Shown in pieces: positions 1 to 64,000 of a stretch of 64,000 bases of DNA; the stretch's first letter is position 1, and each line of letters begins with the position of its first letter. Both the position numbers and the translations under genes were made by a program. Below the pieces are notes generated by a model that was given only the letters and a program-made list of their open reading frames with translations, searched no databases and was not told where the DNA came from. Origin of the DNA: Prevotella sp. (GTDB lineage: Bacteria > Bacteroidota > Bacteroidia > Bacteroidales > Bacteroidaceae); the NCBI GenBank assembly GCA_017548605.1, contig JAFYZT010000023.1:1-64000 (forward strand). The letters run 5' to 3'.

Positions 1-1
1 G

Positions 2-688
2 CTGACCGATGCCGGCGATGCCAACTACTTCTTCGAGGAACGTAACGACGTGCCTGCCGGCACCTATATCTTCAAGAAACAGGGCGTGACGCTGAAGGAA
101 GGTAACGATGCCGATGCCATCCGTATGTTCTTCGACTTCGGAGGTTCACCTGGCGGCACCCACGTGAAGATCAGCAAGATCTATTTCGAGGAAGCCACGG
201 AAATGAACTACGACGATGCCGACAACTTGTGGAAGGCGGTCGATGACGGCTCGAAATTCAACCAGTTAGGCTACTACTTCGCCGACAATGGCTGGAGTGG
301 CATCCCCTACACCGAGGCCACACACAGCGGCGACACCTACGAGATTGACCTTCCAGAGGGACTTGGCGGTTCGCAGTGGCAGGGCCAGTTCCACATCGAC
401 ACCTACCTCACCGCCTCGGCCAGCAAGCAATATGCTTTCCAACTGGTGATGGAAGCCGACAATGACCTACCTCAGGTGACCTTCAAACTGACCGATGCCG
501 GCGACACCAACTACTTCTTCGAGGAGCGTATCGACGTGCCCGGTGGTGAGCAGTTCATTTTCAAGCGCACGGGCCTGACCTTGAAAGAGGGCAAGGATGC
601 CGATGCCATCCGTATGTTCTTCGACTTCGGAGGCTCACCTGCCGGCACCCACGTGAAAATCAGTAAAATCATATTCAAGGAGATGTAA
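2..688 (+). CDS. CBM-type surface glycan-binding protein, 3' part
   Basis: The frame is open from the window edge, so the N-terminus is missing. The visible part holds the end of one beta-sandwich module (about 2-205) and one complete module (about 215-685). Their C-terminal halves are near-identical, sharing LTDAGD, NYFFEER and DADAIRMFFDFGGSP. The pattern (GQFHIDTYL, YAFQLVMEADN, phe-rich strands) resembles CBM4/9-like modules in Bacteroidetes surface proteins. It ends 3 nt before the GH16 gene, so both are probably in one operon. A role in beta-glucan binding at the cell surface is inferred from that neighbour. It may be a SusE/F-position protein or the tail of a larger enzyme. Confidence 0.7.
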   Translation: MTDAGDANYFFEERNDVPAGTYIFKKQGVTLKEGNDADAIRMFFDFGGSPGGTHVKISKIYFEEATEMNYDDADNLWKAVDDGSKFNQLGYYFADNGWSGIPYTEATHSGDTYEIDLPEGLGGSQWQGQFHIDTYLTASASKQYAFQLVMEADNDLPQVTFKLTDAGDTNYFFEERIDVPGGEQFIFKRTGLTLKEGKDADAIRMFFDFGGSPAGTHVKISKIIFKEM

Positions 689-691
689 ATA

Positions 692-1795
692 ATGAAAAGT
701 TTCATGTTAAATAGTATAATAGCCGTCATTGCCGTAGCCCTTATGGGCTGCGGTGACGACGACAACTCCACCAAACCGGCACCTAATGCCACCATCTCCG
801 TATCGATGGAGAGCGTGAACGTTCCGGCCGAGGGCGGCACCTATACCATCAACGTGAATAGCACCCGCAACGAGTGGGGTGCATACGCCAATGCAGACTG
901 GCTCCAACTGGCCACTCAGGGCACGGTGTCGTCGCAAGGCACCGTCACGCTGACCGTCGAGGCCAATCCCCTCACCTATAACCGCACAGGGATCGTTACC
1001 ATCATGTCGGGCACCACACGCAAGGAGATTGCAGTGAACCAAAGTGCTGCGGAGAGCTCCGCTTACAACGCTCCCGAAGGCTACAACTTAGTGTGGCACG
1101 ACGAGTTCAACAGCGGCTCGGAGTTGAACCCCAACGACTGGACTCATGAGGTGAAAGGCTCTGGATGGGTGAACGAAGAATTGCAGAACTACGTGAACCA
1201 TCTCACCCCCGGCGGCACACCCGTCACCGAGGTGAAGAACGGTCATCTGCTCATCCACTGCGTGAAGGAAGACGGCAAGATATATTCAGGACGTGTCTAT
1301 GCCAAGGTGAAACAGGGTTGGACATACGGCTACATCGAAGCCCGCATCAAACTACCGAAGGGCAAGGGCACCTGGCCTGCCTTCTGGATGATGCCCGTGA
1401 ACTTCAAGTCATGGCCCGCCGATGGTGAGATTGACATCATGGAAGAGGTGGGCGGACACGCCAACTACGTATCATCGAGTCTCCATGCCAATGCCCACGT
1501 ACACTCCAACGGCACGCAGGTGACGCACGAGATGTACCTGGCCGGTGCTGAGGATGATTTCCACACCTACGCCATCCTGTGGACGGGAGAAAACATCACC
1601 ACATACGTTGACGGACAGGTACAACTGAGTTACAACAACCGTGGTTTGGGACGTGATGACTGGCCCTACGACGACCCGTTCTACGTCATCTTCAACCTCG
1701 CTTGGGGCGGCACATGGGGCGGCACCTACGGCATCGACGAGAACGCGTTGCCCACTACGATGGAAATCGACTATCTGAGAGTGTTCCAGAAGTAG
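692..1795 (+). CDS. GH16 endo-beta-glucanase lipoprotein with BACON domain
   Basis: The signal peptide ends in a lipobox (LMGC, Cys20), giving an exported, probably surface-anchored lipoprotein. Residues about 33-118 form a BACON-like module (VPAEGGTYTINV, WLQLA, RTGIVTI). Residues about 130-367 are a GH16 laminarinase-like domain with the ExDxxE active site in GEIDIMEE (nucleophile Glu246, Asp248, acid/base Glu251). Known GH16 members of this type hydrolyse beta-1,3 or beta-1,3-1,4 glucans. It lies between a CBM-type protein and a GH3 beta-glucosidase, which fits a laminarin or mixed-linkage glucan locus. The exact substrate cannot be told from sequence alone. Confidence 0.93.
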   Translation: MKSFMLNSIIAVIAVALMGCGDDDNSTKPAPNATISVSMESVNVPAEGGTYTINVNSTRNEWGAYANADWLQLATQGTVSSQGTVTLTVEANPLTYNRTGIVTIMSGTTRKEIAVNQSAAESSAYNAPEGYNLVWHDEFNSGSELNPNDWTHEVKGSGWVNEELQNYVNHLTPGGTPVTEVKNGHLLIHCVKEDGKIYSGRVYAKVKQGWTYGYIEARIKLPKGKGTWPAFWMMPVNFKSWPADGEIDIMEEVGGHANYVSSSLHANAHVHSNGTQVTHEMYLAGAEDDFHTYAILWTGENITTYVDGQVQLSYNNRGLGRDDWPYDDPFYVIFNLAWGGTWGGTYGIDENALPTTMEIDYLRVFQK

Positions 1796-1828
1796 AGGTA
1801 AGAGGCAAGGAGCAAGGGGCAAGGAGCA
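1796..1828. repeat. GGCAAGGAGC-type low-complexity repeat
   Basis: A purine-rich stretch built from GGCAAGGAGCAAGG-like words starts directly after the GH16 stop codon. Related stretches occur at about 36446-36520, 48703-48732, 52999-53030 and, inverted, 53098-53165. It belongs to a dispersed intergenic family in this window. Confidence 0.6.
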
Positions 1829-1877
1829 TGAGATTACTCCGTTATTATTGCCTCATTGAAAAAACCAACAAGTAACT

Positions 1878-4109
1878 ATGAGAAAATGTATAATCATCGC
1901 ATTGGCGGCGTTTGCAACAATGACCGCCAATGCACAGACCATACCCGTTTACCTTGACGAGAGCCGACCGATTGAAGAGCGTATCGACGATGCCCTGTCG
2001 CGCATGACGCTTGACGAAAAGATTGCCGTCATCCATGCACAGAGCAAGTTCTCGTCGGCCGGTGTGAAACGGTTGGGCTTCCCTGACTTCTGGACTGATG
2101 ACGGCCCACATGGTGTACGTCCCGACGTGCTGTGGGATGAATGGGTGCAGGCAGGACATACCAACGACTCCTGCGTGGCATTTCCTGCTCTCACATGTCT
2201 GGCTGCCACATGGAACCCCCAGATGGCACGCATATATGGCGAGAGCCTGGGCGAGGAAGCCCTCTACCGCGACAAAGACATGATTCTCGGACCCGGCGTG
2301 AACATCAACCGCACACCGCTCAACGGTCGCAATTTCGAATACATGGGTGAAGACCCCTATCTGGCGGGCCGCATGGTGGTGCCATATATCCAGGGGCTTC
2401 AGTCGAAGGGTGTGGCTGCCTGTGTGAAGCACTATGCCCTGAACAACGACGAAACCTACCGTCATCAGGTGAATGTCATCGTCGATGACCGTGCCCTGCA
2501 TGAGATATACCTCCCCGCCTTCAGGGCCGCCGTCGTGGAAGGTGGTGCGTGGGGCATCATGGGAGCCTATAACCTCTACAAGGGACAGCACAACTGCCAC
2601 AATGACATTCTTTTGAACCAGATACTGAAACGTGACTGGCGCTTCGACGGTGTGGTAGTGAGTGACTGGGGTGGCTGCCACGATACCGACGAGGCCATAC
2701 GCAACGGACTGGACATTGAGTTTGGCACATGGACTGACGGACTGACAATGGGAGCCACCAATGCCTACGACAATTACTACCTGGCTTTGGCCTACAAACA
2801 ACTCATCCTCGAAGGTAAATACACCGAGAAAGAGTTGAACGACAAGGTTCGCCGCGTGTTGCGACTGTTCTTCCGCACCACAATGAGCAAAAACCACAGT
2901 TATGGCTTCCTCTGCAGCGACGCCCATTATGCCGCCGCCCGTCAGATAGCCGATGAAGGCATCGTGCTGTTGCAGAACAACAATAACCTGCTGCCCCTAC
3001 GTCTGGAAGGCAAGCGGCGCATTCTCGTGGTGGGTGAGAATGCCATCAAGATGATGACCGTGGGCGGAGGCAGTTCTTCGCTGAAGGTACAACGCGAGGT
3101 TCTCCCCCTTGATGCCATCAATGCTCAATGTTCATTGCTTAATGTTCAATGTGATTACGCCCGTGGCTATGTGGGCGACACCGTGCAGAGTTACAATAAT
3201 GTGACGGTGGGTCGCAGTATCGCCGAGAGCCGCTCACCGGAAATCCTCCGCAACGAGGCCGTAGAGAAAGCCAAGGATGCCGACTATGTGATTATCTTCG
3301 GTGGACTGAACAAGAGCAACCATCAGGATTGTGAGGGCTCTGACCGCGAAGACTACGGTCTGCCTTACCAGCAGAATGAACTGGTTGAGGCTCTGGCGCG
3401 TGTGAACAAAAACATCGTGTTTGTGAACATCTCCGGCAATGCCGTTGCCATGCCTTGGAAAGACAAGGTGGGAGCCATCGTGCAAGGGTGGTTCATCGGC
3501 AGTGAGAGCGGCAACGCCCTCTGCGACGTGCTCACCGGCAAGGCCAATCCCTCGGGCAAACTGCCCTTCACATGGTGGAACACCCTGCAGGAGGTGCCTG
3601 CCCATCGTCTGGGCACCTACCCCGGTACATGGCGTGCCGCCCACGACATCATCGACGAGACATACGCCGAGAGCATCTACGTAGGCTATCGTGGTGTTGA
3701 CCATTACAAAATCCGTCCCACCTTTGCCTTCGGTCACGGTCTGAGCTATACCATCTTCGAGGTGGGCAAGGCCACAGCCGACAAGTCAGCGATGACTGCC
3801 GACGGAACCATCACCTTCACCGTGAACGTGAAGAACACGGGTACTTTGGCCGGTGCCGAGGTAGTGCAGTTGTATGTGCACGACGTGAAGTCGTCACTCC
3901 CCCGTCCGGAGAAAGAACTGAAAGCCTTCCAGAAGGTTTACCTGCAACCCGGAGAGAGCCGCGATGTCAGTCTCACCCTCGACAAGAATGCCTTGAGTTT
4001 CTATGATGACGGCAAAGGACAATGGGTGGCCGAACCCGGTGCTTTCGAAGCCCTCATCGGCACATCATCCGACCATCTCACCACGAAAGTGAAATTCACT
4101 TTGCAATAA
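1878..4109 (+). CDS. GH3 beta-glucosidase, exported
   Basis: A 743-aa protein with a Sec signal peptide (cleavage after TANAQ). The N-terminal GH3 barrel carries KHYALN and the nucleophile motif VVVSDWGG (Asp263). A GH3 C-terminal sandwich (ILVVGENA, IFGGLN) and a C-terminal fibronectin III-like domain (AGAEVVQLYVHD, KELKAFQKVYL) follow. Family members remove glucose from short beta-glucans in the periplasm, which completes the GH16 pathway. Residues about 412-425 (NAQCSLLNVQC) are encoded by DNA matching a dispersed intergenic repeat; this insert lies between the GH3 domains and is unusual. Beta-xylosidase or another GH3 specificity is possible. Confidence 0.93.
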   Translation: MRKCIIIALAAFATMTANAQTIPVYLDESRPIEERIDDALSRMTLDEKIAVIHAQSKFSSAGVKRLGFPDFWTDDGPHGVRPDVLWDEWVQAGHTNDSCVAFPALTCLAATWNPQMARIYGESLGEEALYRDKDMILGPGVNINRTPLNGRNFEYMGEDPYLAGRMVVPYIQGLQSKGVAACVKHYALNNDETYRHQVNVIVDDRALHEIYLPAFRAAVVEGGAWGIMGAYNLYKGQHNCHNDILLNQILKRDWRFDGVVVSDWGGCHDTDEAIRNGLDIEFGTWTDGLTMGATNAYDNYYLALAYKQLILEGKYTEKELNDKVRRVLRLFFRTTMSKNHSYGFLCSDAHYAAARQIADEGIVLLQNNNNLLPLRLEGKRRILVVGENAIKMMTVGGGSSSLKVQREVLPLDAINAQCSLLNVQCDYARGYVGDTVQSYNNVTVGRSIAESRSPEILRNEAVEKAKDADYVIIFGGLNKSNHQDCEGSDREDYGLPYQQNELVEALARVNKNIVFVNISGNAVAMPWKDKVGAIVQGWFIGSESGNALCDVLTGKANPSGKLPFTWWNTLQEVPAHRLGTYPGTWRAAHDIIDETYAESIYVGYRGVDHYKIRPTFAFGHGLSYTIFEVGKATADKSAMTADGTITFTVNVKNTGTLAGAEVVQLYVHDVKSSLPRPEKELKAFQKVYLQPGESRDVSLTLDKNALSFYDDGKGQWVAEPGAFEALIGTSSDHLTTKVKFTLQ
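3112..3155. repeat. Dispersed CTCAATGTTCA-type repeat inside the GH3 gene
   Basis: The stretch consists of CAATGCTCAATGTTCA and TTAATGTTCAATGT words. It aligns closely with the intergenic palindrome after trxB (56674-56708), which has the same order of words. Here it is read in frame as part of GH3. Confidence 0.6.
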
Positions 4110-4133
4110 TTATTTCATAACACATTTTGAATG

Positions 4134-4174
4134 AAATCCTTCGCAGAAAACCTTTTGCGGAGGATTTTATTTTG
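4134..4174 (+). terminator. Terminator after the GH3 gene
   Basis: A 12-bp stem (4134-4145 with 4156-4167, one G-T pair) is followed by TATTTTG. It sits 24 nt after the GH3 stop and before the promoter of the next gene, separating the two transcription units. Confidence 0.6.
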
Positions 4175-4201
4175 CCGTTTCGTTTTTATTGACTATTTTT
4201 G
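4171..4201 (+). promoter_or_regulatory. Promoter of the DUF6377 regulator gene
   Basis: A textbook Bacteroidetes promoter: TTTG at 4171-4174, 19-nt spacer, TATTTTTG at 4194-4201. It lies 28 nt before the ATG at 4230 and therefore excludes the longer reading frame that would start at 4131. Confidence 0.75.
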
Positions 4202-4229
4202 CCAAACGAAACGAAGAAGAACTACACCC

Positions 4230-5891
4230 ATGAAAAAATACCTATGCTTGTTCTTTCTCCTCATCGCCGTCACGGCACAGGCACAGCACAACCTCGATTC
4301 GCTGTACCGTTGTCTGGATGACGAGATAGTCAAGTTTCCTGAATATGTGGCCATCCACGACCGTGAGGTGGCACTTCTGACCAACGAGTTGAAGTTGGCC
4401 AAGGATGATGCCTTGCGCTACGACCTTAACTATCGTCTGTACGATAAATACCGCCCGTTCATCAACGACTCTGCCATTTATTATCTCAGGAATTGCATCG
4501 AGTTGGCAGAAAAACTCCATCAACCGGCACGTGTCAATGAGTGTCGCTCATTGTTGGCTCTTCGCTGTTCCAACACCGGCATGTACGATGAAGCCTTGGA
4601 AATGATCAGCCAGGTGGAGCCGTCATTGTTGGACACCGCAGGACTGGGCATCTATTACGAAGCCCGTAACCATGTTTACAATGAGTTGGCTTACTATACC
4701 CATCTGGACGACATGAAGGAGAAATACCTGAGCGAGGCCAAGAAATACGAGGACCTGATGCTCAGCATCCTTCCCGACACCTCTGATGCCGCTTTTCTCC
4801 GTCGTGAGATGATTGACTTGAATGCGGGCCGCTTACAACAATCCATGAGCACCAACGATGAGTGGCTGAGCCATGTGAAGACAGGCAGTCACCGCTACGC
4901 CCTGGTGGCTCTCTACCGCTATCTGGAATACAAGGCCGCGGGCGACAGCACCGAGATGATGTACTGGTTGGCTGAGTCGGCCCTGGCCGACGTGCGCAAC
5001 GGCGTGATGGACCAGGGGTCACTGTGGGAGCTGGCCAACCAGCTAATGCTCCAAGGCGATGTGGACCGCAGCTATCGTTATATCAGTTTCACCAGCGACT
5101 GCGCCAACCGCTACGGGTCACGACAGCGAAGCTGGCAGATAGCCCCGCTGCTGTCGGCCATCGCCAACAACTACAAGGCACAGAGCGAACGCAGCAGCCG
5201 ACGGCTACGTCTGACAGCCCTCGGCATCGGTGTGCTCGCCCTGCTCCTCCTCGCCTCTCTCTTCTACGTGAACCGCCAGCGCAAGCGGTTGGCCACAGCC
5301 CAGCGACGGCAGAAACAGACCAATGCCATGCTGGCCGAAGCGAACAGCCAGTTGTCAGTGAAAAACGATGCCCTCTCCGACGTGAACGGTCAGTTGCACG
5401 CGCTGAACGCCCAGTTGGCAGAGTCGAACCGTGTGAAGGAGGAATATGTGGGACGGTTCATGCGCCTCTGTTCCATCTACATCGACAAGACGGACAAGTT
5501 CCGCAAGCGCGTGAACAAGATGGTCAAGAACCACGAATACGAAGAGTTGTATAACGTCACCCGTGGGCAGGAGTCGAAGACCCAGCAACTGGAAGAGCTG
5601 TTCGGCAGTTTCGACGCGGCTTTCCTCCACCTCTTCCCCACCTTCGTCGATGATGTGAACGAACTGTTGAAACCCGAGGAGCGGATGGAGTTGGAAAAGA
5701 ACCAACGTATGAACACCGACCTGCGCATCCTCGCCCTCATTCGTCTGGGCATCGATGACAGTTCAAAGATTGCCGAGTTCTTGAACTATAGCGTAAACAC
5801 CATCTATAACTACCGTGCCCGTCTGAAGACCAATGCAGTGGTGGACCGCGACGATTTTGAACGATTGGTGAAAGAAATAGGGAGGCAGTGA
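4230..5891 (+). CDS. DUF6377 membrane regulator (TPR sensor, C-terminal HTH)
   Basis: A 553-aa protein. The start at 4230 is chosen because the promoter lies just upstream and the frame opens with a signal peptide (MKKYLCLF to AQAQ). The order is signal peptide, helical TPR-like periplasmic part, one membrane helix (about 328-350, LGIGVLALLLLASLFYV), a basic stop-transfer segment, a coiled coil (about 360-410), and a C-terminal part with an HTH-like stretch (IAEFLNYSVNTIYNYRARL). Members of this Bacteroidetes family are thought to be membrane-bound transcription regulators near glycan-use loci. Control of the upstream beta-glucan genes is inferred from position only. Confidence 0.8.
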   Translation: MKKYLCLFFLLIAVTAQAQHNLDSLYRCLDDEIVKFPEYVAIHDREVALLTNELKLAKDDALRYDLNYRLYDKYRPFINDSAIYYLRNCIELAEKLHQPARVNECRSLLALRCSNTGMYDEALEMISQVEPSLLDTAGLGIYYEARNHVYNELAYYTHLDDMKEKYLSEAKKYEDLMLSILPDTSDAAFLRREMIDLNAGRLQQSMSTNDEWLSHVKTGSHRYALVALYRYLEYKAAGDSTEMMYWLAESALADVRNGVMDQGSLWELANQLMLQGDVDRSYRYISFTSDCANRYGSRQRSWQIAPLLSAIANNYKAQSERSSRRLRLTALGIGVLALLLLASLFYVNRQRKRLATAQRRQKQTNAMLAEANSQLSVKNDALSDVNGQLHALNAQLAESNRVKEEYVGRFMRLCSIYIDKTDKFRKRVNKMVKNHEYEELYNVTRGQESKTQQLEELFGSFDAAFLHLFPTFVDDVNELLKPEERMELEKNQRMNTDLRILALIRLGIDDSSKIAEFLNYSVNTIYNYRARLKTNAVVDRDDFERLVKEIGRQ

Positions 5892-5892
5892 C

Positions 5893-6681
5893 ATGAGGGA
5901 TAGGTATGCGTTATTTTTTGACATCGACGGTACGTTGGTAAGTTTCCGGACCCATGAGATACCTCCCTCAACCATCTTCGCCCTGACGCAAGCCAAGGCC
6001 AACGGAGCCAAGGTATATATCGCCACAGGGCGTCCCATCACCATCATCACCAATCTGGGTGCCATCGAGCATCTGATTGACGGATATGTGACCACCAACG
6101 GGGCCTATTGCTTCGTGGGCGACGAGGTGGTAAGCAGTGAACCCATCGCCCCCAATGATGTGCAGCATATCCTTGATGACGCAAACAAGCAAGACTATGC
6201 TTGCATCGTCTCCAGTGCAACGCGGTTTGTAGTATATAACCCCAAGGAAGTGGTTGACCGCGTGTTCCGCCACCAATTGGCTGTGAAACAGTTGGACATG
6301 ACCCTTCCCGTTGCTCCCGCCCTGGAAGAGCCCATCTATCAGTTGACACCCTTTTTCGATGAGGCCTATGAGCAAGAGCTGATGCGACGTGTACCCGGTT
6401 GCGTTTCCGGACGTTGGCATCCCGAATTCACCGACGTCACCTCGGTGAAGGCCGACAAAGGCATCGGTCTTGCAGTCATGGCTGCTCATGAAGGCTTCGA
6501 CATAGCCCACACCATCGCCTTCGGCGACGGAGGCAACGACAGCACCATGATTCGTCAGTCAGGTATCGGCGTAGCGATGGGCAATGCCATCGATGCGCTG
6601 AAAACCGAGGCCGACTATGTCACCACCTCGGTTGACGACAACGGTATCTTGAATGCCCTCCGCCATTTTGGAGTGGTATAA
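5893..6681 (+). CDS. Cof-type HAD-IIB phosphatase
   Basis: A 262-aa cytosolic protein with the complete HAD motif set: FFDIDGT near residue 8-14 (nucleophile and acid/base Asp), TNGAY, a Lys in the DVTSVKADKG region, and GDGGNDSTMI with GVAMGNA at the C-terminus. The C2B cap places it among Cof/YbiV-like sugar-phosphate or FMN phosphatases. It starts 1 nt after the DUF6377 stop, so it is co-transcribed. Substrate is not predictable; a sugar phosphate would fit the neighbourhood. Confidence 0.88.
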   Translation: MRDRYALFFDIDGTLVSFRTHEIPPSTIFALTQAKANGAKVYIATGRPITIITNLGAIEHLIDGYVTTNGAYCFVGDEVVSSEPIAPNDVQHILDDANKQDYACIVSSATRFVVYNPKEVVDRVFRHQLAVKQLDMTLPVAPALEEPIYQLTPFFDEAYEQELMRRVPGCVSGRWHPEFTDVTSVKADKGIGLAVMAAHEGFDIAHTIAFGDGGNDSTMIRQSGIGVAMGNAIDALKTEADYVTTSVDDNGILNALRHFGVV

Positions 6682-6692
6682 TACCCACCCTG

Positions 6693-6720
6693 GCCCTCCC
6701 AAAGGGAGGGTGTGAGAGGA
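6693..6720. repeat. CCCTCCCAAAGGGAGGG palindromic element
   Basis: A GC-rich inverted repeat (6704-6710 with 6714-6720) follows the HAD gene. A related word set occurs at about 14209-14232 after the second PPC-like gene. It may act as a weak terminator; no T-run follows. Confidence 0.45.
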
Positions 6721-6780
6721 AGAATGAGGGGTGTCTTGTCATCTAATCACGATATTTCATCATATATAGGGATGATTGCC

Positions 6781-6811
6781 ATTGCCGATGAGAATAATAC
6801 CATTATATTTG
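6781..6811 (+). promoter_or_regulatory. Promoter before the 188-aa exported protein
   Basis: ATTG at 6781-6784, 19-20 nt spacer, TATATTTG at 6804-6811, 31 nt before the ATG. It matches the Bacteroidetes consensus, with a weaker -33 element. Confidence 0.55.
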
Positions 6812-6842
6812 CAGCAAATTCAATCACTAAAAATTCAATAAT

Positions 6843-7409
6843 ATGAAAAAGAACCTATTATTCCTGATATTACTGGCATGGATGATACTGCCTGCCTGTG
6901 CTGCCGTGGGCGACAAGAACGACCCTATACGCAGCCAACTGAAATGGATGGCTCCCGCCGCTCCATCGAACGATGAGGGCAACATCGAAAACATCTACAT
7001 CGACTATGTCACCCCCGATGGTCAGGAGCACCATATCATCTGCGAACTGCCATGGCCCACAAGTGCCGATGTTTTTGGTGGCGGAGATATTGAGGAGGAA
7101 GACATCAATTTCGATGGTATTCCCGACATGCAAGTTACCGTCGGCTTTTTCGACGGCACCGGTCACAACCCCATGTATATGTATTATGTGTGGGACGTGG
7201 AGACCCACGAGTTCAAGGAATTGCCCGACCCCCTTTTCATCGCTCCCGCCCTTGACCCGGAGAGCCGCAGCATCACCAATCGTCTCACTCAGGAAAACCC
7301 GGCCAACCGCTATTCGTACACCATCTACTACCAAGAATATGTATGGAAAGGCAACCAATTGGAGTTGGCCAATGAATGGTCTGAAGAATTCTCATTAGAA
7401 CAGGAATAA
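6843..7409 (+). CDS. Small exported protein, XAC2610-like
   Basis: A 188-aa protein with a signal peptide (MKKNLLFLILLAWMILPAC, possible lipobox Cys19). The body contains DINFDGIPDMQV followed by YMYYVWD and an Asp/Glu-rich strand pattern, resembling the XAC2610/VCBS-like beta proteins seen in many Gram-negative bacteria. The DxNxDGxxD loop suggests calcium binding. It has its own promoter and ends at a strong terminator. Function is unknown; assignment to the XAC2610 group is by pattern only. Confidence 0.7.
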   Translation: MKKNLLFLILLAWMILPACAAVGDKNDPIRSQLKWMAPAAPSNDEGNIENIYIDYVTPDGQEHHIICELPWPTSADVFGGGDIEEEDINFDGIPDMQVTVGFFDGTGHNPMYMYYVWDVETHEFKELPDPLFIAPALDPESRSITNRLTQENPANRYSYTIYYQEYVWKGNQLELANEWSEEFSLEQE

Positions 7410-7426
7410 GAAACAAACAACATGAT

Positions 7427-7469
7427 TATACGAACAATCCCCCGCTGTTGACGGGGGATTGTTCGTATA
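7427..7469. terminator. Strong bidirectional terminator, 18-bp perfect stem
   Basis: Arms 7427-7444 and 7452-7469 are perfectly complementary with a 7-nt loop. It lies between convergent genes (188-aa protein and GH10-CE1) and can end transcription from both sides. Confidence 0.8.
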
Positions 7470-7486
7470 ATGCCATTGAAAAAAAA

Positions 7487-9718
<2,232 letters not shown>

Positions 9719-9748
9719 TTAAGTTTGTTTCTTTTCAATATTTTGCGA

Positions 9749-9756
9749 CAAAGTTA
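9749..9756 (-). promoter_or_regulatory. -7 box of the GH10-CE1 gene
   Basis: On the minus strand this reads TAACTTTG, a good TAnnTTTG match, 52 nt before the start codon. The -33 element is not clear. Confidence 0.55.
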
Positions 9757-9884
9757 CAAGAAAAAAGAAACACGCACTTTTCTGTATGTTTCAACAACCT
9801 TTCAAAATGTATAACCGTTCAGAAAATGAACCAAAACCGTGTAAGAAGTGCAACGGCATGAGGCGTGAAATCCCTAATTATATT

Positions 9885-9923
9885 AGAAAGAAAAGATAAA
9901 GAGGAACGTCGTCGTTCCTCTTT
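9885..9923 (-). terminator. ssrA terminator
   Basis: An 11-bp stem (9913-9923 with 9898-9908, 4-nt loop) lies 15 nt past the tmRNA 3' end on the minus strand. It is followed by a T-rich run (ATCTTTTCTTTC). Confidence 0.75.
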
Positions 9924-9937
9924 ATACAATAATTGGG

Positions 9938-10334
9938 TGGAGCTGGCGGGAATCGAACCCGCGTCCAAACGAGGAAACCATACGCTTTCTACACGCTTAT
10001 TCCAGACTTGGTTTTCGTGCCGTGGCAAGACCTGGACCACCAACCGCGACCTTATCCCCTAAAATGTCACCGACGCATCGGGGCCTACGCCGACTATTCC
10101 CGATTTGCCTGCGCCGCTGGATCCGGGAGATTCGGGACTACATCCCCGGAGCGACGTCTCGTCCAGCTACCTTGTAACCGGATTGAGCCAGTAATCTACT
10201 ATACTTCGATTAGGCAGCGAGAGCATACTTGTTGTTGCCAATTAATTTTTCGACCGAATGGATTATGGAGTACACAGCCGTCACTCCGCGTGCTTACGTA
10301 CCATTTCTACCCGCTGTCAAATCCAGTCAACCCC
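9938..10334 (-). ncRNA. ssrA: tmRNA (ssrA), proteolysis tag GNNKYALAA
   Basis: The minus strand starts with GGGGTTGACTGGATTTGACA and ends with a T-arm and acceptor (GGTTCGATTCCCGCC then AGCTCCA), the hallmarks of a one-piece tmRNA of about 397 nt. The two ends pair as a 7-bp acceptor stem with two G-T pairs. CCA is not encoded. The tag frame lies at 10210-10239: Gly-Asn-Asn-Lys-Tyr-Ala-Leu-Ala-Ala then TAA, similar to known Bacteroidetes tags ending YALAA. It rescues stalled ribosomes with SmpB and marks products for ClpXP-type proteases. Reading frames on the plus strand here are spurious. Confidence 0.95.
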
Positions 10335-10449
10335 ATGTTATTGAGACATCCTGCACCTGTCAGGTCGTGATGTACGAAAGTGAAATCATTCACCACCTAT
10401 TCTATACCGACCACTGTCAGCAAAAAGGCGGTTTCCGTATTTCGGGTTG

Positions 10450-10481
10450 CAAAAATAATACCGTAGAAATAAACTTGCAAA
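10450..10481 (-). promoter_or_regulatory. Probable ssrA promoter
   Basis: On the minus strand: TTTG (10478-10481), 20-nt spacer, TATTTTTG (10450-10457). This predicts a 5' leader of about 105-110 nt that would be trimmed by RNase P. Confidence 0.5.
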
Positions 10482-10530
10482 TATTTTATTATTTTTTTTC
10501 ATTTTTTTCTTGGATGTTGGTGGAAAAGCG

Positions 10531-10538
10531 TACTTTTG
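10531..10538 (+). promoter_or_regulatory. -7 box of the TPR protein gene
   Basis: TACTTTTG fits TAnnTTTG and lies 36 nt before the ATG at 10575. A CTTGG at about 10509 may serve as -33. It is divergent from the ssrA promoter. Confidence 0.5.
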
Positions 10539-10574
10539 CAGATAGAAGTTGTATCAAACTAAACTCGCTCAATA

Positions 10575-12275
10575 ATGAAAAAACTGATTTTACCAATCGC
10601 CCTGCTTTTGTTAACCGTTTTCACCGCCAACGCACAGGAAGTGAAACAACCTACCACACCTGACTACACCAAAGCCTTGGAGGCATTAAACGAAGGCGAT
10701 CTCTACACCGCTGACTCACTGTTAAGTGAGGAGGTGCGCAAGCATCCCAAGAACGGTTATGCCTGGCTGTATCGAGGAGGTATATATGCCAGCATGGAAG
10801 CCGACACTGCCATTACCTTCCTTGACCAAGCCGTGCGTCTGCTACCCAAGAAAGATAAGGAATATCTCGGTCAGGCTTATTTCTGGCGTGCTTCTGCCAA
10901 ATGGCGTATCAACGAAGACTTCGACGGTTTTCAATCCGACATCCGGGCGGCACAGCGTACTAACCCCTCCACCTCAGGGCCCTCGATGATGCTCGGTCAG
11001 GTACTTACAGGACGCGGCGATTATGAAGGAGCTGAGCGTGAATTGCGCCAAGCCTTGACCAAGAGTGACGTGAAAAAGGCCGATGTGTACCAGTTCCTGG
11101 GCCGCAACAAGATGGCACAGGAAGACTATACCTCTGCCATCAAATATTATGACCAGGCGATGGAGTTCGACCGTAACGACGAAACGATTTACATCGACCG
11201 CTCTCAAGCATACCTGGCGCAGAAGAACGACGACAAGGCGATAGACGATGCCGTGACGGCTTTCGGATTGGAATATAGCCGCAACACTTTCGGATATCTA
11301 TGTACATTGGGCGACAGCATCGAGCTACGAGACAAGGTGGTGAAACGCATCGAAGCAGAAACACACAAGGTGAGTGACCCCACGGTATATAATTTCGCTA
11401 TCAGCTTAATCTATGACAATGCTGAAAACGAGACGGAAAGCCTGCGTTACCTACTGCGTGCCTCGAAGTCGAGCGAAGAGCCGCTCTATGAACAGATAGC
11501 AGAAAAGTTCGCAGGATATGCGCTTTACGAACAGGCTGCCGATTACTTTCGACGGGCCTTGGGATCCACTCCCCTGGACAGTATGGACGAATCGCAGGAA
11601 AGCCTGTACAGCAGATACGTGGGCTACACATTTGAAAGCGGCAAGACGCAGGAAGCCATTGCCTTGCATGAAAAGATTAAGCCAGAAAAAGATTCCGAGG
11701 ATTACAACGAATGGTTGGGCGACATGTTATGGTATAAATACTATGCCGGTGACTACGCCGGTGCCCTCCAAACCATGGAATTATTGCCGGAGGAACTGAG
11801 GACGGGTGCCAGCAATGCCGTGTTCCAAGGGAAGATTTACCGCGAGAACGGGATGATGGACAAGGCTCGTGAATGTTTCACGCGATGCACAACCGACGAG
11901 GCGATAGAAGAAGACTCACAGAATGCAGAGTACGCCTTCGCCCTGCTGGGTAATACCGCCAAGGCACGTGAACTGTTTGAGAAGCGACAGGCCGAAGACC
12001 CAGAAAACATCAGTGATTTCGGTGCGGCATGCCTGATGGCACTCATCGGCGACAAGCCCATGGCCGTAAACTATCTTCGCCAACAGTTTGAGAACGGCTT
12101 CCGCAACTTCTTCAAGGTGGACCGCGACGAAGATTTGCAAGTTCTGAAAGGCTACGGCGACTATGAGGCACTGCTGACCGAATACAAGGCCAAGTTTGAA
12201 CAAGAGAAGAAAGCCCTGCTCAACGTGCTGAAAGAGGAGACCTATGAAGCACCCATACAACTGGTGGGAGAGTGA
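10575..12275 (+). CDS. Exported TPR-repeat protein
   Basis: A 566-aa protein with a Sec signal peptide (ends at TANAQ). Nearly the whole mature chain is TPR-like helix pairs (NGYAWLYRGGIYA, ADVYQFLGRNKMAQEDYTSAIKYYDQAMEFD, DETIYIDRSQAYLAQKNDDKAI). No catalytic domain is seen. Such periplasmic TPR proteins usually scaffold other envelope proteins. It lies upstream of the PPC-like pair but has its own promoter and is followed by a tandem repeat, so co-transcription is doubtful. Confidence 0.85.
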   Translation: MKKLILPIALLLLTVFTANAQEVKQPTTPDYTKALEALNEGDLYTADSLLSEEVRKHPKNGYAWLYRGGIYASMEADTAITFLDQAVRLLPKKDKEYLGQAYFWRASAKWRINEDFDGFQSDIRAAQRTNPSTSGPSMMLGQVLTGRGDYEGAERELRQALTKSDVKKADVYQFLGRNKMAQEDYTSAIKYYDQAMEFDRNDETIYIDRSQAYLAQKNDDKAIDDAVTAFGLEYSRNTFGYLCTLGDSIELRDKVVKRIEAETHKVSDPTVYNFAISLIYDNAENETESLRYLLRASKSSEEPLYEQIAEKFAGYALYEQAADYFRRALGSTPLDSMDESQESLYSRYVGYTFESGKTQEAIALHEKIKPEKDSEDYNEWLGDMLWYKYYAGDYAGALQTMELLPEELRTGASNAVFQGKIYRENGMMDKARECFTRCTTDEAIEEDSQNAEYAFALLGNTAKARELFEKRQAEDPENISDFGAACLMALIGDKPMAVNYLRQQFENGFRNFFKVDRDEDLQVLKGYGDYEALLTEYKAKFEQEKKALLNVLKEETYEAPIQLVGE

Positions 12276-12283
12276 GGAGTTAG

Positions 12284-12347
12284 GAGTGTTGAGTTTTGAG
12301 TGTTGAGTTTTGAGTGTTGAGTTTTGAGTGTTGAGTTTTGAGTGTTG
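12284..12347. repeat. 14-bp perfect tandem repeat, about 4.6 copies
   Basis: The unit GAGTGTTGAGTTTT is repeated without a mismatch at 12284, 12298, 12312 and 12326, with a partial fifth copy. It starts 8 nt after the TPR gene stop. Perfect identity suggests recent slippage. Confidence 0.9.
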
Positions 12348-12418
12348 CAACATTCTACATTCTAAAGCATACATTTGATACTTAAACCTTCGGGGTTGAT
12401 ACGTTAAGGCAAGAATTG

Positions 12419-12450
12419 TTTGTAAAATGACGGTTCTTGCCTTAATTTTG
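12419..12450 (+). promoter_or_regulatory. Promoter of the first PPC-like gene
   Basis: TTTG at 12419-12422, 20-nt spacer, TAATTTTG at 12443-12450; ATG at 12501. It closely matches the Bacteroidetes consensus. Confidence 0.7.
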
Positions 12451-12500
12451 CATGCAGAAAACCAAAAATAACATTACAAACCCATTAAATCCTAAAAACA

Positions 12501-13169
12501 ATGAAAAAGTATTTTATGATCGCAGCCATGGGCCTGATGGCCTTCACCGCTTCTGCACAGAACGCAATGGACGACAACGGAAAGAGCACCACACAACCCA
12601 GTGACGGTATCGCACAGGTGCAACTAGCCAACCAACTGGCACAGTATGGCTATGACAACAGCAGCGCCAGCGCACTGATTGAGGCTGCCGCCATCCTCGC
12701 TGAGGTAGGTGGACAGGACCTGCAGGCTGAGTATCAGCGTGGCCAGGGTGCCGACATCACCGGTGAGCGCTCCGCCGTGACTCCCGAGCAGCTCATCGCT
12801 GACGCCAAACGTTTCGCCGAGGGCGATAAGACCCTCCTGGCTATGGCCGACAAAGTGAAGCTGAACGGTACCAGCCGTGGCGCCGTGGGTGGCCCGAAAC
12901 GCAGCAGCACATACGTGCTCGCCAACAGCACCGACGTGTTCACCATCCGCTTCCGTGGCGACCAGCTCGCTGAGGTATTCGTCAGCGGCGATGGTGACAC
13001 CGACCTCGACCTCTATGTGTATGATGAGAACAACAACCTCATCGAGAGCGACGTTGACTACACCGACCAGTGCTACGTAAGCTGGACTCCCGCCTGGACA
13101 GGCCCGTTCAAGGTGAAAGTGGTGAACCGTGGTCGCGTTCGCAACTACTACACCATCTGGACCAACTAA
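12501..13169 (+). CDS. Exported PPC-like domain protein, copy 1
   Basis: A 222-aa protein with a signal peptide (MKKYFMIAAMGLMAFTASAQ). The N-terminal half is helical and Ala/Gln-rich (QLANQLAQYGYDNSS, ALIEAAAILAEV). The C-terminal half resembles PPC-type beta-sandwich domains (VFVSGDGDTDLDLYVYDEN, ending in WTGPFKVKVVNRG). Such domains occur in secreted proteases and caspase-linked proteins. It is 966 bp upstream of a near-identical copy and close to a convergent exported caspase-family gene. Molecular function is unknown. Confidence 0.8.
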   Translation: MKKYFMIAAMGLMAFTASAQNAMDDNGKSTTQPSDGIAQVQLANQLAQYGYDNSSASALIEAAAILAEVGGQDLQAEYQRGQGADITGERSAVTPEQLIADAKRFAEGDKTLLAMADKVKLNGTSRGAVGGPKRSSTYVLANSTDVFTIRFRGDQLAEVFVSGDGDTDLDLYVYDENNNLIESDVDYTDQCYVSWTPAWTGPFKVKVVNRGRVRNYYTIWTN

Positions 13170-13215
13170 GTTGTGAGGGGTAAGAGGTGAGGGGTGAGAA
13201 GTAAAAGGTGAATAG

Positions 13216-13264
13216 AAAGAAGTGAGAGATATGCCCAAAGAGGTGTTCTCTCACTTCTTTTTTG
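13216..13264 (+). terminator. Terminator after PPC-like copy 1
   Basis: A 14-bp stem (13216-13229 with 13247-13260) with a 17-nt loop, followed by TTTG. The stretch before it (13171-13215) is a GTGAGGGGTAAGAGGTGAGG-type repeat. Confidence 0.65.
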
Positions 13265-13388
13265 TATTGAATCGAACAAATGAAATGACGGACTAAAAGC
13301 TAAACACAGAATCCTACCCTTTCATAAGAAAAAGCACCCATTTTATCAAAAAAAAGAAAAAAAATGTTCGTTTTATGAAATATTTGAG

Positions 13389-13396
13389 TATATTTG
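13389..13396 (+). promoter_or_regulatory. -7 box of the second PPC-like gene
   Basis: TATATTTG, with a degenerate TTCG 18 nt upstream; the ATG is at 13467. The leader differs from that of copy 1, although the coding regions are nearly the same. Confidence 0.55.
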
Positions 13397-13466
13397 CATT
13401 GTCTAAACTGAAAAACGTTTTATTAATCCATTTTTATTAACCAATAATTAGCAAAACTATTACAAC

Positions 13467-14135
13467 ATGAAAAAACTGTTTATGATCGCAGCCATGGGGC
13501 TGATGGCTTTTGGAGCTTATGCACAGAACGCCATGGACGACAACGGAAAGAGCACCACACAACCCAGTGATGGTATTGCACAGGTGCAACTGGCTAACCA
13601 ACTGGCTCAGTATGGCTATGACAACAGCAGCGCCAGCGCACTGATTGAGGCTGCCGCTATCCTCGTTGAGGTAGGTGGACAGGACCTGCAGGCTGAGTAT
13701 CAGCGTGGCGAAGGTGCCGACGTGAGCGGACAGCGTACCGCTGTTACTCCGGCTCAACTTATCGCCGATGCAAAGCGTTTCGCCGAAGGTGACAAGACCC
13801 TTCTGGCTATGGCCGACAAAGTGAAACTGAACGGTACCAGCCGTGGCGCCGTGGGTGGCCCGAAACGCAGCAGCACATACGTGCTCGCCAACAGCACCGA
13901 CGTGTTCACCATCCGCTTCCGTGGCGACCAGCTCGCTGAGGTATTCGTCAGCGGCGACGGTGACACCGACCTTGACCTCTATGTGTATGATGAGAACAAC
14001 AACCTCATCGAGAGCGACGTTGACTACACCGACCAGTGCTACGTAAGCTGGACTCCCGCCTGGACAGGCCCGTTCAAGGTGAAAGTGGTGAACCGCGGTC
14101 GCGTTCGCAACTACTACACCATCTGGACCAACTAA
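13467..14135 (+). CDS. Exported PPC-like domain protein, copy 2
   Basis: A 222-aa paralogue of the 12501-13169 protein with the same length and domain order. The last 290 nt of the two genes differ at only about three positions, while a middle block (about 13700-13800 versus 12734-12834) differs at many. The result is a mosaic pattern. Each copy has its own promoter and terminator, so dosage or differential expression may be the reason for keeping both. Function is unknown, as for copy 1. Confidence 0.8.
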   Translation: MKKLFMIAAMGLMAFGAYAQNAMDDNGKSTTQPSDGIAQVQLANQLAQYGYDNSSASALIEAAAILVEVGGQDLQAEYQRGEGADVSGQRTAVTPAQLIADAKRFAEGDKTLLAMADKVKLNGTSRGAVGGPKRSSTYVLANSTDVFTIRFRGDQLAEVFVSGDGDTDLDLYVYDENNNLIESDVDYTDQCYVSWTPAWTGPFKVKVVNRGRVRNYYTIWTN

Positions 14136-14160
14136 TTTAGGACAGAGGCTATTCGAGTTC

Positions 14161-14191
14161 ATCCCCAGCTCTTTGGAGCTGGGGATTTTTT
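14161..14191 (+). terminator. Terminator after PPC-like copy 2
   Basis: An 11-bp perfect stem (14161-14171 with 14176-14186), 4-nt loop, followed by TTTTT. A classic intrinsic terminator. Confidence 0.85.
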
Positions 14192-14613
14192 GTGTTTTAT
14201 CAAACCCTCCCCATCCCTCCCAAGGGGAGGGTGCGAAAGGGCGGGAAGGGTTCGAGTCTAGCCCGTTTGTTGATTATTATTCACAACGAATTACACAGAT
14301 TGCACGAATTAATGGATTGCGAAATAAGAGAAAGAGCAAAAAAAGACAAAAATCCCCACTCCCGAAAGAGAGCAAAAACAACAGTGTACACTCAATGCGG
14401 ATTTGTTCTTTTCACATGAATTGCAGTGAATGAACAAGAATTAACATGAATAGAAAAGACAATGAATGAATTGAACGGATTACACGAATTATAAAGATAC
14501 GGATAGGATTGTCTAACTTATCTGATTGAAAGCCTATATATTACACGAATTGAGCGGGCTACAAGCTCGCTCAATTCGTGTAATCAGTGTAATTCGTTGT
14601 CAAAAAACGTTGT
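14192..14613. repeat. Gene-free stretch with ATTACACGAATT-type repeats and a hairpin
   Basis: No convincing gene is seen. It holds a CCCTCCCAAGGGGAGGG element (about 14209-14232), several copies of ACACGAATT / GATTACACGAATTA words (about 14285, 14480, 14541), and a 17-bp perfect inverted repeat (14540-14556 with 14568-14584) that lies 30 nt past the caspase gene stop. The hairpin may end the caspase transcript but has no T-run. Confidence 0.6.
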
Positions 14614-15495
14614 TTAGAAACTTGATTCAATAACCATGTGTTGAGTGTCGTTCCAATGGCCCGGTTGCTGTGTCGACCAGATATAATCCTCCTGGAACTG
14701 CTTACCGTTTTTGCCAAGCGGATTCTTCTTGATGGCCTGAAGTACATTATAAGTGACGGAACCATATTCCACGCCGTCAATAAGCAGTTCGGTGTTACGC
14801 TCACGTGCCCTGCATGCTTCGAGGAACAAGATTGGTGCCTGATCCACGGCCGAAGTAATCTGGTAGTGCTTGGTATCCTCGAATGGTGGACGGAAGCGCT
14901 TGCCTGTAGCCGTGAAACCATCGCTCGTGCCACGTACAGTCGCAAAATCGAGGTCACGCGACATGGTGCCGCTGTGGCAGGCATCGAAAGCCACATAGAC
15001 AGCGCCCGACGGTCCCACCCTGCTACGAAGACCCTCGAAGAATACGTTCAGGTCGTCGTCGAGGATATGCTTGTCACCTACATACACACCAGCGCGGTAC
15101 TGTGCACCTGCATCGATGGGGATGAGAGCCTCGTCCCAACCATCAGCCTCGTCGAGCAGATTGCCGTTCAAGCCATCCTCCACGGGTTGTCCGTGGCAGG
15201 AGAAGTGGAGATACACCACGTCGCCCTTCTTCGAGTCCTTCGAGAACTTTTCCATGGCGGCAAGGATATTGTCGTGCGTAGCCTCGTCGTTAACCAATGC
15301 GGTAACAGCGAAACCTTGGTTTTCCAGTTCCGGTCGCAACAGGAAGATATCCTCTGCCCCGTGTATTTCATCCCAGCCCGTCACGCTGGAATCATAATTG
15401 GATATACCCACCATGAACGCCCTTTTTCTCTGGGCATTACTTGTGAGCGGCATGGCCAAGGCCAAAGCGAGCAATGCAATGAAAGTCTTTTTCAT
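14614..15495 (-). CDS. Exported caspase-family (C14-like) cysteine protease
   Basis: A 293-aa protein with a Sec signal peptide (ends at TSNAQ). The p20-like core starts with AFMVGISNYD. It has the catalytic pair His101 (YLHFSCHGQPV) and Cys173 (VAFDACHSGTM), both intact. An acidic pocket region (DEADGWDEALIPID) is typical of metacaspase-like proteins that prefer basic residues at P1; this preference is inferred. Export makes a periplasmic or surface role likely rather than intracellular cell death. It is convergent with the PPC-like pair. The C-terminus is short with no further domain. Confidence 0.88.
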   Translation of the reverse strand: MKKTFIALLALALAMPLTSNAQRKRAFMVGISNYDSSVTGWDEIHGAEDIFLLRPELENQGFAVTALVNDEATHDNILAAMEKFSKDSKKGDVVYLHFSCHGQPVEDGLNGNLLDEADGWDEALIPIDAGAQYRAGVYVGDKHILDDDLNVFFEGLRSRVGPSGAVYVAFDACHSGTMSRDLDFATVRGTSDGFTATGKRFRPPFEDTKHYQITSAVDQAPILFLEACRARERNTELLIDGVEYGSVTYNVLQAIKKNPLGKNGKQFQEDYIWSTQQPGHWNDTQHMVIESSF

Positions 15496-15562
15496 ATCGT
15501 TTTATTTAGGTTGGTTATTCCATAAGATATCAAGAAAGAAATCTCATCTACAGATGTTTGTG

Positions 15563-15570
15563 CAAAGATA
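15563..15570 (-). promoter_or_regulatory. -7 box of the caspase-family gene
   Basis: Reads TATCTTTG on the minus strand, 68 nt before the start codon. Confidence 0.5.
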
Positions 15571-15663
15571 TACAATATTTCGATATTCCAAAGATTTTTA
15601 ACCATTTTTTGGATGAAGTGGTAAGATATAATGATGAAAAGATTGTTTCAAGCAATATTTTTG

Positions 15664-15671
15664 TAATTTTG
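15664..15671 (+). promoter_or_regulatory. -7 box at the head of the polysaccharide locus
   Basis: TAATTTTG. Its position makes a start at 15558 impossible from this promoter and favours starts at 15702 (TTG) or 15756 (ATG) for the sugar transferase. Confidence 0.5.
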
Positions 15672-15755
15672 CAGTTAATTATAATAAAATTAGGTATCGT
15701 TTTGGAAGAATTGAGCAAAAACGTCCCCAAGAGTCTCGGCTACAGCCATGATGCC

Positions 15756-16349
15756 ATGGGACGTTTCCAGCGTGCAATCAAGCGAATGGCGGACATCATC
15801 AGTTCGCTATTAGGATTGCTATTACTCTCACCCGTCTTCCTGGTCATTGCCGTCACGCTGAAACTACAGAAGAACGGCCCTGTGTTCTTCTCGCAGGAAC
15901 GCATAGGCTATAAAGGTAAGCCCTTTCGCATCTATAAGTTCCGCACGATGAGCAGTGTGGTGGAGGACGAAGGTCCACGCCTCATCAGCAAGAACGATGA
16001 TGCCCCTCAGACAAAAACCGAGCGGTTCCTTCGCGAGCACCATCTCGACGAACTGCCACAGTTGTGGAATGTGCTCAAGGGCGACATGTCGCTTGTCGGT
16101 CCTCGTCCGGAGCGCAAATATTTCATCGACAAAATCATGGCCCACACCCGCGACTACGAGCTGGTATACCAGATGCGTCCTGGGTTGACCAGTGAGGCCA
16201 CGCTATACAATGGCTATACCGACACCATGGAGAAGATGCTCAAGCGTTTGGACATGGACATCCGCTATCTGGAGCACCGCTCGCTGTGGTTAGATATGAA
16301 AATCATTTTCCACACATTCTGCAGCATAATAAGCGGCAAGAAATTCTAA
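15756..16349 (+). CDS. Polyprenyl-phosphate sugar-1-phosphate transferase
   Basis: A short bacterial sugar transferase of about 198 aa (WcaJ/PglC C-terminal type). It has one membrane-inserted helix (SSLLGLLLLSPVFLVIAVTL), then QERIGYKGKPFRIYKFRTM, LRRxxLDELPQLWNVLKGDMSLVGPRPE (read here as REHHLDELPQLW) and YxxRPGLTSEA. It transfers a sugar phosphate to undecaprenyl phosphate at the inner membrane, starting a repeat unit. The start is uncertain: the frame is open from 15558, but the promoter box at 15664 argues for a later start; TTG at 15702 is an alternative. It heads the export/assembly genes. Confidence 0.88.
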   Translation: MGRFQRAIKRMADIISSLLGLLLLSPVFLVIAVTLKLQKNGPVFFSQERIGYKGKPFRIYKFRTMSSVVEDEGPRLISKNDDAPQTKTERFLREHHLDELPQLWNVLKGDMSLVGPRPERKYFIDKIMAHTRDYELVYQMRPGLTSEATLYNGYTDTMEKMLKRLDMDIRYLEHRSLWLDMKIIFHTFCSIISGKKF

Positions 16350-16356
16350 CGTGCAT

Positions 16357-18972
16357 ATGAAAAGATCCATCATACTCTTGTTTGTCATGATGCTCATCCC
16401 CATGGGTATCATGGCCCAGTCGTCGATGACCGACGACCAAGTGTTCAAGTACGTGATTAAGGAACACCAGAACGGCACCTCGCAGAGCCAGATAGTGACG
16501 CAGTTGATGCAGCGCGGCGTCGATATCACGCAGATTCGCCGTGTGCGCAAGAAATTCGAGCGTATGTCGAAGGACCAGGCCCTCGGCGTGCTGTCAAATG
16601 ACACTGAACGTGATGAAGCCACAGACAGCCGTCAGCGTAAGAACAACGGTGAGGACCGTCGTTACGACAATTTCCGTGACGACCGTGAACGGGGCGACGA
16701 CCGCACCACTTATCGCGTGCGTGAGGGAATACCCACACAGCGTATGTACAACGAAGACGACGAGGAATGGACCGAGTTCCGCGACGAGTTGGACGAGTTC
16801 CTGCCCGCCGACACCGCCACGATGTACCTGCAGCTGCTGGCCAAGATGGAGAAAGACAAGAAGAAAGTGTTCGGTCGCGACATCTTCAACAAGCGTAACC
16901 TCTCTTTCGAGCCCAGCATGAGCATCGCCACCCCAGCCAACTACCGCCTCGGACCCGGCGATGCCGTACTCATTGATATCTACGGAGCCTCGCAGAAGAC
17001 CATCGAGGCCACGGTGTCGCCCGACGGTGATGTCACCATTGAGGGCTTCGGTCCTGTACATGTGTCGGGGCTTACCGTAGAGCAGGCCAACGCCCAGTTG
17101 CGTTCACAACTCGGCAAGCGTTACCAGAGTTCTCAGATACGTCTCACCGTGGGTCAGACGCGCACCATCATGGTGAATGTGTTCGGCGAGGTGAAAGCCC
17201 CCGGCACCTACACACTGAGTGCCTTTGCCTCGGTGTTCCACGCCTTGTATATGGCCGGCGGTCCGAGCGAGCTGGGAACACTGCGTAACATCAAGGTTTA
17301 CCGTCACAACCAGTTGGTGACCACCGTTGACGTGTATGACTATATTCTCAACGGCCAGTTGACTGGCAATGTGCGCCTAGCTGACAACGACGTGATTATG
17401 GTGGGCACCTACGACTGTCTGGTAAACATCAGCGGCAAGGTGAAGCGACCGATGTATTATGAGATGAGGAAAAACGAGAGTCTGTCGACGCTGTTGCGAT
17501 ATGCCGGCGGCTTCACCGGAGACGCTTACAAGTCAAGCATCCGCGTGGTGAGGAAGACGGGCCGACAGTTCTCCGTGTACAACGTTGGCGAGTTCGACAT
17601 GAGTACCTTCACCATGAACGATGAGGACTCGGTAAGCGTGGACAGCATCATCCAGCGCTTCGAGAACATGGTGGAGATTAAGGGCGCTGTGTTCCGTCCG
17701 GGTATGTACCAGGTGGGCGGCGACATCACCAGTGTGCTCTCCCTCATCCAGAACAGCGAGGGCTTGACCGAAGATGCATTCACCGACCATGCCGTGCTGC
17801 ACAGGATGCGTCCCGACCGCACGTTAGAGGTGGTACAGGTGGATGTTCAGGGCATCCTCGATGGTCGTGTGGCCGACATGCCACTGAAGCCCAACGATGT
17901 GCTGTTCATCCCCACGAAGCAAGACCTGCAGGAGGAACAGACGCTCACCATCCACGGCGAGGTGCACTACCCCGGCATCTATAAGTTTGCACATAATGAG
18001 ACCATCGAAGACTTCATCCTGCAAGCTGGCGGTCTGAAAGACGGTGCATCGACGGCCAAGATCGATGTGTCGCGCCGCATCGTCAACCCCAGTGCCACAG
18101 GCAACGACAGCATCGTGGCACGCACCTACAGCTTTGCGCTGAAAGACGGCTTTGTCATCGATGGAGAAATCGGCTTTACTTTGCAGCCTTTCGATGAGGT
18201 ATATGTCAGAAAGAGTCCCGGTTCGCACACCCAGCAGAATATTACCATCGACGGCGAGGTGCTCTTCTCCGGCACCTATACCATCGACAAGAAGACGATG
18301 CGCCTGAGCGATGCCATCCAGGCCGCCGGCGGCGTGAGTGACCTGGCCTACGTCCGTGGAGCACGTCTGGAACGTCGCACCAACGAGGCGGAGCGTCTGC
18401 GTATGGAAGCCATCCAGAAAAAGGAGCGCGAACAGTTTGAGACGAACATGATGGAGTCGCTCATGAAGAGCGGCAATGCCGCAGCCATCCAGCAGATGCA
18501 GACCGACCAAGCGGGTCAGAACACGCAGCAGATGCGTAAATACGACATTCCCTACAGCTATCCCGTGGGTATCGAGTTGGACAAGGCCCTGGCCAACCCC
18601 GGCGGCCGTGAAGACATTGTGCTGCGCGAGGGCGACCGTATCATCGTACCACGTTACGATGCCACGGTGAAGATCAACGGCGAGGTGATGTATCCCAATA
18701 CCGTAGCCTACCGCAAAGGTAAGAGTGCCAGCTGGTACATCGATCAGGCCGGCGGCTTCACCAGTAAGGGAAAGAAGAGCCAGACCTATATCATCTACAT
18801 GAACGGAACGGTGGCCAAGGCCGGCCATAATGCCAAGCCCGAACCCGGCTGCGAGATTGTTGTGCCCGCCAAGCCGCTGAACAAGACGACGCTGACCGAG
18901 ACGCTCAGCATCGCCACCGGTATCGGCTCACTGGCCGCCATCATCGCCACGCTGGCCAGTCTGCTGAAGTAA
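16357..18972 (+). CDS. Polysaccharide export outer-membrane protein, multi-SLBB
   Basis: About 871 aa with a signal peptide (MKRSIILLFVMMLIPMGIMAQ). An upstream GTG at 16351 is in frame, but the ATG at 16357 begins the signal peptide. After an Arg/Asp-rich spacer comes a polysaccharide-export domain (YRLGPGDAVLIDIYG), then about six SLBB repeats (for example VFGEVKAPGTYTL, ISGKVKRPMYYEM, IKGAVFRPGMYQV, IHGEVHYPGIYKF, IDGEVLFSGTYTI, INGEVMYPNTVAY). A C-terminal hydrophobic segment (IGSLAAIIATLASLL) may insert in the membrane. It is the Wza-like export channel of the locus and is larger than E. coli Wza. Confidence 0.92.
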   Translation: MKRSIILLFVMMLIPMGIMAQSSMTDDQVFKYVIKEHQNGTSQSQIVTQLMQRGVDITQIRRVRKKFERMSKDQALGVLSNDTERDEATDSRQRKNNGEDRRYDNFRDDRERGDDRTTYRVREGIPTQRMYNEDDEEWTEFRDELDEFLPADTATMYLQLLAKMEKDKKKVFGRDIFNKRNLSFEPSMSIATPANYRLGPGDAVLIDIYGASQKTIEATVSPDGDVTIEGFGPVHVSGLTVEQANAQLRSQLGKRYQSSQIRLTVGQTRTIMVNVFGEVKAPGTYTLSAFASVFHALYMAGGPSELGTLRNIKVYRHNQLVTTVDVYDYILNGQLTGNVRLADNDVIMVGTYDCLVNISGKVKRPMYYEMRKNESLSTLLRYAGGFTGDAYKSSIRVVRKTGRQFSVYNVGEFDMSTFTMNDEDSVSVDSIIQRFENMVEIKGAVFRPGMYQVGGDITSVLSLIQNSEGLTEDAFTDHAVLHRMRPDRTLEVVQVDVQGILDGRVADMPLKPNDVLFIPTKQDLQEEQTLTIHGEVHYPGIYKFAHNETIEDFILQAGGLKDGASTAKIDVSRRIVNPSATGNDSIVARTYSFALKDGFVIDGEIGFTLQPFDEVYVRKSPGSHTQQNITIDGEVLFSGTYTIDKKTMRLSDAIQAAGGVSDLAYVRGARLERRTNEAERLRMEAIQKKEREQFETNMMESLMKSGNAAAIQQMQTDQAGQNTQQMRKYDIPYSYPVGIELDKALANPGGREDIVLREGDRIIVPRYDATVKINGEVMYPNTVAYRKGKSASWYIDQAGGFTSKGKKSQTYIIYMNGTVAKAGHNAKPEPGCEIVVPAKPLNKTTLTETLSIATGIGSLAAIIATLASLLK

Positions 18973-19027
18973 GGAGGTAAGAGATAGTAGTTAAGGAGAT
19001 GGAAGTAAGTAGTTAAGCCGAAAGTTC

Positions 19028-20113
19028 ATGGAAGAATATAAGAAGAAAAAACTCGCTTTTGATGTTTTCGCCTTCTTCAAGGCCCTCAAGAACGACAAAA
19101 AGAAGATGTTGCTTTATTGTGGCATCGCTGCTCTGTTGGGCGTGGCTGTGGTGCTCGACACGCCGAAGGAATACACGGCAGGCGTGATGCTGGCTCCCGA
19201 ATCATCGGAAAACAGTGGATTGTCGGGCAACGTATCTTCGTTGGCCTCGATGATTGGCATGAAATTTAATTTCGGTGGCAGTGAAGATGCCATCTATCCC
19301 GAAATCTATCCCGACCTGATGGAGAGCACCGACTTCAAGGTGAGCCTCTTCCCTATCGAGGTGGAGACCATCGACAAGGAATTGAAGACCACCTACTACG
19401 ACTATTTGGACAAGCACCAACACATTTCGTGGTATCAATATCCTGGATTGTGGATACAAGAGTTGGCTAAGAAATTCATTTCCTCCCCGCCCGACAATCC
19501 CAATGGCAAAGGAGCCTCTCAGGTGGATCCTTTCCGCCTCAGCAAACGGCAGACCGATATTGCCTACAACATTGGAAAGAAGGTCAGCTGCTCAGTCGAC
19601 AAGAAGACAAGTGCCATCAGCATTGAAGTGACCGACCGTGACCCGCTCATCGCCGCGACCATGGCCGACTCGGTAAAGGAGCGGCTGCAAACATTCATCA
19701 CCGAATACCGTACCAATAAAGCCCGCCACGACTTAGCTTATGTTGAGCGGCTGTTCCAAGAAGCTCACCAACAGTACGTGCAGGCCCGGCAGCAATATGC
19801 CGCCTATAGCGATGCCAACCAGGAACTGGTATTGGAGTCGTACAAGTCTAAGCAGGAAGACTTGGAGAACGAGATGCAGCTGAAGTTCAACGTCTATTCG
19901 CAGATGGCCGAACAATTGCAACTATCTCGCGCCAAGGTACAGGAGCGCACACCCGCCTTCACCGTCATTCAGTCGGCCACCGTACCCGTGAAGCACAGTA
20001 GCAAGTCGAAGTTGTCGAGAGTATTGACTTTCATCTTTCTTGGTTTCCTCCTTCGTTTGGTCATCATGACTTGGAAACGCCGTCGCGATATTGTGAAAGT
20101 GGTTGAAGGGTAA
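19028..20113 (+). CDS. Wzz-like chain-length determinant, copy 1
   Basis: A 361-aa inner-membrane protein with two membrane helices (about 34-50, LLYCGIAALLGVAVVL; and about 333-345, FIFLGFLLRLVIM). Between them is a large periplasmic coiled-coil part with RLFQEAHQQYVQARQQYAAYSD. A Pro-rich stretch (ERTPAFTVIQSATVPVK) precedes the second helix, as in PCP/Wzz proteins. No tyrosine-kinase domain is fused. Only 11 nt separate it from a second Wzz-like gene. It sets polymer length together with Wzy. Confidence 0.88.
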   Translation: MEEYKKKKLAFDVFAFFKALKNDKKKMLLYCGIAALLGVAVVLDTPKEYTAGVMLAPESSENSGLSGNVSSLASMIGMKFNFGGSEDAIYPEIYPDLMESTDFKVSLFPIEVETIDKELKTTYYDYLDKHQHISWYQYPGLWIQELAKKFISSPPDNPNGKGASQVDPFRLSKRQTDIAYNIGKKVSCSVDKKTSAISIEVTDRDPLIAATMADSVKERLQTFITEYRTNKARHDLAYVERLFQEAHQQYVQARQQYAAYSDANQELVLESYKSKQEDLENEMQLKFNVYSQMAEQLQLSRAKVQERTPAFTVIQSATVPVKHSSKSKLSRVLTFIFLGFLLRLVIMTWKRRRDIVKVVEG

Positions 20114-20124
20114 AAACGTAAAAG

Positions 20125-21090
20125 ATGTCCGATGACCGTCAACTGAAGCCATGGAGTGCAGGCAGAGAGTGTCGCCGTCATTGGCGTACCTATCTGCTTA
20201 CTTGTTGCATGGCTGTGTTGTTGGTTATTGCGATGGTCATAAGCATCCCTAAAGAGTATGCCAGCAGGTTGACCGTTACTGACGAGAGCAAAGAAACCGA
20301 CCTGATTATTGGTATCGACCGCATGCAGAAATGGCTGAAAGGTGCACTGAAACTGAATACCGGCTATAAGGACATTGAAGTATATGCCCAGCATATCACT
20401 TCACGTGCCTTCGCTGAAAAGATGCGGGGGGTTAAAATTGAAGGCTACGGCACCGACTACGAACATTACTTGCGTGAGCACTATCGCCGGCCATGGTGGG
20501 AACACTTGTTTACTCCAGATGACGAGTTGGATATTGTCGGAGTGATAGAAAAGAGTATCAAGACCGAGGTAAATGGCAAATACAGTACGTTACGCATCCA
20601 AGTCACCGACCAAGACCCTGTGGTAGCCGCTATGGTGGTTGATAGTGTTCGTGTGCGTCTGGAACATTTCGTTACGGGAGAACAAGCAAAAATCGCCTTA
20701 CAACTACTGAAAAACACAACCATCTTGCGTGACCAAGCCGAAAAGCGTTATCGCGATGCCCAACAGCGTTATACGCAGTATATGGACAGCCACAACGAGA
20801 GTCGCCTTGCTTCGGAGACTAACGAAGAGAAAGCCTTGCAAAACGAATACGAGAAAGCTTACGAAACTTACAGTCAAAGTTGCCTGCAATACCTGCGTGC
20901 TGAAGCGTTGGTTAATAAACCTGTTCTGCCGTTTGCCATACTGAAAAACGCCACCGTTCTCACCGACGTACACAGTCCAAACTTCACGGCTTATCTATTG
21001 AGCTTTCTCTGTTTCGCGTTAATCGGAACCACATGGTTTGTTTTGCTTCGGAAGAAATATCAGTTGTTGAAAGGAGGTGAGGCAGCATGA
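20125..21090 (+). CDS. Wzz-like chain-length determinant, copy 2
   Basis: A 321-aa protein with the same plan as its upstream neighbour: N-terminal helix (YLLTCCMAVLLVIAMVISI), coiled coil (LRDQAEKRYRDAQQRYTQYMD), Pro-containing motif (VNKPVLPFAILKNATVLTD) and C-terminal helix (AYLLSFLCFALIGTTWFVLL). The two share IPKEY/TPKEY and VTDxDPxVAA motifs, so they are paralogues. It overlaps the next gene by 4 nt (ATGA), indicating coupled translation. It could form a mixed ring with copy 1. Confidence 0.85.
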   Translation: MSDDRQLKPWSAGRECRRHWRTYLLTCCMAVLLVIAMVISIPKEYASRLTVTDESKETDLIIGIDRMQKWLKGALKLNTGYKDIEVYAQHITSRAFAEKMRGVKIEGYGTDYEHYLREHYRRPWWEHLFTPDDELDIVGVIEKSIKTEVNGKYSTLRIQVTDQDPVVAAMVVDSVRVRLEHFVTGEQAKIALQLLKNTTILRDQAEKRYRDAQQRYTQYMDSHNESRLASETNEEKALQNEYEKAYETYSQSCLQYLRAEALVNKPVLPFAILKNATVLTDVHSPNFTAYLLSFLCFALIGTTWFVLLRKKYQLLKGGEAA

Positions 21091-22280
21091 GCATCGGTAT
21101 ACTTATTTTCCTCGGTGTCCTTGTCATAGCTTTTGCAGCCTTGAAGGTTGGTGATGTTTTCTCACCATGGTTCCTCACGGCAGCCATCTGGTTCGGCATC
21201 CTGTTCCTTTTTCTTTTCGACGACATGCTCGACCCTCTCGGTCAGCAGTTCTACACCTCCTTGACAATATGGGTACCTATCTTCTGTGTATCATCATTGC
21301 TTACCTATTATGCCCTACCCGCGTTGCCCCAACGAACAGAAAAAGCCACGAGCATAGACATCAACAAAGGCATCTTCAACGTTCTGTTTTACCTGTCATT
21401 GGTGATGACCCCCTTCTACCTTTACCGTATCATGCAGACCATCATGCTGTTCGACTCGGCAGACATGCTGTATAACCTGCGTATCATGGCTATCTACGGT
21501 GATGAGAATTTCGGCATCCTCAATTATACCTACGTCATCAACATGTCATTATTAGCAGTGGGCATCTGGCATTATCCCAAGATACCACTGTGGAAGCTGC
21601 TCGCTATCTATTTTATATGCAGCCTCAGTGCCTTCGCCATCATGGAAAAAGGTATGATTTTCTTCTTCTTAGCAGCCACTGTCTTTGTATTGTACGAGAA
21701 AAAAGTTATCAAGGTGAGATCCATTGCCATAGGAGCCGTGGCCATCGTCGTATTATTTTTCTTTATCAACAACGCACGTGAACAGTCAGAATTATCCGAT
21801 GAAGACAGTGCCACATTCCTTGATTTCTTTGCCATGTATATTCTCTCCCCTTCCGTGGCGTATGAACGAGTGAGCGAAGATCTTTCAGGGCAATTCGGAT
21901 CCAATACGTTTTATACCGTCTACCTCTTTCTCAACCGTTTTGGGGGTAATTTCGAGTTACATACCAAGTTACAAGATTATGTTTGGGTACCCATTCCCAC
22001 CAATGTGTACACTATTTTCCAACCTTTCTTCCAGGATTTCGGACAGAAAGGAGTAGCTTTCTTCGCCTTCTTATACGGGGCCCTTTCTGGTTGGGTATAT
22101 CGTCTGTTCCGTAATGGCAGTGCATACGGAAAATGCATCTACATCTTTATCGCGTATGTACTCATCTTGCAATTCTTCCAAGATAACCTTATTCTCAGTA
22201 CAGTGATGGCACTTCAATTCTTTTTCTTCGTGTGGCTGATGACGCAGGATAAGATTCACATCCACGCATATAAGGAGTGA
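21087..22280 (+). CDS. Wzy-like O-antigen/capsule polymerase
   Basis: A 397-aa very hydrophobic protein with about ten to twelve predicted membrane helices. It contains the larger loops typical of oligosaccharide repeat-unit polymerases (for example EDSATFLDFFAMYILSPSVAYERV). There is no strong sequence signature; the call rests on hydrophobic pattern, length and position between Wzz and Wzx genes. It would join lipid-linked repeat units on the periplasmic face. Confidence 0.75.
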   Translation: MSIGILIFLGVLVIAFAALKVGDVFSPWFLTAAIWFGILFLFLFDDMLDPLGQQFYTSLTIWVPIFCVSSLLTYYALPALPQRTEKATSIDINKGIFNVLFYLSLVMTPFYLYRIMQTIMLFDSADMLYNLRIMAIYGDENFGILNYTYVINMSLLAVGIWHYPKIPLWKLLAIYFICSLSAFAIMEKGMIFFFLAATVFVLYEKKVIKVRSIAIGAVAIVVLFFFINNAREQSELSDEDSATFLDFFAMYILSPSVAYERVSEDLSGQFGSNTFYTVYLFLNRFGGNFELHTKLQDYVWVPIPTNVYTIFQPFFQDFGQKGVAFFAFLYGALSGWVYRLFRNGSAYGKCIYIFIAYVLILQFFQDNLILSTVMALQFFFFVWLMTQDKIHIHAYKE

Positions 22281-22298
22281 CGTTTAAGCATATCAGAT

Positions 22299-23636
22299 AT
22301 GGAAGAAACAAAGCAAGGCAGCAGACGCTCCTCACTTCTTGTGAGAAATATCCTTGGTTCTCTTTTCATCAAGGGATGGTCGGCTATTGTTGTTTTGTTG
22401 CTGGTGCCCGTAACGCTTCATTGTCTGGGAGAATATGCCAATGGTGTATGGCTTACCATCAGCAGTCTGCTTCTTTGGATTGACAATATGGACATTGGAT
22501 TGGGCAATGGTCTCAGGAATCGTCTTGCCGCATATATTGCCCATGATGAGCGAGAACGGGCTCGTTGTCTGATTTCCTCTACCTTCGCCATGCTATTGTG
22601 TATCATGATTCCCACCATGCTGGTATTGCTCGCATTGATATACTGGGGAGATACCTATAGCTTCCTCAACGTTGACAAGCAGATAGTCAGCAATCTTGAC
22701 ACCATCTTGATGGTTACCGTCATGTTCGTATGTTCCTCTTTTGTGTTCAAACTGATAGGCAATTTCTACATGGGTCTTCAACTGCCAGCAGTTAGTAATC
22801 TACTGGTATGTCTGGGACAGACTTTGGCACTCATAGGAACATATATTGTATATCTCTCTGGCAGTCATTCTTTACTACACATCGCGTTAGTGAACACCGC
22901 TTCACCACTATTGGTCTATTTAGTGGCCTATCCTATTACTTTTTCATACAAGTACAAGGAATTACGACCGAGTATTCATTTGGTTCGCATGAATGAAGCC
23001 AAGAGTGTGATGAGCATGGGTATTAAGTTCTTCATCATGCAAATATCCAGCATCATCCTCTTTATGACTTCCAATATCCTGATATCGAAGCTGTTTTCCC
23101 CAGCAATGGTGACTCCGTATCAGATTACATATCGCTATTTCAGTCTTATGCTGGTGCTTTTCACTGTAATATGCATGCCTTTCTGGAATGCGACCACCGA
23201 TGCTTACGAGAGGAAGGACATGAACTGGATACGACAGGCATCGAAAAGACTCAACCTCATGACACTCTGCATTTTCACAGGTATGGTATTGATGGTGGTT
23301 TTCTCTAATTACGTCTATGATTTCTGGATTGGAGAGGGAACCGTCATCGACATAAAAATGAGTATCGCCATGGCATGTTATATCTTTATCCTGATTGTCA
23401 GTATGCGGTACAGCTATTTCATCAATGGCATAGGAAAGCTTAGGATACAGCTGATTTTCACCACGTCGGCTGCCATCATTTTTATTCCGCTGGCCTATAT
23501 CACGGCCCTCATCACACACGACATCATCTGGTTCATTGCTGTGATGTCGCTTGTTAACCTCCCTGGACTGATAGCCAACTACATTCAGTTCGGAAAACTC
23601 GTCAACGGCAAAGCGTCTGGTATATGGCTCAAATAA
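22299..23636 (+). CDS. Wzx-like polysaccharide flippase
   Basis: A 445-aa membrane protein of the MATE/polysaccharide-transporter superfamily with about twelve to fourteen helices. It opens with LLVRNILGSLFIKGWSAIVVLLLVPVTL, includes DNMDIGLGNGLRNRLA, a motif common to Wzx-type proteins, and a mid-protein VMSMGIKFFIMQISSII segment. It would flip lipid-linked repeat units across the inner membrane. Its end overlaps the next gene by 13 nt. Confidence 0.88.
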   Translation: MEETKQGSRRSSLLVRNILGSLFIKGWSAIVVLLLVPVTLHCLGEYANGVWLTISSLLLWIDNMDIGLGNGLRNRLAAYIAHDERERARCLISSTFAMLLCIMIPTMLVLLALIYWGDTYSFLNVDKQIVSNLDTILMVTVMFVCSSFVFKLIGNFYMGLQLPAVSNLLVCLGQTLALIGTYIVYLSGSHSLLHIALVNTASPLLVYLVAYPITFSYKYKELRPSIHLVRMNEAKSVMSMGIKFFIMQISSIILFMTSNILISKLFSPAMVTPYQITYRYFSLMLVLFTVICMPFWNATTDAYERKDMNWIRQASKRLNLMTLCIFTGMVLMVVFSNYVYDFWIGEGTVIDIKMSIAMACYIFILIVSMRYSYFINGIGKLRIQLIFTTSAAIIFIPLAYITALITHDIIWFIAVMSLVNLPGLIANYIQFGKLVNGKASGIWLK

Positions 23637-24538
23637 TCGACGTCTCCATCATCATCGTCAATTACAACACTTTGCATGTGATTGGCCCATGTATCGACAG
23701 CATTGTGTCGATGACCCAAAATATGAACTATGAGATTATCGTTGTGGATAACGGGTCAACAGATGGTTCAGTAGAAGTTTTGAGCAAAGATTCACGTATT
23801 ACATGGATACCGACAGGGGAAAACCTTGGTTTCGGGAAAGCCAACAATGTAGGTTTAGAGAAAGCCAAAGGAGATTATATATTCTTCCTCAATTCCGACA
23901 CCATTTTGAGGAACAATGCCATCAAGATGTTATATGATTTCGCTGTTCAATATGAAGGACGATTAGGTGCATTGGGTTGCATTCTAGAAGACCGTGATGG
24001 ACTGGCTATTCATTCATACGGAGAATTTCCACGTATGCGCAACGATTTCTCCAAGTATGTGGTTACTCCCATAAAAAAAGCACTCCATTTGTATCATGAA
24101 CCGACTCCTGTGTTACCAGACAATTATATGCTTGTGGATTATGTAACCGGTGCCGATTTGTTTGTTAAACATGACGTGCTGAAAGCATGTGGCGCGTTTC
24201 ATCCTGCTTTTTTCATGTACTTTGAGGAATCTGAAATGGAATACCGATTTGTACAGAAAGGCTACGACAACATCTTGCTCCGTGGCCCACGAATCGTTCA
24301 TTTAGAAGGAGAAGGCGGTAAGGACGGGCAATCTTCGAAATTCCTCCGTGACTGCCTTCGCCAACAAAAAAGTGAGTATATTTATTTCAAGCTGACCCGT
24401 CCAAAATGGAAATATTACCTATATCGGATAGTTCATCCTGTCTTACGGCAGACTCTTTGGCTGAATCCCCATGTATCAATAGGTGACAAATGGGCAGTGT
24501 GCAAACAATTATTCATTAAAACTAACATTAAACAATAA
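23624..24538 (+). CDS. GT2 glycosyltransferase, WbbL/rhamnosyltransferase-like
   Basis: A 304-aa cytosolic GT-A enzyme. Visible motifs: IIIVNYNT at the N-terminus, IIVVDNGSTDGS, NLGFGKANNVGLEKAKGDYIFFLNSDT (Asp-x-Asp equivalent in NSDT), and ADLFVKHDVLKACGAF with FFMYFEESEMEYR near the catalytic base. This resembles rhamnosyltransferases and related GT2 enzymes. Donor sugar is not predictable. It starts inside the flippase gene end, in the same operon. Confidence 0.88.
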   Translation: MAQIIDVSIIIVNYNTLHVIGPCIDSIVSMTQNMNYEIIVVDNGSTDGSVEVLSKDSRITWIPTGENLGFGKANNVGLEKAKGDYIFFLNSDTILRNNAIKMLYDFAVQYEGRLGALGCILEDRDGLAIHSYGEFPRMRNDFSKYVVTPIKKALHLYHEPTPVLPDNYMLVDYVTGADLFVKHDVLKACGAFHPAFFMYFEESEMEYRFVQKGYDNILLRGPRIVHLEGEGGKDGQSSKFLRDCLRQQKSEYIYFKLTRPKWKYYLYRIVHPVLRQTLWLNPHVSIGDKWAVCKQLFIKTNIKQ

Positions 24539-24542
24539 GGGT

Positions 24543-25676
24543 ATGAACGTTCTAATAGATGGTCGAGTATGGTCGAGAAACGCCTCGGGTATCACCACCT
24601 TTCTCAATTGTGCCATTCCTGAATGGGCTACACAGCGCCATTCCGACACCTTCTATGTCGTTCTGCCCAAGGGCATGGATACGTCGATAGAACTCGAAGC
24701 GTTGCCTGCCAACATCCGTTTGCTCGACTATAGCAACAAGTATCCGCATTGGCTACCCAATATCCTCATACTCCAATGGCTTATCCCCCGATTGTGCCGG
24801 AAGTTGAAGATTGACTTTTATTATTCACCTGTCCCTCATCTGCCATGGCTACTCCTCCGAAGTACCAAAAAAGTCATCACAGTTCACGATGTGGTGAATA
24901 TCGAGATGAAAGAAACCATGGCATGGACCAACAGGTTAGCAACGAGTTTGTTTTTCGGTCGTGCGATTAAACGTGCGGATTATCTATGGACAAACTCCCA
25001 TTACACGAAGCAAAAAGTGGAACAATACTATCCACGACGAAAGCGGAAGGAAATCTTTGTGGGTAATTCTTCAGATAATCGTCTTTTCCATCCATTGTAT
25101 CTCGACGATGCAAAGAAACAAGAAATCAAACAAAAATATGGCATCCAAGGAAAGATGCTGCTTTTTGTGGGTTCTCTTGAACCACGCAAAAACCTCTCCT
25201 TTCTGTTAAAACTCATGCCTAAACTTTATCAGGAACATGGTATTCAACTGGTGGTTGTCGGCGGCAAAGGATGGAAGAACTCCGATTTGCGCGACATCGT
25301 TGAGGCGCAGGATTATCCCCGTGAAGCAGTACATTTTTGTGGATATGTTACCAATCAAGAGTTGGTCACCCTTTATAACATAGCAGACTGTTTCGTGTCT
25401 GCCGCGCTGATGGAAGGATTCGGTATGCCCCAGTTGGAAGCCCTTATGTGCGGTTGTCCCGTCGTCACCGCCCACAATACAGCCATGATAGAAGTGGCAC
25501 AAGGCAAAGAGGGTGCCACAACTGTAAAAGGATACGACCCCGAAGACTGGTGTAGGACTATACGTCACACCTTAGAGACCCAACCCAAAGTGAATGTCGA
25601 GAGTTTGAAAGCATATGATTGGGAAACTATCATACACGATTTTATACAACACCTCAACCTTCCGATCACATCTTAA
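24543..25676 (+). CDS. GT4 glycosyltransferase, mannosyltransferase-like
   Basis: About 377 aa. The ATG at 24543 is chosen over an upstream in-frame start at 24483 that lies within the preceding gene, because MNVLIDGRVWSRNASGITTF is the normal GT-B N-terminus. The C-terminal half has LLFVGSLEPRKNLSFLL, VHFCGYVTNQELVTLYNIADCFVSAALMEGFGMPQLEALMCGCPVVT, the GT4 donor-site E-x7-E pattern. Related enzymes transfer mannose or similar sugars from nucleotide donors. It lies 4 nt past the GT2 gene. Confidence 0.88.
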   Translation: MNVLIDGRVWSRNASGITTFLNCAIPEWATQRHSDTFYVVLPKGMDTSIELEALPANIRLLDYSNKYPHWLPNILILQWLIPRLCRKLKIDFYYSPVPHLPWLLLRSTKKVITVHDVVNIEMKETMAWTNRLATSLFFGRAIKRADYLWTNSHYTKQKVEQYYPRRKRKEIFVGNSSDNRLFHPLYLDDAKKQEIKQKYGIQGKMLLFVGSLEPRKNLSFLLKLMPKLYQEHGIQLVVVGGKGWKNSDLRDIVEAQDYPREAVHFCGYVTNQELVTLYNIADCFVSAALMEGFGMPQLEALMCGCPVVTAHNTAMIEVAQGKEGATTVKGYDPEDWCRTIRHTLETQPKVNVESLKAYDWETIIHDFIQHLNLPITS

Positions 25677-25747
25677 TCAGATTTTAAGGCCAGACAAACC
25701 ATTTTGAAATAATTAAACAAAGGAACGAGTTTCTCGGATTAAATGCT

Positions 25748-25755
25748 TACCTTTG
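25748..25755 (+). promoter_or_regulatory. Internal -7 box before the CotH-like gene
   Basis: TACCTTTG at 42 nt before the ATG, in a 120-nt gap. It suggests that the CotH-like, GH99-like and later genes can be transcribed on their own. Confidence 0.45.
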
Positions 25756-25796
25756 CATTATCATAAAACATGTATAAATGATATGCTCCACAGACA

Positions 25797-27359
25797 ATGA
25801 AGATGAAACACCTAACTTACTTGATTATACTTCTTACCAGCCTTATGATGATTGACTGTACCGATTTGGACGAAGTCAACCATCGACTCGATGCGTTGGA
25901 AGATGAAATAGAAAGCACAACGGGTTATAGTATTACAAGACCTAAGCTGACCAGCATGGAATTTCTTGCTTCAGCCAATCCCAATGACTTGATTGATAAT
26001 GTGAAATGTGATATCATCGGCGACAGCGTCGTGGAATGTTGGATTCATCACATCATGGGCGACAAACTTCTCACCCCTCATTTCATCTTCAACGGCGATA
26101 GTGTGTTGGCAGATGGTAAGAGACTTGTCAGCGATGTCTCTACATATGATTTTAAGGCTCCCGTTAAACTAACTGTTTACGCTTCGAAGAAGACAAAGGA
26201 ATACACCCTCTATGTGCATGCTTTCACAGGGCTGCCCATCCTCTGGATTGAAACGGAGGGGAGAGAGGAAATTGTTTCCACTGAAGACTATCTCAATGCG
26301 CATTTCCGACTGGTGGAAGATGTCTGTTCTCCTTCTGCCGGAGCTATCACAGAGGCTGATGGGCACATCAGAGGCCGGGGTAATTCCACTTGGAACGCTC
26401 CCAAGAGGCCATACCGTCTGAAATTCGATGAAAAGGTGGGCTTCCTTGGCGAGGCGAAGGATAAGTCGTGGGTGCTGCTGGCCAATTACTTTGATAAGAC
26501 GGTATTACGTAATTCCACCGCTTTCTATCTGAGTGAAATCAGCAACCTCGACTACACCCCACGCTTCCATTTCGTAGAAGTGATGCTCAACGGTCAGTAT
26601 TGCGGGACATACCAATTAGGTGACCATCTGAAGATTTCCCAAAACCGCGTCAATGTGGGTGATGACGGTTTCTTGCTGGAGATAGATGAGAGGGCAGATG
26701 AAAGTGACGTTATTTTCCATCTGTCATACATAGCACAGCCCGTGGTCATCAAAGATCCTGACGTGGAAATGGGTGATGACAACTATAACTATGTGAAAGA
26801 CTATGTCGCCACAGCCGAAGCCGCTTTATTTTCCGAAAATTTCACTGACCCCGATGAAGGCTGGCAGAAATACATGGACATGGACTCTTTCGTCGACTGG
26901 TACCTTATTAATGAGATTGCCAAGAACACAGATGCCATGTTCGTGTCAAGTTGCTATATGAACCTGAAACGGGGAGGAAAACTAAAGATGGGACCGATAT
27001 GGGATTTTGATATTGCTTTCGGCAACGTGAATTATAACGACAACTGTCACCCTGAGGGATTGTGCATCAGAATTGTATCCTGGTTTGACCGTCTTTTCCA
27101 AGACCCTGCCTTCGCCACCAAAGCCAAGGAACGTTTTATGTACTTTTACAACCGTCTGCCGGACATTATGGACGATATCAACAGTAATGCCAGCTATCTC
27201 AGGTATTCAGTCATGGAAAACAATTACAAATGGGGCACTCTCTACAATTACACCTGGCCCAACTATGACATTTGGGGCTGTTATCAGAATGAAATACAAC
27301 ACTTGAAAAACTGGATACAACAGCGTTTTGAATGGTTGAAGAGTGAATTTGACAAGTAG
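25797..27359 (+). CDS. CotH-kinase-family lipoprotein
   Basis: A 520-aa probable lipoprotein (lipobox near MMIDC, Cys21) with a short coiled coil (DEVNHRLDALEDEIE). The C-terminal 340 residues match the CotH family: RGRGNSTW, KRPYRLKFDEKVGFLG, KSWVLLANYFDKTVLRN, FVEVMLNGQYCGTYQLGDHLKI, and MGPIWDFDIAFGN, which carries the metal-binding Asp. Known CotH proteins are atypical protein kinases (spore coat) or occur in cellulosome scaffolds. Here it sits in a polysaccharide locus, which is unusual. Whether it phosphorylates protein or glycan is open. Confidence 0.85.
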   Translation: MKMKHLTYLIILLTSLMMIDCTDLDEVNHRLDALEDEIESTTGYSITRPKLTSMEFLASANPNDLIDNVKCDIIGDSVVECWIHHIMGDKLLTPHFIFNGDSVLADGKRLVSDVSTYDFKAPVKLTVYASKKTKEYTLYVHAFTGLPILWIETEGREEIVSTEDYLNAHFRLVEDVCSPSAGAITEADGHIRGRGNSTWNAPKRPYRLKFDEKVGFLGEAKDKSWVLLANYFDKTVLRNSTAFYLSEISNLDYTPRFHFVEVMLNGQYCGTYQLGDHLKISQNRVNVGDDGFLLEIDERADESDVIFHLSYIAQPVVIKDPDVEMGDDNYNYVKDYVATAEAALFSENFTDPDEGWQKYMDMDSFVDWYLINEIAKNTDAMFVSSCYMNLKRGGKLKMGPIWDFDIAFGNVNYNDNCHPEGLCIRIVSWFDRLFQDPAFATKAKERFMYFYNRLPDIMDDINSNASYLRYSVMENNYKWGTLYNYTWPNYDIWGCYQNEIQHLKNWIQQRFEWLKSEFDK

Positions 27360-27361
27360 GG

Positions 27362-28603
27362 ATGAAAGAGATAAAAAAAAGTATGTTGAAAATACCCGTT
27401 TTACTGGCAGCGATAGCCTATACCACCCTTTCCATGGCTCAGGAAGGGCGAAGCTACGACTCCTACAGGGGGTTGGTGATGGCCGGCTACCAAGGATGGT
27501 TCAGTACGCCCGGCGATGGCGGCAACCGAGGGTGGTATCATTATCAGGGTAAGGACCGCACCTTCCGCCCCGGCTCCACCAACGTGGACCTGTGGCCCGA
27601 TGTGAGCGAGTATGAAAAGACATACAAGACATCCTTCACCCTCGACAATGGAGAGCCTGCCTATGTCTTCTCCTCACGCGATGCCTCTACCATGGACCTG
27701 CATTTCAAGTGGATGAGCGAATATGGTATTGACGGTATTTTTGTCCAACGCTTTGTGGTAGACCAGAAATGGCCGTTGGGAAAGGCTCATCACGACACCG
27801 TTCTCGACAATGCCATGGTCTGTGCAAAAAAATACGGCAAGGCTGTATGCGTGATGTATGACCTCAGCGGTATGTCGGCGGGTGACGAAAAGGTGGTACT
27901 CACTGACATCGAACAACTTGCCAGGAAATATAGTCTCTTCAACCACAAGTCATGTCCACAATACCTCTACCACAACAACAAGCCTCTCGTTGCGGTCTGG
28001 GGTGTGGGGTTCAACGACGGGCGGAAATACGGCTTTAAGGAAACCGAAGCCATTATCCGTGGACTGAAGAACATGGGATTCAGTGTCATGATTGGTGTAC
28101 CAGCCTATTGGCGTGAAATGAGGAAAGACAGCGAAAGAGACCTTCGTCTGCACCAGCAAATCAAGATGTGTGACATCATCCTTCCTTGGTTTGTCGGTCG
28201 GTACAACGAGGAAAGTTTTCCCGGCTTTACTCAACTCATCCTCGACGACATGAGATGGGCAAAAGCCAACCACGTGGACTATGCCCCAGTCTGCTTTCCA
28301 GGGTTCTCCTGGCGCAACATGAACTATCAGAAAAAAGGCGAAGTGGTAGGAATGGCCAGGAACAAAGGCTCTTTCTATAAGAAACAGCTCGACTTCAGTG
28401 TCAAAAATGCCGACATGGTGTACATTGCCATGTTTGACGAGATAGACGAGGGTACTGCCATCTTCAAAATAGCGAGAAGGGTACCGACATCCGCACCAGG
28501 GAGTGAGTTCCTGCCTTTGGAAAGGGGTGTCAGCAGCGACCACTACCTGAAACTGACCGGCAAAGCCGCCAAGAAACTGCGAAAACGATTGGGTATCAGA
28601 TGA
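27362..28603 (+). CDS. GH99/GH71-like exported glycosidase
   Basis: A 413-aa exported protein (signal peptide ends at TLSMAQ; a start at 27383 is also possible). It has YDSYRGLVMAGYQGWFSTPGDG, HYQG, LWPDVSEYEKTY, FKWMSEYGIDGIFVQRFV and MFDEIDEGTAIFKI, the pattern of GH99-like endo-alpha-mannosidase-related TIM barrels found in Bacteroidetes. It starts 2 nt after the CotH-like gene. It may trim or degrade mannose-containing polymer made by this locus, or be an anchor enzyme; this is inference. Confidence 0.83.
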   Translation: MKEIKKSMLKIPVLLAAIAYTTLSMAQEGRSYDSYRGLVMAGYQGWFSTPGDGGNRGWYHYQGKDRTFRPGSTNVDLWPDVSEYEKTYKTSFTLDNGEPAYVFSSRDASTMDLHFKWMSEYGIDGIFVQRFVVDQKWPLGKAHHDTVLDNAMVCAKKYGKAVCVMYDLSGMSAGDEKVVLTDIEQLARKYSLFNHKSCPQYLYHNNKPLVAVWGVGFNDGRKYGFKETEAIIRGLKNMGFSVMIGVPAYWREMRKDSERDLRLHQQIKMCDIILPWFVGRYNEESFPGFTQLILDDMRWAKANHVDYAPVCFPGFSWRNMNYQKKGEVVGMARNKGSFYKKQLDFSVKNADMVYIAMFDEIDEGTAIFKIARRVPTSAPGSEFLPLERGVSSDHYLKLTGKAAKKLRKRLGIR

Positions 28604-28646
28604 ACACAAACTCCTACCCTCGTCTCTCATATGTAAAGATAAGGAT

Positions 28647-29711
28647 ATGATCTATATTAACGGAAGATTCCTGACCCGTCCAATGACAGGTGTTGAGCGC
28701 TATGCCTACAACATCTGCAAATCACTGTTGTCGATGGGGCAAACGTTCACCATTATCTGTCCTAAACGTCCCATTTTGGACATCTATGACACCCATGATA
28801 TGAACATTGTCCGCTTCGGACATGGCAACTCGCATTTTTGGGAACAATGTATGTTGCCATTTTTCTTCGCCAGGAAAAAGAACGATCTTTTGCTGAACTT
28901 TACGGGTCTGGGGCCGATACTGATACGCAAGAAAATCATGACCATCCATGACCTGTCGTTTTTGGAGAACTCCTCATGGCACTCGCTCCCTTACCGGTTA
29001 TGGTATAAAATGATGACTCCCCTCGCCGCCCGCACCTCAAGACAACTTATCACCGTCAGCAACTTCTCCAAAAATGAAATACTTCGTTTTTATCCTTCCC
29101 TGAAGAAGAAAGAGATTACAATCGTATATAATGCGGCAGATAAGGATTTATTCCATCGGACGGCCTCCGAGGGCACATCTACAGAGCGGTTTGTGCTGGC
29201 AGTATCATCCATCGACCCCAGGAAGAATTTTATCCGGCTTTTAGAAGCTTTCACGGAACTACCCAACTGCCGACTGAACATTGTAGGTAAAGCCAACCGC
29301 GTGTTCAAACAGCAAGACTTGCAGAAGCAGAATTCCGATAATGTCAAATTCCTCGGCAAAGTATCAGACCAAGAACTCGTCCGACTCTACAATCATGCTT
29401 ATTGCTTTGTCTTTCCGTCTATCTATGAGGGCTTCGGCATTCCTCCTATTGAAGCCATGGCTTGCGGATGTCCTGTGTTGGCAGCAGACATTCCCGTTTT
29501 ACGCGAAGTATGTGCAGACGGTGCCATCTATTTCGACCCTTTCAACGTACAGGACATTCACAGTACTATAGAACAGTTCATGCAAGCTGAAGACAACAGT
29601 AGGAATCAACTGATTGACAGAGGTTTGGCCAATGCCTCCCGTTTCTCATGGGAAGACTCTGCCAAAAAGGTGCTCGAAATCATCAACAATTATGTTGATA
29701 CGACAAAATAA
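28647..29711 (+). CDS. GT4 glycosyltransferase
   Basis: A 354-aa GT-B enzyme. N-terminal YINGRFLTRPMTGVERYA is the GT4 acceptor-side loop. The donor side has FVLAVSSIDPRKNFIRLLEAF, VKFLGKVSDQELVRLYNHAYCFVFPSIYEGFGIPPIEAMACGCPVLA. It is similar in plan to the 24543 gene. Likely a mannosyl- or related transferase of the polysaccharide pathway; donor unknown. Confidence 0.88.
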   Translation: MIYINGRFLTRPMTGVERYAYNICKSLLSMGQTFTIICPKRPILDIYDTHDMNIVRFGHGNSHFWEQCMLPFFFARKKNDLLLNFTGLGPILIRKKIMTIHDLSFLENSSWHSLPYRLWYKMMTPLAARTSRQLITVSNFSKNEILRFYPSLKKKEITIVYNAADKDLFHRTASEGTSTERFVLAVSSIDPRKNFIRLLEAFTELPNCRLNIVGKANRVFKQQDLQKQNSDNVKFLGKVSDQELVRLYNHAYCFVFPSIYEGFGIPPIEAMACGCPVLAADIPVLREVCADGAIYFDPFNVQDIHSTIEQFMQAEDNSRNQLIDRGLANASRFSWEDSAKKVLEIINNYVDTTK

Positions 29712-29748
29712 TCAGCTTGATAGAACGTTATCTATTAAAAGCTAGTCT

Positions 29749-30879
29749 ATGAAGAAAACCGTACTCCACGTTGCAAAATACTATTATCCAACAGAAGGAG
29801 GCATTGAAACTGTGACCAAATACATGGCAGAAGGTTTGGCCACGTACAACAATGTTGTTGTATGCTTCAATAAGGATGGTAACAAGCAAGTGGAGACAAT
29901 TAACGGCATCAAGGTTTACCGCGTCAAGACCACCTTCAGGATTTCCAGTCAGGATATTGCTTTTTCCTATTACCGTACTCTAAAACGAATTATCAACGAG
30001 TATACGCCAGATATCATCCTGGTACACTGCCCCAACCCCTTTCTTTATCCAATAGTCTGCAAGTTGAAGCCAAGTCAGAGTAAACTTGTGTTGCTCTGGC
30101 ACTCCGATATCCTTGGCAAGGGCATACTCTATAACCTTGTCAGCCGCTATGAGAATAAGATACTCAAGAAGAGCGACCTGATTCTGGCAACGAGCTATGG
30201 CTATATTCACCCATCAAGTCCTATTTACAAATATAAAGAAAAAACGCGTGTAGTCCAAAACGGCATCATTGTCAAAGATTTCGAGAGACGTGAAGGCGAT
30301 GAAGAAACCATTGCACAGATTAAGCAACAATACGGCAACAAGAAAATCATTTTCTTTGTGGGGCGTCATTGCCCCTATAAAGGAATCAACCTTCTTATAG
30401 AGGCGGAACAGTTTATCCAGTCAGACAGCGTCATCCTTATCGGTGGCAGAGGACCAGAAACAGACAAATTAAAGGCGATGACTCATTCTGAAAGAATAAA
30501 ATTTATCGGTAGGGTTACCAATGAAGAGTTACGTTGCTACTATTTTGCCTCTGACATTTTTGGATTTACCTCTTGTACCAAACAGGAAGCTTTCGGCATA
30601 GCACTTGCTGAGGCCATGTATTGTGGCTGTGTCCCTGTCACGTTCACCATTGAAGGTTCCGGTGTCAACTGGGTTTCCGTCAAGGGAGAGACTGGCGAAG
30701 AAGTTCCTTTGGGCGATGTCAGAGCCTACGCTACAGCAGTAGATAAGATTCTGAATGATGATGGCTTGCATGAACAGTATGCTTCGGCCTGTCATGAAAG
30801 GATTTCTAAGATGTTCACCAGTGAACAAGCAAACAAAGAAGCGGATAAGATATTCCACCAACTCCTTGAAAAGATTTAA
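29749..30879 (+). CDS. GT4 glycosyltransferase, GT-B fold
   Basis: A 376-aa enzyme with HVAKYYYPTEGGIETVTKYMAEGL at the N-terminus (Gly-rich acceptor loop), VVQNGI, IIFFVGRHCPYKGINLLIEAE and FGFTSCTKQEAFGIALAEAMYCGCVPVTF. This subgroup includes WbcL/RfaG-like transferases. It is the fourth visible glycosyltransferase in the locus. Donor and acceptor are unknown. Confidence 0.87.
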   Translation: MKKTVLHVAKYYYPTEGGIETVTKYMAEGLATYNNVVVCFNKDGNKQVETINGIKVYRVKTTFRISSQDIAFSYYRTLKRIINEYTPDIILVHCPNPFLYPIVCKLKPSQSKLVLLWHSDILGKGILYNLVSRYENKILKKSDLILATSYGYIHPSSPIYKYKEKTRVVQNGIIVKDFERREGDEETIAQIKQQYGNKKIIFFVGRHCPYKGINLLIEAEQFIQSDSVILIGGRGPETDKLKAMTHSERIKFIGRVTNEELRCYYFASDIFGFTSCTKQEAFGIALAEAMYCGCVPVTFTIEGSGVNWVSVKGETGEEVPLGDVRAYATAVDKILNDDGLHEQYASACHERISKMFTSEQANKEADKIFHQLLEKI

Positions 30880-30921
30880 TCGTTTACACATTTGCTCCCG
30901 TCCTTTTTATTGTTTTTATCT

Positions 30922-33018
30922 ATGACCTCACATCATTCCACCATACCTCTTTCCTTTGTATCATGTTTGGTTATCGCGCTCTTCTGTACACAGTCCCTCC
31001 TGGCACAGGATGTGTTATACCTCTCTCCCACGGGCAACGATACACAAGCCGGTACAGCTAACCAGCCGATGGCAACCATCGAGAAGGCAGCGAAATCTCC
31101 ACTTTGGACAAAAGCCACCAAAGACACGCTGTTCATCCTGCTGAAAGCGGGTGAATACCATTTCCCGAAAACACAGACCATCACCACCCCTCCTCGACGT
31201 CCCATTGTTATCCGCGGAACAGATGCCAATAGGACTCGTATTTCTGGAGGCATACACATCAAGGGCTGGCAACAATACAAGAAAGGCATTTACCGCGCAC
31301 CATGGCCCATGGAGGGAGGGCAATATGTCTGTTTCGAGCAGTTATTCGTGAATGGCCGTCGCGCCACCCTCGCCCGTACGCCAAACATGGGATGGGGTAA
31401 GGTGCAGTCCTTCAGTCAGCAGGAACAGGACGACAAGGCTGTGCGCACCGTTGAGATTGAGAACTCACACCACAAGGACTTGCAGCAGTTGAAGACGGAG
31501 GAGCTCAATAGGGTGCGCCTGCATCTCCTGCAAAAATGGAACATGTTGAAATGGAGCCTGTCGGAGGCCTCGCTGTCGCCCAGCACCATCACCTTCACGA
31601 AGTGCAACATGGGCAAACAAAACCCCGTGAAGCAAGGCACGCGCTATTTCATTGAGAACTACCGCAGGGCACTCGACGCGCCTGGCGAGTGGTTTGCCGA
31701 TGCTGCTGACCATTACGTCTATTACATCCCCCGGCAGGGAGAGGACATGGCGAAGGCAGAGGTCATCGCACCCGTGCTCGACAAGCTGCTGGTCATCAAG
31801 GGCAAACAAGGAAAGCCCATCAAAGACATCACCATCGAGTGCATCGATTTCTGCCATTCTGCCCACATCATGCCGCAAGCGGGCGAGAGAGTGGTACAGG
31901 CGATGGCACACCTGGGGGCAGCCGTCGAGATGAGCCATGCTGAGGGCATCACAGTGCGCCGCTGCACCATCTCGGGCACTGGAGCCTATGCGCTGTGGCT
32001 CAAGGAGAAGGTGTCGGGATGCACCGTCAGGGAGTGTACGATGACCGACTTAGGGGCTGGGGGCGTGAAGGTAGGTCATTACTCAAACGTCAAACGGGGA
32101 CAGACGGTATCCAACCACAACACCATTGACAACAACGTCATCACCGACGGCGGTCATGTCACGGAAACTGGGGTGGGCATCCTCGTTTTAAACTCCGCTG
32201 ACAACAACATTACCCACAACCATATCCACCACCTCTACTACACTGGCATCAGCCTGGGGTGGACATGGGGCTACAACAGCGACAGCAAATACAACCCCAC
32301 CCTTGGCAACCACATTGCCTACAACCTCATCCACGACATCGGTCAGGGCATGCTCTCCGACATGGGAGGCATCTACCTGCTGGGGGAGCAGCCGGGCACA
32401 GTGGTAGAGAACAACGTCGTCCACGATGTCCGTTCATACGATTACGGTGGTATGGGCATCTACACTGACCAGGGAGCAAGCTACATCACCATCCGCAATA
32501 ACCTGGTGTACCGCTGTAGCGAAGCCTGCTTCCAGCAACACTATGGAAAGGAAAATATCGTAGAGAACAATATCTTTGCCTTTGCCTCCAAATACCAACT
32601 GATGCTGACCAAAAACGAGAATCATGTACCCTTCACCTTCCGCAGGAACATCGTCCTCCAGACAAATGGCACGACGATTATCAGGAATTCAACCTGGCTA
32701 AAGTCACGTGCGAAGATGGAAGGCAACTTATATTGGTGTGTTGGAGGGCGTACAGACTTTGCCACCCTCGGTTTTGGACAGTGGAGTAGCAGATATGAGA
32801 AGAAGGCAGTGGAAGCCGACCCGCTGTTTGTAAATGCCGAGCACGGCAATTTCCATTTCCGTTCGACAGCAAACGCCGAGAAAATTGGTTTCAAGCCGTT
32901 CAACTATGAGGAGGCAGGTGTTTATGGGGTGATGGCAGGAAAAGGAGGTCAAACTGGTTCAGTAGGTGTGTCTGTCCCAGCTGCCACATCATCGGGTACC
33001 ATCCATTTCCCATTTTAA
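30922..33018 (+). CDS. Exported right-handed parallel beta-helix protein
   Basis: About 698 aa. A TTG at 30892 extends the frame, but the ATG at 30922 gives a normal signal peptide (ending TQSLLAQ). After VLYLSPTGNDTQAGT, a common start of such proteins, the chain builds a beta-helix with many Asn/Gly/His turns (NNVITDGGHVTETGVGILVL, NNITHNHIHHLYYTGISLGW, VVENNVVHDVRSYDYGGMGIYTD). The fold is shared with polysaccharide lyases and epimerases. No catalytic set could be fixed. A role in modifying or cutting the exported polymer is inferred. Confidence 0.82.
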   Translation: MTSHHSTIPLSFVSCLVIALFCTQSLLAQDVLYLSPTGNDTQAGTANQPMATIEKAAKSPLWTKATKDTLFILLKAGEYHFPKTQTITTPPRRPIVIRGTDANRTRISGGIHIKGWQQYKKGIYRAPWPMEGGQYVCFEQLFVNGRRATLARTPNMGWGKVQSFSQQEQDDKAVRTVEIENSHHKDLQQLKTEELNRVRLHLLQKWNMLKWSLSEASLSPSTITFTKCNMGKQNPVKQGTRYFIENYRRALDAPGEWFADAADHYVYYIPRQGEDMAKAEVIAPVLDKLLVIKGKQGKPIKDITIECIDFCHSAHIMPQAGERVVQAMAHLGAAVEMSHAEGITVRRCTISGTGAYALWLKEKVSGCTVRECTMTDLGAGGVKVGHYSNVKRGQTVSNHNTIDNNVITDGGHVTETGVGILVLNSADNNITHNHIHHLYYTGISLGWTWGYNSDSKYNPTLGNHIAYNLIHDIGQGMLSDMGGIYLLGEQPGTVVENNVVHDVRSYDYGGMGIYTDQGASYITIRNNLVYRCSEACFQQHYGKENIVENNIFAFASKYQLMLTKNENHVPFTFRRNIVLQTNGTTIIRNSTWLKSRAKMEGNLYWCVGGRTDFATLGFGQWSSRYEKKAVEADPLFVNAEHGNFHFRSTANAEKIGFKPFNYEEAGVYGVMAGKGGQTGSVGVSVPAATSSGTIHFPF

Positions 33019-33047
33019 TTATTTCGAAAGCGGATAGGTTTTTTACA

Positions 33048-33140
33048 AACCACCCCCTCAAAGGACATTGAACGTTGAACGTTGAATGAGGTAAGGACAG
33101 TATTTCTACAAACTACCCCTTCTTTGAAAAAAGGGGGGAA
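33048..33140. repeat. TTGAACGTTGAA repeat and CCCCTT/AAGGGG hairpin
   Basis: The gap after the beta-helix gene holds tandem TTGAACG words (about 33067-33088) and an imperfect hairpin (CCCCTTCTTT with AAAAAAGGGG, about 33116-33137). It may act as a terminator and marks the end of the main glycosyltransferase set. Confidence 0.45.
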
Positions 33141-33218
33141 TTGTTTGCATGCTTTATCTCACTTTCTACACAATAAACCCTGGAAAATGGAGTTTTATAG
33201 TAGGAAACGTATGTACCT

Positions 33219-34328
33219 ATGGATTCACACTACATCTATATACTTCTTTCGTTTGTGCTGAGCATGGTTTGCGGATTGGTATTTATTCCGCAAATCATCA
33301 GGTATTGTAAGCGGAAGAACCTGTTCGACCTGCCCGACAAACGAAAAGTACACAAGAATGCCATTCCGCGTCTGGGTGGTGTTTGTTTCATGCCCAGCAT
33401 GATTGTTACCGGGTTGGTGGCATTACTGGTGTATGACGGCGTCACTGGCGACCAGCATGTGACACTGAGTTTGTGGAGTTGTCTGTTTTTCATCAGTCTG
33501 CTGTTGATCTATGCCGTGGGTATCATCGACGACCTGATAGGTCTCGATGCCACAACGAAATTCTTCGTGCAGATTGTGGCTGCCACGCTCATGCCATTGT
33601 CAGGACTGTATATCAACAACTTATATGGCTTTCTGGGATTCCATGAGATTCCCGCCTACGTAGGTATGCCGCTGACAGTGTTCATCATTGTGTTCATCGA
33701 CAATGCCATCAACCTCATCGATGGTATCGACGGACTGGCAGGGGGCCTGGCACTCATGGGACTGTCGGGATTTCTGGCCAGCTTCATCTCCGAGGGCATC
33801 TGGACCTATGCTGTGTTGATAGCGGGTCTGATGGGTGTGTTGGTGGCCTTCCTGTATTTCAATATGCAAGGTGACCCGAAGAAAGACCGAAAGATTTTCA
33901 TGGGTGACTCGGGTAGTCTGACGCTTGGTTTCATCCTCGGCTTCCTTTTCATCAAACTGGCCATGGATAAGCCCGACATCATTCCTTACAGTAGCCACCG
34001 GCTGTTGCTCTCATTTACGTTTTTGGTCGTTCCAGTATTAGACGTGATGCGAGTGGTGTGTACAAGGATTATCCACCGCCGTCCTTTGTTCGATGCAGAT
34101 AAGAACCACATCCATCATAAATTGCTCAGATGCGGCATGAACCAACACGCCACCCTTGCTTGCATTCTGACGTTGGCCATGGCTTTTACCGCCTTCAACT
34201 TGATAATGGCTCTTATATTCGACATCGGACTTACATGGATTGTGCTATTTGACTGTCTGCTATATGTAGCGTTCAATTACTTATTGAACGTTTATATCCG
34301 CCGTCAGAATAAGAAACCGTTTGTGTAA
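33219..34328 (+). CDS. WecA/MraY-family UDP-HexNAc-1-P transferase
   Basis: A 369-aa inner-membrane protein with about eleven helices. It has KVHKNAIPRLGGVCF, the catalytic Asp pair in GIIDDLIGLD, DNAINLIDGIDGLAGGLAL, FMGDSGSLTLGFILG and the HIHHKLL motif near the C-terminus; these are the family signatures. It loads a HexNAc-phosphate onto undecaprenyl phosphate. It is a second, unrelated initiating enzyme beside the transferase at 15756, 200 nt after the beta-helix gene. It may serve a different polymer such as O-antigen. Confidence 0.92.
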   Translation: MDSHYIYILLSFVLSMVCGLVFIPQIIRYCKRKNLFDLPDKRKVHKNAIPRLGGVCFMPSMIVTGLVALLVYDGVTGDQHVTLSLWSCLFFISLLLIYAVGIIDDLIGLDATTKFFVQIVAATLMPLSGLYINNLYGFLGFHEIPAYVGMPLTVFIIVFIDNAINLIDGIDGLAGGLALMGLSGFLASFISEGIWTYAVLIAGLMGVLVAFLYFNMQGDPKKDRKIFMGDSGSLTLGFILGFLFIKLAMDKPDIIPYSSHRLLLSFTFLVVPVLDVMRVVCTRIIHRRPLFDADKNHIHHKLLRCGMNQHATLACILTLAMAFTAFNLIMALIFDIGLTWIVLFDCLLYVAFNYLLNVYIRRQNKKPFV

Positions 34329-34337
34329 GGCCTATTC

Positions 34338-34799
34338 CTAAAACTTTTTTAGGTTCAACCTTACGATTTGATTGCTGAGAATTAGTTTACCACTGCTAAG
34401 GCTGACAATGCGAAGGCGCGGCGTGAGACTGTTTACACCGAAAGGTTCCACCTGCCATACCGCCTCAGCTACCGGATCACCCTGCATACGGTCGTTAATA
34501 TGGGCATCGGAGAGGAAAAGCGAATCGTCCTGCCGTTCAAAATGGAAGATGATAGCCTCGTATTTCCCGTCATGGTCGCTCATTTCGATAAGTTTGCTTT
34601 GCACCGCCCAGAATTTCAGTTGGTCGGTCATATCGACAAAGTTGCCGTTCATCGAGTCGATGCGCTCGAGATGCCAGTAGCCATAGAGGTCACCATGCGA
34701 CGAGCGTTCCAGGTCGCAGCCCGTAAAGAAGAAGAGCAATGCCCCTATAAAAAATAAAATATGCCTTTGGCTATTGTCCTTTTTTACTTCCATTTTCAC
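34338..34799 (-). CDS. Small lipocalin-like lipoprotein
   Basis: A 153-aa protein with an extended basic N-terminus, a hydrophobic helix and lipobox FFTGC (Cys28). The body (LYGYWHLERID, KFWAVQSKLIEM, EAIIFHFERQDDSLFLSDAHIND, LRIVSLSSGKLIL) has the GxW start and strand rhythm of the lipocalin-like domains common in Bacteroidetes lipoproteins. Function is unknown. It lies 8 nt downstream of the Wzi gene and is likely co-transcribed with it. Confidence 0.75.
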   Translation of the reverse strand: MKMEVKKDNSQRHILFFIGALLFFFTGCDLERSSHGDLYGYWHLERIDSMNGNFVDMTDQLKFWAVQSKLIEMSDHDGKYEAIIFHFERQDDSLFLSDAHINDRMQGDPVAEAVWQVEPFGVNSLTPRLRIVSLSSGKLILSNQIVRLNLKKF

Positions 34800-34807
34800 T
34801 TCCCTTT

Positions 34808-36385
34808 TTACTTTTTTACCCTTTTAGTGAGCCATCCCGTCTTGGCAACGGTAATCTGACCACCGTAGTTGTGTCCGAGCAGTCCACAGGCATCCATACC
34901 GAAGGCACCCTTCACCGACCAGCCATCAAGCCAACCCTCATCGAACTGATATTGCACCTCGGCCAGCGCACTCACATTATGTTTCATCTTGTGGAACGGT
35001 TTATCGTATGTTCCAACTGAGTTTTGGTAGGTCGTCATGGCCCTATACGACAAGTTGTGATTGAACACACCCTCCACACCGAGGTGGAAAGCAATGAAGC
35101 GGTTACTCTGTATCTCCAAAGTTCCGTCATCGTTATAGATGGGCGACATATAAAGCGGATGACCGATGACCTGTCCCCAGTGTGTCCATCCCGTGTACAT
35201 GTAATGGTTGTAGAAATTATCTTTTCCACCGATATGGTCGGCCATGGTCGGCGTATGGTCGTGGTAGATAGGACCACTCTGGTATTTGGAATAGAGGTAT
35301 TCGAACACCACCGACTGAATGGGCCGTTCATATTTGAAATGGAATTCGGCTCCAAGCATCCAGTCCTTGAAGTCGTAGATGAGCAGCGTTTTCTTTGATG
35401 GAGCCTCCCAATTCTCACCTGTCTGGTAGCCGTCGCGGTCCACTTGCAACATACTGGAGTGGTCTTCAAAAAACTTGTCAGCATAGACACTGACGCGCCA
35501 TGTGTCCTCATCCCAATTCAGACGAGCCACCCATGAGCCCAGTGTGTTTCCCGAAGCATTGGTGTACAGTGTCTCGCCGGCATCAGAACCGCCCGGGATG
35601 AAGGCATGCCACATACCCTTGATCCCCGACTCGCCAGTGAGTGTCTGAATGGTACCGTCGGGCTGTGGCACGAAAGCCTTGCCGCCAAAGAGTCCCGCCA
35701 TTTCCAGACCCAGTTCAGCGGAGAAGGGGAAGAAACGTTCTTCATTGCCAATCTTCAGGTAGCCCGCCTTGCTGTGGTATTTCACCCGCTGCTGGTGCTT
35801 TCCTTCGGGACCGGCAAAATCTTTCTGCCAGTTCTCGTCGGTCAACATACCATAGGCGATATGTCCTTTCAACGAGAGCCATGCGTGTGTACCAGGAATG
35901 GCCCAGTAGTCATGCAACGCCAACCTTACCTGCGGCACCGGCCGGGCGTTGATGCCCAAGGTCTGCACGCCCGAACTCACATGTTGGTTACGCAGTTCCA
36001 TGGGATATTCCTTGCTACCTATGGTCAGGGAGCCGTGAAGCCAGCGCCCCTCGACATACGCCTGTTGAACAATGACGTTGGATGTATAGTTGAAGGGAGC
36101 CACAAGGTCAAGGCCATAGCCTATGCCCCAACGACGCTCGTTGTCGACCTCCAGCGGTCTTTCTATGGCAGCCCTGAAGTATCCATTGTTTTTCTCGAGC
36201 GACGACAGTCCGTATTTGTTGGCATTGAGCCACAAGGGCGTCTTCCCAGAAGAGAAAGACCCCTGCGCCTCCACCTTGTATTCAATGTCGCTGAAGGGTT
36301 TCAGCGGTGTGGGTTCCTCCTGTTGCTGGGCACGGGCGACCGTGGCAAGCATCATGCCCATGATGATGAACCATGTTTTTAGCAT
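34808..36385 (-). CDS. Capsule assembly Wzi-family outer-membrane protein
   Basis: A 525-aa protein with a signal peptide (ending VARAQ), then alternating amphipathic strands of a large beta-barrel and a C-terminus typical of outer-membrane proteins. The SSGKTPLWLNANKYGLSS start, IGSKEYPMELRN and LHDYWAIPGTHAWLSLKGHIAYG match the Bacteroidetes Wzi-like family. Wzi anchors capsule on the cell surface in enterobacteria. Its place at the end of the polysaccharide locus supports a capsule or exopolysaccharide-retention role here. Confidence 0.88.
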   Translation of the reverse strand: MLKTWFIIMGMMLATVARAQQQEEPTPLKPFSDIEYKVEAQGSFSSGKTPLWLNANKYGLSSLEKNNGYFRAAIERPLEVDNERRWGIGYGLDLVAPFNYTSNVIVQQAYVEGRWLHGSLTIGSKEYPMELRNQHVSSGVQTLGINARPVPQVRLALHDYWAIPGTHAWLSLKGHIAYGMLTDENWQKDFAGPEGKHQQRVKYHSKAGYLKIGNEERFFPFSAELGLEMAGLFGGKAFVPQPDGTIQTLTGESGIKGMWHAFIPGGSDAGETLYTNASGNTLGSWVARLNWDEDTWRVSVYADKFFEDHSSMLQVDRDGYQTGENWEAPSKKTLLIYDFKDWMLGAEFHFKYERPIQSVVFEYLYSKYQSGPIYHDHTPTMADHIGGKDNFYNHYMYTGWTHWGQVIGHPLYMSPIYNDDGTLEIQSNRFIAFHLGVEGVFNHNLSYRAMTTYQNSVGTYDKPFHKMKHNVSALAEVQYQFDEGWLDGWSVKGAFGMDACGLLGHNYGGQITVAKTGWLTKRVKK

Positions 36386-36672
36386 TGGCTTAATTGTATT
36401 ATTACTATTTATAACGCGCGAACGCGGTTTTTATTGTGTAACAGTAGGGGGCAAGGAGCAAGGGGCAAGGAGCAAGAGAATTGTGTAGGGACATTCAGGG
36501 AGCAAGGAGCAAGGGGCAAGAGAATACCACTCAGTCCATATTGTTATAGAATGACAAATAACTTATCAACTCAAAAGCTCATAAACTCAAAAACTTATCA
36601 ACTATTTCAACAATAGGGAAATTCCCCTAAGTGTTTAGGGAAAATCCTTTTAGCATGATGAAAAAAGTTCGT
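36386..36672. repeat. Gap with GGGGCAAGGAGC-type repeats and a palindromic motif
   Basis: No gene is seen. Two copies of the GGGGCAAGGAGCAAGAGAA-type repeat (about 36446-36482 and 36498-36525) are followed by a CTCAAAAACTTATCAACT stretch. A palindromic block TAGGGAAATTCCCCTA then TTTAGGGAAAATCC lies at 36614-36646, upstream of the next gene. Confidence 0.6.
36614..36646 (+). promoter_or_regulatory. Candidate operator TAGGGAAATTCCCCTA
   Basis: An imperfect palindrome plus a half-repeat lies about 26-58 nt upstream of a TTTCTTTG -7-like box (36672-36679) for the gene at 36728. A similar palindrome lies upstream of the minus-strand gene at 53846. Confidence 0.45.
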
Positions 36673-36727
36673 TTCTTTGCAACGTGAAAAGATATCAACA
36701 CGTAAAACAATTTAATATATAACGATT

Positions 36728-37948
36728 ATGAAAAAGATGTTATTAGCCTTCGTAGCACTGTTCACCATCACGACTTCGGCCAGCGCCATGGGTTATGAGC
36801 AGGCACGTCAGCAGGCACTGTTCCTGGCCGACAAGATGGCATACGAACTGAACCTCACCGAGGAGCAGTACGAAGCAGTGTATGAGATCAACCTCGACTA
36901 TCTGTTGAGCGTCAACACCGAGGCCGACCTCTTCGGCACCTACTGGACATATCGTAACCTCGACATGAGCTATGTGCTCTTCGACTGGCAATATCAGTTG
37001 TTCTGTGCTGCAAGCTACTTCTATCGTCCGCTCTACTGGTCAGGTGGTTACTGGCACTTCGGCATCTACGCCCGCTATCCCTATCGTGACTACTTCTACT
37101 ATGGTCGTCCCCACTTCTACCATGTATATCGCGGTGGCCACAGCTGGCGCCACAACGGTGGACGGAGTTGGTATCACGGCCGTAGCTTCGGACAGCGTCA
37201 CGGCAACGGCGACCGTCATGCCGGTATGCGCAACGGCTTCGACCGCGGTGACTATCGCAACGGCTTTGACCACAGAAGTGGTCGCGGACGCAGTGGCGTG
37301 GACAACGGACGTGGACGCGGTGGAGACAACGGACGTGGCGGCATACGTGGCGGTGATAACGGACGCTCACGTGGCGGTGTAGACCGCGGACAGCGCGGCG
37401 GCTCACGCGGTGACGTTGGTTCACGCGGCAGCAGCACCGGTCGCAATCCTCACAGCGGCATGGGCGGTGTACGTGGCGGTAGCATCGACAACGGTTCACG
37501 CAGGAGTGACGGTGTACGCAGCGGATCCAGCGACCGTTCAATGCGCAGGAGCGACGGTATGCGCAGCCGTGAGAGCAGCACTCGCAGCACAGCCCCCAGC
37601 GGCAGCCGCAGCTACGGCAGTGGTTCGAGCAGCTCGCGCCCCAGTGGCACGTTCTCTCCCAGCCGTGACACTCACTCCGGCAGCGGAGTACGCAGAGACA
37701 ATGGCTCACGCAGCTACAGCGCACCCTCTACAGGCAGCCGCAGCAGTGCCCCCTCATCACGCAGCTTCAGTGCTCCGTCCACCCGCAGCTCCAGCTCGTT
37801 CGGAGGCAGCCATAGCAGTGGCAGTCGCAGCGGAGGCTTCAGTGGCGGACACAGCGGTGGCAGTCGCAGTGGAGGCTTCAGTGGAGGTCACAGTGGTGGC
37901 AGCCATGGAGGTGGTGGTCACAGCGGCGGCGGACACGGACATCGTTAA
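36728..37948 (+). CDS. Exported Arg/Ser/Gly-rich low-complexity protein
   Basis: A 406-aa protein with a signal peptide (ending SASA). Residues about 22-75 form helices (LADKMAYELNLTEEQYEAVYEINLDYLL) as in small stress-type periplasmic proteins. A Tyr/Trp-rich stretch (about 95-140, PLYWSGGYWHF, YPYRDYFYYGRPHFYHVYRGG) follows. The last 250 residues are strongly basic low complexity: first Arg/Gly/Asn/Asp (RGRGGDNGRGG), then Ser/Arg/Gly, ending in Gly/His/Ser repeats (GGFSGGHSGGS). Such a tail could bind acidic polymer or nucleic acid, or be part of the matrix. Function is unknown. Confidence 0.8.
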   Translation: MKKMLLAFVALFTITTSASAMGYEQARQQALFLADKMAYELNLTEEQYEAVYEINLDYLLSVNTEADLFGTYWTYRNLDMSYVLFDWQYQLFCAASYFYRPLYWSGGYWHFGIYARYPYRDYFYYGRPHFYHVYRGGHSWRHNGGRSWYHGRSFGQRHGNGDRHAGMRNGFDRGDYRNGFDHRSGRGRSGVDNGRGRGGDNGRGGIRGGDNGRSRGGVDRGQRGGSRGDVGSRGSSTGRNPHSGMGGVRGGSIDNGSRRSDGVRSGSSDRSMRRSDGMRSRESSTRSTAPSGSRSYGSGSSSSRPSGTFSPSRDTHSGSGVRRDNGSRSYSAPSTGSRSSAPSSRSFSAPSTRSSSSFGGSHSSGSRSGGFSGGHSGGSRSGGFSGGHSGGSHGGGGHSGGGHGHR

Positions 37949-38048
37949 AAACACTACATACTCTAAGATTGTCGAAGGATGACAAACTGTTTTGAATCGA
38001 CTTACATACATTCAAAATCTTTAGGTTGCGTTTTTACAAGGTAAAAAA

Positions 38049-38076
38049 TTGAATCAGGAAGTTATTAATAAATTTG
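38049..38076 (+). promoter_or_regulatory. Orphan promoter before a hairpin
   Basis: TTG at 38049-38051, 17-nt spacer, TAAATTTG at 38069-38076. No gene follows; a terminator begins 20 nt later. Confidence 0.4.
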
Positions 38077-38095
38077 CAACCAACGCGTACTAACG

Positions 38096-38128
38096 AAGAA
38101 GAGGGCACCCAGGTGTCCTCTTCTTTTT
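38096..38128. terminator. Intrinsic terminator, 14-bp stem
   Basis: Arms 38096-38109 and 38112-38125 (one G-T pair) followed by TTTTT on the plus strand; the A-rich left flank gives some T-run on the minus strand. It may end the 36728 transcript and the 38201 minus-strand gene. Confidence 0.75.
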
Positions 38129-38200
38129 ATTGATAAGTGTATTCGAAAAACAGTGTCATGATGTTTCTGAATTCGCTTTGATTTTATTCTCTTTCTGTAT

Positions 38201-38602
38201 TTACCTGTTAGGAAACAGTTTCAAAACCGAACTTGCTTCAGGACCTTCAAAGAGTATCACATCTGTCACAGGCTCATAGCTCATGCGAGTGAATTGAAAG
38301 AGCTGGACAGCAAGAAAAGTACTGTCGCGGGAGCAGCATACCTCGGCCATGTAGTTGCCATTTACCGTTGCCTTTGGACGGAAATCGCCCATCGCATCGA
38401 CTAGTTTCTCGTATGGTTTTTCAAGCAGATTTCTGAGGCGTTCGCCATCAGAAGGAGAATATTCGAAAGTCCGTGTTTCGATAACACTATTCGTTGGTTT
38501 ATAGGTAGCTGTGGTACGTAGACCAAACAGCGACTTGCTGATACTGATACGAGCATCAGCGCAGATGGTGTTCCACATCTGCAAGTTTTTGATATTTGCC
38601 AT
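38201..38602 (-). CDS. Small cytosolic hypothetical protein
   Basis: A 133-aa protein with no signal peptide or membrane segment. It reads as a compact alpha/beta protein (RISISKSLFGLRTTATYKP, TFEYSPSDGERLRNLLEKPYEKLVDAMGDFRP, FLAVQLFQFTRMSYEPV). I do not recognise a family. It stands alone on the minus strand. Confidence 0.6.
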   Translation of the reverse strand: MANIKNLQMWNTICADARISISKSLFGLRTTATYKPTNSVIETRTFEYSPSDGERLRNLLEKPYEKLVDAMGDFRPKATVNGNYMAEVCCSRDSTFLAVQLFQFTRMSYEPVTDVILFEGPEASSVLKLFPNR

Positions 38603-38669
38603 TTATTTGGAGTTCTTTGTTAATGATGTTATTGTCCTCCTTTCGTTTTCTCAATGAGGAGGTATCTCA

Positions 38670-39080
38670 CTAACAAAGAAGTCGTCTCAGCGCGATAACA
38701 TAGTATCGGCGCGGAGACACTGCAAACATGCGGAGCCGATGATGGCCGATGTTTGAAAATAGTTTGAAGGATTTTAATAGGTGAGGCGACTGATTCTTGG
38801 CCCAACGACCGGAATGATGATTGGGCTTGCCACCATAAGTAGGAAGCAGGCGGGTTGGACGTGAAGATGCTACGCGATGGAACGGAGATGATGGACGAAT
38901 TGTCGAAAAGGGCATGGTTTCAGGCTCCTCAGCCCAAGTACCAACCCAACCGACATGATGTTTCACCTGCTGCTCCTGTTGACGTGCGGCTATCATTCCT
39001 TGTGCCTTGACTGTGAAGCCAAGGAAGAAACCGCACAACAGCGAGGCTACCATGCTGAGACGAAACAGATTCTTTCTCAT
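38670..39080 (-). CDS. Hypothetical exported protein, possibly a degraded gene
   Basis: A 136-aa frame with a credible signal peptide (MRKNLFRLSMVASLLCGFFLGFTVKAQ). HHVGWVGTWAEEPE follows, similar to the start of secreted SGNH/GDSL hydrolases. The rest is rich in Arg, His, Ser and Pro without clear structure, so the frame may have lost its original sequence by a frameshift or deletion. It lies 15 nt downstream of the histidine phosphatase gene and may be co-transcribed. Confidence that it makes a functional protein is low. Confidence 0.4.
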   Translation of the reverse strand: MRKNLFRLSMVASLLCGFFLGFTVKAQGMIAARQQEQQVKHHVGWVGTWAEEPETMPFSTIRPSSPFHRVASSRPTRLLPTYGGKPNHHSGRWAKNQSPHLLKSFKLFSNIGHHRLRMFAVSPRRYYVIALRRLLC

Positions 39081-39095
39081 GTAACTATTCCCTAC

Positions 39096-39623
39096 CTATA
39101 ATTCTATCTCCCTCACTTCGGCATTGGTCATCTTCAGCACTTCGTGCATGGGCTTGCCGTAGAAGGCGGCCTGCAGGGCTTTGTTGAGGATGCCGTGGCC
39201 CACTGCAAGAACGGTGCCGCCAGGGTATCTGTCTTTGATAAGCTGCACGAAGGCCATGGCCCGTTCCTTCATATGATCAATGCTTTCCACATTGTCGGGC
39301 CACACCTTGTCCTTGAGGTCGGGAATGAGCTCACCAGTGAAGTCGCCCCAGTCGCGCTCCCGCAGCAAGGGAGTCGTCTGCACAGGCAGACGGTGCGGTT
39401 CTGCGATGATAGTGCAGGTGTCGATGGCGCGTTTGAGGTCGCTGGAGAAGAAGGCATCGATGTGCTCTGTGCGCAGACGGTCACGCACCTGCCGTGCCTG
39501 TTCCCTGCCCTCTTCGGTCAGTTCGCCCTGCATCTGTCCCTGTAGCACCTGATCCACATTGCCCACGGTTTGTCCGTGCCGTGTGAGCAGAAGTCTTGTC
39601 GTTTTCTTTTCTTTCTTCTCCAT
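39096..39623 (-). CDS. Histidine phosphatase family protein
   Basis: A 175-aa cytosolic protein with the RHG motif (LTRHGQTVGN, phospho-acceptor His16), Glu in the LLRERDWGDFTGE region and a second catalytic His in LAVGHGILNKAL. Members include phosphoglycerate mutase-like, alpha-ribazole and broad phosphatases. The size and LSTGELTEEGREQAR-type start (here GELTEEGREQARQVRDRL) fit a general small phosphatase. Substrate is unknown. Confidence 0.88.
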   Translation of the reverse strand: MEKKEKKTTRLLLTRHGQTVGNVDQVLQGQMQGELTEEGREQARQVRDRLRTEHIDAFFSSDLKRAIDTCTIIAEPHRLPVQTTPLLRERDWGDFTGELIPDLKDKVWPDNVESIDHMKERAMAFVQLIKDRYPGGTVLAVGHGILNKALQAAFYGKPMHEVLKMTNAEVREIEL

Positions 39624-39729
39624 TGCGCTGCAAAATAACGAATAATTTTCCTAACAACAAAGAGAAACCTATTCTTATCGCAAAAAAACGCGACAAACAG
39701 ACGTGTTTGAATATTTTTGCGTCATTCTT

Positions 39730-39760
39730 TTTGATATTTCTCACTTATCGTTTATCTTTG
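39730..39760 (+). promoter_or_regulatory. Promoter of the DUF308 gene
   Basis: TTTG (39730-39733), 19-nt spacer, TATCTTTG (39753-39760). The expected start of transcription is after 39762, so the ATG at 39762 cannot be used and the ATG at 39780 is the start. Confidence 0.7.
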
Positions 39761-39779
39761 CATGGAAAACCCTATCGAC

Positions 39780-40418
39780 ATGAAAATCATCCAGAGTTCA
39801 TATTTCCGCGCTTTCTGTGCCTTGGTGATAGGCACGTTGATTTTGTTACGCCCTGACAGCACTGTAAAAGGCATTACCATCGGCATTGGCGTATTGTTCC
39901 TGGTTTCAGGCGTCATCTCATGCATCGCCTATTGGAACGACCGCCAGCATCTGGTGGAAGAGAAGAGCGCCCTGGCACCGACCATTCCCGTAGTGGGAAT
40001 AGGCAGTACCGTGTTCGGTCTGCTGCTGGCCTTGGTACCCGGCTGGTTCGACAAGGGACTGATGTATGTGCTCGGAGCCATCGTCATCCTGGGAGCCATC
40101 AACCAATTTATGGCGTTGATACAGGCGCGCAAATTCCTTGACTTGGGATTGGGCTATTGGCTTGCGCCCACGATACTGTTGATTACGGGCATCTTCATCA
40201 TCGTCAAGCCCATGGCAAGTGCCTCTATCCCGCTCATCATCTTGGGCATCTGTCTGATAGTCTACGGCATCAGTGAGATTATCAATGCCTCGGCCATCCA
40301 GCGGGGACAGAAGAGCAACCTGCCCACCCGTCGCGAGGAAAGGCCTAAGGAAAAAGCATCATCATCGGCAAATAACGATGCCGATGACGAATACGTAGAA
40401 TATGAGGAAGTGAACTAA
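39780..40418 (+). CDS. DUF308 (HdeD-like) inner-membrane protein
   Basis: About 212 aa from the ATG at 39780 (MKIIQSSYF); the in-frame ATG at 39762 lies on the promoter. Six hydrophobic helices occur in pairs (FCALVIGTLILL, GVLFLVSGVISCIAY, TVFGLLLALVPGWF, VLGAIVILGAINQF, WLAPTILLITGIFIIV, IPLIILGICLIVYGISEII), the DUF308/HdeD pattern, with an acidic, charged C-terminal tail. HdeD in E. coli is linked to acid resistance; the role here is unknown. Its end overlaps the convergent udk gene by 4 nt. Confidence 0.85.
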   Translation: MKIIQSSYFRAFCALVIGTLILLRPDSTVKGITIGIGVLFLVSGVISCIAYWNDRQHLVEEKSALAPTIPVVGIGSTVFGLLLALVPGWFDKGLMYVLGAIVILGAINQFMALIQARKFLDLGLGYWLAPTILLITGIFIIVKPMASASIPLIILGICLIVYGISEIINASAIQRGQKSNLPTRREERPKEKASSSANNDADDEYVEYEEVN

Positions 40419-41050
40419 AGCTGAGGGTTTTTCTTCACGGGCACGGGCACCAGCTGTTCGATGTACTTGCAGAGTATGCCTATGCCTTTCAGGTTTTCGC
40501 CGCCTTGTGGAATGATGAGGTCGGCGAATTTCTTTGTCGGTTCAATGAACTGCTCGTGCATGGGTTTGAGCACGTTGAGGTAACGTGTGAGCACCATATC
40601 GACGGTGCGTCCGCGCTCCACCACGTCGCGCTGGATATTGCGTATAAGCCGTTCATCGCTGTCGGTATCGACAAAAATTTTCAGGTCCATCACCTCGCGG
40701 AGTTTACGGTTGATAAGCGTCATGATACCCTCGATGATAATCACGGGCTTGGGTTCCACGTGGACGGTCTCTTTCAGGCGGTTGCTCAGGATATACGAAT
40801 AAGTGGGCTGTTCGATGGCCTCTCCGTTACGCAGTTGGTTGATATGTTTGATGAGCAGTTTCCAGTCGAAGGCATCGGGGTGGTCGAAGTTGATGTTACG
40901 ACGCTCTTCGTCGGTCATGCCCGTTGTATCGTTATAATACGAATCAAGGGGTACCACGGCCACATAATGAGGTGGTAGTGCCTCGACGATTTTCCTTACC
41001 ACGGTTGTTTTTCCGGAGCCCGTGCCTCCCGCTATTCCGATGATGGTCAT
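40415..41050 (-). CDS. udk: Uridine kinase
   Basis: A 211-aa cytosolic kinase with Walker A GGTGSGKTT (residues 8-16), VVPLDSYYND, NFDHPDAFDW, the lid region and RLIRNIQRDVVERGRTVD, which are uridine/cytidine kinase signatures. It phosphorylates uridine and cytidine in pyrimidine salvage. It is the last gene of a minus-strand set with the uracil-DNA glycosylase-like gene 28 nt upstream. Confidence 0.95.
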   Translation of the reverse strand: MTIIGIAGGTGSGKTTVVRKIVEALPPHYVAVVPLDSYYNDTTGMTDEERRNINFDHPDAFDWKLLIKHINQLRNGEAIEQPTYSYILSNRLKETVHVEPKPVIIIEGIMTLINRKLREVMDLKIFVDTDSDERLIRNIQRDVVERGRTVDMVLTRYLNVLKPMHEQFIEPTKKFADLIIPQGGENLKGIGILCKYIEQLVPVPVKKNPQL

Positions 41051-41078
41051 ATTTTGGTTAAGTTGACATGTTAACGAG

Positions 41079-41657
41079 TTAAATCCCGATTACCTCTTTA
41101 TAGTATTCCGCTTTGCGCTCCACTTTCATAGGATAGGCACGTGAACTGCTGGGCATACGGTAAAGACGAAGGGAGCGAGTGCTGCCATGATGGTTGTCCT
41201 GCCAGGAACAATCCACGAAAGTTCCTACTTTGGGCACTGCCACACTCAACTGAGCTGCCGCCAGGGCTGTGGCCTTCTCACCTGTGGTGACAATGGCCTG
41301 CAACGAAGGCAACTGGTTGATGAGTGCGTGAAGGTCCGTGGGGCGTGTCACCTCAAGGTCTTTGTCGGACGCAGTATTCTTGGTGCGTATTACCTCCTCA
41401 GCAGTGTCGTAAATGGCGATGCCCTGTTCGCGGAGCATCCGCTCTATGGCATCGCGGCGGAAAGTATGGTTTTTCTCATCGACGAAGAATGTCTTGTCGC
41501 CGTACAGGCACAAGCCGAAGATACGCCACATGTCATTGGTGAAATTGGGATAGAAAAAGTCCATGCACCAACGATGCCGGGCCGGAGGGAAACTGCCCAA
41601 CATGAGCAGTCGTGCCCCGTCGGGCAGGAAGGGCTTGAGCGGATGCTGCTCAATCAT
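41079..41657 (-). CDS. Uracil-DNA glycosylase-superfamily protein
   Basis: A 192-aa protein. The ATG at 41657 overlaps the upstream stop by ATGA, so it is the translation-coupled start. It has LLMLGSFPPARHRW (GSFPP, as in Mug/TDG-like and related family members), FYPNFTNDMWRIFGLCL and an IVTTGEKATALA motif near the second active-site region. It probably removes uracil or related bases. Some members of this group have been reassigned to other roles, so the reaction is inferred. Confidence 0.82.
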   Translation of the reverse strand: MIEQHPLKPFLPDGARLLMLGSFPPARHRWCMDFFYPNFTNDMWRIFGLCLYGDKTFFVDEKNHTFRRDAIERMLREQGIAIYDTAEEVIRTKNTASDKDLEVTRPTDLHALINQLPSLQAIVTTGEKATALAAAQLSVAVPKVGTFVDCSWQDNHHGSTRSLRLYRMPSSSRAYPMKVERKAEYYKEVIGI

Positions 41658-42700
41658 TGCTTCTCTTTCATAAGATAGACTACCACCGGCAAGTGGTCGG
41701 AATAGCCATCGAGCCACACGCCACCGGCATGGGTACGCTTAGGACTACCCTTGTACGACCCTTCCGTTTGGATAAGATAGTCACGTCGTTGTATCTGTGC
41801 CCTCCAGAACTTCAGCGTTGTGAAATCACGCTCATCGTTCATATTGAGCATGTTAGGAGTCATGACAATCTGGTCGAACAGGTTCCATCGCCCCTCGTAA
41901 GTGAGTGTGCCCGTACCGTTATCAAGAATCTTCCACCAAGGATTATACATATCATTCGGACTCATGTCCTTGAAGTCACGTTTAGCCCTCAACTCACGCG
42001 ACATGGAGCGCGAGTGCGGGTCATCATTCATGTCGCCCATCACCAACACTTTACAGTTGGGGTCCTCTGCCAGTAATGAGTCCTTGATTACCCTCACCTG
42101 CCGTCCAGCCGACTCCCTGTAGAACGAACCGACATACTGACTGGGCCAGTGGCAGACAATGATTGCCACATGCTCGTCGGCCAACGTACCGCTGACGGTG
42201 AGGAACCCACGGGTGACATACAGGCTGTCTTTCTCCAGCTCAGGAACATAAGGCACCAGTTTTGCATCGCGTATGGAGAATAATTTCGGGTTATAAAGCA
42301 GGGCACAGTCCACACCTCTTCGGTCAGGTCCCTCAATATGGCAGAACTGAATGTTACGCTCCTTGAGTTCGGGTTGGTTGATGAGGTCGGTGAGCGCATT
42401 GGCGTTTTCCACCTCCGACACACCGATGGCAGCACACCCCACGCCCTTGAGCACATCGGTACCCATGTCGGCCACCGCACGGGCCATATTATGCAACTTA
42501 TGGGTATATTTCACCGAACCCCATTTATTAGCACCATCCGGCAGGTATTCCGCATCGTTCTTGCCCACATCATGCACCGTGTCGAACAAGTTTTCCAAGT
42601 TGTAGAACCCTATACCATACACTTGATATTGCTTTTGTTGTGCCAAGGCAGCAGTAGCTGTCAGCATCATGACGGTCAAAAGAAAACAAACTCGCTTCAT
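41654..42700 (-). CDS. Exported endonuclease/exonuclease/phosphatase-fold protein
   Basis: A 348-aa protein with a signal peptide (ending AALAQ). It has FYNLENLFDT (metal-binding Asn-Glu), IGVSEVENANAL, DRRGVDCALLYNP, VIVCHWPSQ, VMGDMNDDP and YSDHLPVVV, the complete EEP catalytic set. It is a magnesium-dependent nuclease or phosphodiesterase in the periplasm, typical of Bacteroidetes exported EEP proteins. It heads the operon with the glycosylase-like gene and udk, suggesting nucleic-acid salvage from outside: cut, then recover nucleosides. Confidence 0.9.
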   Translation of the reverse strand: MKRVCFLLTVMMLTATAALAQQKQYQVYGIGFYNLENLFDTVHDVGKNDAEYLPDGANKWGSVKYTHKLHNMARAVADMGTDVLKGVGCAAIGVSEVENANALTDLINQPELKERNIQFCHIEGPDRRGVDCALLYNPKLFSIRDAKLVPYVPELEKDSLYVTRGFLTVSGTLADEHVAIIVCHWPSQYVGSFYRESAGRQVRVIKDSLLAEDPNCKVLVMGDMNDDPHSRSMSRELRAKRDFKDMSPNDMYNPWWKILDNGTGTLTYEGRWNLFDQIVMTPNMLNMNDERDFTTLKFWRAQIQRRDYLIQTEGSYKGSPKRTHAGGVWLDGYSDHLPVVVYLMKEKQ

Positions 42701-42854
42701 AATCCAGATTGTTTCGGTTAAAAAACATCATGATAAAGGCACCATGATTGTACCCACCATGATTTGAGTGCAAATATCGTAATTTTTTAGGATAATAACG
42801 CATGAAAGGCAAAAAAAAACACACAGAAAATGTATTTTTTTGAAAAAAAATTAT

Positions 42855-42862
42855 TTACTTTG
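42855..42862 (+). promoter_or_regulatory. -7-like box before the outer-membrane receptor gene
   Basis: TTACTTTG is a near match to TAnnTTTG, 32 nt before the ATG, in an A/T-rich stretch. Confidence 0.35.
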
Positions 42863-42894
42863 CAAAAAGTTAAAAATCAATTCATCTTAAATCT

Positions 42895-45486
42895 ATGCAA
42901 AAAAAGCTGACATTAGCAGTGATAGCCCTCTGCTGTGCTTCCTTCGCCACCGCCCAGACCGACGATCCGGGCTACAATGTGGATGTGGACAGCACCGGGC
43001 AGGTCATCATCTCGTTGGATGAGTCGACCTTCACATTCTCAGAAACACAGCTTGGCGAAGACGAGGACATGACACAGAGCGTGACCATCATGAGCAGCAA
43101 CACCAACGTGTATGCCCGTCAGGTGGGCTACCTCTTCTCGCCTGCCCGCCACCGTTACCGTGCCTTCAACCAGAGGTACAATGAGGTGTTCATCAACGGA
43201 GCCCCGATGAATGATATGGAAACGGGGCAGTTCCGCTATTCCAATGTGGGTGGTATCAATAACCTTACCCGCAATTACGACACCGCACTTCCGTTTGAAG
43301 ACAACAACTTCACGATGCCTGCCATGGCAGGTAGCAACAACTACAACTTCCGCGCCGCCAACGTGTCCACGGGTCACAAGGCAACCGCCAGCATCGCCAA
43401 CCGCAACTACCTGTTGCGTGGCATGTACACCTACGGCAGCGGCCTGAGTCCCCGCGGATGGTCCTACGCCTTGAGCATCGGCTACCGCTGGGCCAAGGAA
43501 GGGTATGTGGAAGGTACTTTCTACAATTCGTTGTCATACTATTTCGGAGTGCAGAAAATCTGGAAAGGTCACTCTCTGGCATTCTCCACTTGGGGCAACC
43601 CCACCGAGCGTGCCTCGCAAGGTCCCGTGACCGACGAGATGTATTGGATTGCCAACGACAACCAATACAATCCCTATTGGGGATATCAGAACGGCAAGAA
43701 GCGCAACTCCCGCGTGGTGACCGACTTCCAGCCATCTGCCGTGTTGACATGGGACTGGACCATCAACGACAACATGACGTTGACCACCACATTGCATGGC
43801 CGCTACAGCTGGTATGAGAGCACCCGTCTGTCGTACCAGAACACAGACAACCCCCTGCCTACCTATTGGAAGAACATGCCCAGCAGCTATTACGACGTTT
43901 GGGGAGAGAGCACCGATGGTGTGAATGCCAACCGCACCGACCAAGGTCTGGCCGACTGGAACACCGCCTACGAATTCCTCAAGGCTTCGAAAGAGAACAG
44001 GCAGGTGAACTGGGACCGTCTGTACTGGGCTAACCTCCAAGCCAACGCTACCGGTGCCGATGCCATGTATTACCAGTATGGCAAGCATAACGACAATCTG
44101 AACTTTACCTTTGCAACCACCTTGAAGTCAACCATCAACGCCCGCAATTCGTATAACCTCGGTTTGATGGCCATGACAAACAAAGGTATGCACTACCAGA
44201 CGATGGAGGACTTGTTGGGAGCCAATAGTTTCCACAACATCAACTCTTACGCCATGGGCAGTTACGCCGGTTCGAGCGACTATGTGCAATACGACTTGAA
44301 CACGATGGGTGCCGACCGCAAAGGCAAGCTTATCCGCGAAGGCGACCGTTTCGGCTACGATTATGACCTGAATGTGCAGAAAGCCTTCCTCTGGGGCAAC
44401 TACACCACCACCTTCGGTCGATTCCGCGGTTTCCTCTCTGGTCGCCTTGGCGGAACGACGATGAGCCGCAACGGCAACATGCGCAACGGTATGTTTGCCG
44501 AGAACTCATACGGCAAGAGCAAGACAGCTAAATTCCTCGACGGCGGCGTGAAGGGTAGCCTTGGTGTGAATTTGGGTCAAGGTCATCTGATTCGCTTCGG
44601 TGCAGGCTTCCAACTCAACGCTCCGCAGGCACAGGCCGCGTTCGTGTCGCCAGAGATGAACAACGACTTCGTGAGCAACCTGCACAATGAGAAGGTGTTC
44701 AGCAGCGAGTTCGACTACCAATACCAGAACTCCTGGCTCCGCGCCAACATCAACGCTTACTATACCCATATGTACGACGTGACGGAATGGCAGAATTTCT
44801 ACTTCGACGACATCAACTCGTTCTCGTACGTGTCAATGACCAATATTAAGAAAGATTACTACGGAGTGGAACTGGGTCTCGACTTCAAGCTCACCGACTG
44901 GCTCGACCTACGTGCCATAGGTACTGTGAGTGAAGGCAAAAACACGAACAACGCTGACGTGATTTACATGAACTCCACGAAAAAGACATACACCAGCGAC
45001 ATTGTCATGAACGAGGGTATGCATGAAAGCGGCACTCCGCTCACAGCACTCAGTCTGGGTCTGAACTACCACCGCAAGGGTTGGTACATCAACCTGAACG
45101 GTAACTACTACGACCGCATCTACCTGAGTTATGCTCCTTCCTACCGCTACCAAGGCACACTCATCACCATGGGTAACGTGAACAACGACGGCAGTTTCAT
45201 TGTTCCTGACCAGGCCGAGGGTAACGGCGGTTTCATGCTCGACGGCTCCATCGGACACAGCATCCGTCTGGGTCGTGGCAAGAACCTCAGCATCAATCTC
45301 ATGGTGACGAACATTCTGAACAACACCCGTCTGTGTACCGGCGGTTTCGAACAGAGCCGCAGCGACTACACCGTGAAAGACGATGGAACGATGAACAACG
45401 AACGTGCCTACAAGTTCTCGCGTAGTCCGATGAAGTTCTACGCTTTCGGCACCAACGGTATGCTTAATTTCACCCTCCGATTCTAA
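42895..45486 (+). CDS. TonB-dependent-receptor-like outer-membrane barrel
   Basis: An 863-aa protein with a signal peptide (MQKKLTLAVIALCCASFATAQ). The plug part has TFTFSETQLGEDEDMTQSVTIM and YNEVFINGAPMNDMETGQF. About 20 aromatic-rich barrel strands follow, ending in MLNFTLRF with a C-terminal Phe. It lacks a SusD partner and a carboxypeptidase-like N-domain, so it is not a classical SusC. Two lipoproteins (45499 and 46412) follow in the same direction, suggesting a surface complex. Ligand is unknown. Confidence 0.88.
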   Translation: MQKKLTLAVIALCCASFATAQTDDPGYNVDVDSTGQVIISLDESTFTFSETQLGEDEDMTQSVTIMSSNTNVYARQVGYLFSPARHRYRAFNQRYNEVFINGAPMNDMETGQFRYSNVGGINNLTRNYDTALPFEDNNFTMPAMAGSNNYNFRAANVSTGHKATASIANRNYLLRGMYTYGSGLSPRGWSYALSIGYRWAKEGYVEGTFYNSLSYYFGVQKIWKGHSLAFSTWGNPTERASQGPVTDEMYWIANDNQYNPYWGYQNGKKRNSRVVTDFQPSAVLTWDWTINDNMTLTTTLHGRYSWYESTRLSYQNTDNPLPTYWKNMPSSYYDVWGESTDGVNANRTDQGLADWNTAYEFLKASKENRQVNWDRLYWANLQANATGADAMYYQYGKHNDNLNFTFATTLKSTINARNSYNLGLMAMTNKGMHYQTMEDLLGANSFHNINSYAMGSYAGSSDYVQYDLNTMGADRKGKLIREGDRFGYDYDLNVQKAFLWGNYTTTFGRFRGFLSGRLGGTTMSRNGNMRNGMFAENSYGKSKTAKFLDGGVKGSLGVNLGQGHLIRFGAGFQLNAPQAQAAFVSPEMNNDFVSNLHNEKVFSSEFDYQYQNSWLRANINAYYTHMYDVTEWQNFYFDDINSFSYVSMTNIKKDYYGVELGLDFKLTDWLDLRAIGTVSEGKNTNNADVIYMNSTKKTYTSDIVMNEGMHESGTPLTALSLGLNYHRKGWYINLNGNYYDRIYLSYAPSYRYQGTLITMGNVNNDGSFIVPDQAEGNGGFMLDGSIGHSIRLGRGKNLSINLMVTNILNNTRLCTGGFEQSRSDYTVKDDGTMNNERAYKFSRSPMKFYAFGTNGMLNFTLRF

Positions 45487-45498
45487 AAAACACACGAT

Positions 45499-46368
45499 AT
45501 GAACGCACTGAAAACAATAGCAATAGCACTTTCCTGCACGCTCTTCGCATCGTGTATGGACTCAGGGTACGACGAGCCCAAACTGAATGAGTCGCCCTAT
45601 GGCAACAACGACATTACGGAGACCAACGTTATCAGCATTGCCGACCTGAAAGAGATGTATGGCACCACCATCAGTGGCAACATGATGGAACAGATTACTG
45701 ACGACATTAAAATCAAGGGCGTCGTCACTGGCAACGATATCCAGGGAAATATATATAATGAGGTGAGTATCGATGATGGTACCGCTGCCTTTATCATCTG
45801 CATCGCGCAAGGTGGTCTTTACGGTTACCTGCCCGTGGGACAGGAAATACTAGTCAGTCTGAAAGACCTGTATATCGGAGCCTACGGCCAGCAGGGTGAG
45901 ATTGGCACCCCCTACACCAACGCCAGCGGACGCACCTACGTGAGCCGTATGAGCCGTATGTTATGGAACCAACACTTTAAACTTATCGGCATGGGAGGCC
46001 ACAGCGTCACACCTGTTGAGTTCGACAAATCGAAGATAACAAAAAGTACAGCCAAAGCCGACTATTTGGCAGAGAACTGTGGCAGGTTGATGGTGTTGAG
46101 AAACGTAGTATTGAAAGATGCTGACGGCACCGCCGCCTTCGCTCCCGACGACGGCAGCGTGACACTGGTTTCCAACTGTGCCAACCGTGCCATCGACGGT
46201 TACAACACGTCGGTCATCGTGCTGCGCACCAGTTCGTATGCCGACTTCGCCAATGACCCCATGCCAACGGGTCCGGTCGATATCACGGGCATCTTTACTC
46301 GCTATAACAACACGTGGCAGATTCTGCTGCGTACCGTCGACGACATCAAGCCGGCAATCTCCAACTAA
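45499..46368 (+). CDS. DUF5689 surface lipoprotein
   Basis: A 289-aa lipoprotein with lipobox LFASC (Cys19). The body matches DUF5689: ISIADLKEMY, DIKIKGVVTGNDIQGNIYNEVSIDDGTAAFIICI, LPVGQEILVSLKDLYIGAYGQQGEIG, and a second OB-like part VTLVSNCANRAIDGY. Known members accompany TonB-dependent receptors in Bacteroidetes. It starts 12 nt after the receptor gene. Its ligand is unknown. Confidence 0.87.
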   Translation: MNALKTIAIALSCTLFASCMDSGYDEPKLNESPYGNNDITETNVISIADLKEMYGTTISGNMMEQITDDIKIKGVVTGNDIQGNIYNEVSIDDGTAAFIICIAQGGLYGYLPVGQEILVSLKDLYIGAYGQQGEIGTPYTNASGRTYVSRMSRMLWNQHFKLIGMGGHSVTPVEFDKSKITKSTAKADYLAENCGRLMVLRNVVLKDADGTAAFAPDDGSVTLVSNCANRAIDGYNTSVIVLRTSSYADFANDPMPTGPVDITGIFTRYNNTWQILLRTVDDIKPAISN

Positions 46369-46411
46369 TAACCTTGAATCATCTAACTGAAAAAATAAAA
46401 AACAATACGAT

Positions 46412-48208
46412 ATGAAAAAGCTATTTTATTCCATGCTCGCCATCGCCACGATGACTTTCGCCCTGAGCAGTTGTGAAGACGTGCCAGCACCGTACGACGA
46501 CCCCAACGCCCATCATGGCCAAGGACAGAATGTCGATGAGAACGAGATTCTCAGCGAGACTTTCGCCAGCAATTTCGGTAAGTTCGAGGTGGTCACCCCC
46601 AAAGGCATTGCCTGGGTGATTAACTATAGCACTGCCACTGGTACTGGTTACAACAGCAAAGACAAGACCAATACCGAGTCGGAGAGTTACCTGATATCAC
46701 CTAACATCGACCTGTCGGATGTGAATGAGGCCTACCTTACCTTCCTCTATATCTTCCGCTACAAGAATAATGCGGGTGAAGACAAGGTGCTCATCACTGA
46801 CAATTACACCGGCGACCCCACCACCACCAATTGGGATGACATGACTGGTACACTCATCGAGGGTAACGACTGGGAAACATTCAGTGCCTTCGCCCAGGAT
46901 ATTCCCGAGAAGTTCCTTGGCAAGAATGCCGTGCGCATAGCCCTGTATTACAGCGGAACAGACAAGAGTTCGCGCACTTGGGAGGTGAAAAACCTGAAGG
47001 TGATGAAAGGCAAAGCTCCAGAGGGTAGCACTCCTGACATGCCCACCGACCTCACTGGTGCCGGCACCAAAGACAACCCATACACCGTGGCCGATGCCAA
47101 CAAGATTATCGCCTCATTAGGCAGTAACACTTCCGATGAGGTGTTCATCAAGGGTAAGGTGACGAAGATTGACGAGGTGGATGCCAGCTTTGGAAACGCC
47201 ACCTACTACATGAGTGACGACGGCACAGAGAACGGCCAACTCTACGTTTACCGCGGCAGCTACTTGGGCGGTGACAAGTTCACAGCCAATAGCCGTTTCA
47301 ACGTGGGCGACGACATCATTATCTGCGGTCAGTTGGTGAACTTCAAGGGCAATACGCCTGAGGTTACCCAGGGCAGCTGGATATATTCGCTCAACGGAAC
47401 GGTCAAAGACAAGACTGACCCAACTGCTGTCAACGGCACTCCTGATGGTGACGGCAGTGTAGATACGCCTTTCAATGTGGCCGGCGCACTGACCTATATT
47501 AAGACGTTAGGTTCTGCCACCTCCGACAACAAATACGTGAAAGGTATCGTAACGAGTATCACTGAGGTGAATATTCCGAACGGCAATGCCACCTATTACA
47601 TCAGCGACGATGCTACCGGAACCGACAAGCTATTGATTTACCGCGCCAAGAACCTCGACAACAGGGACTACACTGCCGAGAACGAGATTGCCGTGGGTGA
47701 TGAGGTGGTAGTCTATGGTCCGTTGGTGAACTACCGAGGCAACACGCCTGAGATGACTCAGGGCGGTTATATCGTTAGCACCACCCACCAAGGCCCGAAC
47801 TATGGCACACACGACAGTCCGTTGAGCATCCTCGAGGCTAAAGCGCTGGTCACTGCCGAAGCAGCCTGGGTAACAGGTGAGGTGATTGGTTTCGTCGAAG
47901 GCGACGACTTCGCCAGTGGCTATACCTACTTCGCCAGTGTCGGACAGACGGGTGTTAACACCAATATCATTATTGATATGGGTGGTAACTACACAGGTGT
48001 TGACTTCTCTATGCCGGTACAGCTGCCGCGCTCGTTCAGAAGCGCCCTCAGCTTAGCCAACAACCCCGACATCCTTGGATTCAAGCTCATTATCTACGGA
48101 CAGATAGGTTCCTACCTCAATGCCACCGGCATTCTGGCACCGACCTATGCCGAAGTGATTGATGAGGCCGGCAACGTGATAAACACTGTAGGCACCAGAC
48201 CGGATTAA
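46412..48208 (+). CDS. DUF6359-type lipoprotein with tandem OB-like domains
   Basis: A 598-aa lipoprotein (ALSSC, Cys21). Residues about 45-205 form a jelly-roll (FEVVTPKGIAWVINYS, SYLISPNIDLSDVNEAYLTF) of the choice-of-anchor type. Two repeats (about 220-340 and 350-455) follow with DNPYTVADANKII, FIKGKVTKIDEV, ATYYMSDDG and VGDDIIICGQLVNFKGNTPE, the DUF6359 OB-fold pattern. A further OB-like domain (AKALVTAEAAWVTGEVIGFVEG) ends the protein. It is likely a surface partner of the receptor and DUF5689 proteins. Confidence 0.85.
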   Translation: MKKLFYSMLAIATMTFALSSCEDVPAPYDDPNAHHGQGQNVDENEILSETFASNFGKFEVVTPKGIAWVINYSTATGTGYNSKDKTNTESESYLISPNIDLSDVNEAYLTFLYIFRYKNNAGEDKVLITDNYTGDPTTTNWDDMTGTLIEGNDWETFSAFAQDIPEKFLGKNAVRIALYYSGTDKSSRTWEVKNLKVMKGKAPEGSTPDMPTDLTGAGTKDNPYTVADANKIIASLGSNTSDEVFIKGKVTKIDEVDASFGNATYYMSDDGTENGQLYVYRGSYLGGDKFTANSRFNVGDDIIICGQLVNFKGNTPEVTQGSWIYSLNGTVKDKTDPTAVNGTPDGDGSVDTPFNVAGALTYIKTLGSATSDNKYVKGIVTSITEVNIPNGNATYYISDDATGTDKLLIYRAKNLDNRDYTAENEIAVGDEVVVYGPLVNYRGNTPEMTQGGYIVSTTHQGPNYGTHDSPLSILEAKALVTAEAAWVTGEVIGFVEGDDFASGYTYFASVGQTGVNTNIIIDMGGNYTGVDFSMPVQLPRSFRSALSLANNPDILGFKLIIYGQIGSYLNATGILAPTYAEVIDEAGNVINTVGTRPD

Positions 48209-48209
48209 G

Positions 48210-48247
48210 AAGAGGTGAGTAGTGAGGGGTAAGAGGTGAGAGATGTG
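48210..48247. repeat. GTGAGGGGTAAGAGGTGAG-type repeat
   Basis: Directly after the DUF6359-type gene stop; the same word set follows the stop of the first PPC-like gene (13171-13210). Confidence 0.55.
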
Positions 48248-48293
48248 ACGTAGGGCTTGTTAAGGCTCTGACTATAAAAAAAATCCAAAAAAT

Positions 48294-48331
48294 TTTGTGG
48301 GGTGCGAAAATCTTCGTACTTTTGCACCCCA
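48294..48331 (+). promoter_or_regulatory. Promoter of the L31 gene with overlapping inverted repeat
   Basis: TTTG (48294-48297), 19-nt spacer, TACTTTTG (48317-48324). An 8-bp inverted repeat (TGGGGTGC 48298-48305, GCACCCCA 48324-48331) brackets the -7 box and could be an operator. Confidence 0.65.
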
Positions 48332-48374
48332 TATTGGATTATTCATAAATTATAACAATAACAGAAGCATTAAA

Positions 48375-48626
48375 ATGAAAAAAGGTATTCATCCCGACAA
48401 CTATCGCCCCGTCGTGTTCAAGGACATGTCCAACGGCGATATGTTCCTTACAAAGTCTACATGCAAGAGTAATGAGACAGTAGAGTTTGAAGGCGAAACT
48501 TACCCCGTAGTGAAAATTGAAATCTCCAACACCTCGCACCCGTTCTACACAGGCAAGAGCAAGTTGGTCGATACCGCTGGACGCGTGGATCGCTTCATGA
48601 ACCGCTACGGCAAGATCAAGAAATAA
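48375..48626 (+). CDS. rpmE2: 50S ribosomal protein L31 type B
   Basis: An 83-aa protein starting [18 protein letters not shown]. This ATG is chosen because the promoter lies upstream at 48294-48324 and the preceding in-frame ATG at 48297 overlaps it. It has one Cys, so it is the zinc-independent (C-minus) type. [21 protein letters not shown] is the conserved C-terminal block. It binds the 50S central protuberance region. It is monocistronic with its own terminator. Confidence 0.96.
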
Positions 48627-48648
48627 ATACCATCAACATCTCCATACT

Positions 48649-48693
48649 AAAGGTGATCCACAGCGTAGTTGCATATGCGCTTGGAGCACCTTT
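48649..48693 (+). terminator. L31 terminator
   Basis: Arms 48649-48660 and 48682-48693 pair over 12 positions with one mismatch; a T-rich run follows. Confidence 0.55.
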
Positions 48694-48734
48694 GTTTGGT
48701 TTTAGGAGCAGGGGGCAAGGAGCAAGAGAATAGT

Positions 48735-48844
48735 CCTAAGAAAGCCTAAGACAACCTAGGATAACCTAGGACTTCCTAAGAATGCCTAGAAATGCATAGA
48801 AATGCCTAGAATTGCCTAAGATTGCCTAGGGTTACCTAGAACCT
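48735..48844. repeat. 10-bp phased CCTAAG/CCTAGG repeat, 11 units
   Basis: Eleven units of exactly 10 bp begin at 48735, 48745 and so on to 48835, each starting CCTAA or CCTAG (one CATAG) with a variable second half. It ends 38 nt before the exported nuclease gene and follows a GGGGCAAGGAGC-type repeat (48703-48732). Confidence 0.85.
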
Positions 48845-48881
48845 ACAATAACCTGAGAATAACTAAAAACTATAACCATCC

Positions 48882-49781
48882 ATGAGAAAAGTCACTCTTT
48901 TTATAGCATCCGCTTTTGTGGTGCTATTCGTTGCGGCTTGTGGCAGTGAGCAGGACGAGCGTGCTGCCAATGAAGGGCGCGAAGGAACTACCGTGCGTAA
49001 CGATAATAAGAATCCTTCGACGCGGAAGGAATATGCCCGACTGGAGTTTCCACGTCTGAAAGGAGGCGATAACAACCTGGTGATTGTCCATAGCACCAGC
49101 GACTACGGTGTGAACTATTCTCTGGAGTGGGACGTGGCTAAGAAATCTCAACGCTGGTCGTGCTACGAGATGTATGAGAGTAACAGCGTCACCAACACCT
49201 CACGTTACTATGGCGACCCACAATATCCAGCCGACCCGGACCTGCCCAGTGGCTACGGATGGTCACCTGAGAACGACCCGTATTACGGCTCAGGATACGA
49301 CCACGGACATATCGTGGCCTCGGCAGAACGTTATTGCTCGGCAGAAGCCAACTACCAGACATTTTACCTGACAAACATGCAGCCGATGCGAAACCTTTTC
49401 AACTCTAAGTTGTGGGCAAAGATGGAACAGCAGGTCTGGAAGACATGGAACAGACCCTCCTTCCGCGACACACTATATGTATGCAAAGGTGGTACTATCG
49501 ACCGCAACGACCAAATACTTGGCTATACGAAAAAAGGTGCCATCATTCCCAAATATTTCTTCATTGCCGTGTTGTGTAAGAACAAACAAGGTTATAAGGC
49601 CATGGGGTTCTGGGTGGAACATATCAATGCCGACCTCAGCGGTGACAGCCTGAAGGACTATATGATGAGCATTGACGAATTGGAGGAACGTACAGGCATT
49701 GACTTCTTCTGTAACCTGCCAGATGACGTGGAACGCCAAGTGGAAGACAACATGTCACCCGCAGTTTGGGGGTTTAAATGA
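48882..49781 (+). CDS. Exported DNA/RNA non-specific endonuclease, lipoprotein
   Basis: A 299-aa lipoprotein (LFVAAC, Cys20). The catalytic ββα-metal motif is YDHGHIVASAERY (His general base), a variant of the DRGH motif of NUC1/Serratia nuclease. YLTNMQPMRNLFNSKLW carries the metal-binding Asn. It cuts DNA and RNA at the surface or periplasm, useful for nucleotide scavenging. It is preceded by the phased 10-bp repeat and lacks a clear promoter box, so control may be unusual. Confidence 0.9.
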   Translation: MRKVTLFIASAFVVLFVAACGSEQDERAANEGREGTTVRNDNKNPSTRKEYARLEFPRLKGGDNNLVIVHSTSDYGVNYSLEWDVAKKSQRWSCYEMYESNSVTNTSRYYGDPQYPADPDLPSGYGWSPENDPYYGSGYDHGHIVASAERYCSAEANYQTFYLTNMQPMRNLFNSKLWAKMEQQVWKTWNRPSFRDTLYVCKGGTIDRNDQILGYTKKGAIIPKYFFIAVLCKNKQGYKAMGFWVEHINADLSGDSLKDYMMSIDELEERTGIDFFCNLPDDVERQVEDNMSPAVWGFK

Positions 49782-49782
49782 A

Positions 49783-49895
49783 TGTTGAGTGTTGAGTGTT
49801 GAATGGTGAATGGTGTGGGGTGAGAGAATAGCCCAAGAAAACCAAAGATAATATAAGATTCTAAGGTAACATAGGATTCCTGGAATACTAGAACA
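49783..49895. repeat. GAGTGTTGAAT repeat followed by degenerate 10-bp units
   Basis: Starts just after the nuclease gene. It has TTGAGTGTTGAGTGTTGAAT words, then AGAGAATAGCCCAAGAAAACC and about five degenerate units of about 10 bp. This repeats the word order of the stretch before the nuclease gene (48724-48780). Confidence 0.55.
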
Positions 49896-49907
49896 ATTAA
49901 AAGAACA

Positions 49908-50816
49908 TTGAAAAAACTGTTTCTTTTGGCCTTGATGGCACTGCTTATTTCTTGCGGGAAAGAAACGAAGCACGTGAATGCGGCTTACTACTGGAGCACC
50001 ACCTTCGGTGGCGACAGTGCCATGACGGCTTTCATGGAAGAACAACACGTCGGCCGTCTGTATGTTCGCTACTTTGATGTGGTGATTGATGAGAACGACA
50101 ATGTTCACCCCAACGCCACCATACAGTTTGAGAGCGCCATGTCCGACAGCGTAGAGGTGATACCCTGTGTATTCATCACCAACGAGAGCATGGCCAAATG
50201 TCCCGACAATCTCGACTCGCTCATCTACCAACGGGTACGCCAGATGAATGTCACCCACGACATCGCGGGGGTAAAGGAGCTGCAGATTGACTGTGACTGG
50301 AGCCAGCGTACCCAAAAAACCTATTTCGATATGTTGCGTCGGCTGCGCGACCGGGCTCATGCCGATGGTTGGGAACTATCCTGCACCATCCGCCTGCACC
50401 AGTTGAGCATGGAAGCACCCCCTGTGGACCGTGGTGTGCTGATGATGTACAACACGGGCGACGTGCGTAAGATGGACCGTAATCCCATTCTCGACTTGCG
50501 CGACGTGGAGCCCTATCTGCGTCACCTTGACAGCTACAGTCTGCCATTGGCCACCGCCTATCCCGCCTTTGAATGGAGCATCTTATACCGTGGTCACCGC
50601 TATGTGGGTATCATGCACGACGAAGATGCACTGACGGTACTCCCCGGTGACACCATCATCCGCCATGAGGCACCCTTGGAAACCGTATTGAGAGCTAAGG
50701 AACTGGTAAACGAGCACCTGTCAGATGCCAACGACGAAGTGATTCTTTTTGACTTAAGTCCGAATAATATCCATAGAATAATACTTAACCACTATGAAAA
50801 AGTGTATCATCATTAG
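49908..50816 (+). CDS. Lipoprotein of unknown function, TTG start
   Basis: A 302-aa protein. TTG at 49908 is chosen because it alone gives a full lipoprotein signal (KKLFLLALMALLISC, Cys16). Body: AAYYWSTTFGGDS, HVGRLYVRYFDVVID, VKELQIDCDWSQRTQKTYFDMLRRLRDR, LSCTIRLHQL, RGVLMMYNTGD. This reads like an alpha/beta TIM-barrel type fold, and similar proteins occur in Bacteroides, but no enzyme family is certain. Its end overlaps the next gene by 23 nt. Confidence 0.75.
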   Translation: MKKLFLLALMALLISCGKETKHVNAAYYWSTTFGGDSAMTAFMEEQHVGRLYVRYFDVVIDENDNVHPNATIQFESAMSDSVEVIPCVFITNESMAKCPDNLDSLIYQRVRQMNVTHDIAGVKELQIDCDWSQRTQKTYFDMLRRLRDRAHADGWELSCTIRLHQLSMEAPPVDRGVLMMYNTGDVRKMDRNPILDLRDVEPYLRHLDSYSLPLATAYPAFEWSILYRGHRYVGIMHDEDALTVLPGDTIIRHEAPLETVLRAKELVNEHLSDANDEVILFDLSPNNIHRIILNHYEKVYHH

Positions 50817-52998
50817 TCTTGCCCTTTGGGGCAGCAGTCTTGCCACCATGGCCTGCGGCTACTGGGGCAATCCGCACAACAACTACCTGTTCAGTGTGTT
50901 CAACCGTGAATTGATGAACAACAATCTCTACGGTGACCGTGTAAACCAATACTGGAAAGACTTCACGGGTGGGCTTGTTGACGCCTATACCGGTTCACAC
51001 TACGAATATGTGACCCCTCCCGGTGAGACTGTAGGCAGTTACCAACTGCTTTATGAGAACAAGGACAAGATACGCGAGGTGGCCCGTCAACGTGGCGACA
51101 GTGACTTGTTGGAGTATGCCGACCAGCTTGACATCTACCTCGGCATCTGCGACCAACTGCGTGAGACGTGGGAATATCCCACCAAGGAACAGCTGACCAA
51201 GCGCCGCGCCCAGCTGGAGACGATGCGCGAGAAGGCATCATCCCACCTACGCGGCACACACAAAGCACAATGGGCCTTACTGCTGATGCGTGCCAATATG
51301 CAGTTGAAACGTCACAAGGACAATATCACTTTCTGGCAGAGTAAGGGCAAGAACATGCCTGCAAGCGTGTTCCGTGACATGATGGAGAACATCTACGCCG
51401 GTGCTCTGTCGCACGAGGGACGAACGATAGAAGCCTGTGAGTCGTTTGCCGCCCAAGGCGACATGGTGAGCGTGAAATGGGCGATGCGTAAGCACCGTAA
51501 CTTAGCCGGCATACAGCAATATTACAATGAGAACCACGACACGCCGTTGCTCCATTTCCTCGTGCAGGACTTCGTGAACAACGTGCAGGAAACCATAGAC
51601 AACACTGCTGACGAGGAATGGATGAAAGAAATCGATGCCCGTATCATCCTGCAGCCCGAGATGGATGCCTTCATCCGATTCGCCCAAGGCATCGTGAGCC
51701 GTGGCGAAAGCAAAAGCCCCTGTCTGTGGCAATCCGCCATCGGAGCCCTCCAACATCTCTCCGGCCGTAGCGACGATGCTTTCGCAACGCTCACCCAAGC
51801 CATGTCGATGGCCGGCAATGCACGCATGAAGGATAACGCCCGTGCCATACGTATCGTGGCCAGTGCCTCATGCAAGCATAAGGACAGCAACTATGACAAC
51901 TGGTTGGAGCAGGAACTGGAATGGTTGGCAGCCAAGATACGCGAAGAGGCGAAGAGCCCCGAGGGCACCGACTTCGGCGGCATGACATACAACCACTATT
52001 TCGATATCCTCGACCGTGCCGTACATCAGGGCTTGGTGCCTTATTACAAGAGCCAGGGCCGCGAAGAGATGGCCATCGCTCTGCTCACATTGGTTGACCA
52101 TCCTACCTCATCGCTCGTTCCCGTAGCCCGTCGCTACGAAAAGACAGGAGGGCAGGATCGTAACCCCTACTACAGCACCTACCACTTCGCCTTCGTCGAC
52201 TCGCTCAATGCCGACGACACCTATCGTTACTACCAATGGCGCCACCAAGGTGGTAAGAATTCCCTCGAGCGGTTCGTCATCAGCCGCAGCGACATCGGCG
52301 ACGACTTCCTCAACGACCTCATGGGCACGAAATACCTGGGTGAGGGACGCTGGAATGAAGCCCTACCCTACCTGCGTCAGGTATCGATGGACTTCATCGG
52401 CCATCAGAATATCGCCTGGTGGATGAAGAACCGCGACTGGACCAAGGCCCGTTGGTTCGAATGCCAGTCCTGTGACGGCGATGATTACAACGAAGGTCCG
52501 GAGACTTTCACCAGCAATCCTAAGGTGCGCTACTGTGAAGAGATGCAGCAATTGGAGAATACCTACAATAATTCGAAAGGCGAGCAACGACTGCAAGCGG
52601 CATACGACATGGCTGTTCGTCTGTTCCAGTCGTCTTTCAAAGGTGACTGCTGGCACCTCACCCGCTATAGCTGGAGCTGTTACGACACGGCCTACGTAAA
52701 CCGTCCCGACCCCAGTCTGCGTGCCATCCGTCTGTTGGAAGAGAGCAAGGCGAGTACCAACCCCACCTTACATTTCAACTCCATCTATGCCCTGGCCTAT
52801 ATTCCCATTGAGCCATGGTATGAAGAGGTATGGAACGACAAGGAGGTACGCTATGACATGGTTCCCCGTCCACAGTCGCGCGGCTACAAGGCATTGGCTG
52901 AGTTGAGCCGTTATGTGGCAGCCCATCCCGAAAACAACTCACCTTACATCAGAAAATGCGATATCCTGAAAGCCTTCCGTAAGGCAACGAGGATTTAA
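50794..52998 (+). CDS. Large helical lipoprotein of unknown function
   Basis: A 734-aa probable lipoprotein (ATMAC, Cys21) starting within the end of the previous gene, so the two are translation-coupled. The body is mostly helical, TPR-like in places (ESFAAQGDMVSVKWAMRKHRN, YLGEGRWNEALPYLRQVSMDF), with a conserved-looking start YWGNPHNNYLFSVFNRE. No catalytic motif is visible. The pair 49908/50794 probably works together in the envelope. Confidence 0.75.
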   Translation: MKKCIIISLALWGSSLATMACGYWGNPHNNYLFSVFNRELMNNNLYGDRVNQYWKDFTGGLVDAYTGSHYEYVTPPGETVGSYQLLYENKDKIREVARQRGDSDLLEYADQLDIYLGICDQLRETWEYPTKEQLTKRRAQLETMREKASSHLRGTHKAQWALLLMRANMQLKRHKDNITFWQSKGKNMPASVFRDMMENIYAGALSHEGRTIEACESFAAQGDMVSVKWAMRKHRNLAGIQQYYNENHDTPLLHFLVQDFVNNVQETIDNTADEEWMKEIDARIILQPEMDAFIRFAQGIVSRGESKSPCLWQSAIGALQHLSGRSDDAFATLTQAMSMAGNARMKDNARAIRIVASASCKHKDSNYDNWLEQELEWLAAKIREEAKSPEGTDFGGMTYNHYFDILDRAVHQGLVPYYKSQGREEMAIALLTLVDHPTSSLVPVARRYEKTGGQDRNPYYSTYHFAFVDSLNADDTYRYYQWRHQGGKNSLERFVISRSDIGDDFLNDLMGTKYLGEGRWNEALPYLRQVSMDFIGHQNIAWWMKNRDWTKARWFECQSCDGDDYNEGPETFTSNPKVRYCEEMQQLENTYNNSKGEQRLQAAYDMAVRLFQSSFKGDCWHLTRYSWSCYDTAYVNRPDPSLRAIRLLEESKASTNPTLHFNSIYALAYIPIEPWYEEVWNDKEVRYDMVPRPQSRGYKALAELSRYVAAHPENNSPYIRKCDILKAFRKATRI

Positions 52999-53165
52999 AG
53001 GGGGCAAGGAGCATGGGGCAAGGGGCAAGAGATATGCCAGTGTAGGTATTCTCTTGCCCCTTTCTCATTGTCTGAAATCAGTACTATACATTACTGGGTA
53101 TTCTCTTGCTCCCTGCCCCTTGCCCCCTGCCCCTTGCTCCCTGCCCCTTGCTCCTTGCCCCTTTA
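52999..53165. repeat. Facing GGGGCAAGGAGC and inverse repeats
   Basis: A purine-strand copy (52999-53030) and a long inverted copy (53098-53165, TTGCTCCCTGCCCC words) face each other. AAGGGGCAAGAGA and TCTCTTGCCCCTT (about 53018-53063) can pair as a 13-bp stem, probably ending the 50794 transcript. Confidence 0.65.
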
Positions 53166-53200
53166 AAAATAGACCGGGCTGGCAATTTCTTGCCAGCCCG
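53164..53200 (-). terminator. Terminator of the 53220 gene
   Basis: An 11-bp perfect stem (53175-53185 with 53190-53200), 4-nt loop, followed on the minus strand by TATTTTTAAA. Confidence 0.8.
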
Positions 53201-53219
53201 TCGTGGATTTATATAGAGT

Positions 53220-53846
53220 TTAGTTCTTGTGTCCGCCGCCTTTGATTATACCCGTGGGGGCACTCTTCTTTACTTTGGCTTCTGGCGCGGCGGCACCTTC
53301 CTCAGCCTCGAAGATGTTGTTTTCATTAGCAAACGTGTAGCGTGTCAGCGAGAAGTCGTCCCATTCATCATTCTTTTTGCTGACCATGCTTCCGTAGAAC
53401 TTGTCCTGATCGACATGGTAGTCATCGATGATCATCACGCGGTTGTCGTCGAAATAGAGGTAGATGTCACCCGATTGCCAATCGATTTCCCATGAGAAGG
53501 GCACATTGTAGACACACTCGTCGCCATCCCAGTCAGTCTCCATTCCACGTCCTTTTGTGGCATTGTTGTCGTAAAGGTCGAACTGGAAGTCGGTGTAGTA
53601 GTTGCCTTGCACCACTCGGTTGTCATCGTCGATATACTTGGTAGAGATAGTACCTTCCCACTGTCCGCGCAAGGTCTGAGCCAGCTGGTAGTAATAATCG
53701 TCATTGTAACCTCCTCTGTGGTCGTCCCATCCGTAATCATCATAACGATAATAAGGATCGTCGTAATAGTACTCGTCGCATGCTACGAAAGTGAAACTGG
53801 TGGCAGCGAGCAGAGCCATGGTGAAAAATGAAGTTAGCTTTTTCAT
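53220..53846 (-). CDS. Acidic Tyr/Asp-rich small lipoprotein A
   Basis: About 208 aa from the ATG at 53846 (MKKLTSFFTMALLAATSF), which follows the -7 box at 53890; an upstream in-frame ATG at 53918 precedes this box. Lipobox FVAC (Cys23). An extreme Tyr/Asp stretch (YYYDDPYYRYDDYGWDD) precedes a lipocalin-like body (LRGQWEGTISTKYIDDD, FSWEIDWQSGDIYLYFDDNRV). The tail is Ala/Lys/Gly-rich. It is a paralogue of the 54136 protein. The function is unknown. Confidence 0.78.
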   Translation of the reverse strand: MKKLTSFFTMALLAATSFTFVACDEYYYDDPYYRYDDYGWDDHRGGYNDDYYYQLAQTLRGQWEGTISTKYIDDDNRVVQGNYYTDFQFDLYDNNATKGRGMETDWDGDECVYNVPFSWEIDWQSGDIYLYFDDNRVMIIDDYHVDQDKFYGSMVSKKNDEWDDFSLTRYTFANENNIFEAEEGAAAPEAKVKKSAPTGIIKGGGHKN

Positions 53847-53889
53847 GTCCGTATGTTTTTGAGTTAATATTCGGTGATTTTCTCTGGTG

Positions 53890-53966
53890 CAAAGATATGG
53901 GAAAAGCACACCCCCCACAAGATGATTTTACTATTTCGCAATAGGGAAATCCCTATTTTGGTGATA
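53890..53966 (-). promoter_or_regulatory. Promoter and candidate operator of lipoprotein A gene
   Basis: On the minus strand TATCTTTG (53890-53897) with the palindrome AATAGGGAAATCCCTATT (53941-53958) about 44 nt further upstream. The same motif type and spacing occurs before the 36728 gene. Confidence 0.45.
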
Positions 53967-53967
53967 A

Positions 53968-54012
53968 GGGAGATAGAGGAAGGTAGAGGAAGATAGAGGG
54001 AGATAGAGGTGG
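53968..54012. repeat. GGAGATAGAGGAAGGTAGAG repeat
   Basis: Five purine-rich units of about 9-10 bp (AGATAGAGG / AGGTAGAGG) between the two minus-strand lipoprotein genes. Confidence 0.6.
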
Positions 54013-54036
54013 TATATGGAACAATAGCATCATATA

Positions 54037-54068
54037 AATCGCCGGCACGGGTTTCCGTGCCGGCGATT
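54037..54068. terminator. Perfect 14-bp hairpin after lipoprotein B gene
   Basis: Arms 54037-54050 and 54055-54068, 4-nt loop. It is likely a transcription end for the 54136 gene, though without a T-run on that strand. Confidence 0.6.
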
Positions 54069-54135
54069 ATACATTTGTATTAGTCAGTTCATCAAGCCTT
54101 GTGCATTTGGCTTAACGTCTTAACTACCTAACTAC

Positions 54136-54759
54136 TTATTTATTATCTTCGATAAGATGGCGTTTAGGAGCGGTCTTCACCACAGTGTCGCTGTAGCTCT
54201 TGGCAGGAGAGGTGGCTGTGCCATCCTCAGTTTCGAACACGCCCTCATTGCTCCAATAGTGACCATAACCGTAGTTACTCCAATAGTAGTCGTAATCGCT
54301 ATAGTAGTTATCCCAATTCGGCGAACTGGTATGACGCAGTTCGAAATCATGTGAATAGCCCTGGGGCTGTCCGTTCTTGTATTCATACATCGTTCCCCAG
54401 AAGCGCCTGTCACTGAGATGATAGTTCGTTACCCTGTACTGTGTACCGTCTTCATTAAAAGTGATATAGATGATTTGGTTGTCAACACGCCAGTGAATCT
54501 TATACGACACATAGTCGCGCGGTCCCCGGTCATAGAAATCCACCCAATGACCATTTCCCTGCACCAGTCGGAACGCGCCGAGATAGAACTCAAGCAGTGA
54601 ATAGGAAATGTTGTATCGTGTGCCGTCCCATTCGGAATAGTCAAACACCCGTCCTTCCCATGTTCCCTCAAGATCATAGGCAATACTCTCGTCTTCACAG
54701 CTGGTAAACGTGGCCAAACCCATCATACCCACCATCAGGAATGTTAAAATCTTCTTCAT
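54136..54759 (-). CDS. Small lipoprotein B, lipocalin-like
   Basis: A 207-aa lipoprotein (ATFTSC, Cys21). Body: YDLEGTWEGRVFDYSEWDG, RLVQGNGHWVDFYDRGP, IHWRVDNQIIYITFNEDGTQYRV, matching the GxW start and strand spacing of lipoprotein A. A Tyr/Asn/Trp stretch (NWDNYYSDYDYYWSNYGYG) here lies near the C-terminus instead. The two arose by duplication. Function is unknown; each has its own promoter. Confidence 0.78.
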   Translation of the reverse strand: MKKILTFLMVGMMGLATFTSCEDESIAYDLEGTWEGRVFDYSEWDGTRYNISYSLLEFYLGAFRLVQGNGHWVDFYDRGPRDYVSYKIHWRVDNQIIYITFNEDGTQYRVTNYHLSDRRFWGTMYEYKNGQPQGYSHDFELRHTSSPNWDNYYSDYDYYWSNYGYGHYWSNEGVFETEDGTATSPAKSYSDTVVKTAPKRHLIEDNK

Positions 54760-54785
54760 AATCTATTATGTTGGTTTATGTGCGG

Positions 54786-54875
54786 CAAAGATACTATATT
54801 TCTAGAAAAAAAAGAACTATTTCAGAAAAAACATGATAAGTAGATTTGGTTATTTCAGAAAAAAGAGTAACTTTG
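54786..54875. promoter_or_regulatory. Divergent promoters with three TTTC-N-GAAA boxes
   Basis: Minus: TATCTTTG at 54786-54793. Plus: TTTG (54845-54848), 19-nt spacer, TAACTTTG (54868-54875). Between them TATTTCAGAAAAAA occurs at 54818 and 54851, with a variant TATTTCTAGAAAAAA at 54797. The spacings are 21 and 33 bp, close to two and three helical turns. Confidence 0.55.
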
Positions 54876-54917
54876 CAGAGGATAAAAAGCCTACTTATAC
54901 CATTACCATAAAAAGAA

Positions 54918-55469
54918 ATGAAAACCGTATTTGACTTTTCAGTGAAAGATCGTAAGGGTGGTCTCGTACCGCTCAAGTCGTATGCCAACGAAGTATTATT
55001 GATTGTGAACACCGCCACGAAATGTGGATTCACCCCTCAATATGAAGAATTGGAGAAACTATATGAGAAACACCATAGCGAGGGTTTCGAAATCCTTGAC
55101 TTCCCCTGTAACCAGTTTGGACAACAGGCTCCTGGTACGGACGAGACTATCCATAGTTTCTGCAAACTGAATTTCGGCACTGAATTTCCCCGGTTCAAGA
55201 AGGTAAAGGTGAACGGCGAAGATGCCGATCCTCTGTTCAAATACCTCAAGGAACAAAAAGGTTTTGCTGGTTGGGACATGGATCATCCTATTGCCCATAT
55301 CCTCGATGAGATGCTTACTAAAGAAGACCCCAACTACAAGGAGAAGAGCGACATCAAATGGAACTTCACCAAATTCCTGGTCAACAAGGTCGGCTTGGTT
55401 GTGGCCCGCTTTGAGCCAACGGCCAAGATTGAAGAAATAGAGAAACAGATTGTTGAACTGTTGAAATAA
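54918..55469 (+). CDS. Glutathione peroxidase-family peroxidase
   Basis: A 183-aa cytosolic protein. NTATKCGFTPQY carries the peroxidatic Cys36 (Cys in place of selenocysteine), DFPCNQFGQQAPG holds the conserved Gln and second Cys, and DIKWNFTKFLV the Trp and Asn. Bacterial Cys-type members usually use thioredoxin, which fits the trxB gene 212 nt downstream. It reduces hydrogen peroxide or lipid peroxides. Confidence 0.94.
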   Translation: MKTVFDFSVKDRKGGLVPLKSYANEVLLIVNTATKCGFTPQYEELEKLYEKHHSEGFEILDFPCNQFGQQAPGTDETIHSFCKLNFGTEFPRFKKVKVNGEDADPLFKYLKEQKGFAGWDMDHPIAHILDEMLTKEDPNYKEKSDIKWNFTKFLVNKVGLVVARFEPTAKIEEIEKQIVELLK

Positions 55470-55559
55470 ACACCCCTCCCCTTGGCGAATCGGTGGCAGC
55501 CGTCCCCTCCTTCCCTCTCCAAACTCCAACGGCAGTAAGTCCACCATTCGCCATCTTTT

Positions 55560-55680
55560 TTATTAGTTGACGAGTAAACGAGTTGACGAGTAGACAAAAA
55601 TTTGTCTATTGACGATTTTTATCATGGTATCGTCTCAACTCCTATACTCCTAATCTTCTAAACTCCTATACTCCCAAAAT
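55560..55680. repeat. GACGAGTAAACGAGTTGACGAG and ACTCCTATACTCC repeats
   Basis: The gap before trxB holds GACGAGT words in tandem (about 55568-55595), an AAAATTTGTCTATTGAC stretch and CTCCTATACTCCTAA words (about 55638-55674). No gene or clear promoter box. Confidence 0.5.
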
Positions 55681-55681
55681 T

Positions 55682-56623
55682 ATGGAAAACAGAGAACACA
55701 CACGCTGTCTGATTATCGGCAGCGGCCCTGCCGGTTATACCGCCGCCATCTACGCTGCCCGTGCCAACCTCAGTCCCGTGGAATACTGCGGCATGCAGGT
55801 GGGTGGGCAACTGACCCAAACCACCACGGTGGAGAATTTCCCAGGCTATCCCGACGGCGTTGACGGCAACGAGATGATGATGCAGCTGCGTCAGCAGGCC
55901 GAACGATTCGGCACCGACTTGCGCGACGGTGAGATTGTGAAGGCCGACTTCTCGAAGCAGCCCTACGTGCTCACTACCGACCATGGCGACGAGATAGAGG
56001 CTGACACGGTGATTATCGCCACGGGGGCCTCCGCCAAATACCTCGGATTGGCCGACGAACAGAAATACAACGGTCAAGGTGTATCGGCATGTGCCACCTG
56101 CGACGGCTTCTTCTACCGCAAACGCACCGTGGCCGTGGTGGGTGGTGGTGACACCGCCTGTGAAGAAGCACTATATCTGGCCGGGCTGGCCAAAAAGGTG
56201 TATATGATTGTGCGCAAGCCTTTCCTTCGTGCCTCGGAGGTGATGCAACGCCGTGTGCAGGAGACGGAAAACATTGAGATATTGTTTGAGCACAATACGG
56301 TGGGTCTGTATGGCCAGTATGGTGTGGAAGGAGCCCATGTGGTGCGCCGACTAGGTGAACCTGATGAGGAGCGTTACGACCTGCCCATCGACGGTTTCTT
56401 CCTGGCCATCGGGCACAAGCCCAACAGCGATGTGTTCAAACCGTGGCTGGAAACTGACGAGACAGGCTACATCAAGACCATCGATGGCACGCCACGCACA
56501 GCATTACCAGGAATCTATGCCGCCGGAGACGTGGCCGACCCGCACTACCGACAGGCCATCACTGCCGCTGCCAGCGGCTGTAAGGCCGCTATCGAAGCCG
56601 ACAGATATCTGAGAAGTCTGTAG
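55682..56623 (+). CDS. trxB: Thioredoxin-disulfide reductase
   Basis: A 313-aa flavoenzyme. FAD-binding GSGPAGYTAAIYAARANL at the N-terminus, redox-active Cys137-Ala-Thr-Cys140 in CATCDGF, NADPH-binding VVGGGDTACEEAL, and C-terminal GIYAAGDVADPHYRQAITAAASGCKAA are all intact. It keeps thioredoxin reduced at the cost of NADPH. Its position after a glutathione peroxidase-family gene suggests a peroxide-defence pair. Confidence 0.96.
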   Translation: MENREHTRCLIIGSGPAGYTAAIYAARANLSPVEYCGMQVGGQLTQTTTVENFPGYPDGVDGNEMMMQLRQQAERFGTDLRDGEIVKADFSKQPYVLTTDHGDEIEADTVIIATGASAKYLGLADEQKYNGQGVSACATCDGFFYRKRTVAVVGGGDTACEEALYLAGLAKKVYMIVRKPFLRASEVMQRRVQETENIEILFEHNTVGLYGQYGVEGAHVVRRLGEPDEERYDLPIDGFFLAIGHKPNSDVFKPWLETDETGYIKTIDGTPRTALPGIYAAGDVADPHYRQAITAAASGCKAAIEADRYLRSL

Positions 56624-56648
56624 GTAGAAAGGCGCGAGATTGTAATAT

Positions 56649-56690
56649 AACATTGAGCATTGAACGGACATACGTTCAATGCTCAATGTT
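56649..56690. terminator. Palindromic terminator ATTGAGCATTGAAC
   Basis: A perfect 17-18 bp stem (56649-56666 with 56673-56690) with a 6-nt loop lies between convergent trxB and nhaD. The arms belong to the same repeat family found inside the GH3 gene. Confidence 0.7.
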
Positions 56691-56701
56691 TAAGTAAATG
56701 T

Positions 56702-58033
56702 TCAATGTAATATCGTGTCAACCACCCAATAGGAGAGCATGCCGGCGATATAACCTACGAAGACTATCCAAGTGATTTTTTTCATATACCATCCGAAGGA
56801 TATTTTCTCCAGACCCATGACCACCACACCGGCGGCAGAGCCGATGATGAGCATCGAGCCACCAACACCGGCACAGTAGGCAAGCAATTGCCAGAAGATA
56901 CCGTCAACAGCCATCGCACCTGATGCCTCCACGGGGTACATACCCATGCAGCCAGCCACAAGCGGCACATTGTCGACAATACTCGACAATACACCGATAA
57001 TACCATTGATAACATAGTAATTTCCAGAGAAAGCAGTGTTCAATCCCTCACCCAGGGCGGTAAGCACGCCTATCTCCTGCAGCACAGCCACAGCCATGAG
57101 GATGCCAAGGAAGAACATGATGGTAGAAAGGTCGATGCGCGAGAGCAGGTCGCTCACACGCTTCGCCATAGTGTCGTCTTCGTCAGTGTTGTAGTGGAAT
57201 ATCTCCGTCACTGTCCACAGCACGCCGAGCACCAGGAGGATACCCATGAACGGCGGCAGATGGGTGAGGGTTTTGAAGATGGGTACGAACACCAATCCGC
57301 CCACACCGAGCCAGAAGATAATGTTACGCTGTTTCTTGGTGAACTGACTCACCTCGGCGGGAGGAAGGTTCTGCGACTTGTCGAACTTTCCCTTAAGTTG
57401 ATATTGCAGAATGAATGCCGGGACAAGCATGGATATGAGCGAGGGGATGAATATCTCGGTGATAACACCCTGCGTAGTGATGACCCCTTTAATCCACAGC
57501 ATGATGGTGGTAACGTCGCCGATAGGCGAGAAGGCACCACCCGAATTGGCGGCGATGATGACCAGTGCGGCATAAATCATTCGGTCCTTACGCTCCTGAA
57601 CCAGTTTGCGAAGCACCATAATCATCACAATCGACGTAGTGAGGTTATCGAGGATGGCCGACAGGAAGAACGTCATGAACGCCATGCGCCACATCAGTTT
57701 GCGCTTCGAGCGTGTTTTCATCACGTCGCGTACGAAGTTGAAACCTCCATTGGAGTCGACTATCTCGACGATGGTCATGGCACCCATCAGGAAGAACAGT
57801 GTTCCCGCAGCATCGCCCAAGTGGTGTTCTATCACCTCCGCTATCTTATGCATCACACCATCGGCGGGGATATCCGGATAGAATGAGCCAGGGGCGAGCA
57901 TCAGCAATGTCCAGCATCCCACACACATGAGTAAGGCGATGGCAGCCTTGTTTACTTTCGTTACACTCTCCAAGGCTATGCACAGGTAGCCTACAATGAA
58001 GACGATAACAATCGCCGTTGTTAATGAAGCCAT
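56702..58033 (-). CDS. nhaD: NhaD-type Na+/H+ antiporter
   Basis: A 443-aa inner-membrane protein with about eleven to twelve helices. NhaD features: GTLFFLMGAMTIVEIVDSNGGF, SAILDNLTTSIVM with the conserved Asp, AANSGGAFSPIGDVTTIMLW and IIGVLSSIVDNVPLVAG. It exports sodium in exchange for protons. It stands alone with a promoter (TATTTTTG on the minus strand at 58068-58075). Confidence 0.93.
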   Translation of the reverse strand: MASLTTAIVIVFIVGYLCIALESVTKVNKAAIALLMCVGCWTLLMLAPGSFYPDIPADGVMHKIAEVIEHHLGDAAGTLFFLMGAMTIVEIVDSNGGFNFVRDVMKTRSKRKLMWRMAFMTFFLSAILDNLTTSIVMIMVLRKLVQERKDRMIYAALVIIAANSGGAFSPIGDVTTIMLWIKGVITTQGVITEIFIPSLISMLVPAFILQYQLKGKFDKSQNLPPAEVSQFTKKQRNIIFWLGVGGLVFVPIFKTLTHLPPFMGILLVLGVLWTVTEIFHYNTDEDDTMAKRVSDLLSRIDLSTIMFFLGILMAVAVLQEIGVLTALGEGLNTAFSGNYYVINGIIGVLSSIVDNVPLVAGCMGMYPVEASGAMAVDGIFWQLLAYCAGVGGSMLIIGSAAGVVVMGLEKISFGWYMKKITWIVFVGYIAGMLSYWVVDTILH

Positions 58034-58067
58034 TGTATATAGATTTTTCCAGTTTAATTTGTTCGTG

Positions 58068-58075
58068 CAAAAATA
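58068..58075 (-). promoter_or_regulatory. -7 box of nhaD
   Basis: TATTTTTG on the minus strand, 35 nt before the start codon. Confidence 0.5.
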
Positions 58076-58107
58076 AGAAAAAGTAGGGAAAAGTCAAAAA
58101 AATAACG

Positions 58108-58115
58108 TATTTTTG
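58108..58115 (+). promoter_or_regulatory. -7 box abutting the DUF6621 start codon
   Basis: TATTTTTG ends 5 nt before the ATG at 58121, so the transcript would have almost no leader. Confidence 0.5.
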
Positions 58116-58120
58116 TGGCC

Positions 58121-58723
58121 ATGAACGAACAAGACAACCTCCAAGCCTCTTGGGCGGAGAACATCATCATCGCCGATGCCGACCACCTCGACCGCGTGGC
58201 CTTTGATCTCACGGTCAACTTCGAACGTATGTTAAACCGTCGTATCCCTCAAGCCGACCTGGCACGATGGATAGACTGCATCGCCTTAGACGGTGGTGTA
58301 CGCGAAGGCGACAACCACACACACGTCATCTTCATCCACAGCAAGGAAAAGACGGCTTTCGACAATTTCGCTCCGAACCATTTTGAGAACAACATCCATG
58401 GCCAAGCCTTTCGCGACAACCTCGGTGAGTTCACACTCTCTGCCATACCCATAGAAACAGGTGTAGGCGGCGAACGACTGTTGTTCGACACCATGTCCCT
58501 CGTATGTCAACAGAAAGAAGTGAAAAGAGTGATGGTGGTAGCCGATGAGGACAAGGAGTGGGATGACTTGCGCCGCCTTCTCCGCGAAATAGACGACGAG
58601 AAACGCATCACCTTGTTCTCCATGCGGCCCATGCCCGGCGGCAACTTCCGCCAAGAGATTCTCGGCTATTCGCTCATGAGTGCCCTCGGCATTCGGGGAG
58701 AGGAACTGGGCGGCATGAAATAA
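58121..58723 (+). CDS. DUF6621 family protein
   Basis: About 200 aa, cytosolic. ATG at 58121 is chosen over GTG at 58115, which overlaps the promoter box. It has ASWAENIIIADADHLDRVAFDLTVNFERMLNRRIPQADL, IHSKEKTAFDNFAPN, GEFTLSAIPIETGVG and FRQEILGYSLMSALG, as in DUF6621 proteins of Bacteroidales. Function is unknown. It is the last gene of the normal-GC part; base composition changes right after it. Confidence 0.85.
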   Translation: MNEQDNLQASWAENIIIADADHLDRVAFDLTVNFERMLNRRIPQADLARWIDCIALDGGVREGDNHTHVIFIHSKEKTAFDNFAPNHFENNIHGQAFRDNLGEFTLSAIPIETGVGGERLLFDTMSLVCQQKEVKRVMVVADEDKEWDDLRRLLREIDDEKRITLFSMRPMPGGNFRQEILGYSLMSALGIRGEELGGMK

Positions 58724-58820
58724 AGGGAGATGGGGGGCTCTTATAGTTGTTTTTTTGTTAATTGTCCTCAAATTCCATAGATTTTTTTCTGTTGTTTTAT
58801 GATTATCACTTTATTATTAT

Positions 58821-58828
58821 TATCTTTG
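58821..58828 (+). promoter_or_regulatory. -7 box at the head of the AT-rich gene block
   Basis: TATCTTTG, 63 nt before the first small reading frame; likely drives the whole block. Confidence 0.45.
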
Positions 58829-58890
58829 TATTCAAAATCTGACAATTCAACTTTAGAATAACGTTGTACCTGAATCCAATTACCTAACCC

Positions 58891-59088
58891 TTGGCAAAAA
58901 CTGCAAGAAACATACTGACCTTGAATCATGAGGAAGCAATGGATTTCTTCATGAGTTCTGATCAATATCATGGATTTGAATTACCTGAGTACTTCACATT
59001 TGATGAAGTCCTAAAATATGTCCGAGAGACAGTTGGAACTACTCCTTATGAGAACCATGCTATCTGTCTAATCCTTTTAAAAGACTAA
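58891..59088 (+). CDS. 65-aa protein, resembles a reverse-transcriptase N-terminus
   Basis: Starts at TTG 58891 (stop codon two codons before; ATG 58939 is the alternative). The sequence ARNILTLNHEEAMDFFMSSD with YHGFELPEYFTFDEVL is close in pattern to the first 40 residues of defence-type reverse transcriptases (EEA-x-x-FF then YFNFDLPxYFxF). It stops after 65 aa, long before any catalytic motif. It is either a truncated remnant or a small independent protein. It is the first of a same-strand set, 18 nt before the next gene. The similarity is from memory and needs a profile search. Confidence 0.4.
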   Translation: MAKTARNILTLNHEEAMDFFMSSDQYHGFELPEYFTFDEVLKYVRETVGTTPYENHAICLILLKD

Positions 59089-59106
59089 TGACCCAAACTC
59101 CGTTAT

Positions 59107-60063
59107 ATGAAAATTAACAACATTACAATTCCACGATGGCTTGATAAGATTATATACGATGATTTTAATGCTGTTTATGAACCTAGACCCGCAGAAGTCG
59201 TATATAATCCAGATCAGTCTTACGATTTTGTAAAGTTGTATCTTGGAACGTATTTTCCGAGGAGTTATGCAGAAGCATATGGAATAACATTACAAATTCT
59301 TTCTATTAAAGGTTTTTTAGAACACTTTATAAAATTGGAGGAAATTAATTTACTTGATTTTTGTTGTGGCACTGGAGGCGAAATTATTGGCACAATTGTG
59401 GCTCTTCAATCCAAACTTCCTAATCTAAAAAGAGTTAATGTTGATGCTTTTGATGCCAATGTTGAAGCAATTCGCTTTTTATATCATCTTATGTCATTAG
59501 TGAACAATGCATCAGAAATGAGAGTTGAAATCATTATTAATCCCCAATGCATCTTTATTGAATCAGAACGGGAAATTAAGGATATTGTTAACCTTTCGAA
59601 TGTGCCATATCATTTTATTATGTCATTCAAAGCTATTAATGAATTTATTCAACATAAGACTTTCAATATGAACGCTTATGAGTTAATTGCTTCTTACCTT
59701 TTACCACTGCTTTCACAACATGGTGTTTTTATTATGTCGGATGTAGCAACAAAGTTAAATGATAGCACTATGTTCTATCCACAAATTATGAATGTCGGAT
59801 TGAATCGTTTTCTCAAGAAAACGTCGCTATATAAAAGTATTATACCGACTGCTTGCTTTAATCATGAAGGAATTTGTATAGGATGTTATATGCAAGATAC
59901 CTTTTATGTTACTCATAGAAAGAAAAATCGAGACATAAGTAAAGTTGCATACAGAGTATTGTGTAAATCCGATTTTGCTACAGAATTACTGGACAACATC
60001 CCAACGAACTCTTGTCGTGCAACAAACCAATTAGCAGATAAAAATTCTCCTTACATTTATTAA
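59107..60063 (+). CDS. Class I methyltransferase-like protein
   Basis: A 318-aa protein. INLLDFCCGTGGEIIG (about residues 80-95) is a SAM-binding motif I, followed by RVNVDAFDANVEAIRFLYHL at the motif II position and FIMSFKAINEFIQ near motif IV. No DNA-methylase NPPY/DPPY motif is seen, so RNA, protein or small-molecule methylation is as likely. N-terminal YEPRPAEVVYNPDQSYDFVKLYLGTYFPRSYAEAY is unrecognised. AT-rich, unlike genes before 58.7 kb. It lies 2 nt before the helicase gene. Confidence 0.65.
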   Translation: MKINNITIPRWLDKIIYDDFNAVYEPRPAEVVYNPDQSYDFVKLYLGTYFPRSYAEAYGITLQILSIKGFLEHFIKLEEINLLDFCCGTGGEIIGTIVALQSKLPNLKRVNVDAFDANVEAIRFLYHLMSLVNNASEMRVEIIINPQCIFIESEREIKDIVNLSNVPYHFIMSFKAINEFIQHKTFNMNAYELIASYLLPLLSQHGVFIMSDVATKLNDSTMFYPQIMNVGLNRFLKKTSLYKSIIPTACFNHEGICIGCYMQDTFYVTHRKKNRDISKVAYRVLCKSDFATELLDNIPTNSCRATNQLADKNSPYIY

Positions 60064-60065
60064 AT

Positions 60066-61082
60066 ATGGCATTAGACAACTTAACCCCAGACCGACATCA
60101 GCAAATAATTATAAACATGTCTGCTGAAAGAACCGCAGTTGTTAAAGGCATTGCAGGTTCTGGTAAATCATTAACCTTGCTTAAGAAGGCTAAGCAAGTA
60201 TCAACTCTGACTAATTCCTATGCTATTATTGTTTACACTAAATCATTGAAACAATTTTTTGTCGATGAATTGACGGAAATAGGTCAAGCCCAGAACCATG
60301 TATATTACTTTAAGGAATGGCAGAAATCGACGAAACCAAATTACAAATATATGTTTATTGATGAGTGCCAAGATTTTAATGCAGAAGAGATTGCAGATTT
60401 CAGAGCACATGGTCAATATTGTTGGTTCTTTGGAGACACATATCAATCGATTATGGAGTTTGAAAGTCATACAGTACAATCGGTGGAAGCTACTGCAAAC
60501 CAAATTGGCGTTCATCCACAAGATCTTTGTATAAATCATAGGCTAACAATAGAAAATGCAAAAGTAGGAGAAGCTATATACCCTCAAACTAGGTTGTCAT
60601 TTGCTTGTATAAAGCATGGGCCAAAACCAAGATTGATAAAGACTGTAGATCAATTGGAAAAAATTATTGAGTTTATAAATGGTGGTTTAACAGATGTCGG
60701 TATTCTTGTTTATTATAATGGCCAAGTTTCATTTATTAGAGACTATTTCCAATCAAAAGGGATTCCAGTACAGTGGAAGACTCAAGACGAAATGGATATT
60801 GATTTTAAGTCAACCAGTCCTAAAATAATAACTTGGCATTGCGCAAAAGGACTTCAGTTCAACGATGTTTTTATTCCTTGTTGTGGTTTGGATGAATATA
60901 AACAATATGTCAGTTGGCCAAGAGATCCGATGACAGAAAAGATATCTGCTCTATATGTCGCGACAACGCGTCCTTTGGAGAATTTGTATTTAATCTATTC
61001 TAATAACTTGGCACCAGTTTTACCTGTTGCTTCCTCTCCCATATATTCGGGAAACACATCAACAGCAAATGGACCTTTCTAA
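60066..61082 (+). CDS. Compact UvrD/Rep-like superfamily 1 helicase
   Basis: A 338-aa protein with the full SF1 set: a Q-like motif (LTPDRHQQIIINM), Walker A GIAGSGKS (Lys34), Walker B FIDECQDF (Asp99-Glu100), motif III FFGDTYQSI, motif IV NHRLT (Arg159), motif V AKGLQFNDVFIP and motif VI LYVATTRPLENLYLIY. It lacks the large 1B/2B inserts of UvrD, about half its length. It may act as a DNA or RNA motor or switch within the block. It follows the methyltransferase-like gene by 2 nt. Confidence 0.85.
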   Translation: MALDNLTPDRHQQIIINMSAERTAVVKGIAGSGKSLTLLKKAKQVSTLTNSYAIIVYTKSLKQFFVDELTEIGQAQNHVYYFKEWQKSTKPNYKYMFIDECQDFNAEEIADFRAHGQYCWFFGDTYQSIMEFESHTVQSVEATANQIGVHPQDLCINHRLTIENAKVGEAIYPQTRLSFACIKHGPKPRLIKTVDQLEKIIEFINGGLTDVGILVYYNGQVSFIRDYFQSKGIPVQWKTQDEMDIDFKSTSPKIITWHCAKGLQFNDVFIPCCGLDEYKQYVSWPRDPMTEKISALYVATTRPLENLYLIYSNNLAPVLPVASSPIYSGNTSTANGPF

Positions 61083-61094
61083 AAACACCTCAAT

Positions 61095-63314
61095 ATGAAA
61101 TTCTATATTCCGACATCAAATCTTAATCTGGATAATATACTTCAATCCGAGTGTATTCTTCCTTTTTCACATTACTCACGTAGGTGCTCAGGTTATAATT
61201 CTTTTGAGCAGATAGAAGAACTACGTTCTTTCGACGCTATAGTCCTTTTTAAATATCCTGTACAATTTCAGATTAACGATACAGGAAGGTATAATTTCCC
61301 TATGCTAATTGAGCTGGAAGATGATAATCAGACCTTTGATTTCTCAGATAAAGAAATTCAAGAGGGTGTGTGTCTATGCAACCATCGTCTTAATTTAACA
61401 CCTTTGAATAGTAGATTTTATTTCTTTACAGAAAGTACTTATAGGCTAACCTTAATTAACACCGAAAGCAACAAAGCAATAAAGTATTTCAAGGAATATA
61501 AGATTTATCCTACTGCGTCTATGCTTAAACCTGTAAAGTTACCTCATTTAAACAAAATGTCTATTGAGATTTCAAAATTTGAGGATAATTTTATAGATAA
61601 ACAAAAGGGGCTTCTCTATGCGTTTATGCTAGGAAGTAAGATGTCAGTAAACCGAGATTTGGCAAGACAACTTCGATTAACTCAGGAGTTATACAATATT
61701 CTAACAAATCTTATCTCTTCTCCTTCAAGTATTCCATCATTTGATACCAAACTAAACAATCTAATCAATGAATATAAGCAAGTCGATTCTGTAGAAAAGA
61801 AAAGCCAAAAAGTGTTTCAAGAGAAATTTGATGCGGCATTGGGAAAGCGTTTTCTTTTTCTAAAAGGGTATTTGATTGATTTTCTAAAGAAAATCGATTG
61901 TTGGGATCTTGTTTGGGATGCACTATGCAGGAAATGGAATTGCTCTTTTCTTACCGACATTTCAAAATTTAAAACGGGAGGCGATTTTTCATCGCTCCGC
62001 AATGAAATTGAGCGAAGGACGCAACTTGCCACGTCAGAATATTCAAGTAGCATTTCTTATGAGAACATGAATAATATTTATATTTCTGGAGATTATATTT
62101 TATTCACAGAGGCAAGACTTGTCAATGTTGTTATTAAGTATATAATAGATAATTCTATAACCCCTGAGACTCTTTTGGCACAAAGGATGAATTTTTACAT
62201 GAGCGTAATGTCTGAAATTGTATCTATCCTTAAAGTTGAAATGGGAGAACTTAAATGGAAGGAATCTGAAGAGAAAGCCTATGTTAATAGCTTATATGCG
62301 TTTATCAATGACCCAACTTTTTCATTTAACCTAAATGGAATAGATAATTTGGAATTAAAATCCATAGCAGCTTTTATACTAAAAGGTCATAGTTTCAAAG
62401 ATTGTGTCATATATCTTAGGAATAACGAGTTCCAAGATTACCGCTTTGTATTGTCTCTTTGGGGATGTTTATGTGGTTATATGGAAATGAACAAAGAGGC
62501 TTTGTCTAAAGTATTAACAATGGGTGTTTATGAACTTGCATATAAAAAACTTTTTGGTTCGGAATTGGCTAAAATCACTCAAGTATCATTACCTCCTCAA
62601 GTATTGGAAAGAAATTCATTGGATTTGGACTTTTATCGGCAAATACTCACTGTATTCAAGTATAAGGATTTGGAAGAACTAATCAATAATTTGAAAAGGC
62701 AGAATCCTTCTGAGGACAATATAGAAATATGTTTAAATAGTGTGTTGGCCGAAAGCCCATTCAAAAAGGCGCGTAAACAATGTGCAAATGCGTGTCAAGC
62801 ATTGAAAATATACCTAAATAGAGAGAATAAAACTGTAATTACAGGAATTATCGAGAATACAGACTTGTCAAAATCTGGTAAAAAGGCCATCCTTTCTTTA
62901 TTGGGTTTTGACGAGCCTAAACAAAGAAAAAACGCGAGAAAGACAGCAGAACAAGCCTATTTGTTTCCAAATTTGGGTACAAATAGTGAAATAAGTAGCA
63001 TTACTAAGACATCAGACCTATTTGTTGATGACATGAATGCTGCAAATTACATCTGGAGTCGCAGTTACCTCCCAAAGGAAGTACGGGATATATTGAGAAA
63101 AAAAATCCTTTCTTTCCAAGCTGACTATGCACCAGATGGTTACTATTATAAAAACAATCCAAGAACGAATGATAACACGATTAATCATTTTATTCGTAAA
63201 TGTACATACCAAAAGGAACATAGTCCTTATCCATCTTGGATTCCTGCAACGAATGAAAACAAGAATCTTCTAGAACGATTGAAAACAGAATTATACGAAC
63301 GTTATGCCAACTGA
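61095..63314 (+). CDS. 739-aa protein of unknown function
   Basis: No family recognised. It starts MKFYIPTSNLNLDNILQSEC and has an N-terminal beta-rich part (about 1-150, RSFDAIVLFKYPVQFQI, SRFYFFTESTYRLTLI), a long helical middle (about 160-640) and a charged C-terminus ending LYERYAN. No signal peptide, membrane helix, Walker or nuclease motif is evident. It is 12 nt after the helicase gene and overlaps the next gene by 11 nt, so it is a fixed part of the block. It is probably the partner or effector; that is inference. Confidence 0.7.
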   Translation: MKFYIPTSNLNLDNILQSECILPFSHYSRRCSGYNSFEQIEELRSFDAIVLFKYPVQFQINDTGRYNFPMLIELEDDNQTFDFSDKEIQEGVCLCNHRLNLTPLNSRFYFFTESTYRLTLINTESNKAIKYFKEYKIYPTASMLKPVKLPHLNKMSIEISKFEDNFIDKQKGLLYAFMLGSKMSVNRDLARQLRLTQELYNILTNLISSPSSIPSFDTKLNNLINEYKQVDSVEKKSQKVFQEKFDAALGKRFLFLKGYLIDFLKKIDCWDLVWDALCRKWNCSFLTDISKFKTGGDFSSLRNEIERRTQLATSEYSSSISYENMNNIYISGDYILFTEARLVNVVIKYIIDNSITPETLLAQRMNFYMSVMSEIVSILKVEMGELKWKESEEKAYVNSLYAFINDPTFSFNLNGIDNLELKSIAAFILKGHSFKDCVIYLRNNEFQDYRFVLSLWGCLCGYMEMNKEALSKVLTMGVYELAYKKLFGSELAKITQVSLPPQVLERNSLDLDFYRQILTVFKYKDLEELINNLKRQNPSEDNIEICLNSVLAESPFKKARKQCANACQALKIYLNRENKTVITGIIENTDLSKSGKKAILSLLGFDEPKQRKNARKTAEQAYLFPNLGTNSEISSITKTSDLFVDDMNAANYIWSRSYLPKEVRDILRKKILSFQADYAPDGYYYKNNPRTNDNTINHFIRKCTYQKEHSPYPSWIPATNENKNLLERLKTELYERYAN

Positions 63315-64000
63315 TAAAATCCTTATAAAAACGGATGCTGATGAGCAAGTTGAAGCCACTGCTCCTGTCATTATCTCAGCCAGTCGTTCTACCGATATTC
63401 CTGCTTTTTATGCCAAGTGGTTTTTCAACCGCTTAGCTAAAGGGTATTGTACTTGGTACAATCCGTTCAACATCAATCAAAAGATGTATATCTCTTTTGA
63501 ACGGTGTAGAGTTATAGTATTCTGGACAAAGAATCCTGGGCCAATCATCCCCTATCTGCCAGAACTAGATAAGAGAGGGATACATTATTACTTTCAAGTA
63601 ACGTTGAATGACTATGTAAAAGAGAGGTTCGAACCGAATGTACCTTCTGTAGATAAACGCGTGGAAACATTCAAAACCTTATCGAATCTTATTGGCAAAG
63701 AGAAGGTGATATGGCGATTTGACCCTCTTATTATCACACCAAACATAGGACCGAGAGAGTTGTTGACAAGAATATGGAATGTTGGTAACAAACTGAAGGG
63801 ATTTACTGACAAGTTGGTGTTTAGCTTTGTGGATGTAAAGGCATATCGTAAAGTTCAGAATAATCTTGTAAAGGAGACAATGCTCTTTACAAAGGAAGAT
63901 GTCGAAAACGCTGAGGCCAATTATGCACAGCGAATCGAAATAGTAGGAGGCCTAAAGAAGATTCGAGAAGCGTGGTATAAAGACGGATGGGATGTCAAGA
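63304..64000 (+). CDS. DUF1848 protein, 3' end beyond the window
   Basis: 232 codons visible, starting ATG 63304 inside the end of the previous gene. After a short acidic lead it reads VIISASRSTDIPAFYAKWFFNRL, GYCTWYNPFNINQKMYISF, VIVFWTKNPGPIIPYLPELDKRG, YYFQVTLNDY and VIWRFDPLIITP, the DUF1848 pattern. The family is related to spore photoproduct lyase-like radical-SAM proteins; the expected Cys cluster would be beyond 64000 and cannot be checked. Substrate is unknown. Confidence 0.82.
   Translation, partial: MPTDKILIKTDADEQVEATAPVIISASRSTDIPAFYAKWFFNRLAKGYCTWYNPFNINQKMYISFERCRVIVFWTKNPGPIIPYLPELDKRGIHYYFQVTLNDYVKERFEPNVPSVDKRVETFKTLSNLIGKEKVIWRFDPLIITPNIGPRELLTRIWNVGNKLKGFTDKLVFSFVDVKAYRKVQNNLVKETMLFTKEDVENAEANYAQRIEIVGGLKKIREAWYKDGWDVK

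Follow-up and report, generated by a model that had tools for sequence, protein, structure and literature searches.

A four-gene AT-rich operon in Prevotella as a candidate horizontally moving anti-phage or anti-mobile-element module

The window analysed here, the first 64,000 nucleotides of contig JAFYZT010000023.1 from a Prevotella sp. assembly (GCA_017548605.1), closes with a tight AT-rich operon of four genes at 59107-64359, encoding a methyltransferase-like protein (MT), a compact SF1 helicase (HEL), a large protein (U) and a DUF1848 protein (Table 1). The last frame is complete on the same contig, where it encodes 351 aa and reaches its stop at position 64359. From a reverse-transcriptase (RT)-like frame directly upstream to the DUF1848 gene, the intergenic distances are 18, 2 and 12 nt, followed by an 11-nt overlap, and the GC content of the four genes is 32-39% versus 50.2% across positions 1-58700. 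Frames, gaps and overlap are all as given in the first-pass annotation, whose description of a tight same-strand AT-rich set forming a single operon holds. It had, however, counted five genes and ended the block at 64000; only four genes belong to the operon, the RT-like frame being an AbiP2 N-terminal stub, and AT-rich DNA continues to ~67.4 kb as part of the insertion described below. An Rfam search over 57000-64000 gave no match, and scans for terminators (0 found versus a shuffle mean of 2.9) and promoters (27 versus 22.9) were uninformative.

Table 1. Features of the operon and its upstream frame in the window
Feature	Position	Strand	Remarks
RT-like frame	58891-59088	+	65 aa
MT	59107-60063	+	318 aa, methyltransferase-like
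HEL	60066-61082	+	338 aa, compact SF1 helicase
U	61095-63314	+	739 aa, no known family
U C-terminal part	63055-63314	+	apparently swapped separately from the remainder of the protein
DUF1848 gene	63304-64000, open at window edge	+	C-terminal CxxxCxxC cluster

The 65-aa RT-like frame matches the PADLOC AbiP2 profile with an E value of 8.6e-13 over profile positions 2-54 of 489. Among 151 genomes of the family it has eight non-self matching places, and its alignments to the longer frames reach residues 1-55 at most. Because seven of the eight places lie in frames of 505-574 aa (the other in a frame of 44 aa), we regard it as a truncated remnant. As a working member of the operon it was rejected, since only the first ~55 residues of an Abi-P2 RT are left; no intact RT of this kind is found in the operon.

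The first-pass annotation proposed a methyltransferase-like product, a motor of superfamily SF1, a protein related to radical-SAM enzymes and a large uncharacterised partner, and these types agree with our profile and motif searches. In a motif scan, the class I SAM-binding motif I, D-x-x-x-G-[TM]-G-G, was found in 18 of 18 MT copies including that of the window, where it reads DFCCGTGG. The Pfam methyltransferase match is below the cut-off for the window MT and just above it for the MT of L040 (27.4 bits versus 27). The catalytic motif [DNS]PP[YFW] is missing from all 18 copies, again including the window; when I was also permitted in second place, a single NIPY turned up, at the L002 C-terminus. 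MT is therefore not a usual DNA amino-methyltransferase. In two relatives (L039 and L040) MT is fused to a NERD nuclease-related domain. HEL matches PF01443 (E 7.1e-14) and UvrD_C (E 4.6e-10), carries both GxAGSGK[ST] and DExQD in every one of its 22 copies, and retrieved HelD, PcrA, UvrD and GajB in a PDB profile search.

U is the fastest diverging protein of the set, with a mean pairwise identity of 26% over 18 loci, and retains an N-terminus in which E19, P23, Y27, R30 and G33 are invariant in all 22 copies. The window U matched no family in Pfam, PADLOC or NCBIfam at E 1 or in PHROGs at E 0.01, and its best PDB match had an E value of only 2.3; no homology was detectable between U and the look-alike partners of HEL-like genes in two other loci (L151 and L005). 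A reading of its N-terminus as ADP-ribosyltransferase-like was set aside. A loose LF pattern occurs at least once in the later part of U in 17 of 22 copies and was not used as evidence. The full 351-aa DUF1848 protein matches PF08902 with an E value of 4.1e-91. In an alignment of 34 DUF1848 proteins seven cysteines are invariant, three of them (C318, C322 and C325, L002 numbering) forming the radical-SAM motif CxxxCxxC, on which the protein is predicted to be radical-SAM-like.

The operon sits in an 8.7-kb insertion, and 21 relatives show the empty site: the DUF6621 gene and the next gene are 8738 bp apart here versus 12-188 bp in 21 of the 22 relatives carrying both, while in the remaining one they lie on different contigs. 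The insert also encodes AbiH and a DUF1016 nuclease, and no exact direct repeats of at least 10 bp were found between its two ends. Elsewhere, at least 9 of 19 cassettes have a Schlafen AlbA_2-HATPase gene no more than 2.3 kb away (raw count); in the window island, all there is of such a gene is a short frame similar to the C-terminus of its product.

HEL adjoins U in all 22 distinct U loci, most of which were found with U as the query, and MT and DUF1848 accompany this pair in 19 of them, one decayed (L014). The order MT-HEL-U-DUF1848 is kept in 18 of these 19 cassettes, the exception being MT-DUF1848-HEL-U in L017, and two loci (L015 and L041) have an extra gene ahead of DUF1848. The first-pass annotation had named recurrent association of the four large genes as supporting a system; such association is seen at 19 distinct loci, which belong to different genera and include mobile DNA. 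Its converse, homologues scattered without each other, was found in part: the four genes stand together in 19 of 22 U loci, but DUF1848 often occurs alone and HEL-U stands alone in 3 of 22 (L034, L035 and L083). Of 20 non-cassette DUF1848 loci, in stretches some of which end at contig ends, none has U, one has MT and two have a HEL-like gene. Cassettes are sparse, being present in 4 of 393 genomes sampled by order, 4 of 395 by phylum and 8 of 201 by family (1-4%, own genome included). One natural carrier is the Bacteroides xylanisolvens strain XB1A (L003). They occur on mobilizable-element-like contigs and on viral-database contigs; U was found neither in plasmids nor in viral contigs searched directly for it.

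Comparison of related cassettes shows that MT, HEL and U are exchanged together as one block, with DUF1848 left in place. Between L006 and L043, whose flanks share 85-91% DNA identity, similarity stops ~90 bp into the MT frame and returns 33 bp into DUF1848, with no blastn match in between at E 1e-10; between L002 and L040 it runs until 232 bp before MT and resumes 40 bp inside DUF1848. In line with this, pairwise identities of MT, HEL and U over 18 loci correlate with each other (r 0.74, 0.83 and 0.88; 0 of 2000 permutations each), most strongly for HEL-U (0.88), whereas those of DUF1848 correlate weakly with the other three (r 0.20-0.28; 1, 63 and 69 of 2000 permutations). The C-terminal domain of U also appears to be exchanged separately from the rest of U. 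DNA similarity of the window to L038 begins at 63055 (74.8%) and continues through DUF1848, the two U proteins being 26% identical across the whole alignment. Against the proposal below, C-terminal similarity correlates somewhat better with the U body (r 0.33) than with DUF1848 (r 0.23), and MT is not strictly matched to HEL-U: the MT of L043 shares 54-61% identity with the L016/L015 type, versus 30-32% for HEL and 18-20% for U, and HEL, U and MT identities are 60%, 22% and 31% between L017 and L039 and 89%, 44% and 47% between L040 and L044. All four genes are under purifying selection in three locus pairs: dN/dS is 0.04-0.25 in all but one of the 12 comparisons, and in that one dS is infinite.

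On these comparisons of sequence, we propose, with a probability of roughly 0.6, that the genes at 59107-64359 constitute a module that moves horizontally and acts against phages or mobile elements, built on a HEL-U core with an MT/DUF1848 arm, its defence function and nucleic-acid substrate being inferred. The core would be a helicase-effector pair in which HEL is a minimal SF1 motor and the fast-diverging U combines the invariant E..P..Y..R..G signature with a swappable C-terminal domain. MT and DUF1848 would form a linked second arm, jointly present or jointly absent, that places or repairs a chemical mark through methyl transfer by MT and radical chemistry by DUF1848, the marked target being either nucleic acid or one of the machine's own components. 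HEL-U would then engage foreign or stressed nucleic acid and execute the response, and the arm would decide which molecules are spared or activated. This last step, a self/non-self role of the MT arm, is tentative and rather doubtful. Strict restriction-modification logic fails in three loci because HEL-U is there without MT and DUF1848, unless another methyltransferase serves; a search of L035 and L083 with the MT profile alone found no methyltransferase. In L034 the genes for PglX and PglZ stand on either side of HEL-U, with other genes intervening, and PglX is a possible other methyltransferase there. Somewhat unlikely in our estimate is a version in which DUF1848 is a constant radical-SAM enzyme serving allele-like exchanged MT-HEL-U recognition-effector blocks, with U as a new effector family; such an arrangement may be likened to the fixed and variable subunits of other immune systems.

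The same three loci, together with the strong HEL-U correlation and the often solitary DUF1848, would also fit a scenario in which HEL and U alone provide defence and MT and DUF1848 are a separate repair or modification pair co-mobilised in the same slot. However, MT and DUF1848 both stand with HEL-U at 19 of the 22 loci, where two different gene orders occur, and the protein encoded after DUF1848 in L050 begins like a methyltransferase (Pfam E 0.022, below cut-off) and ends as an SF1 helicase. We consider this scenario unlikely. The rapid divergence of U and the NERD fusion to MT recall instead a toxin-antitoxin-like or abortive module, where U, or NERD-MT, would poison the host cell unless kept in check by the other proteins until infection; HTH- and ImmA-like frames, named by reading translations, precede HEL-U in L035. 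Against this, the window U matched no family and, in passing, no small gene conserved as a partner was noticed in the cassettes; we judge such a module improbable. Equally improbable is a non-defence operon for nucleic-acid repair or RNA modification spread by mobile elements. Solitary DUF1848 genes do stand amid housekeeping-type genes in some genomes (by reading translations), and HEL is similar to HelD and UvrD, but sparse distribution, allele exchange, defence-type neighbours and carriage on mobile DNA speak against it.

If the module protects against phages, it would be a four-gene system without a match to a named one, U would be a large effector family unnamed in the searched libraries, and DUF1848 would acquire its first proposed role; the literature searched does not mention DUF1848, alone or with phage. 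Furthermore, the natural block exchanges already supply pairs of alleles with which the part that determines specificity could be identified.

The first-pass annotation knew of no named system with this set; a PADLOC search at E 1 gave no profile for either MT or U, and among the papers listed by wider literature searches, titles and abstract openings describe no such four-gene set. Membership of the operon in Gabija, BREX or an RT system was rejected (no GajA, no PglZ/PglX among the matches listed, no intact RT). Like Gabija, the cassette pairs a compact UvrD-like SF1 helicase with a larger partner. Of all PADLOC profiles a GajB one scores best against HEL (E 5e-12, 43 bits), although the GajB matches span only parts of the helicase. 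Unlike Gabija, the cassette adds MT and DUF1848, and the GajA nuclease partner was not found, neither PADLOC nor Pfam matching U at E 1. It resembles the RT-associated genes (PADLOC RTasDUF1848, RTasHel and AbiP2) in its DUF1848 and helicase profiles and in the Abi-P2 stub directly upstream, but the operon of the window has no intact RT. With BREX, DISARM and other methyltransferase-helicase systems it shares a methyltransferase, a helicase and a large partner. It differs from BREX and DISARM in that MT and U match no PADLOC profile, DUF1848 matches RTasDUF1848 only, and the motif of DNA amino-methyltransferases is missing from MT. Of the 41 PADLOC profiles matching HEL, the 25 listed include no component of BREX or DISARM, and neither PglZ nor PglX/BrxX is among the PADLOC matches listed for cassette and insert genes, up to 25 each for HEL and the DUF1016 gene; PglX and PglZ were found near L034, the sole locus examined for them. 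Schlafen-type AlbA_2-HATPase genes, which according to PMC12839542 occur widely in BREX loci, are neighbours of the cassettes rather than core members.

Recomputation bore out the frames, the spacing and the drop in base composition described by the first-pass annotation for an AT-rich five-gene block, but the operon proper consists of four genes, encoding a methyltransferase-like protein (MT, 318 aa), a compact SF1 helicase (HEL, 338 aa), a 739-aa protein (U) and a 351-aa DUF1848 protein. The fifth, a 65-aa reverse transcriptase-like frame upstream of the operon, does not hold as a working gene: it is a stub, aligning with Abi-P2 reverse transcriptases over roughly their first 55 residues only. 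It finds a match in nine of 151 family genomes, own genome included, and seven of the eight non-self matches lie within frames of 505-574 aa and one in a 44-aa frame.

Features of the window and of related loci (L-numbers, fetched loci)
Feature	Position	Remark
MT gene	59107-60063	
HEL gene	60066-61082	
U gene	61095-63314	
DUF1848 gene	63304-64359	cut by window edge at 64000; complete in L007
AbiH gene		within insert, outside cassette; PF14253, E 1.7e-38
DUF1016/YhcG nuclease gene		within insert, outside cassette; PF06250, E 1.1e-57
HTH gene		within insert, outside cassette
108-aa frame		within insert, outside cassette; Fic-like_C domain
tmRNA gene	9936-10334	minus strand; tag GNNKYALAA
Second own-genome cassette	L043:6221-14173	G000 contig 13, 146000-162000
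PglX-HEL-U-PglZ stretch	L034:2176-15757	G468 contig 4
HEL-U pair with 76-aa frame	L083:7467-12233	viral contig
DUF1848 with 836-aa protein	L050:9959-13573	viral contig
DUF1848 with HEL-like gene	L151:460-5992	G065 contig 29
Frames upstream of cassette	L005:1-1704	

Searches with U, and in viral contigs also with DUF1848 and with HEL, yielded 22 distinct loci with U (the window, L002, L004-L006, L014-L017, L034-L045 and L083), not counting L003, a near-copy of L002, and L082, which is L045 again. Since most loci came from U as query, co-occurrence counts are conditional on U: HEL is next to U in all 22, and MT and DUF1848 are both there in 19, L014 being a decayed copy with an MT frame of 94 aa and a DUF1848 broken over two frames. 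The four large genes, earlier proposed to form one system, do recur together, and the gene set is real. The order MT-HEL-U-DUF1848 is kept in 18 of the 19 cassettes, L017 having MT-DUF1848-HEL-U, and DUF1848 is preceded by an additional gene of 273 aa in L015 and one of 825 aa in L041. Upstream of the L005 cassette are the end of another HEL-like gene and then a 461-aa protein of no known family.

The cassette is sparse, being found in 4/393 order, 4/395 phylum and 8/201 family genomes, own genome counted each time. Among the carriers are B. faecalis and B. xylanisolvens (L002, L003), where recombinase- and mobilization-type frames, named from translations by eye, lie upstream; others are a phage-database record lacking annotation (L044) and a contig from IMG/VR (L045). 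A further cassette, very divergent, lies on contig 13 of the own genome (L043; U at 36.8 bits). This cassette adjoins an AlbA_2 gene and a 999-aa coiled-coil-like protein, whose L006 relative matches DUF6035 and CoiA_nuc.

The setting of the window cassette is an insertion. DUF6621 has matches in 23 of 30 genus genomes, and a saccharopine-dehydrogenase-like gene (named from sequence), which adjoins the far side of the insert, in 29 of 30. The two are 12-188 bp apart in 21 of the 22 relatives with both and on separate contigs in the remaining one; in the own genome the distance is 8738 bp. GC content is 32-43% by gene in the insert, versus 50% in window 1-58700 and 54% immediately past the insert. 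The two insert ends share no exact direct repeat of at least 10 bp. The 108-aa frame may be a remnant of a Schlafen-type gene, because it resembles the C-terminus of such a gene adjoining the L044 cassette (34% over 73 aa).

L043 and L006 (a Prevotellaceae genome) share their place, with flanks 85-91% identical in DNA, but similarity ends about 90 bp into the MT frame and restarts 33 bp into DUF1848, with no blastn match at E 1e-10 between. L002 and L040 are similar in DNA (76-80%) as far as a point 232 bp upstream of MT, and the similarity returns 40 bp into DUF1848. DNA similarity between the window and L038 (74.8%) is confined to a run that begins 260 bp before the end of U and continues through DUF1848, plus a 230-bp stretch further on; with L002 the window shares DNA in MT, HEL and parts of U until about codon 470, with no similarity from there to DUF1848. 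At least three units thus move: the MT-HEL-U body, the U C-terminal domain and DUF1848.

Pairwise identities among 18 loci were correlated for HEL-U (0.88), MT-U (0.83) and MT-HEL (0.74), each value being reached in 0/2000 permutations, and only weakly for DUF1848 with MT (0.28; 1/2000), HEL (0.21; 63/2000) and U (0.20; 69/2000). The matching of MT, HEL and U is, however, not strict: in L043 the MT is of L015 type (61%) but HEL (30%) and U (20%) belong to a different type, L017 and L039 share 60% in HEL, 22% in U and 31% in MT, and L040 and L044 share 89% in HEL and 44% in U. Similarity of the U C-terminus follows that of the U body (r 0.33) somewhat more closely than that of DUF1848 (r 0.23). 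Of 12 gene comparisons from three locus pairs, 11 gave dN/dS of 0.04-0.25, five of them with dS above 1.5, and the twelfth had infinite dS.

HEL retains GxAGSGK[ST] and a DExQD box in 22/22 copies, while later motifs, searched with looser patterns, were matched in 16, 20 and 19; its profile matches HelD, PcrA, UvrD and GajB structures. MT has motif I (D-x-x-x-G-[TM]-G-G) in 18/18 copies and a cysteine cluster in 11/18, and the [DNS]PP[YFW] motif is absent from all 18 scanned. A NERD domain is fused to MT in L039 and L040 (PF08378, E 1.6e-8 each); the L045 MT, outside that domain scan, is 92% identical to the L039 MT. DUF1848 has seven invariant cysteines among 34 proteins, three of which form CxxxCxxC close to the C-terminus. 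In radical-SAM domains this motif is usually close to the N-terminus. The match of this DUF1848 stretch to a radical-SAM methylthiotransferase profile was not significant (E 0.95). Window U gave no match at E 1 in Pfam, PADLOC or NCBIfam and none in PHROGs at E 0.01, and its best PDB match was at E 2.3. Some diverged relatives had Pfam matches of E 0.014-0.049, all below cut-off and each to a different family. Nine U residues (E19, P23, Y27, R30, G33, K130, G172, G457, G461) are identical in 22/22 copies.

DUF1848 also occurs outside the cassette, being present in 24/149 order genomes versus 0/14 control genomes. A profile search of 20 non-cassette loci, several of which end at contig ends, found U in none, MT in one (L155) and a HEL-like gene in two (L151, L164); L152 has a methyltransferase-like neighbour by eye only. 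Among 37 viral-contig loci, one has the full cassette and three a HEL-like neighbour, two of which (L050, L051) look like copies of one element. In L050, the copy translated and scanned, DUF1848 adjoins a protein of 836 aa that starts like a methyltransferase (Pfam E 0.022, below cut-off) and ends as an SF1 helicase, a second link among the three activities. L151 may represent a parallel system with another partner: there, DUF1848 sits beside a HEL-like gene (388 aa) and two proteins, of 591 aa and 517 aa, that match nothing in PADLOC.

There is good support for the four genes being a mobile module that exchanges parts and is under purifying selection. Considering its sparse distribution, mobility, allele exchange and setting, we infer that defence is the best reading of its job. 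In a working model, HEL-U would act as sensor and effector, and modification would fall to an arm made up of MT and DUF1848. MT and U have no profile match in PADLOC-DB 2.0.0 of 2023, and DUF1848 has no mention in the open-access literature searched.

After the HEL-U pair on viral contig L083 come a 76-aa frame and a CxxxCxxC-motif protein, an arrangement that by eye recalls a peptide-modification cluster. At least 9 of the 19 cassettes (L002, L004, L006, L038, L039, L040, L043, L044, L045) have Schlafen AlbA_2 genes with HATPase domains no more than 2.3 kb away, a lower bound, as the scan covered only loci where such a gene had been noticed. Genes of this type occur widely across BREX loci, according to a BREX study (PMC12839542). 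In L034, HEL-U has a PglX gene (PADLOC 1181 bits) on one side and a PglZ gene (833 bits) on the other, separated from it by two and four further frames, respectively.
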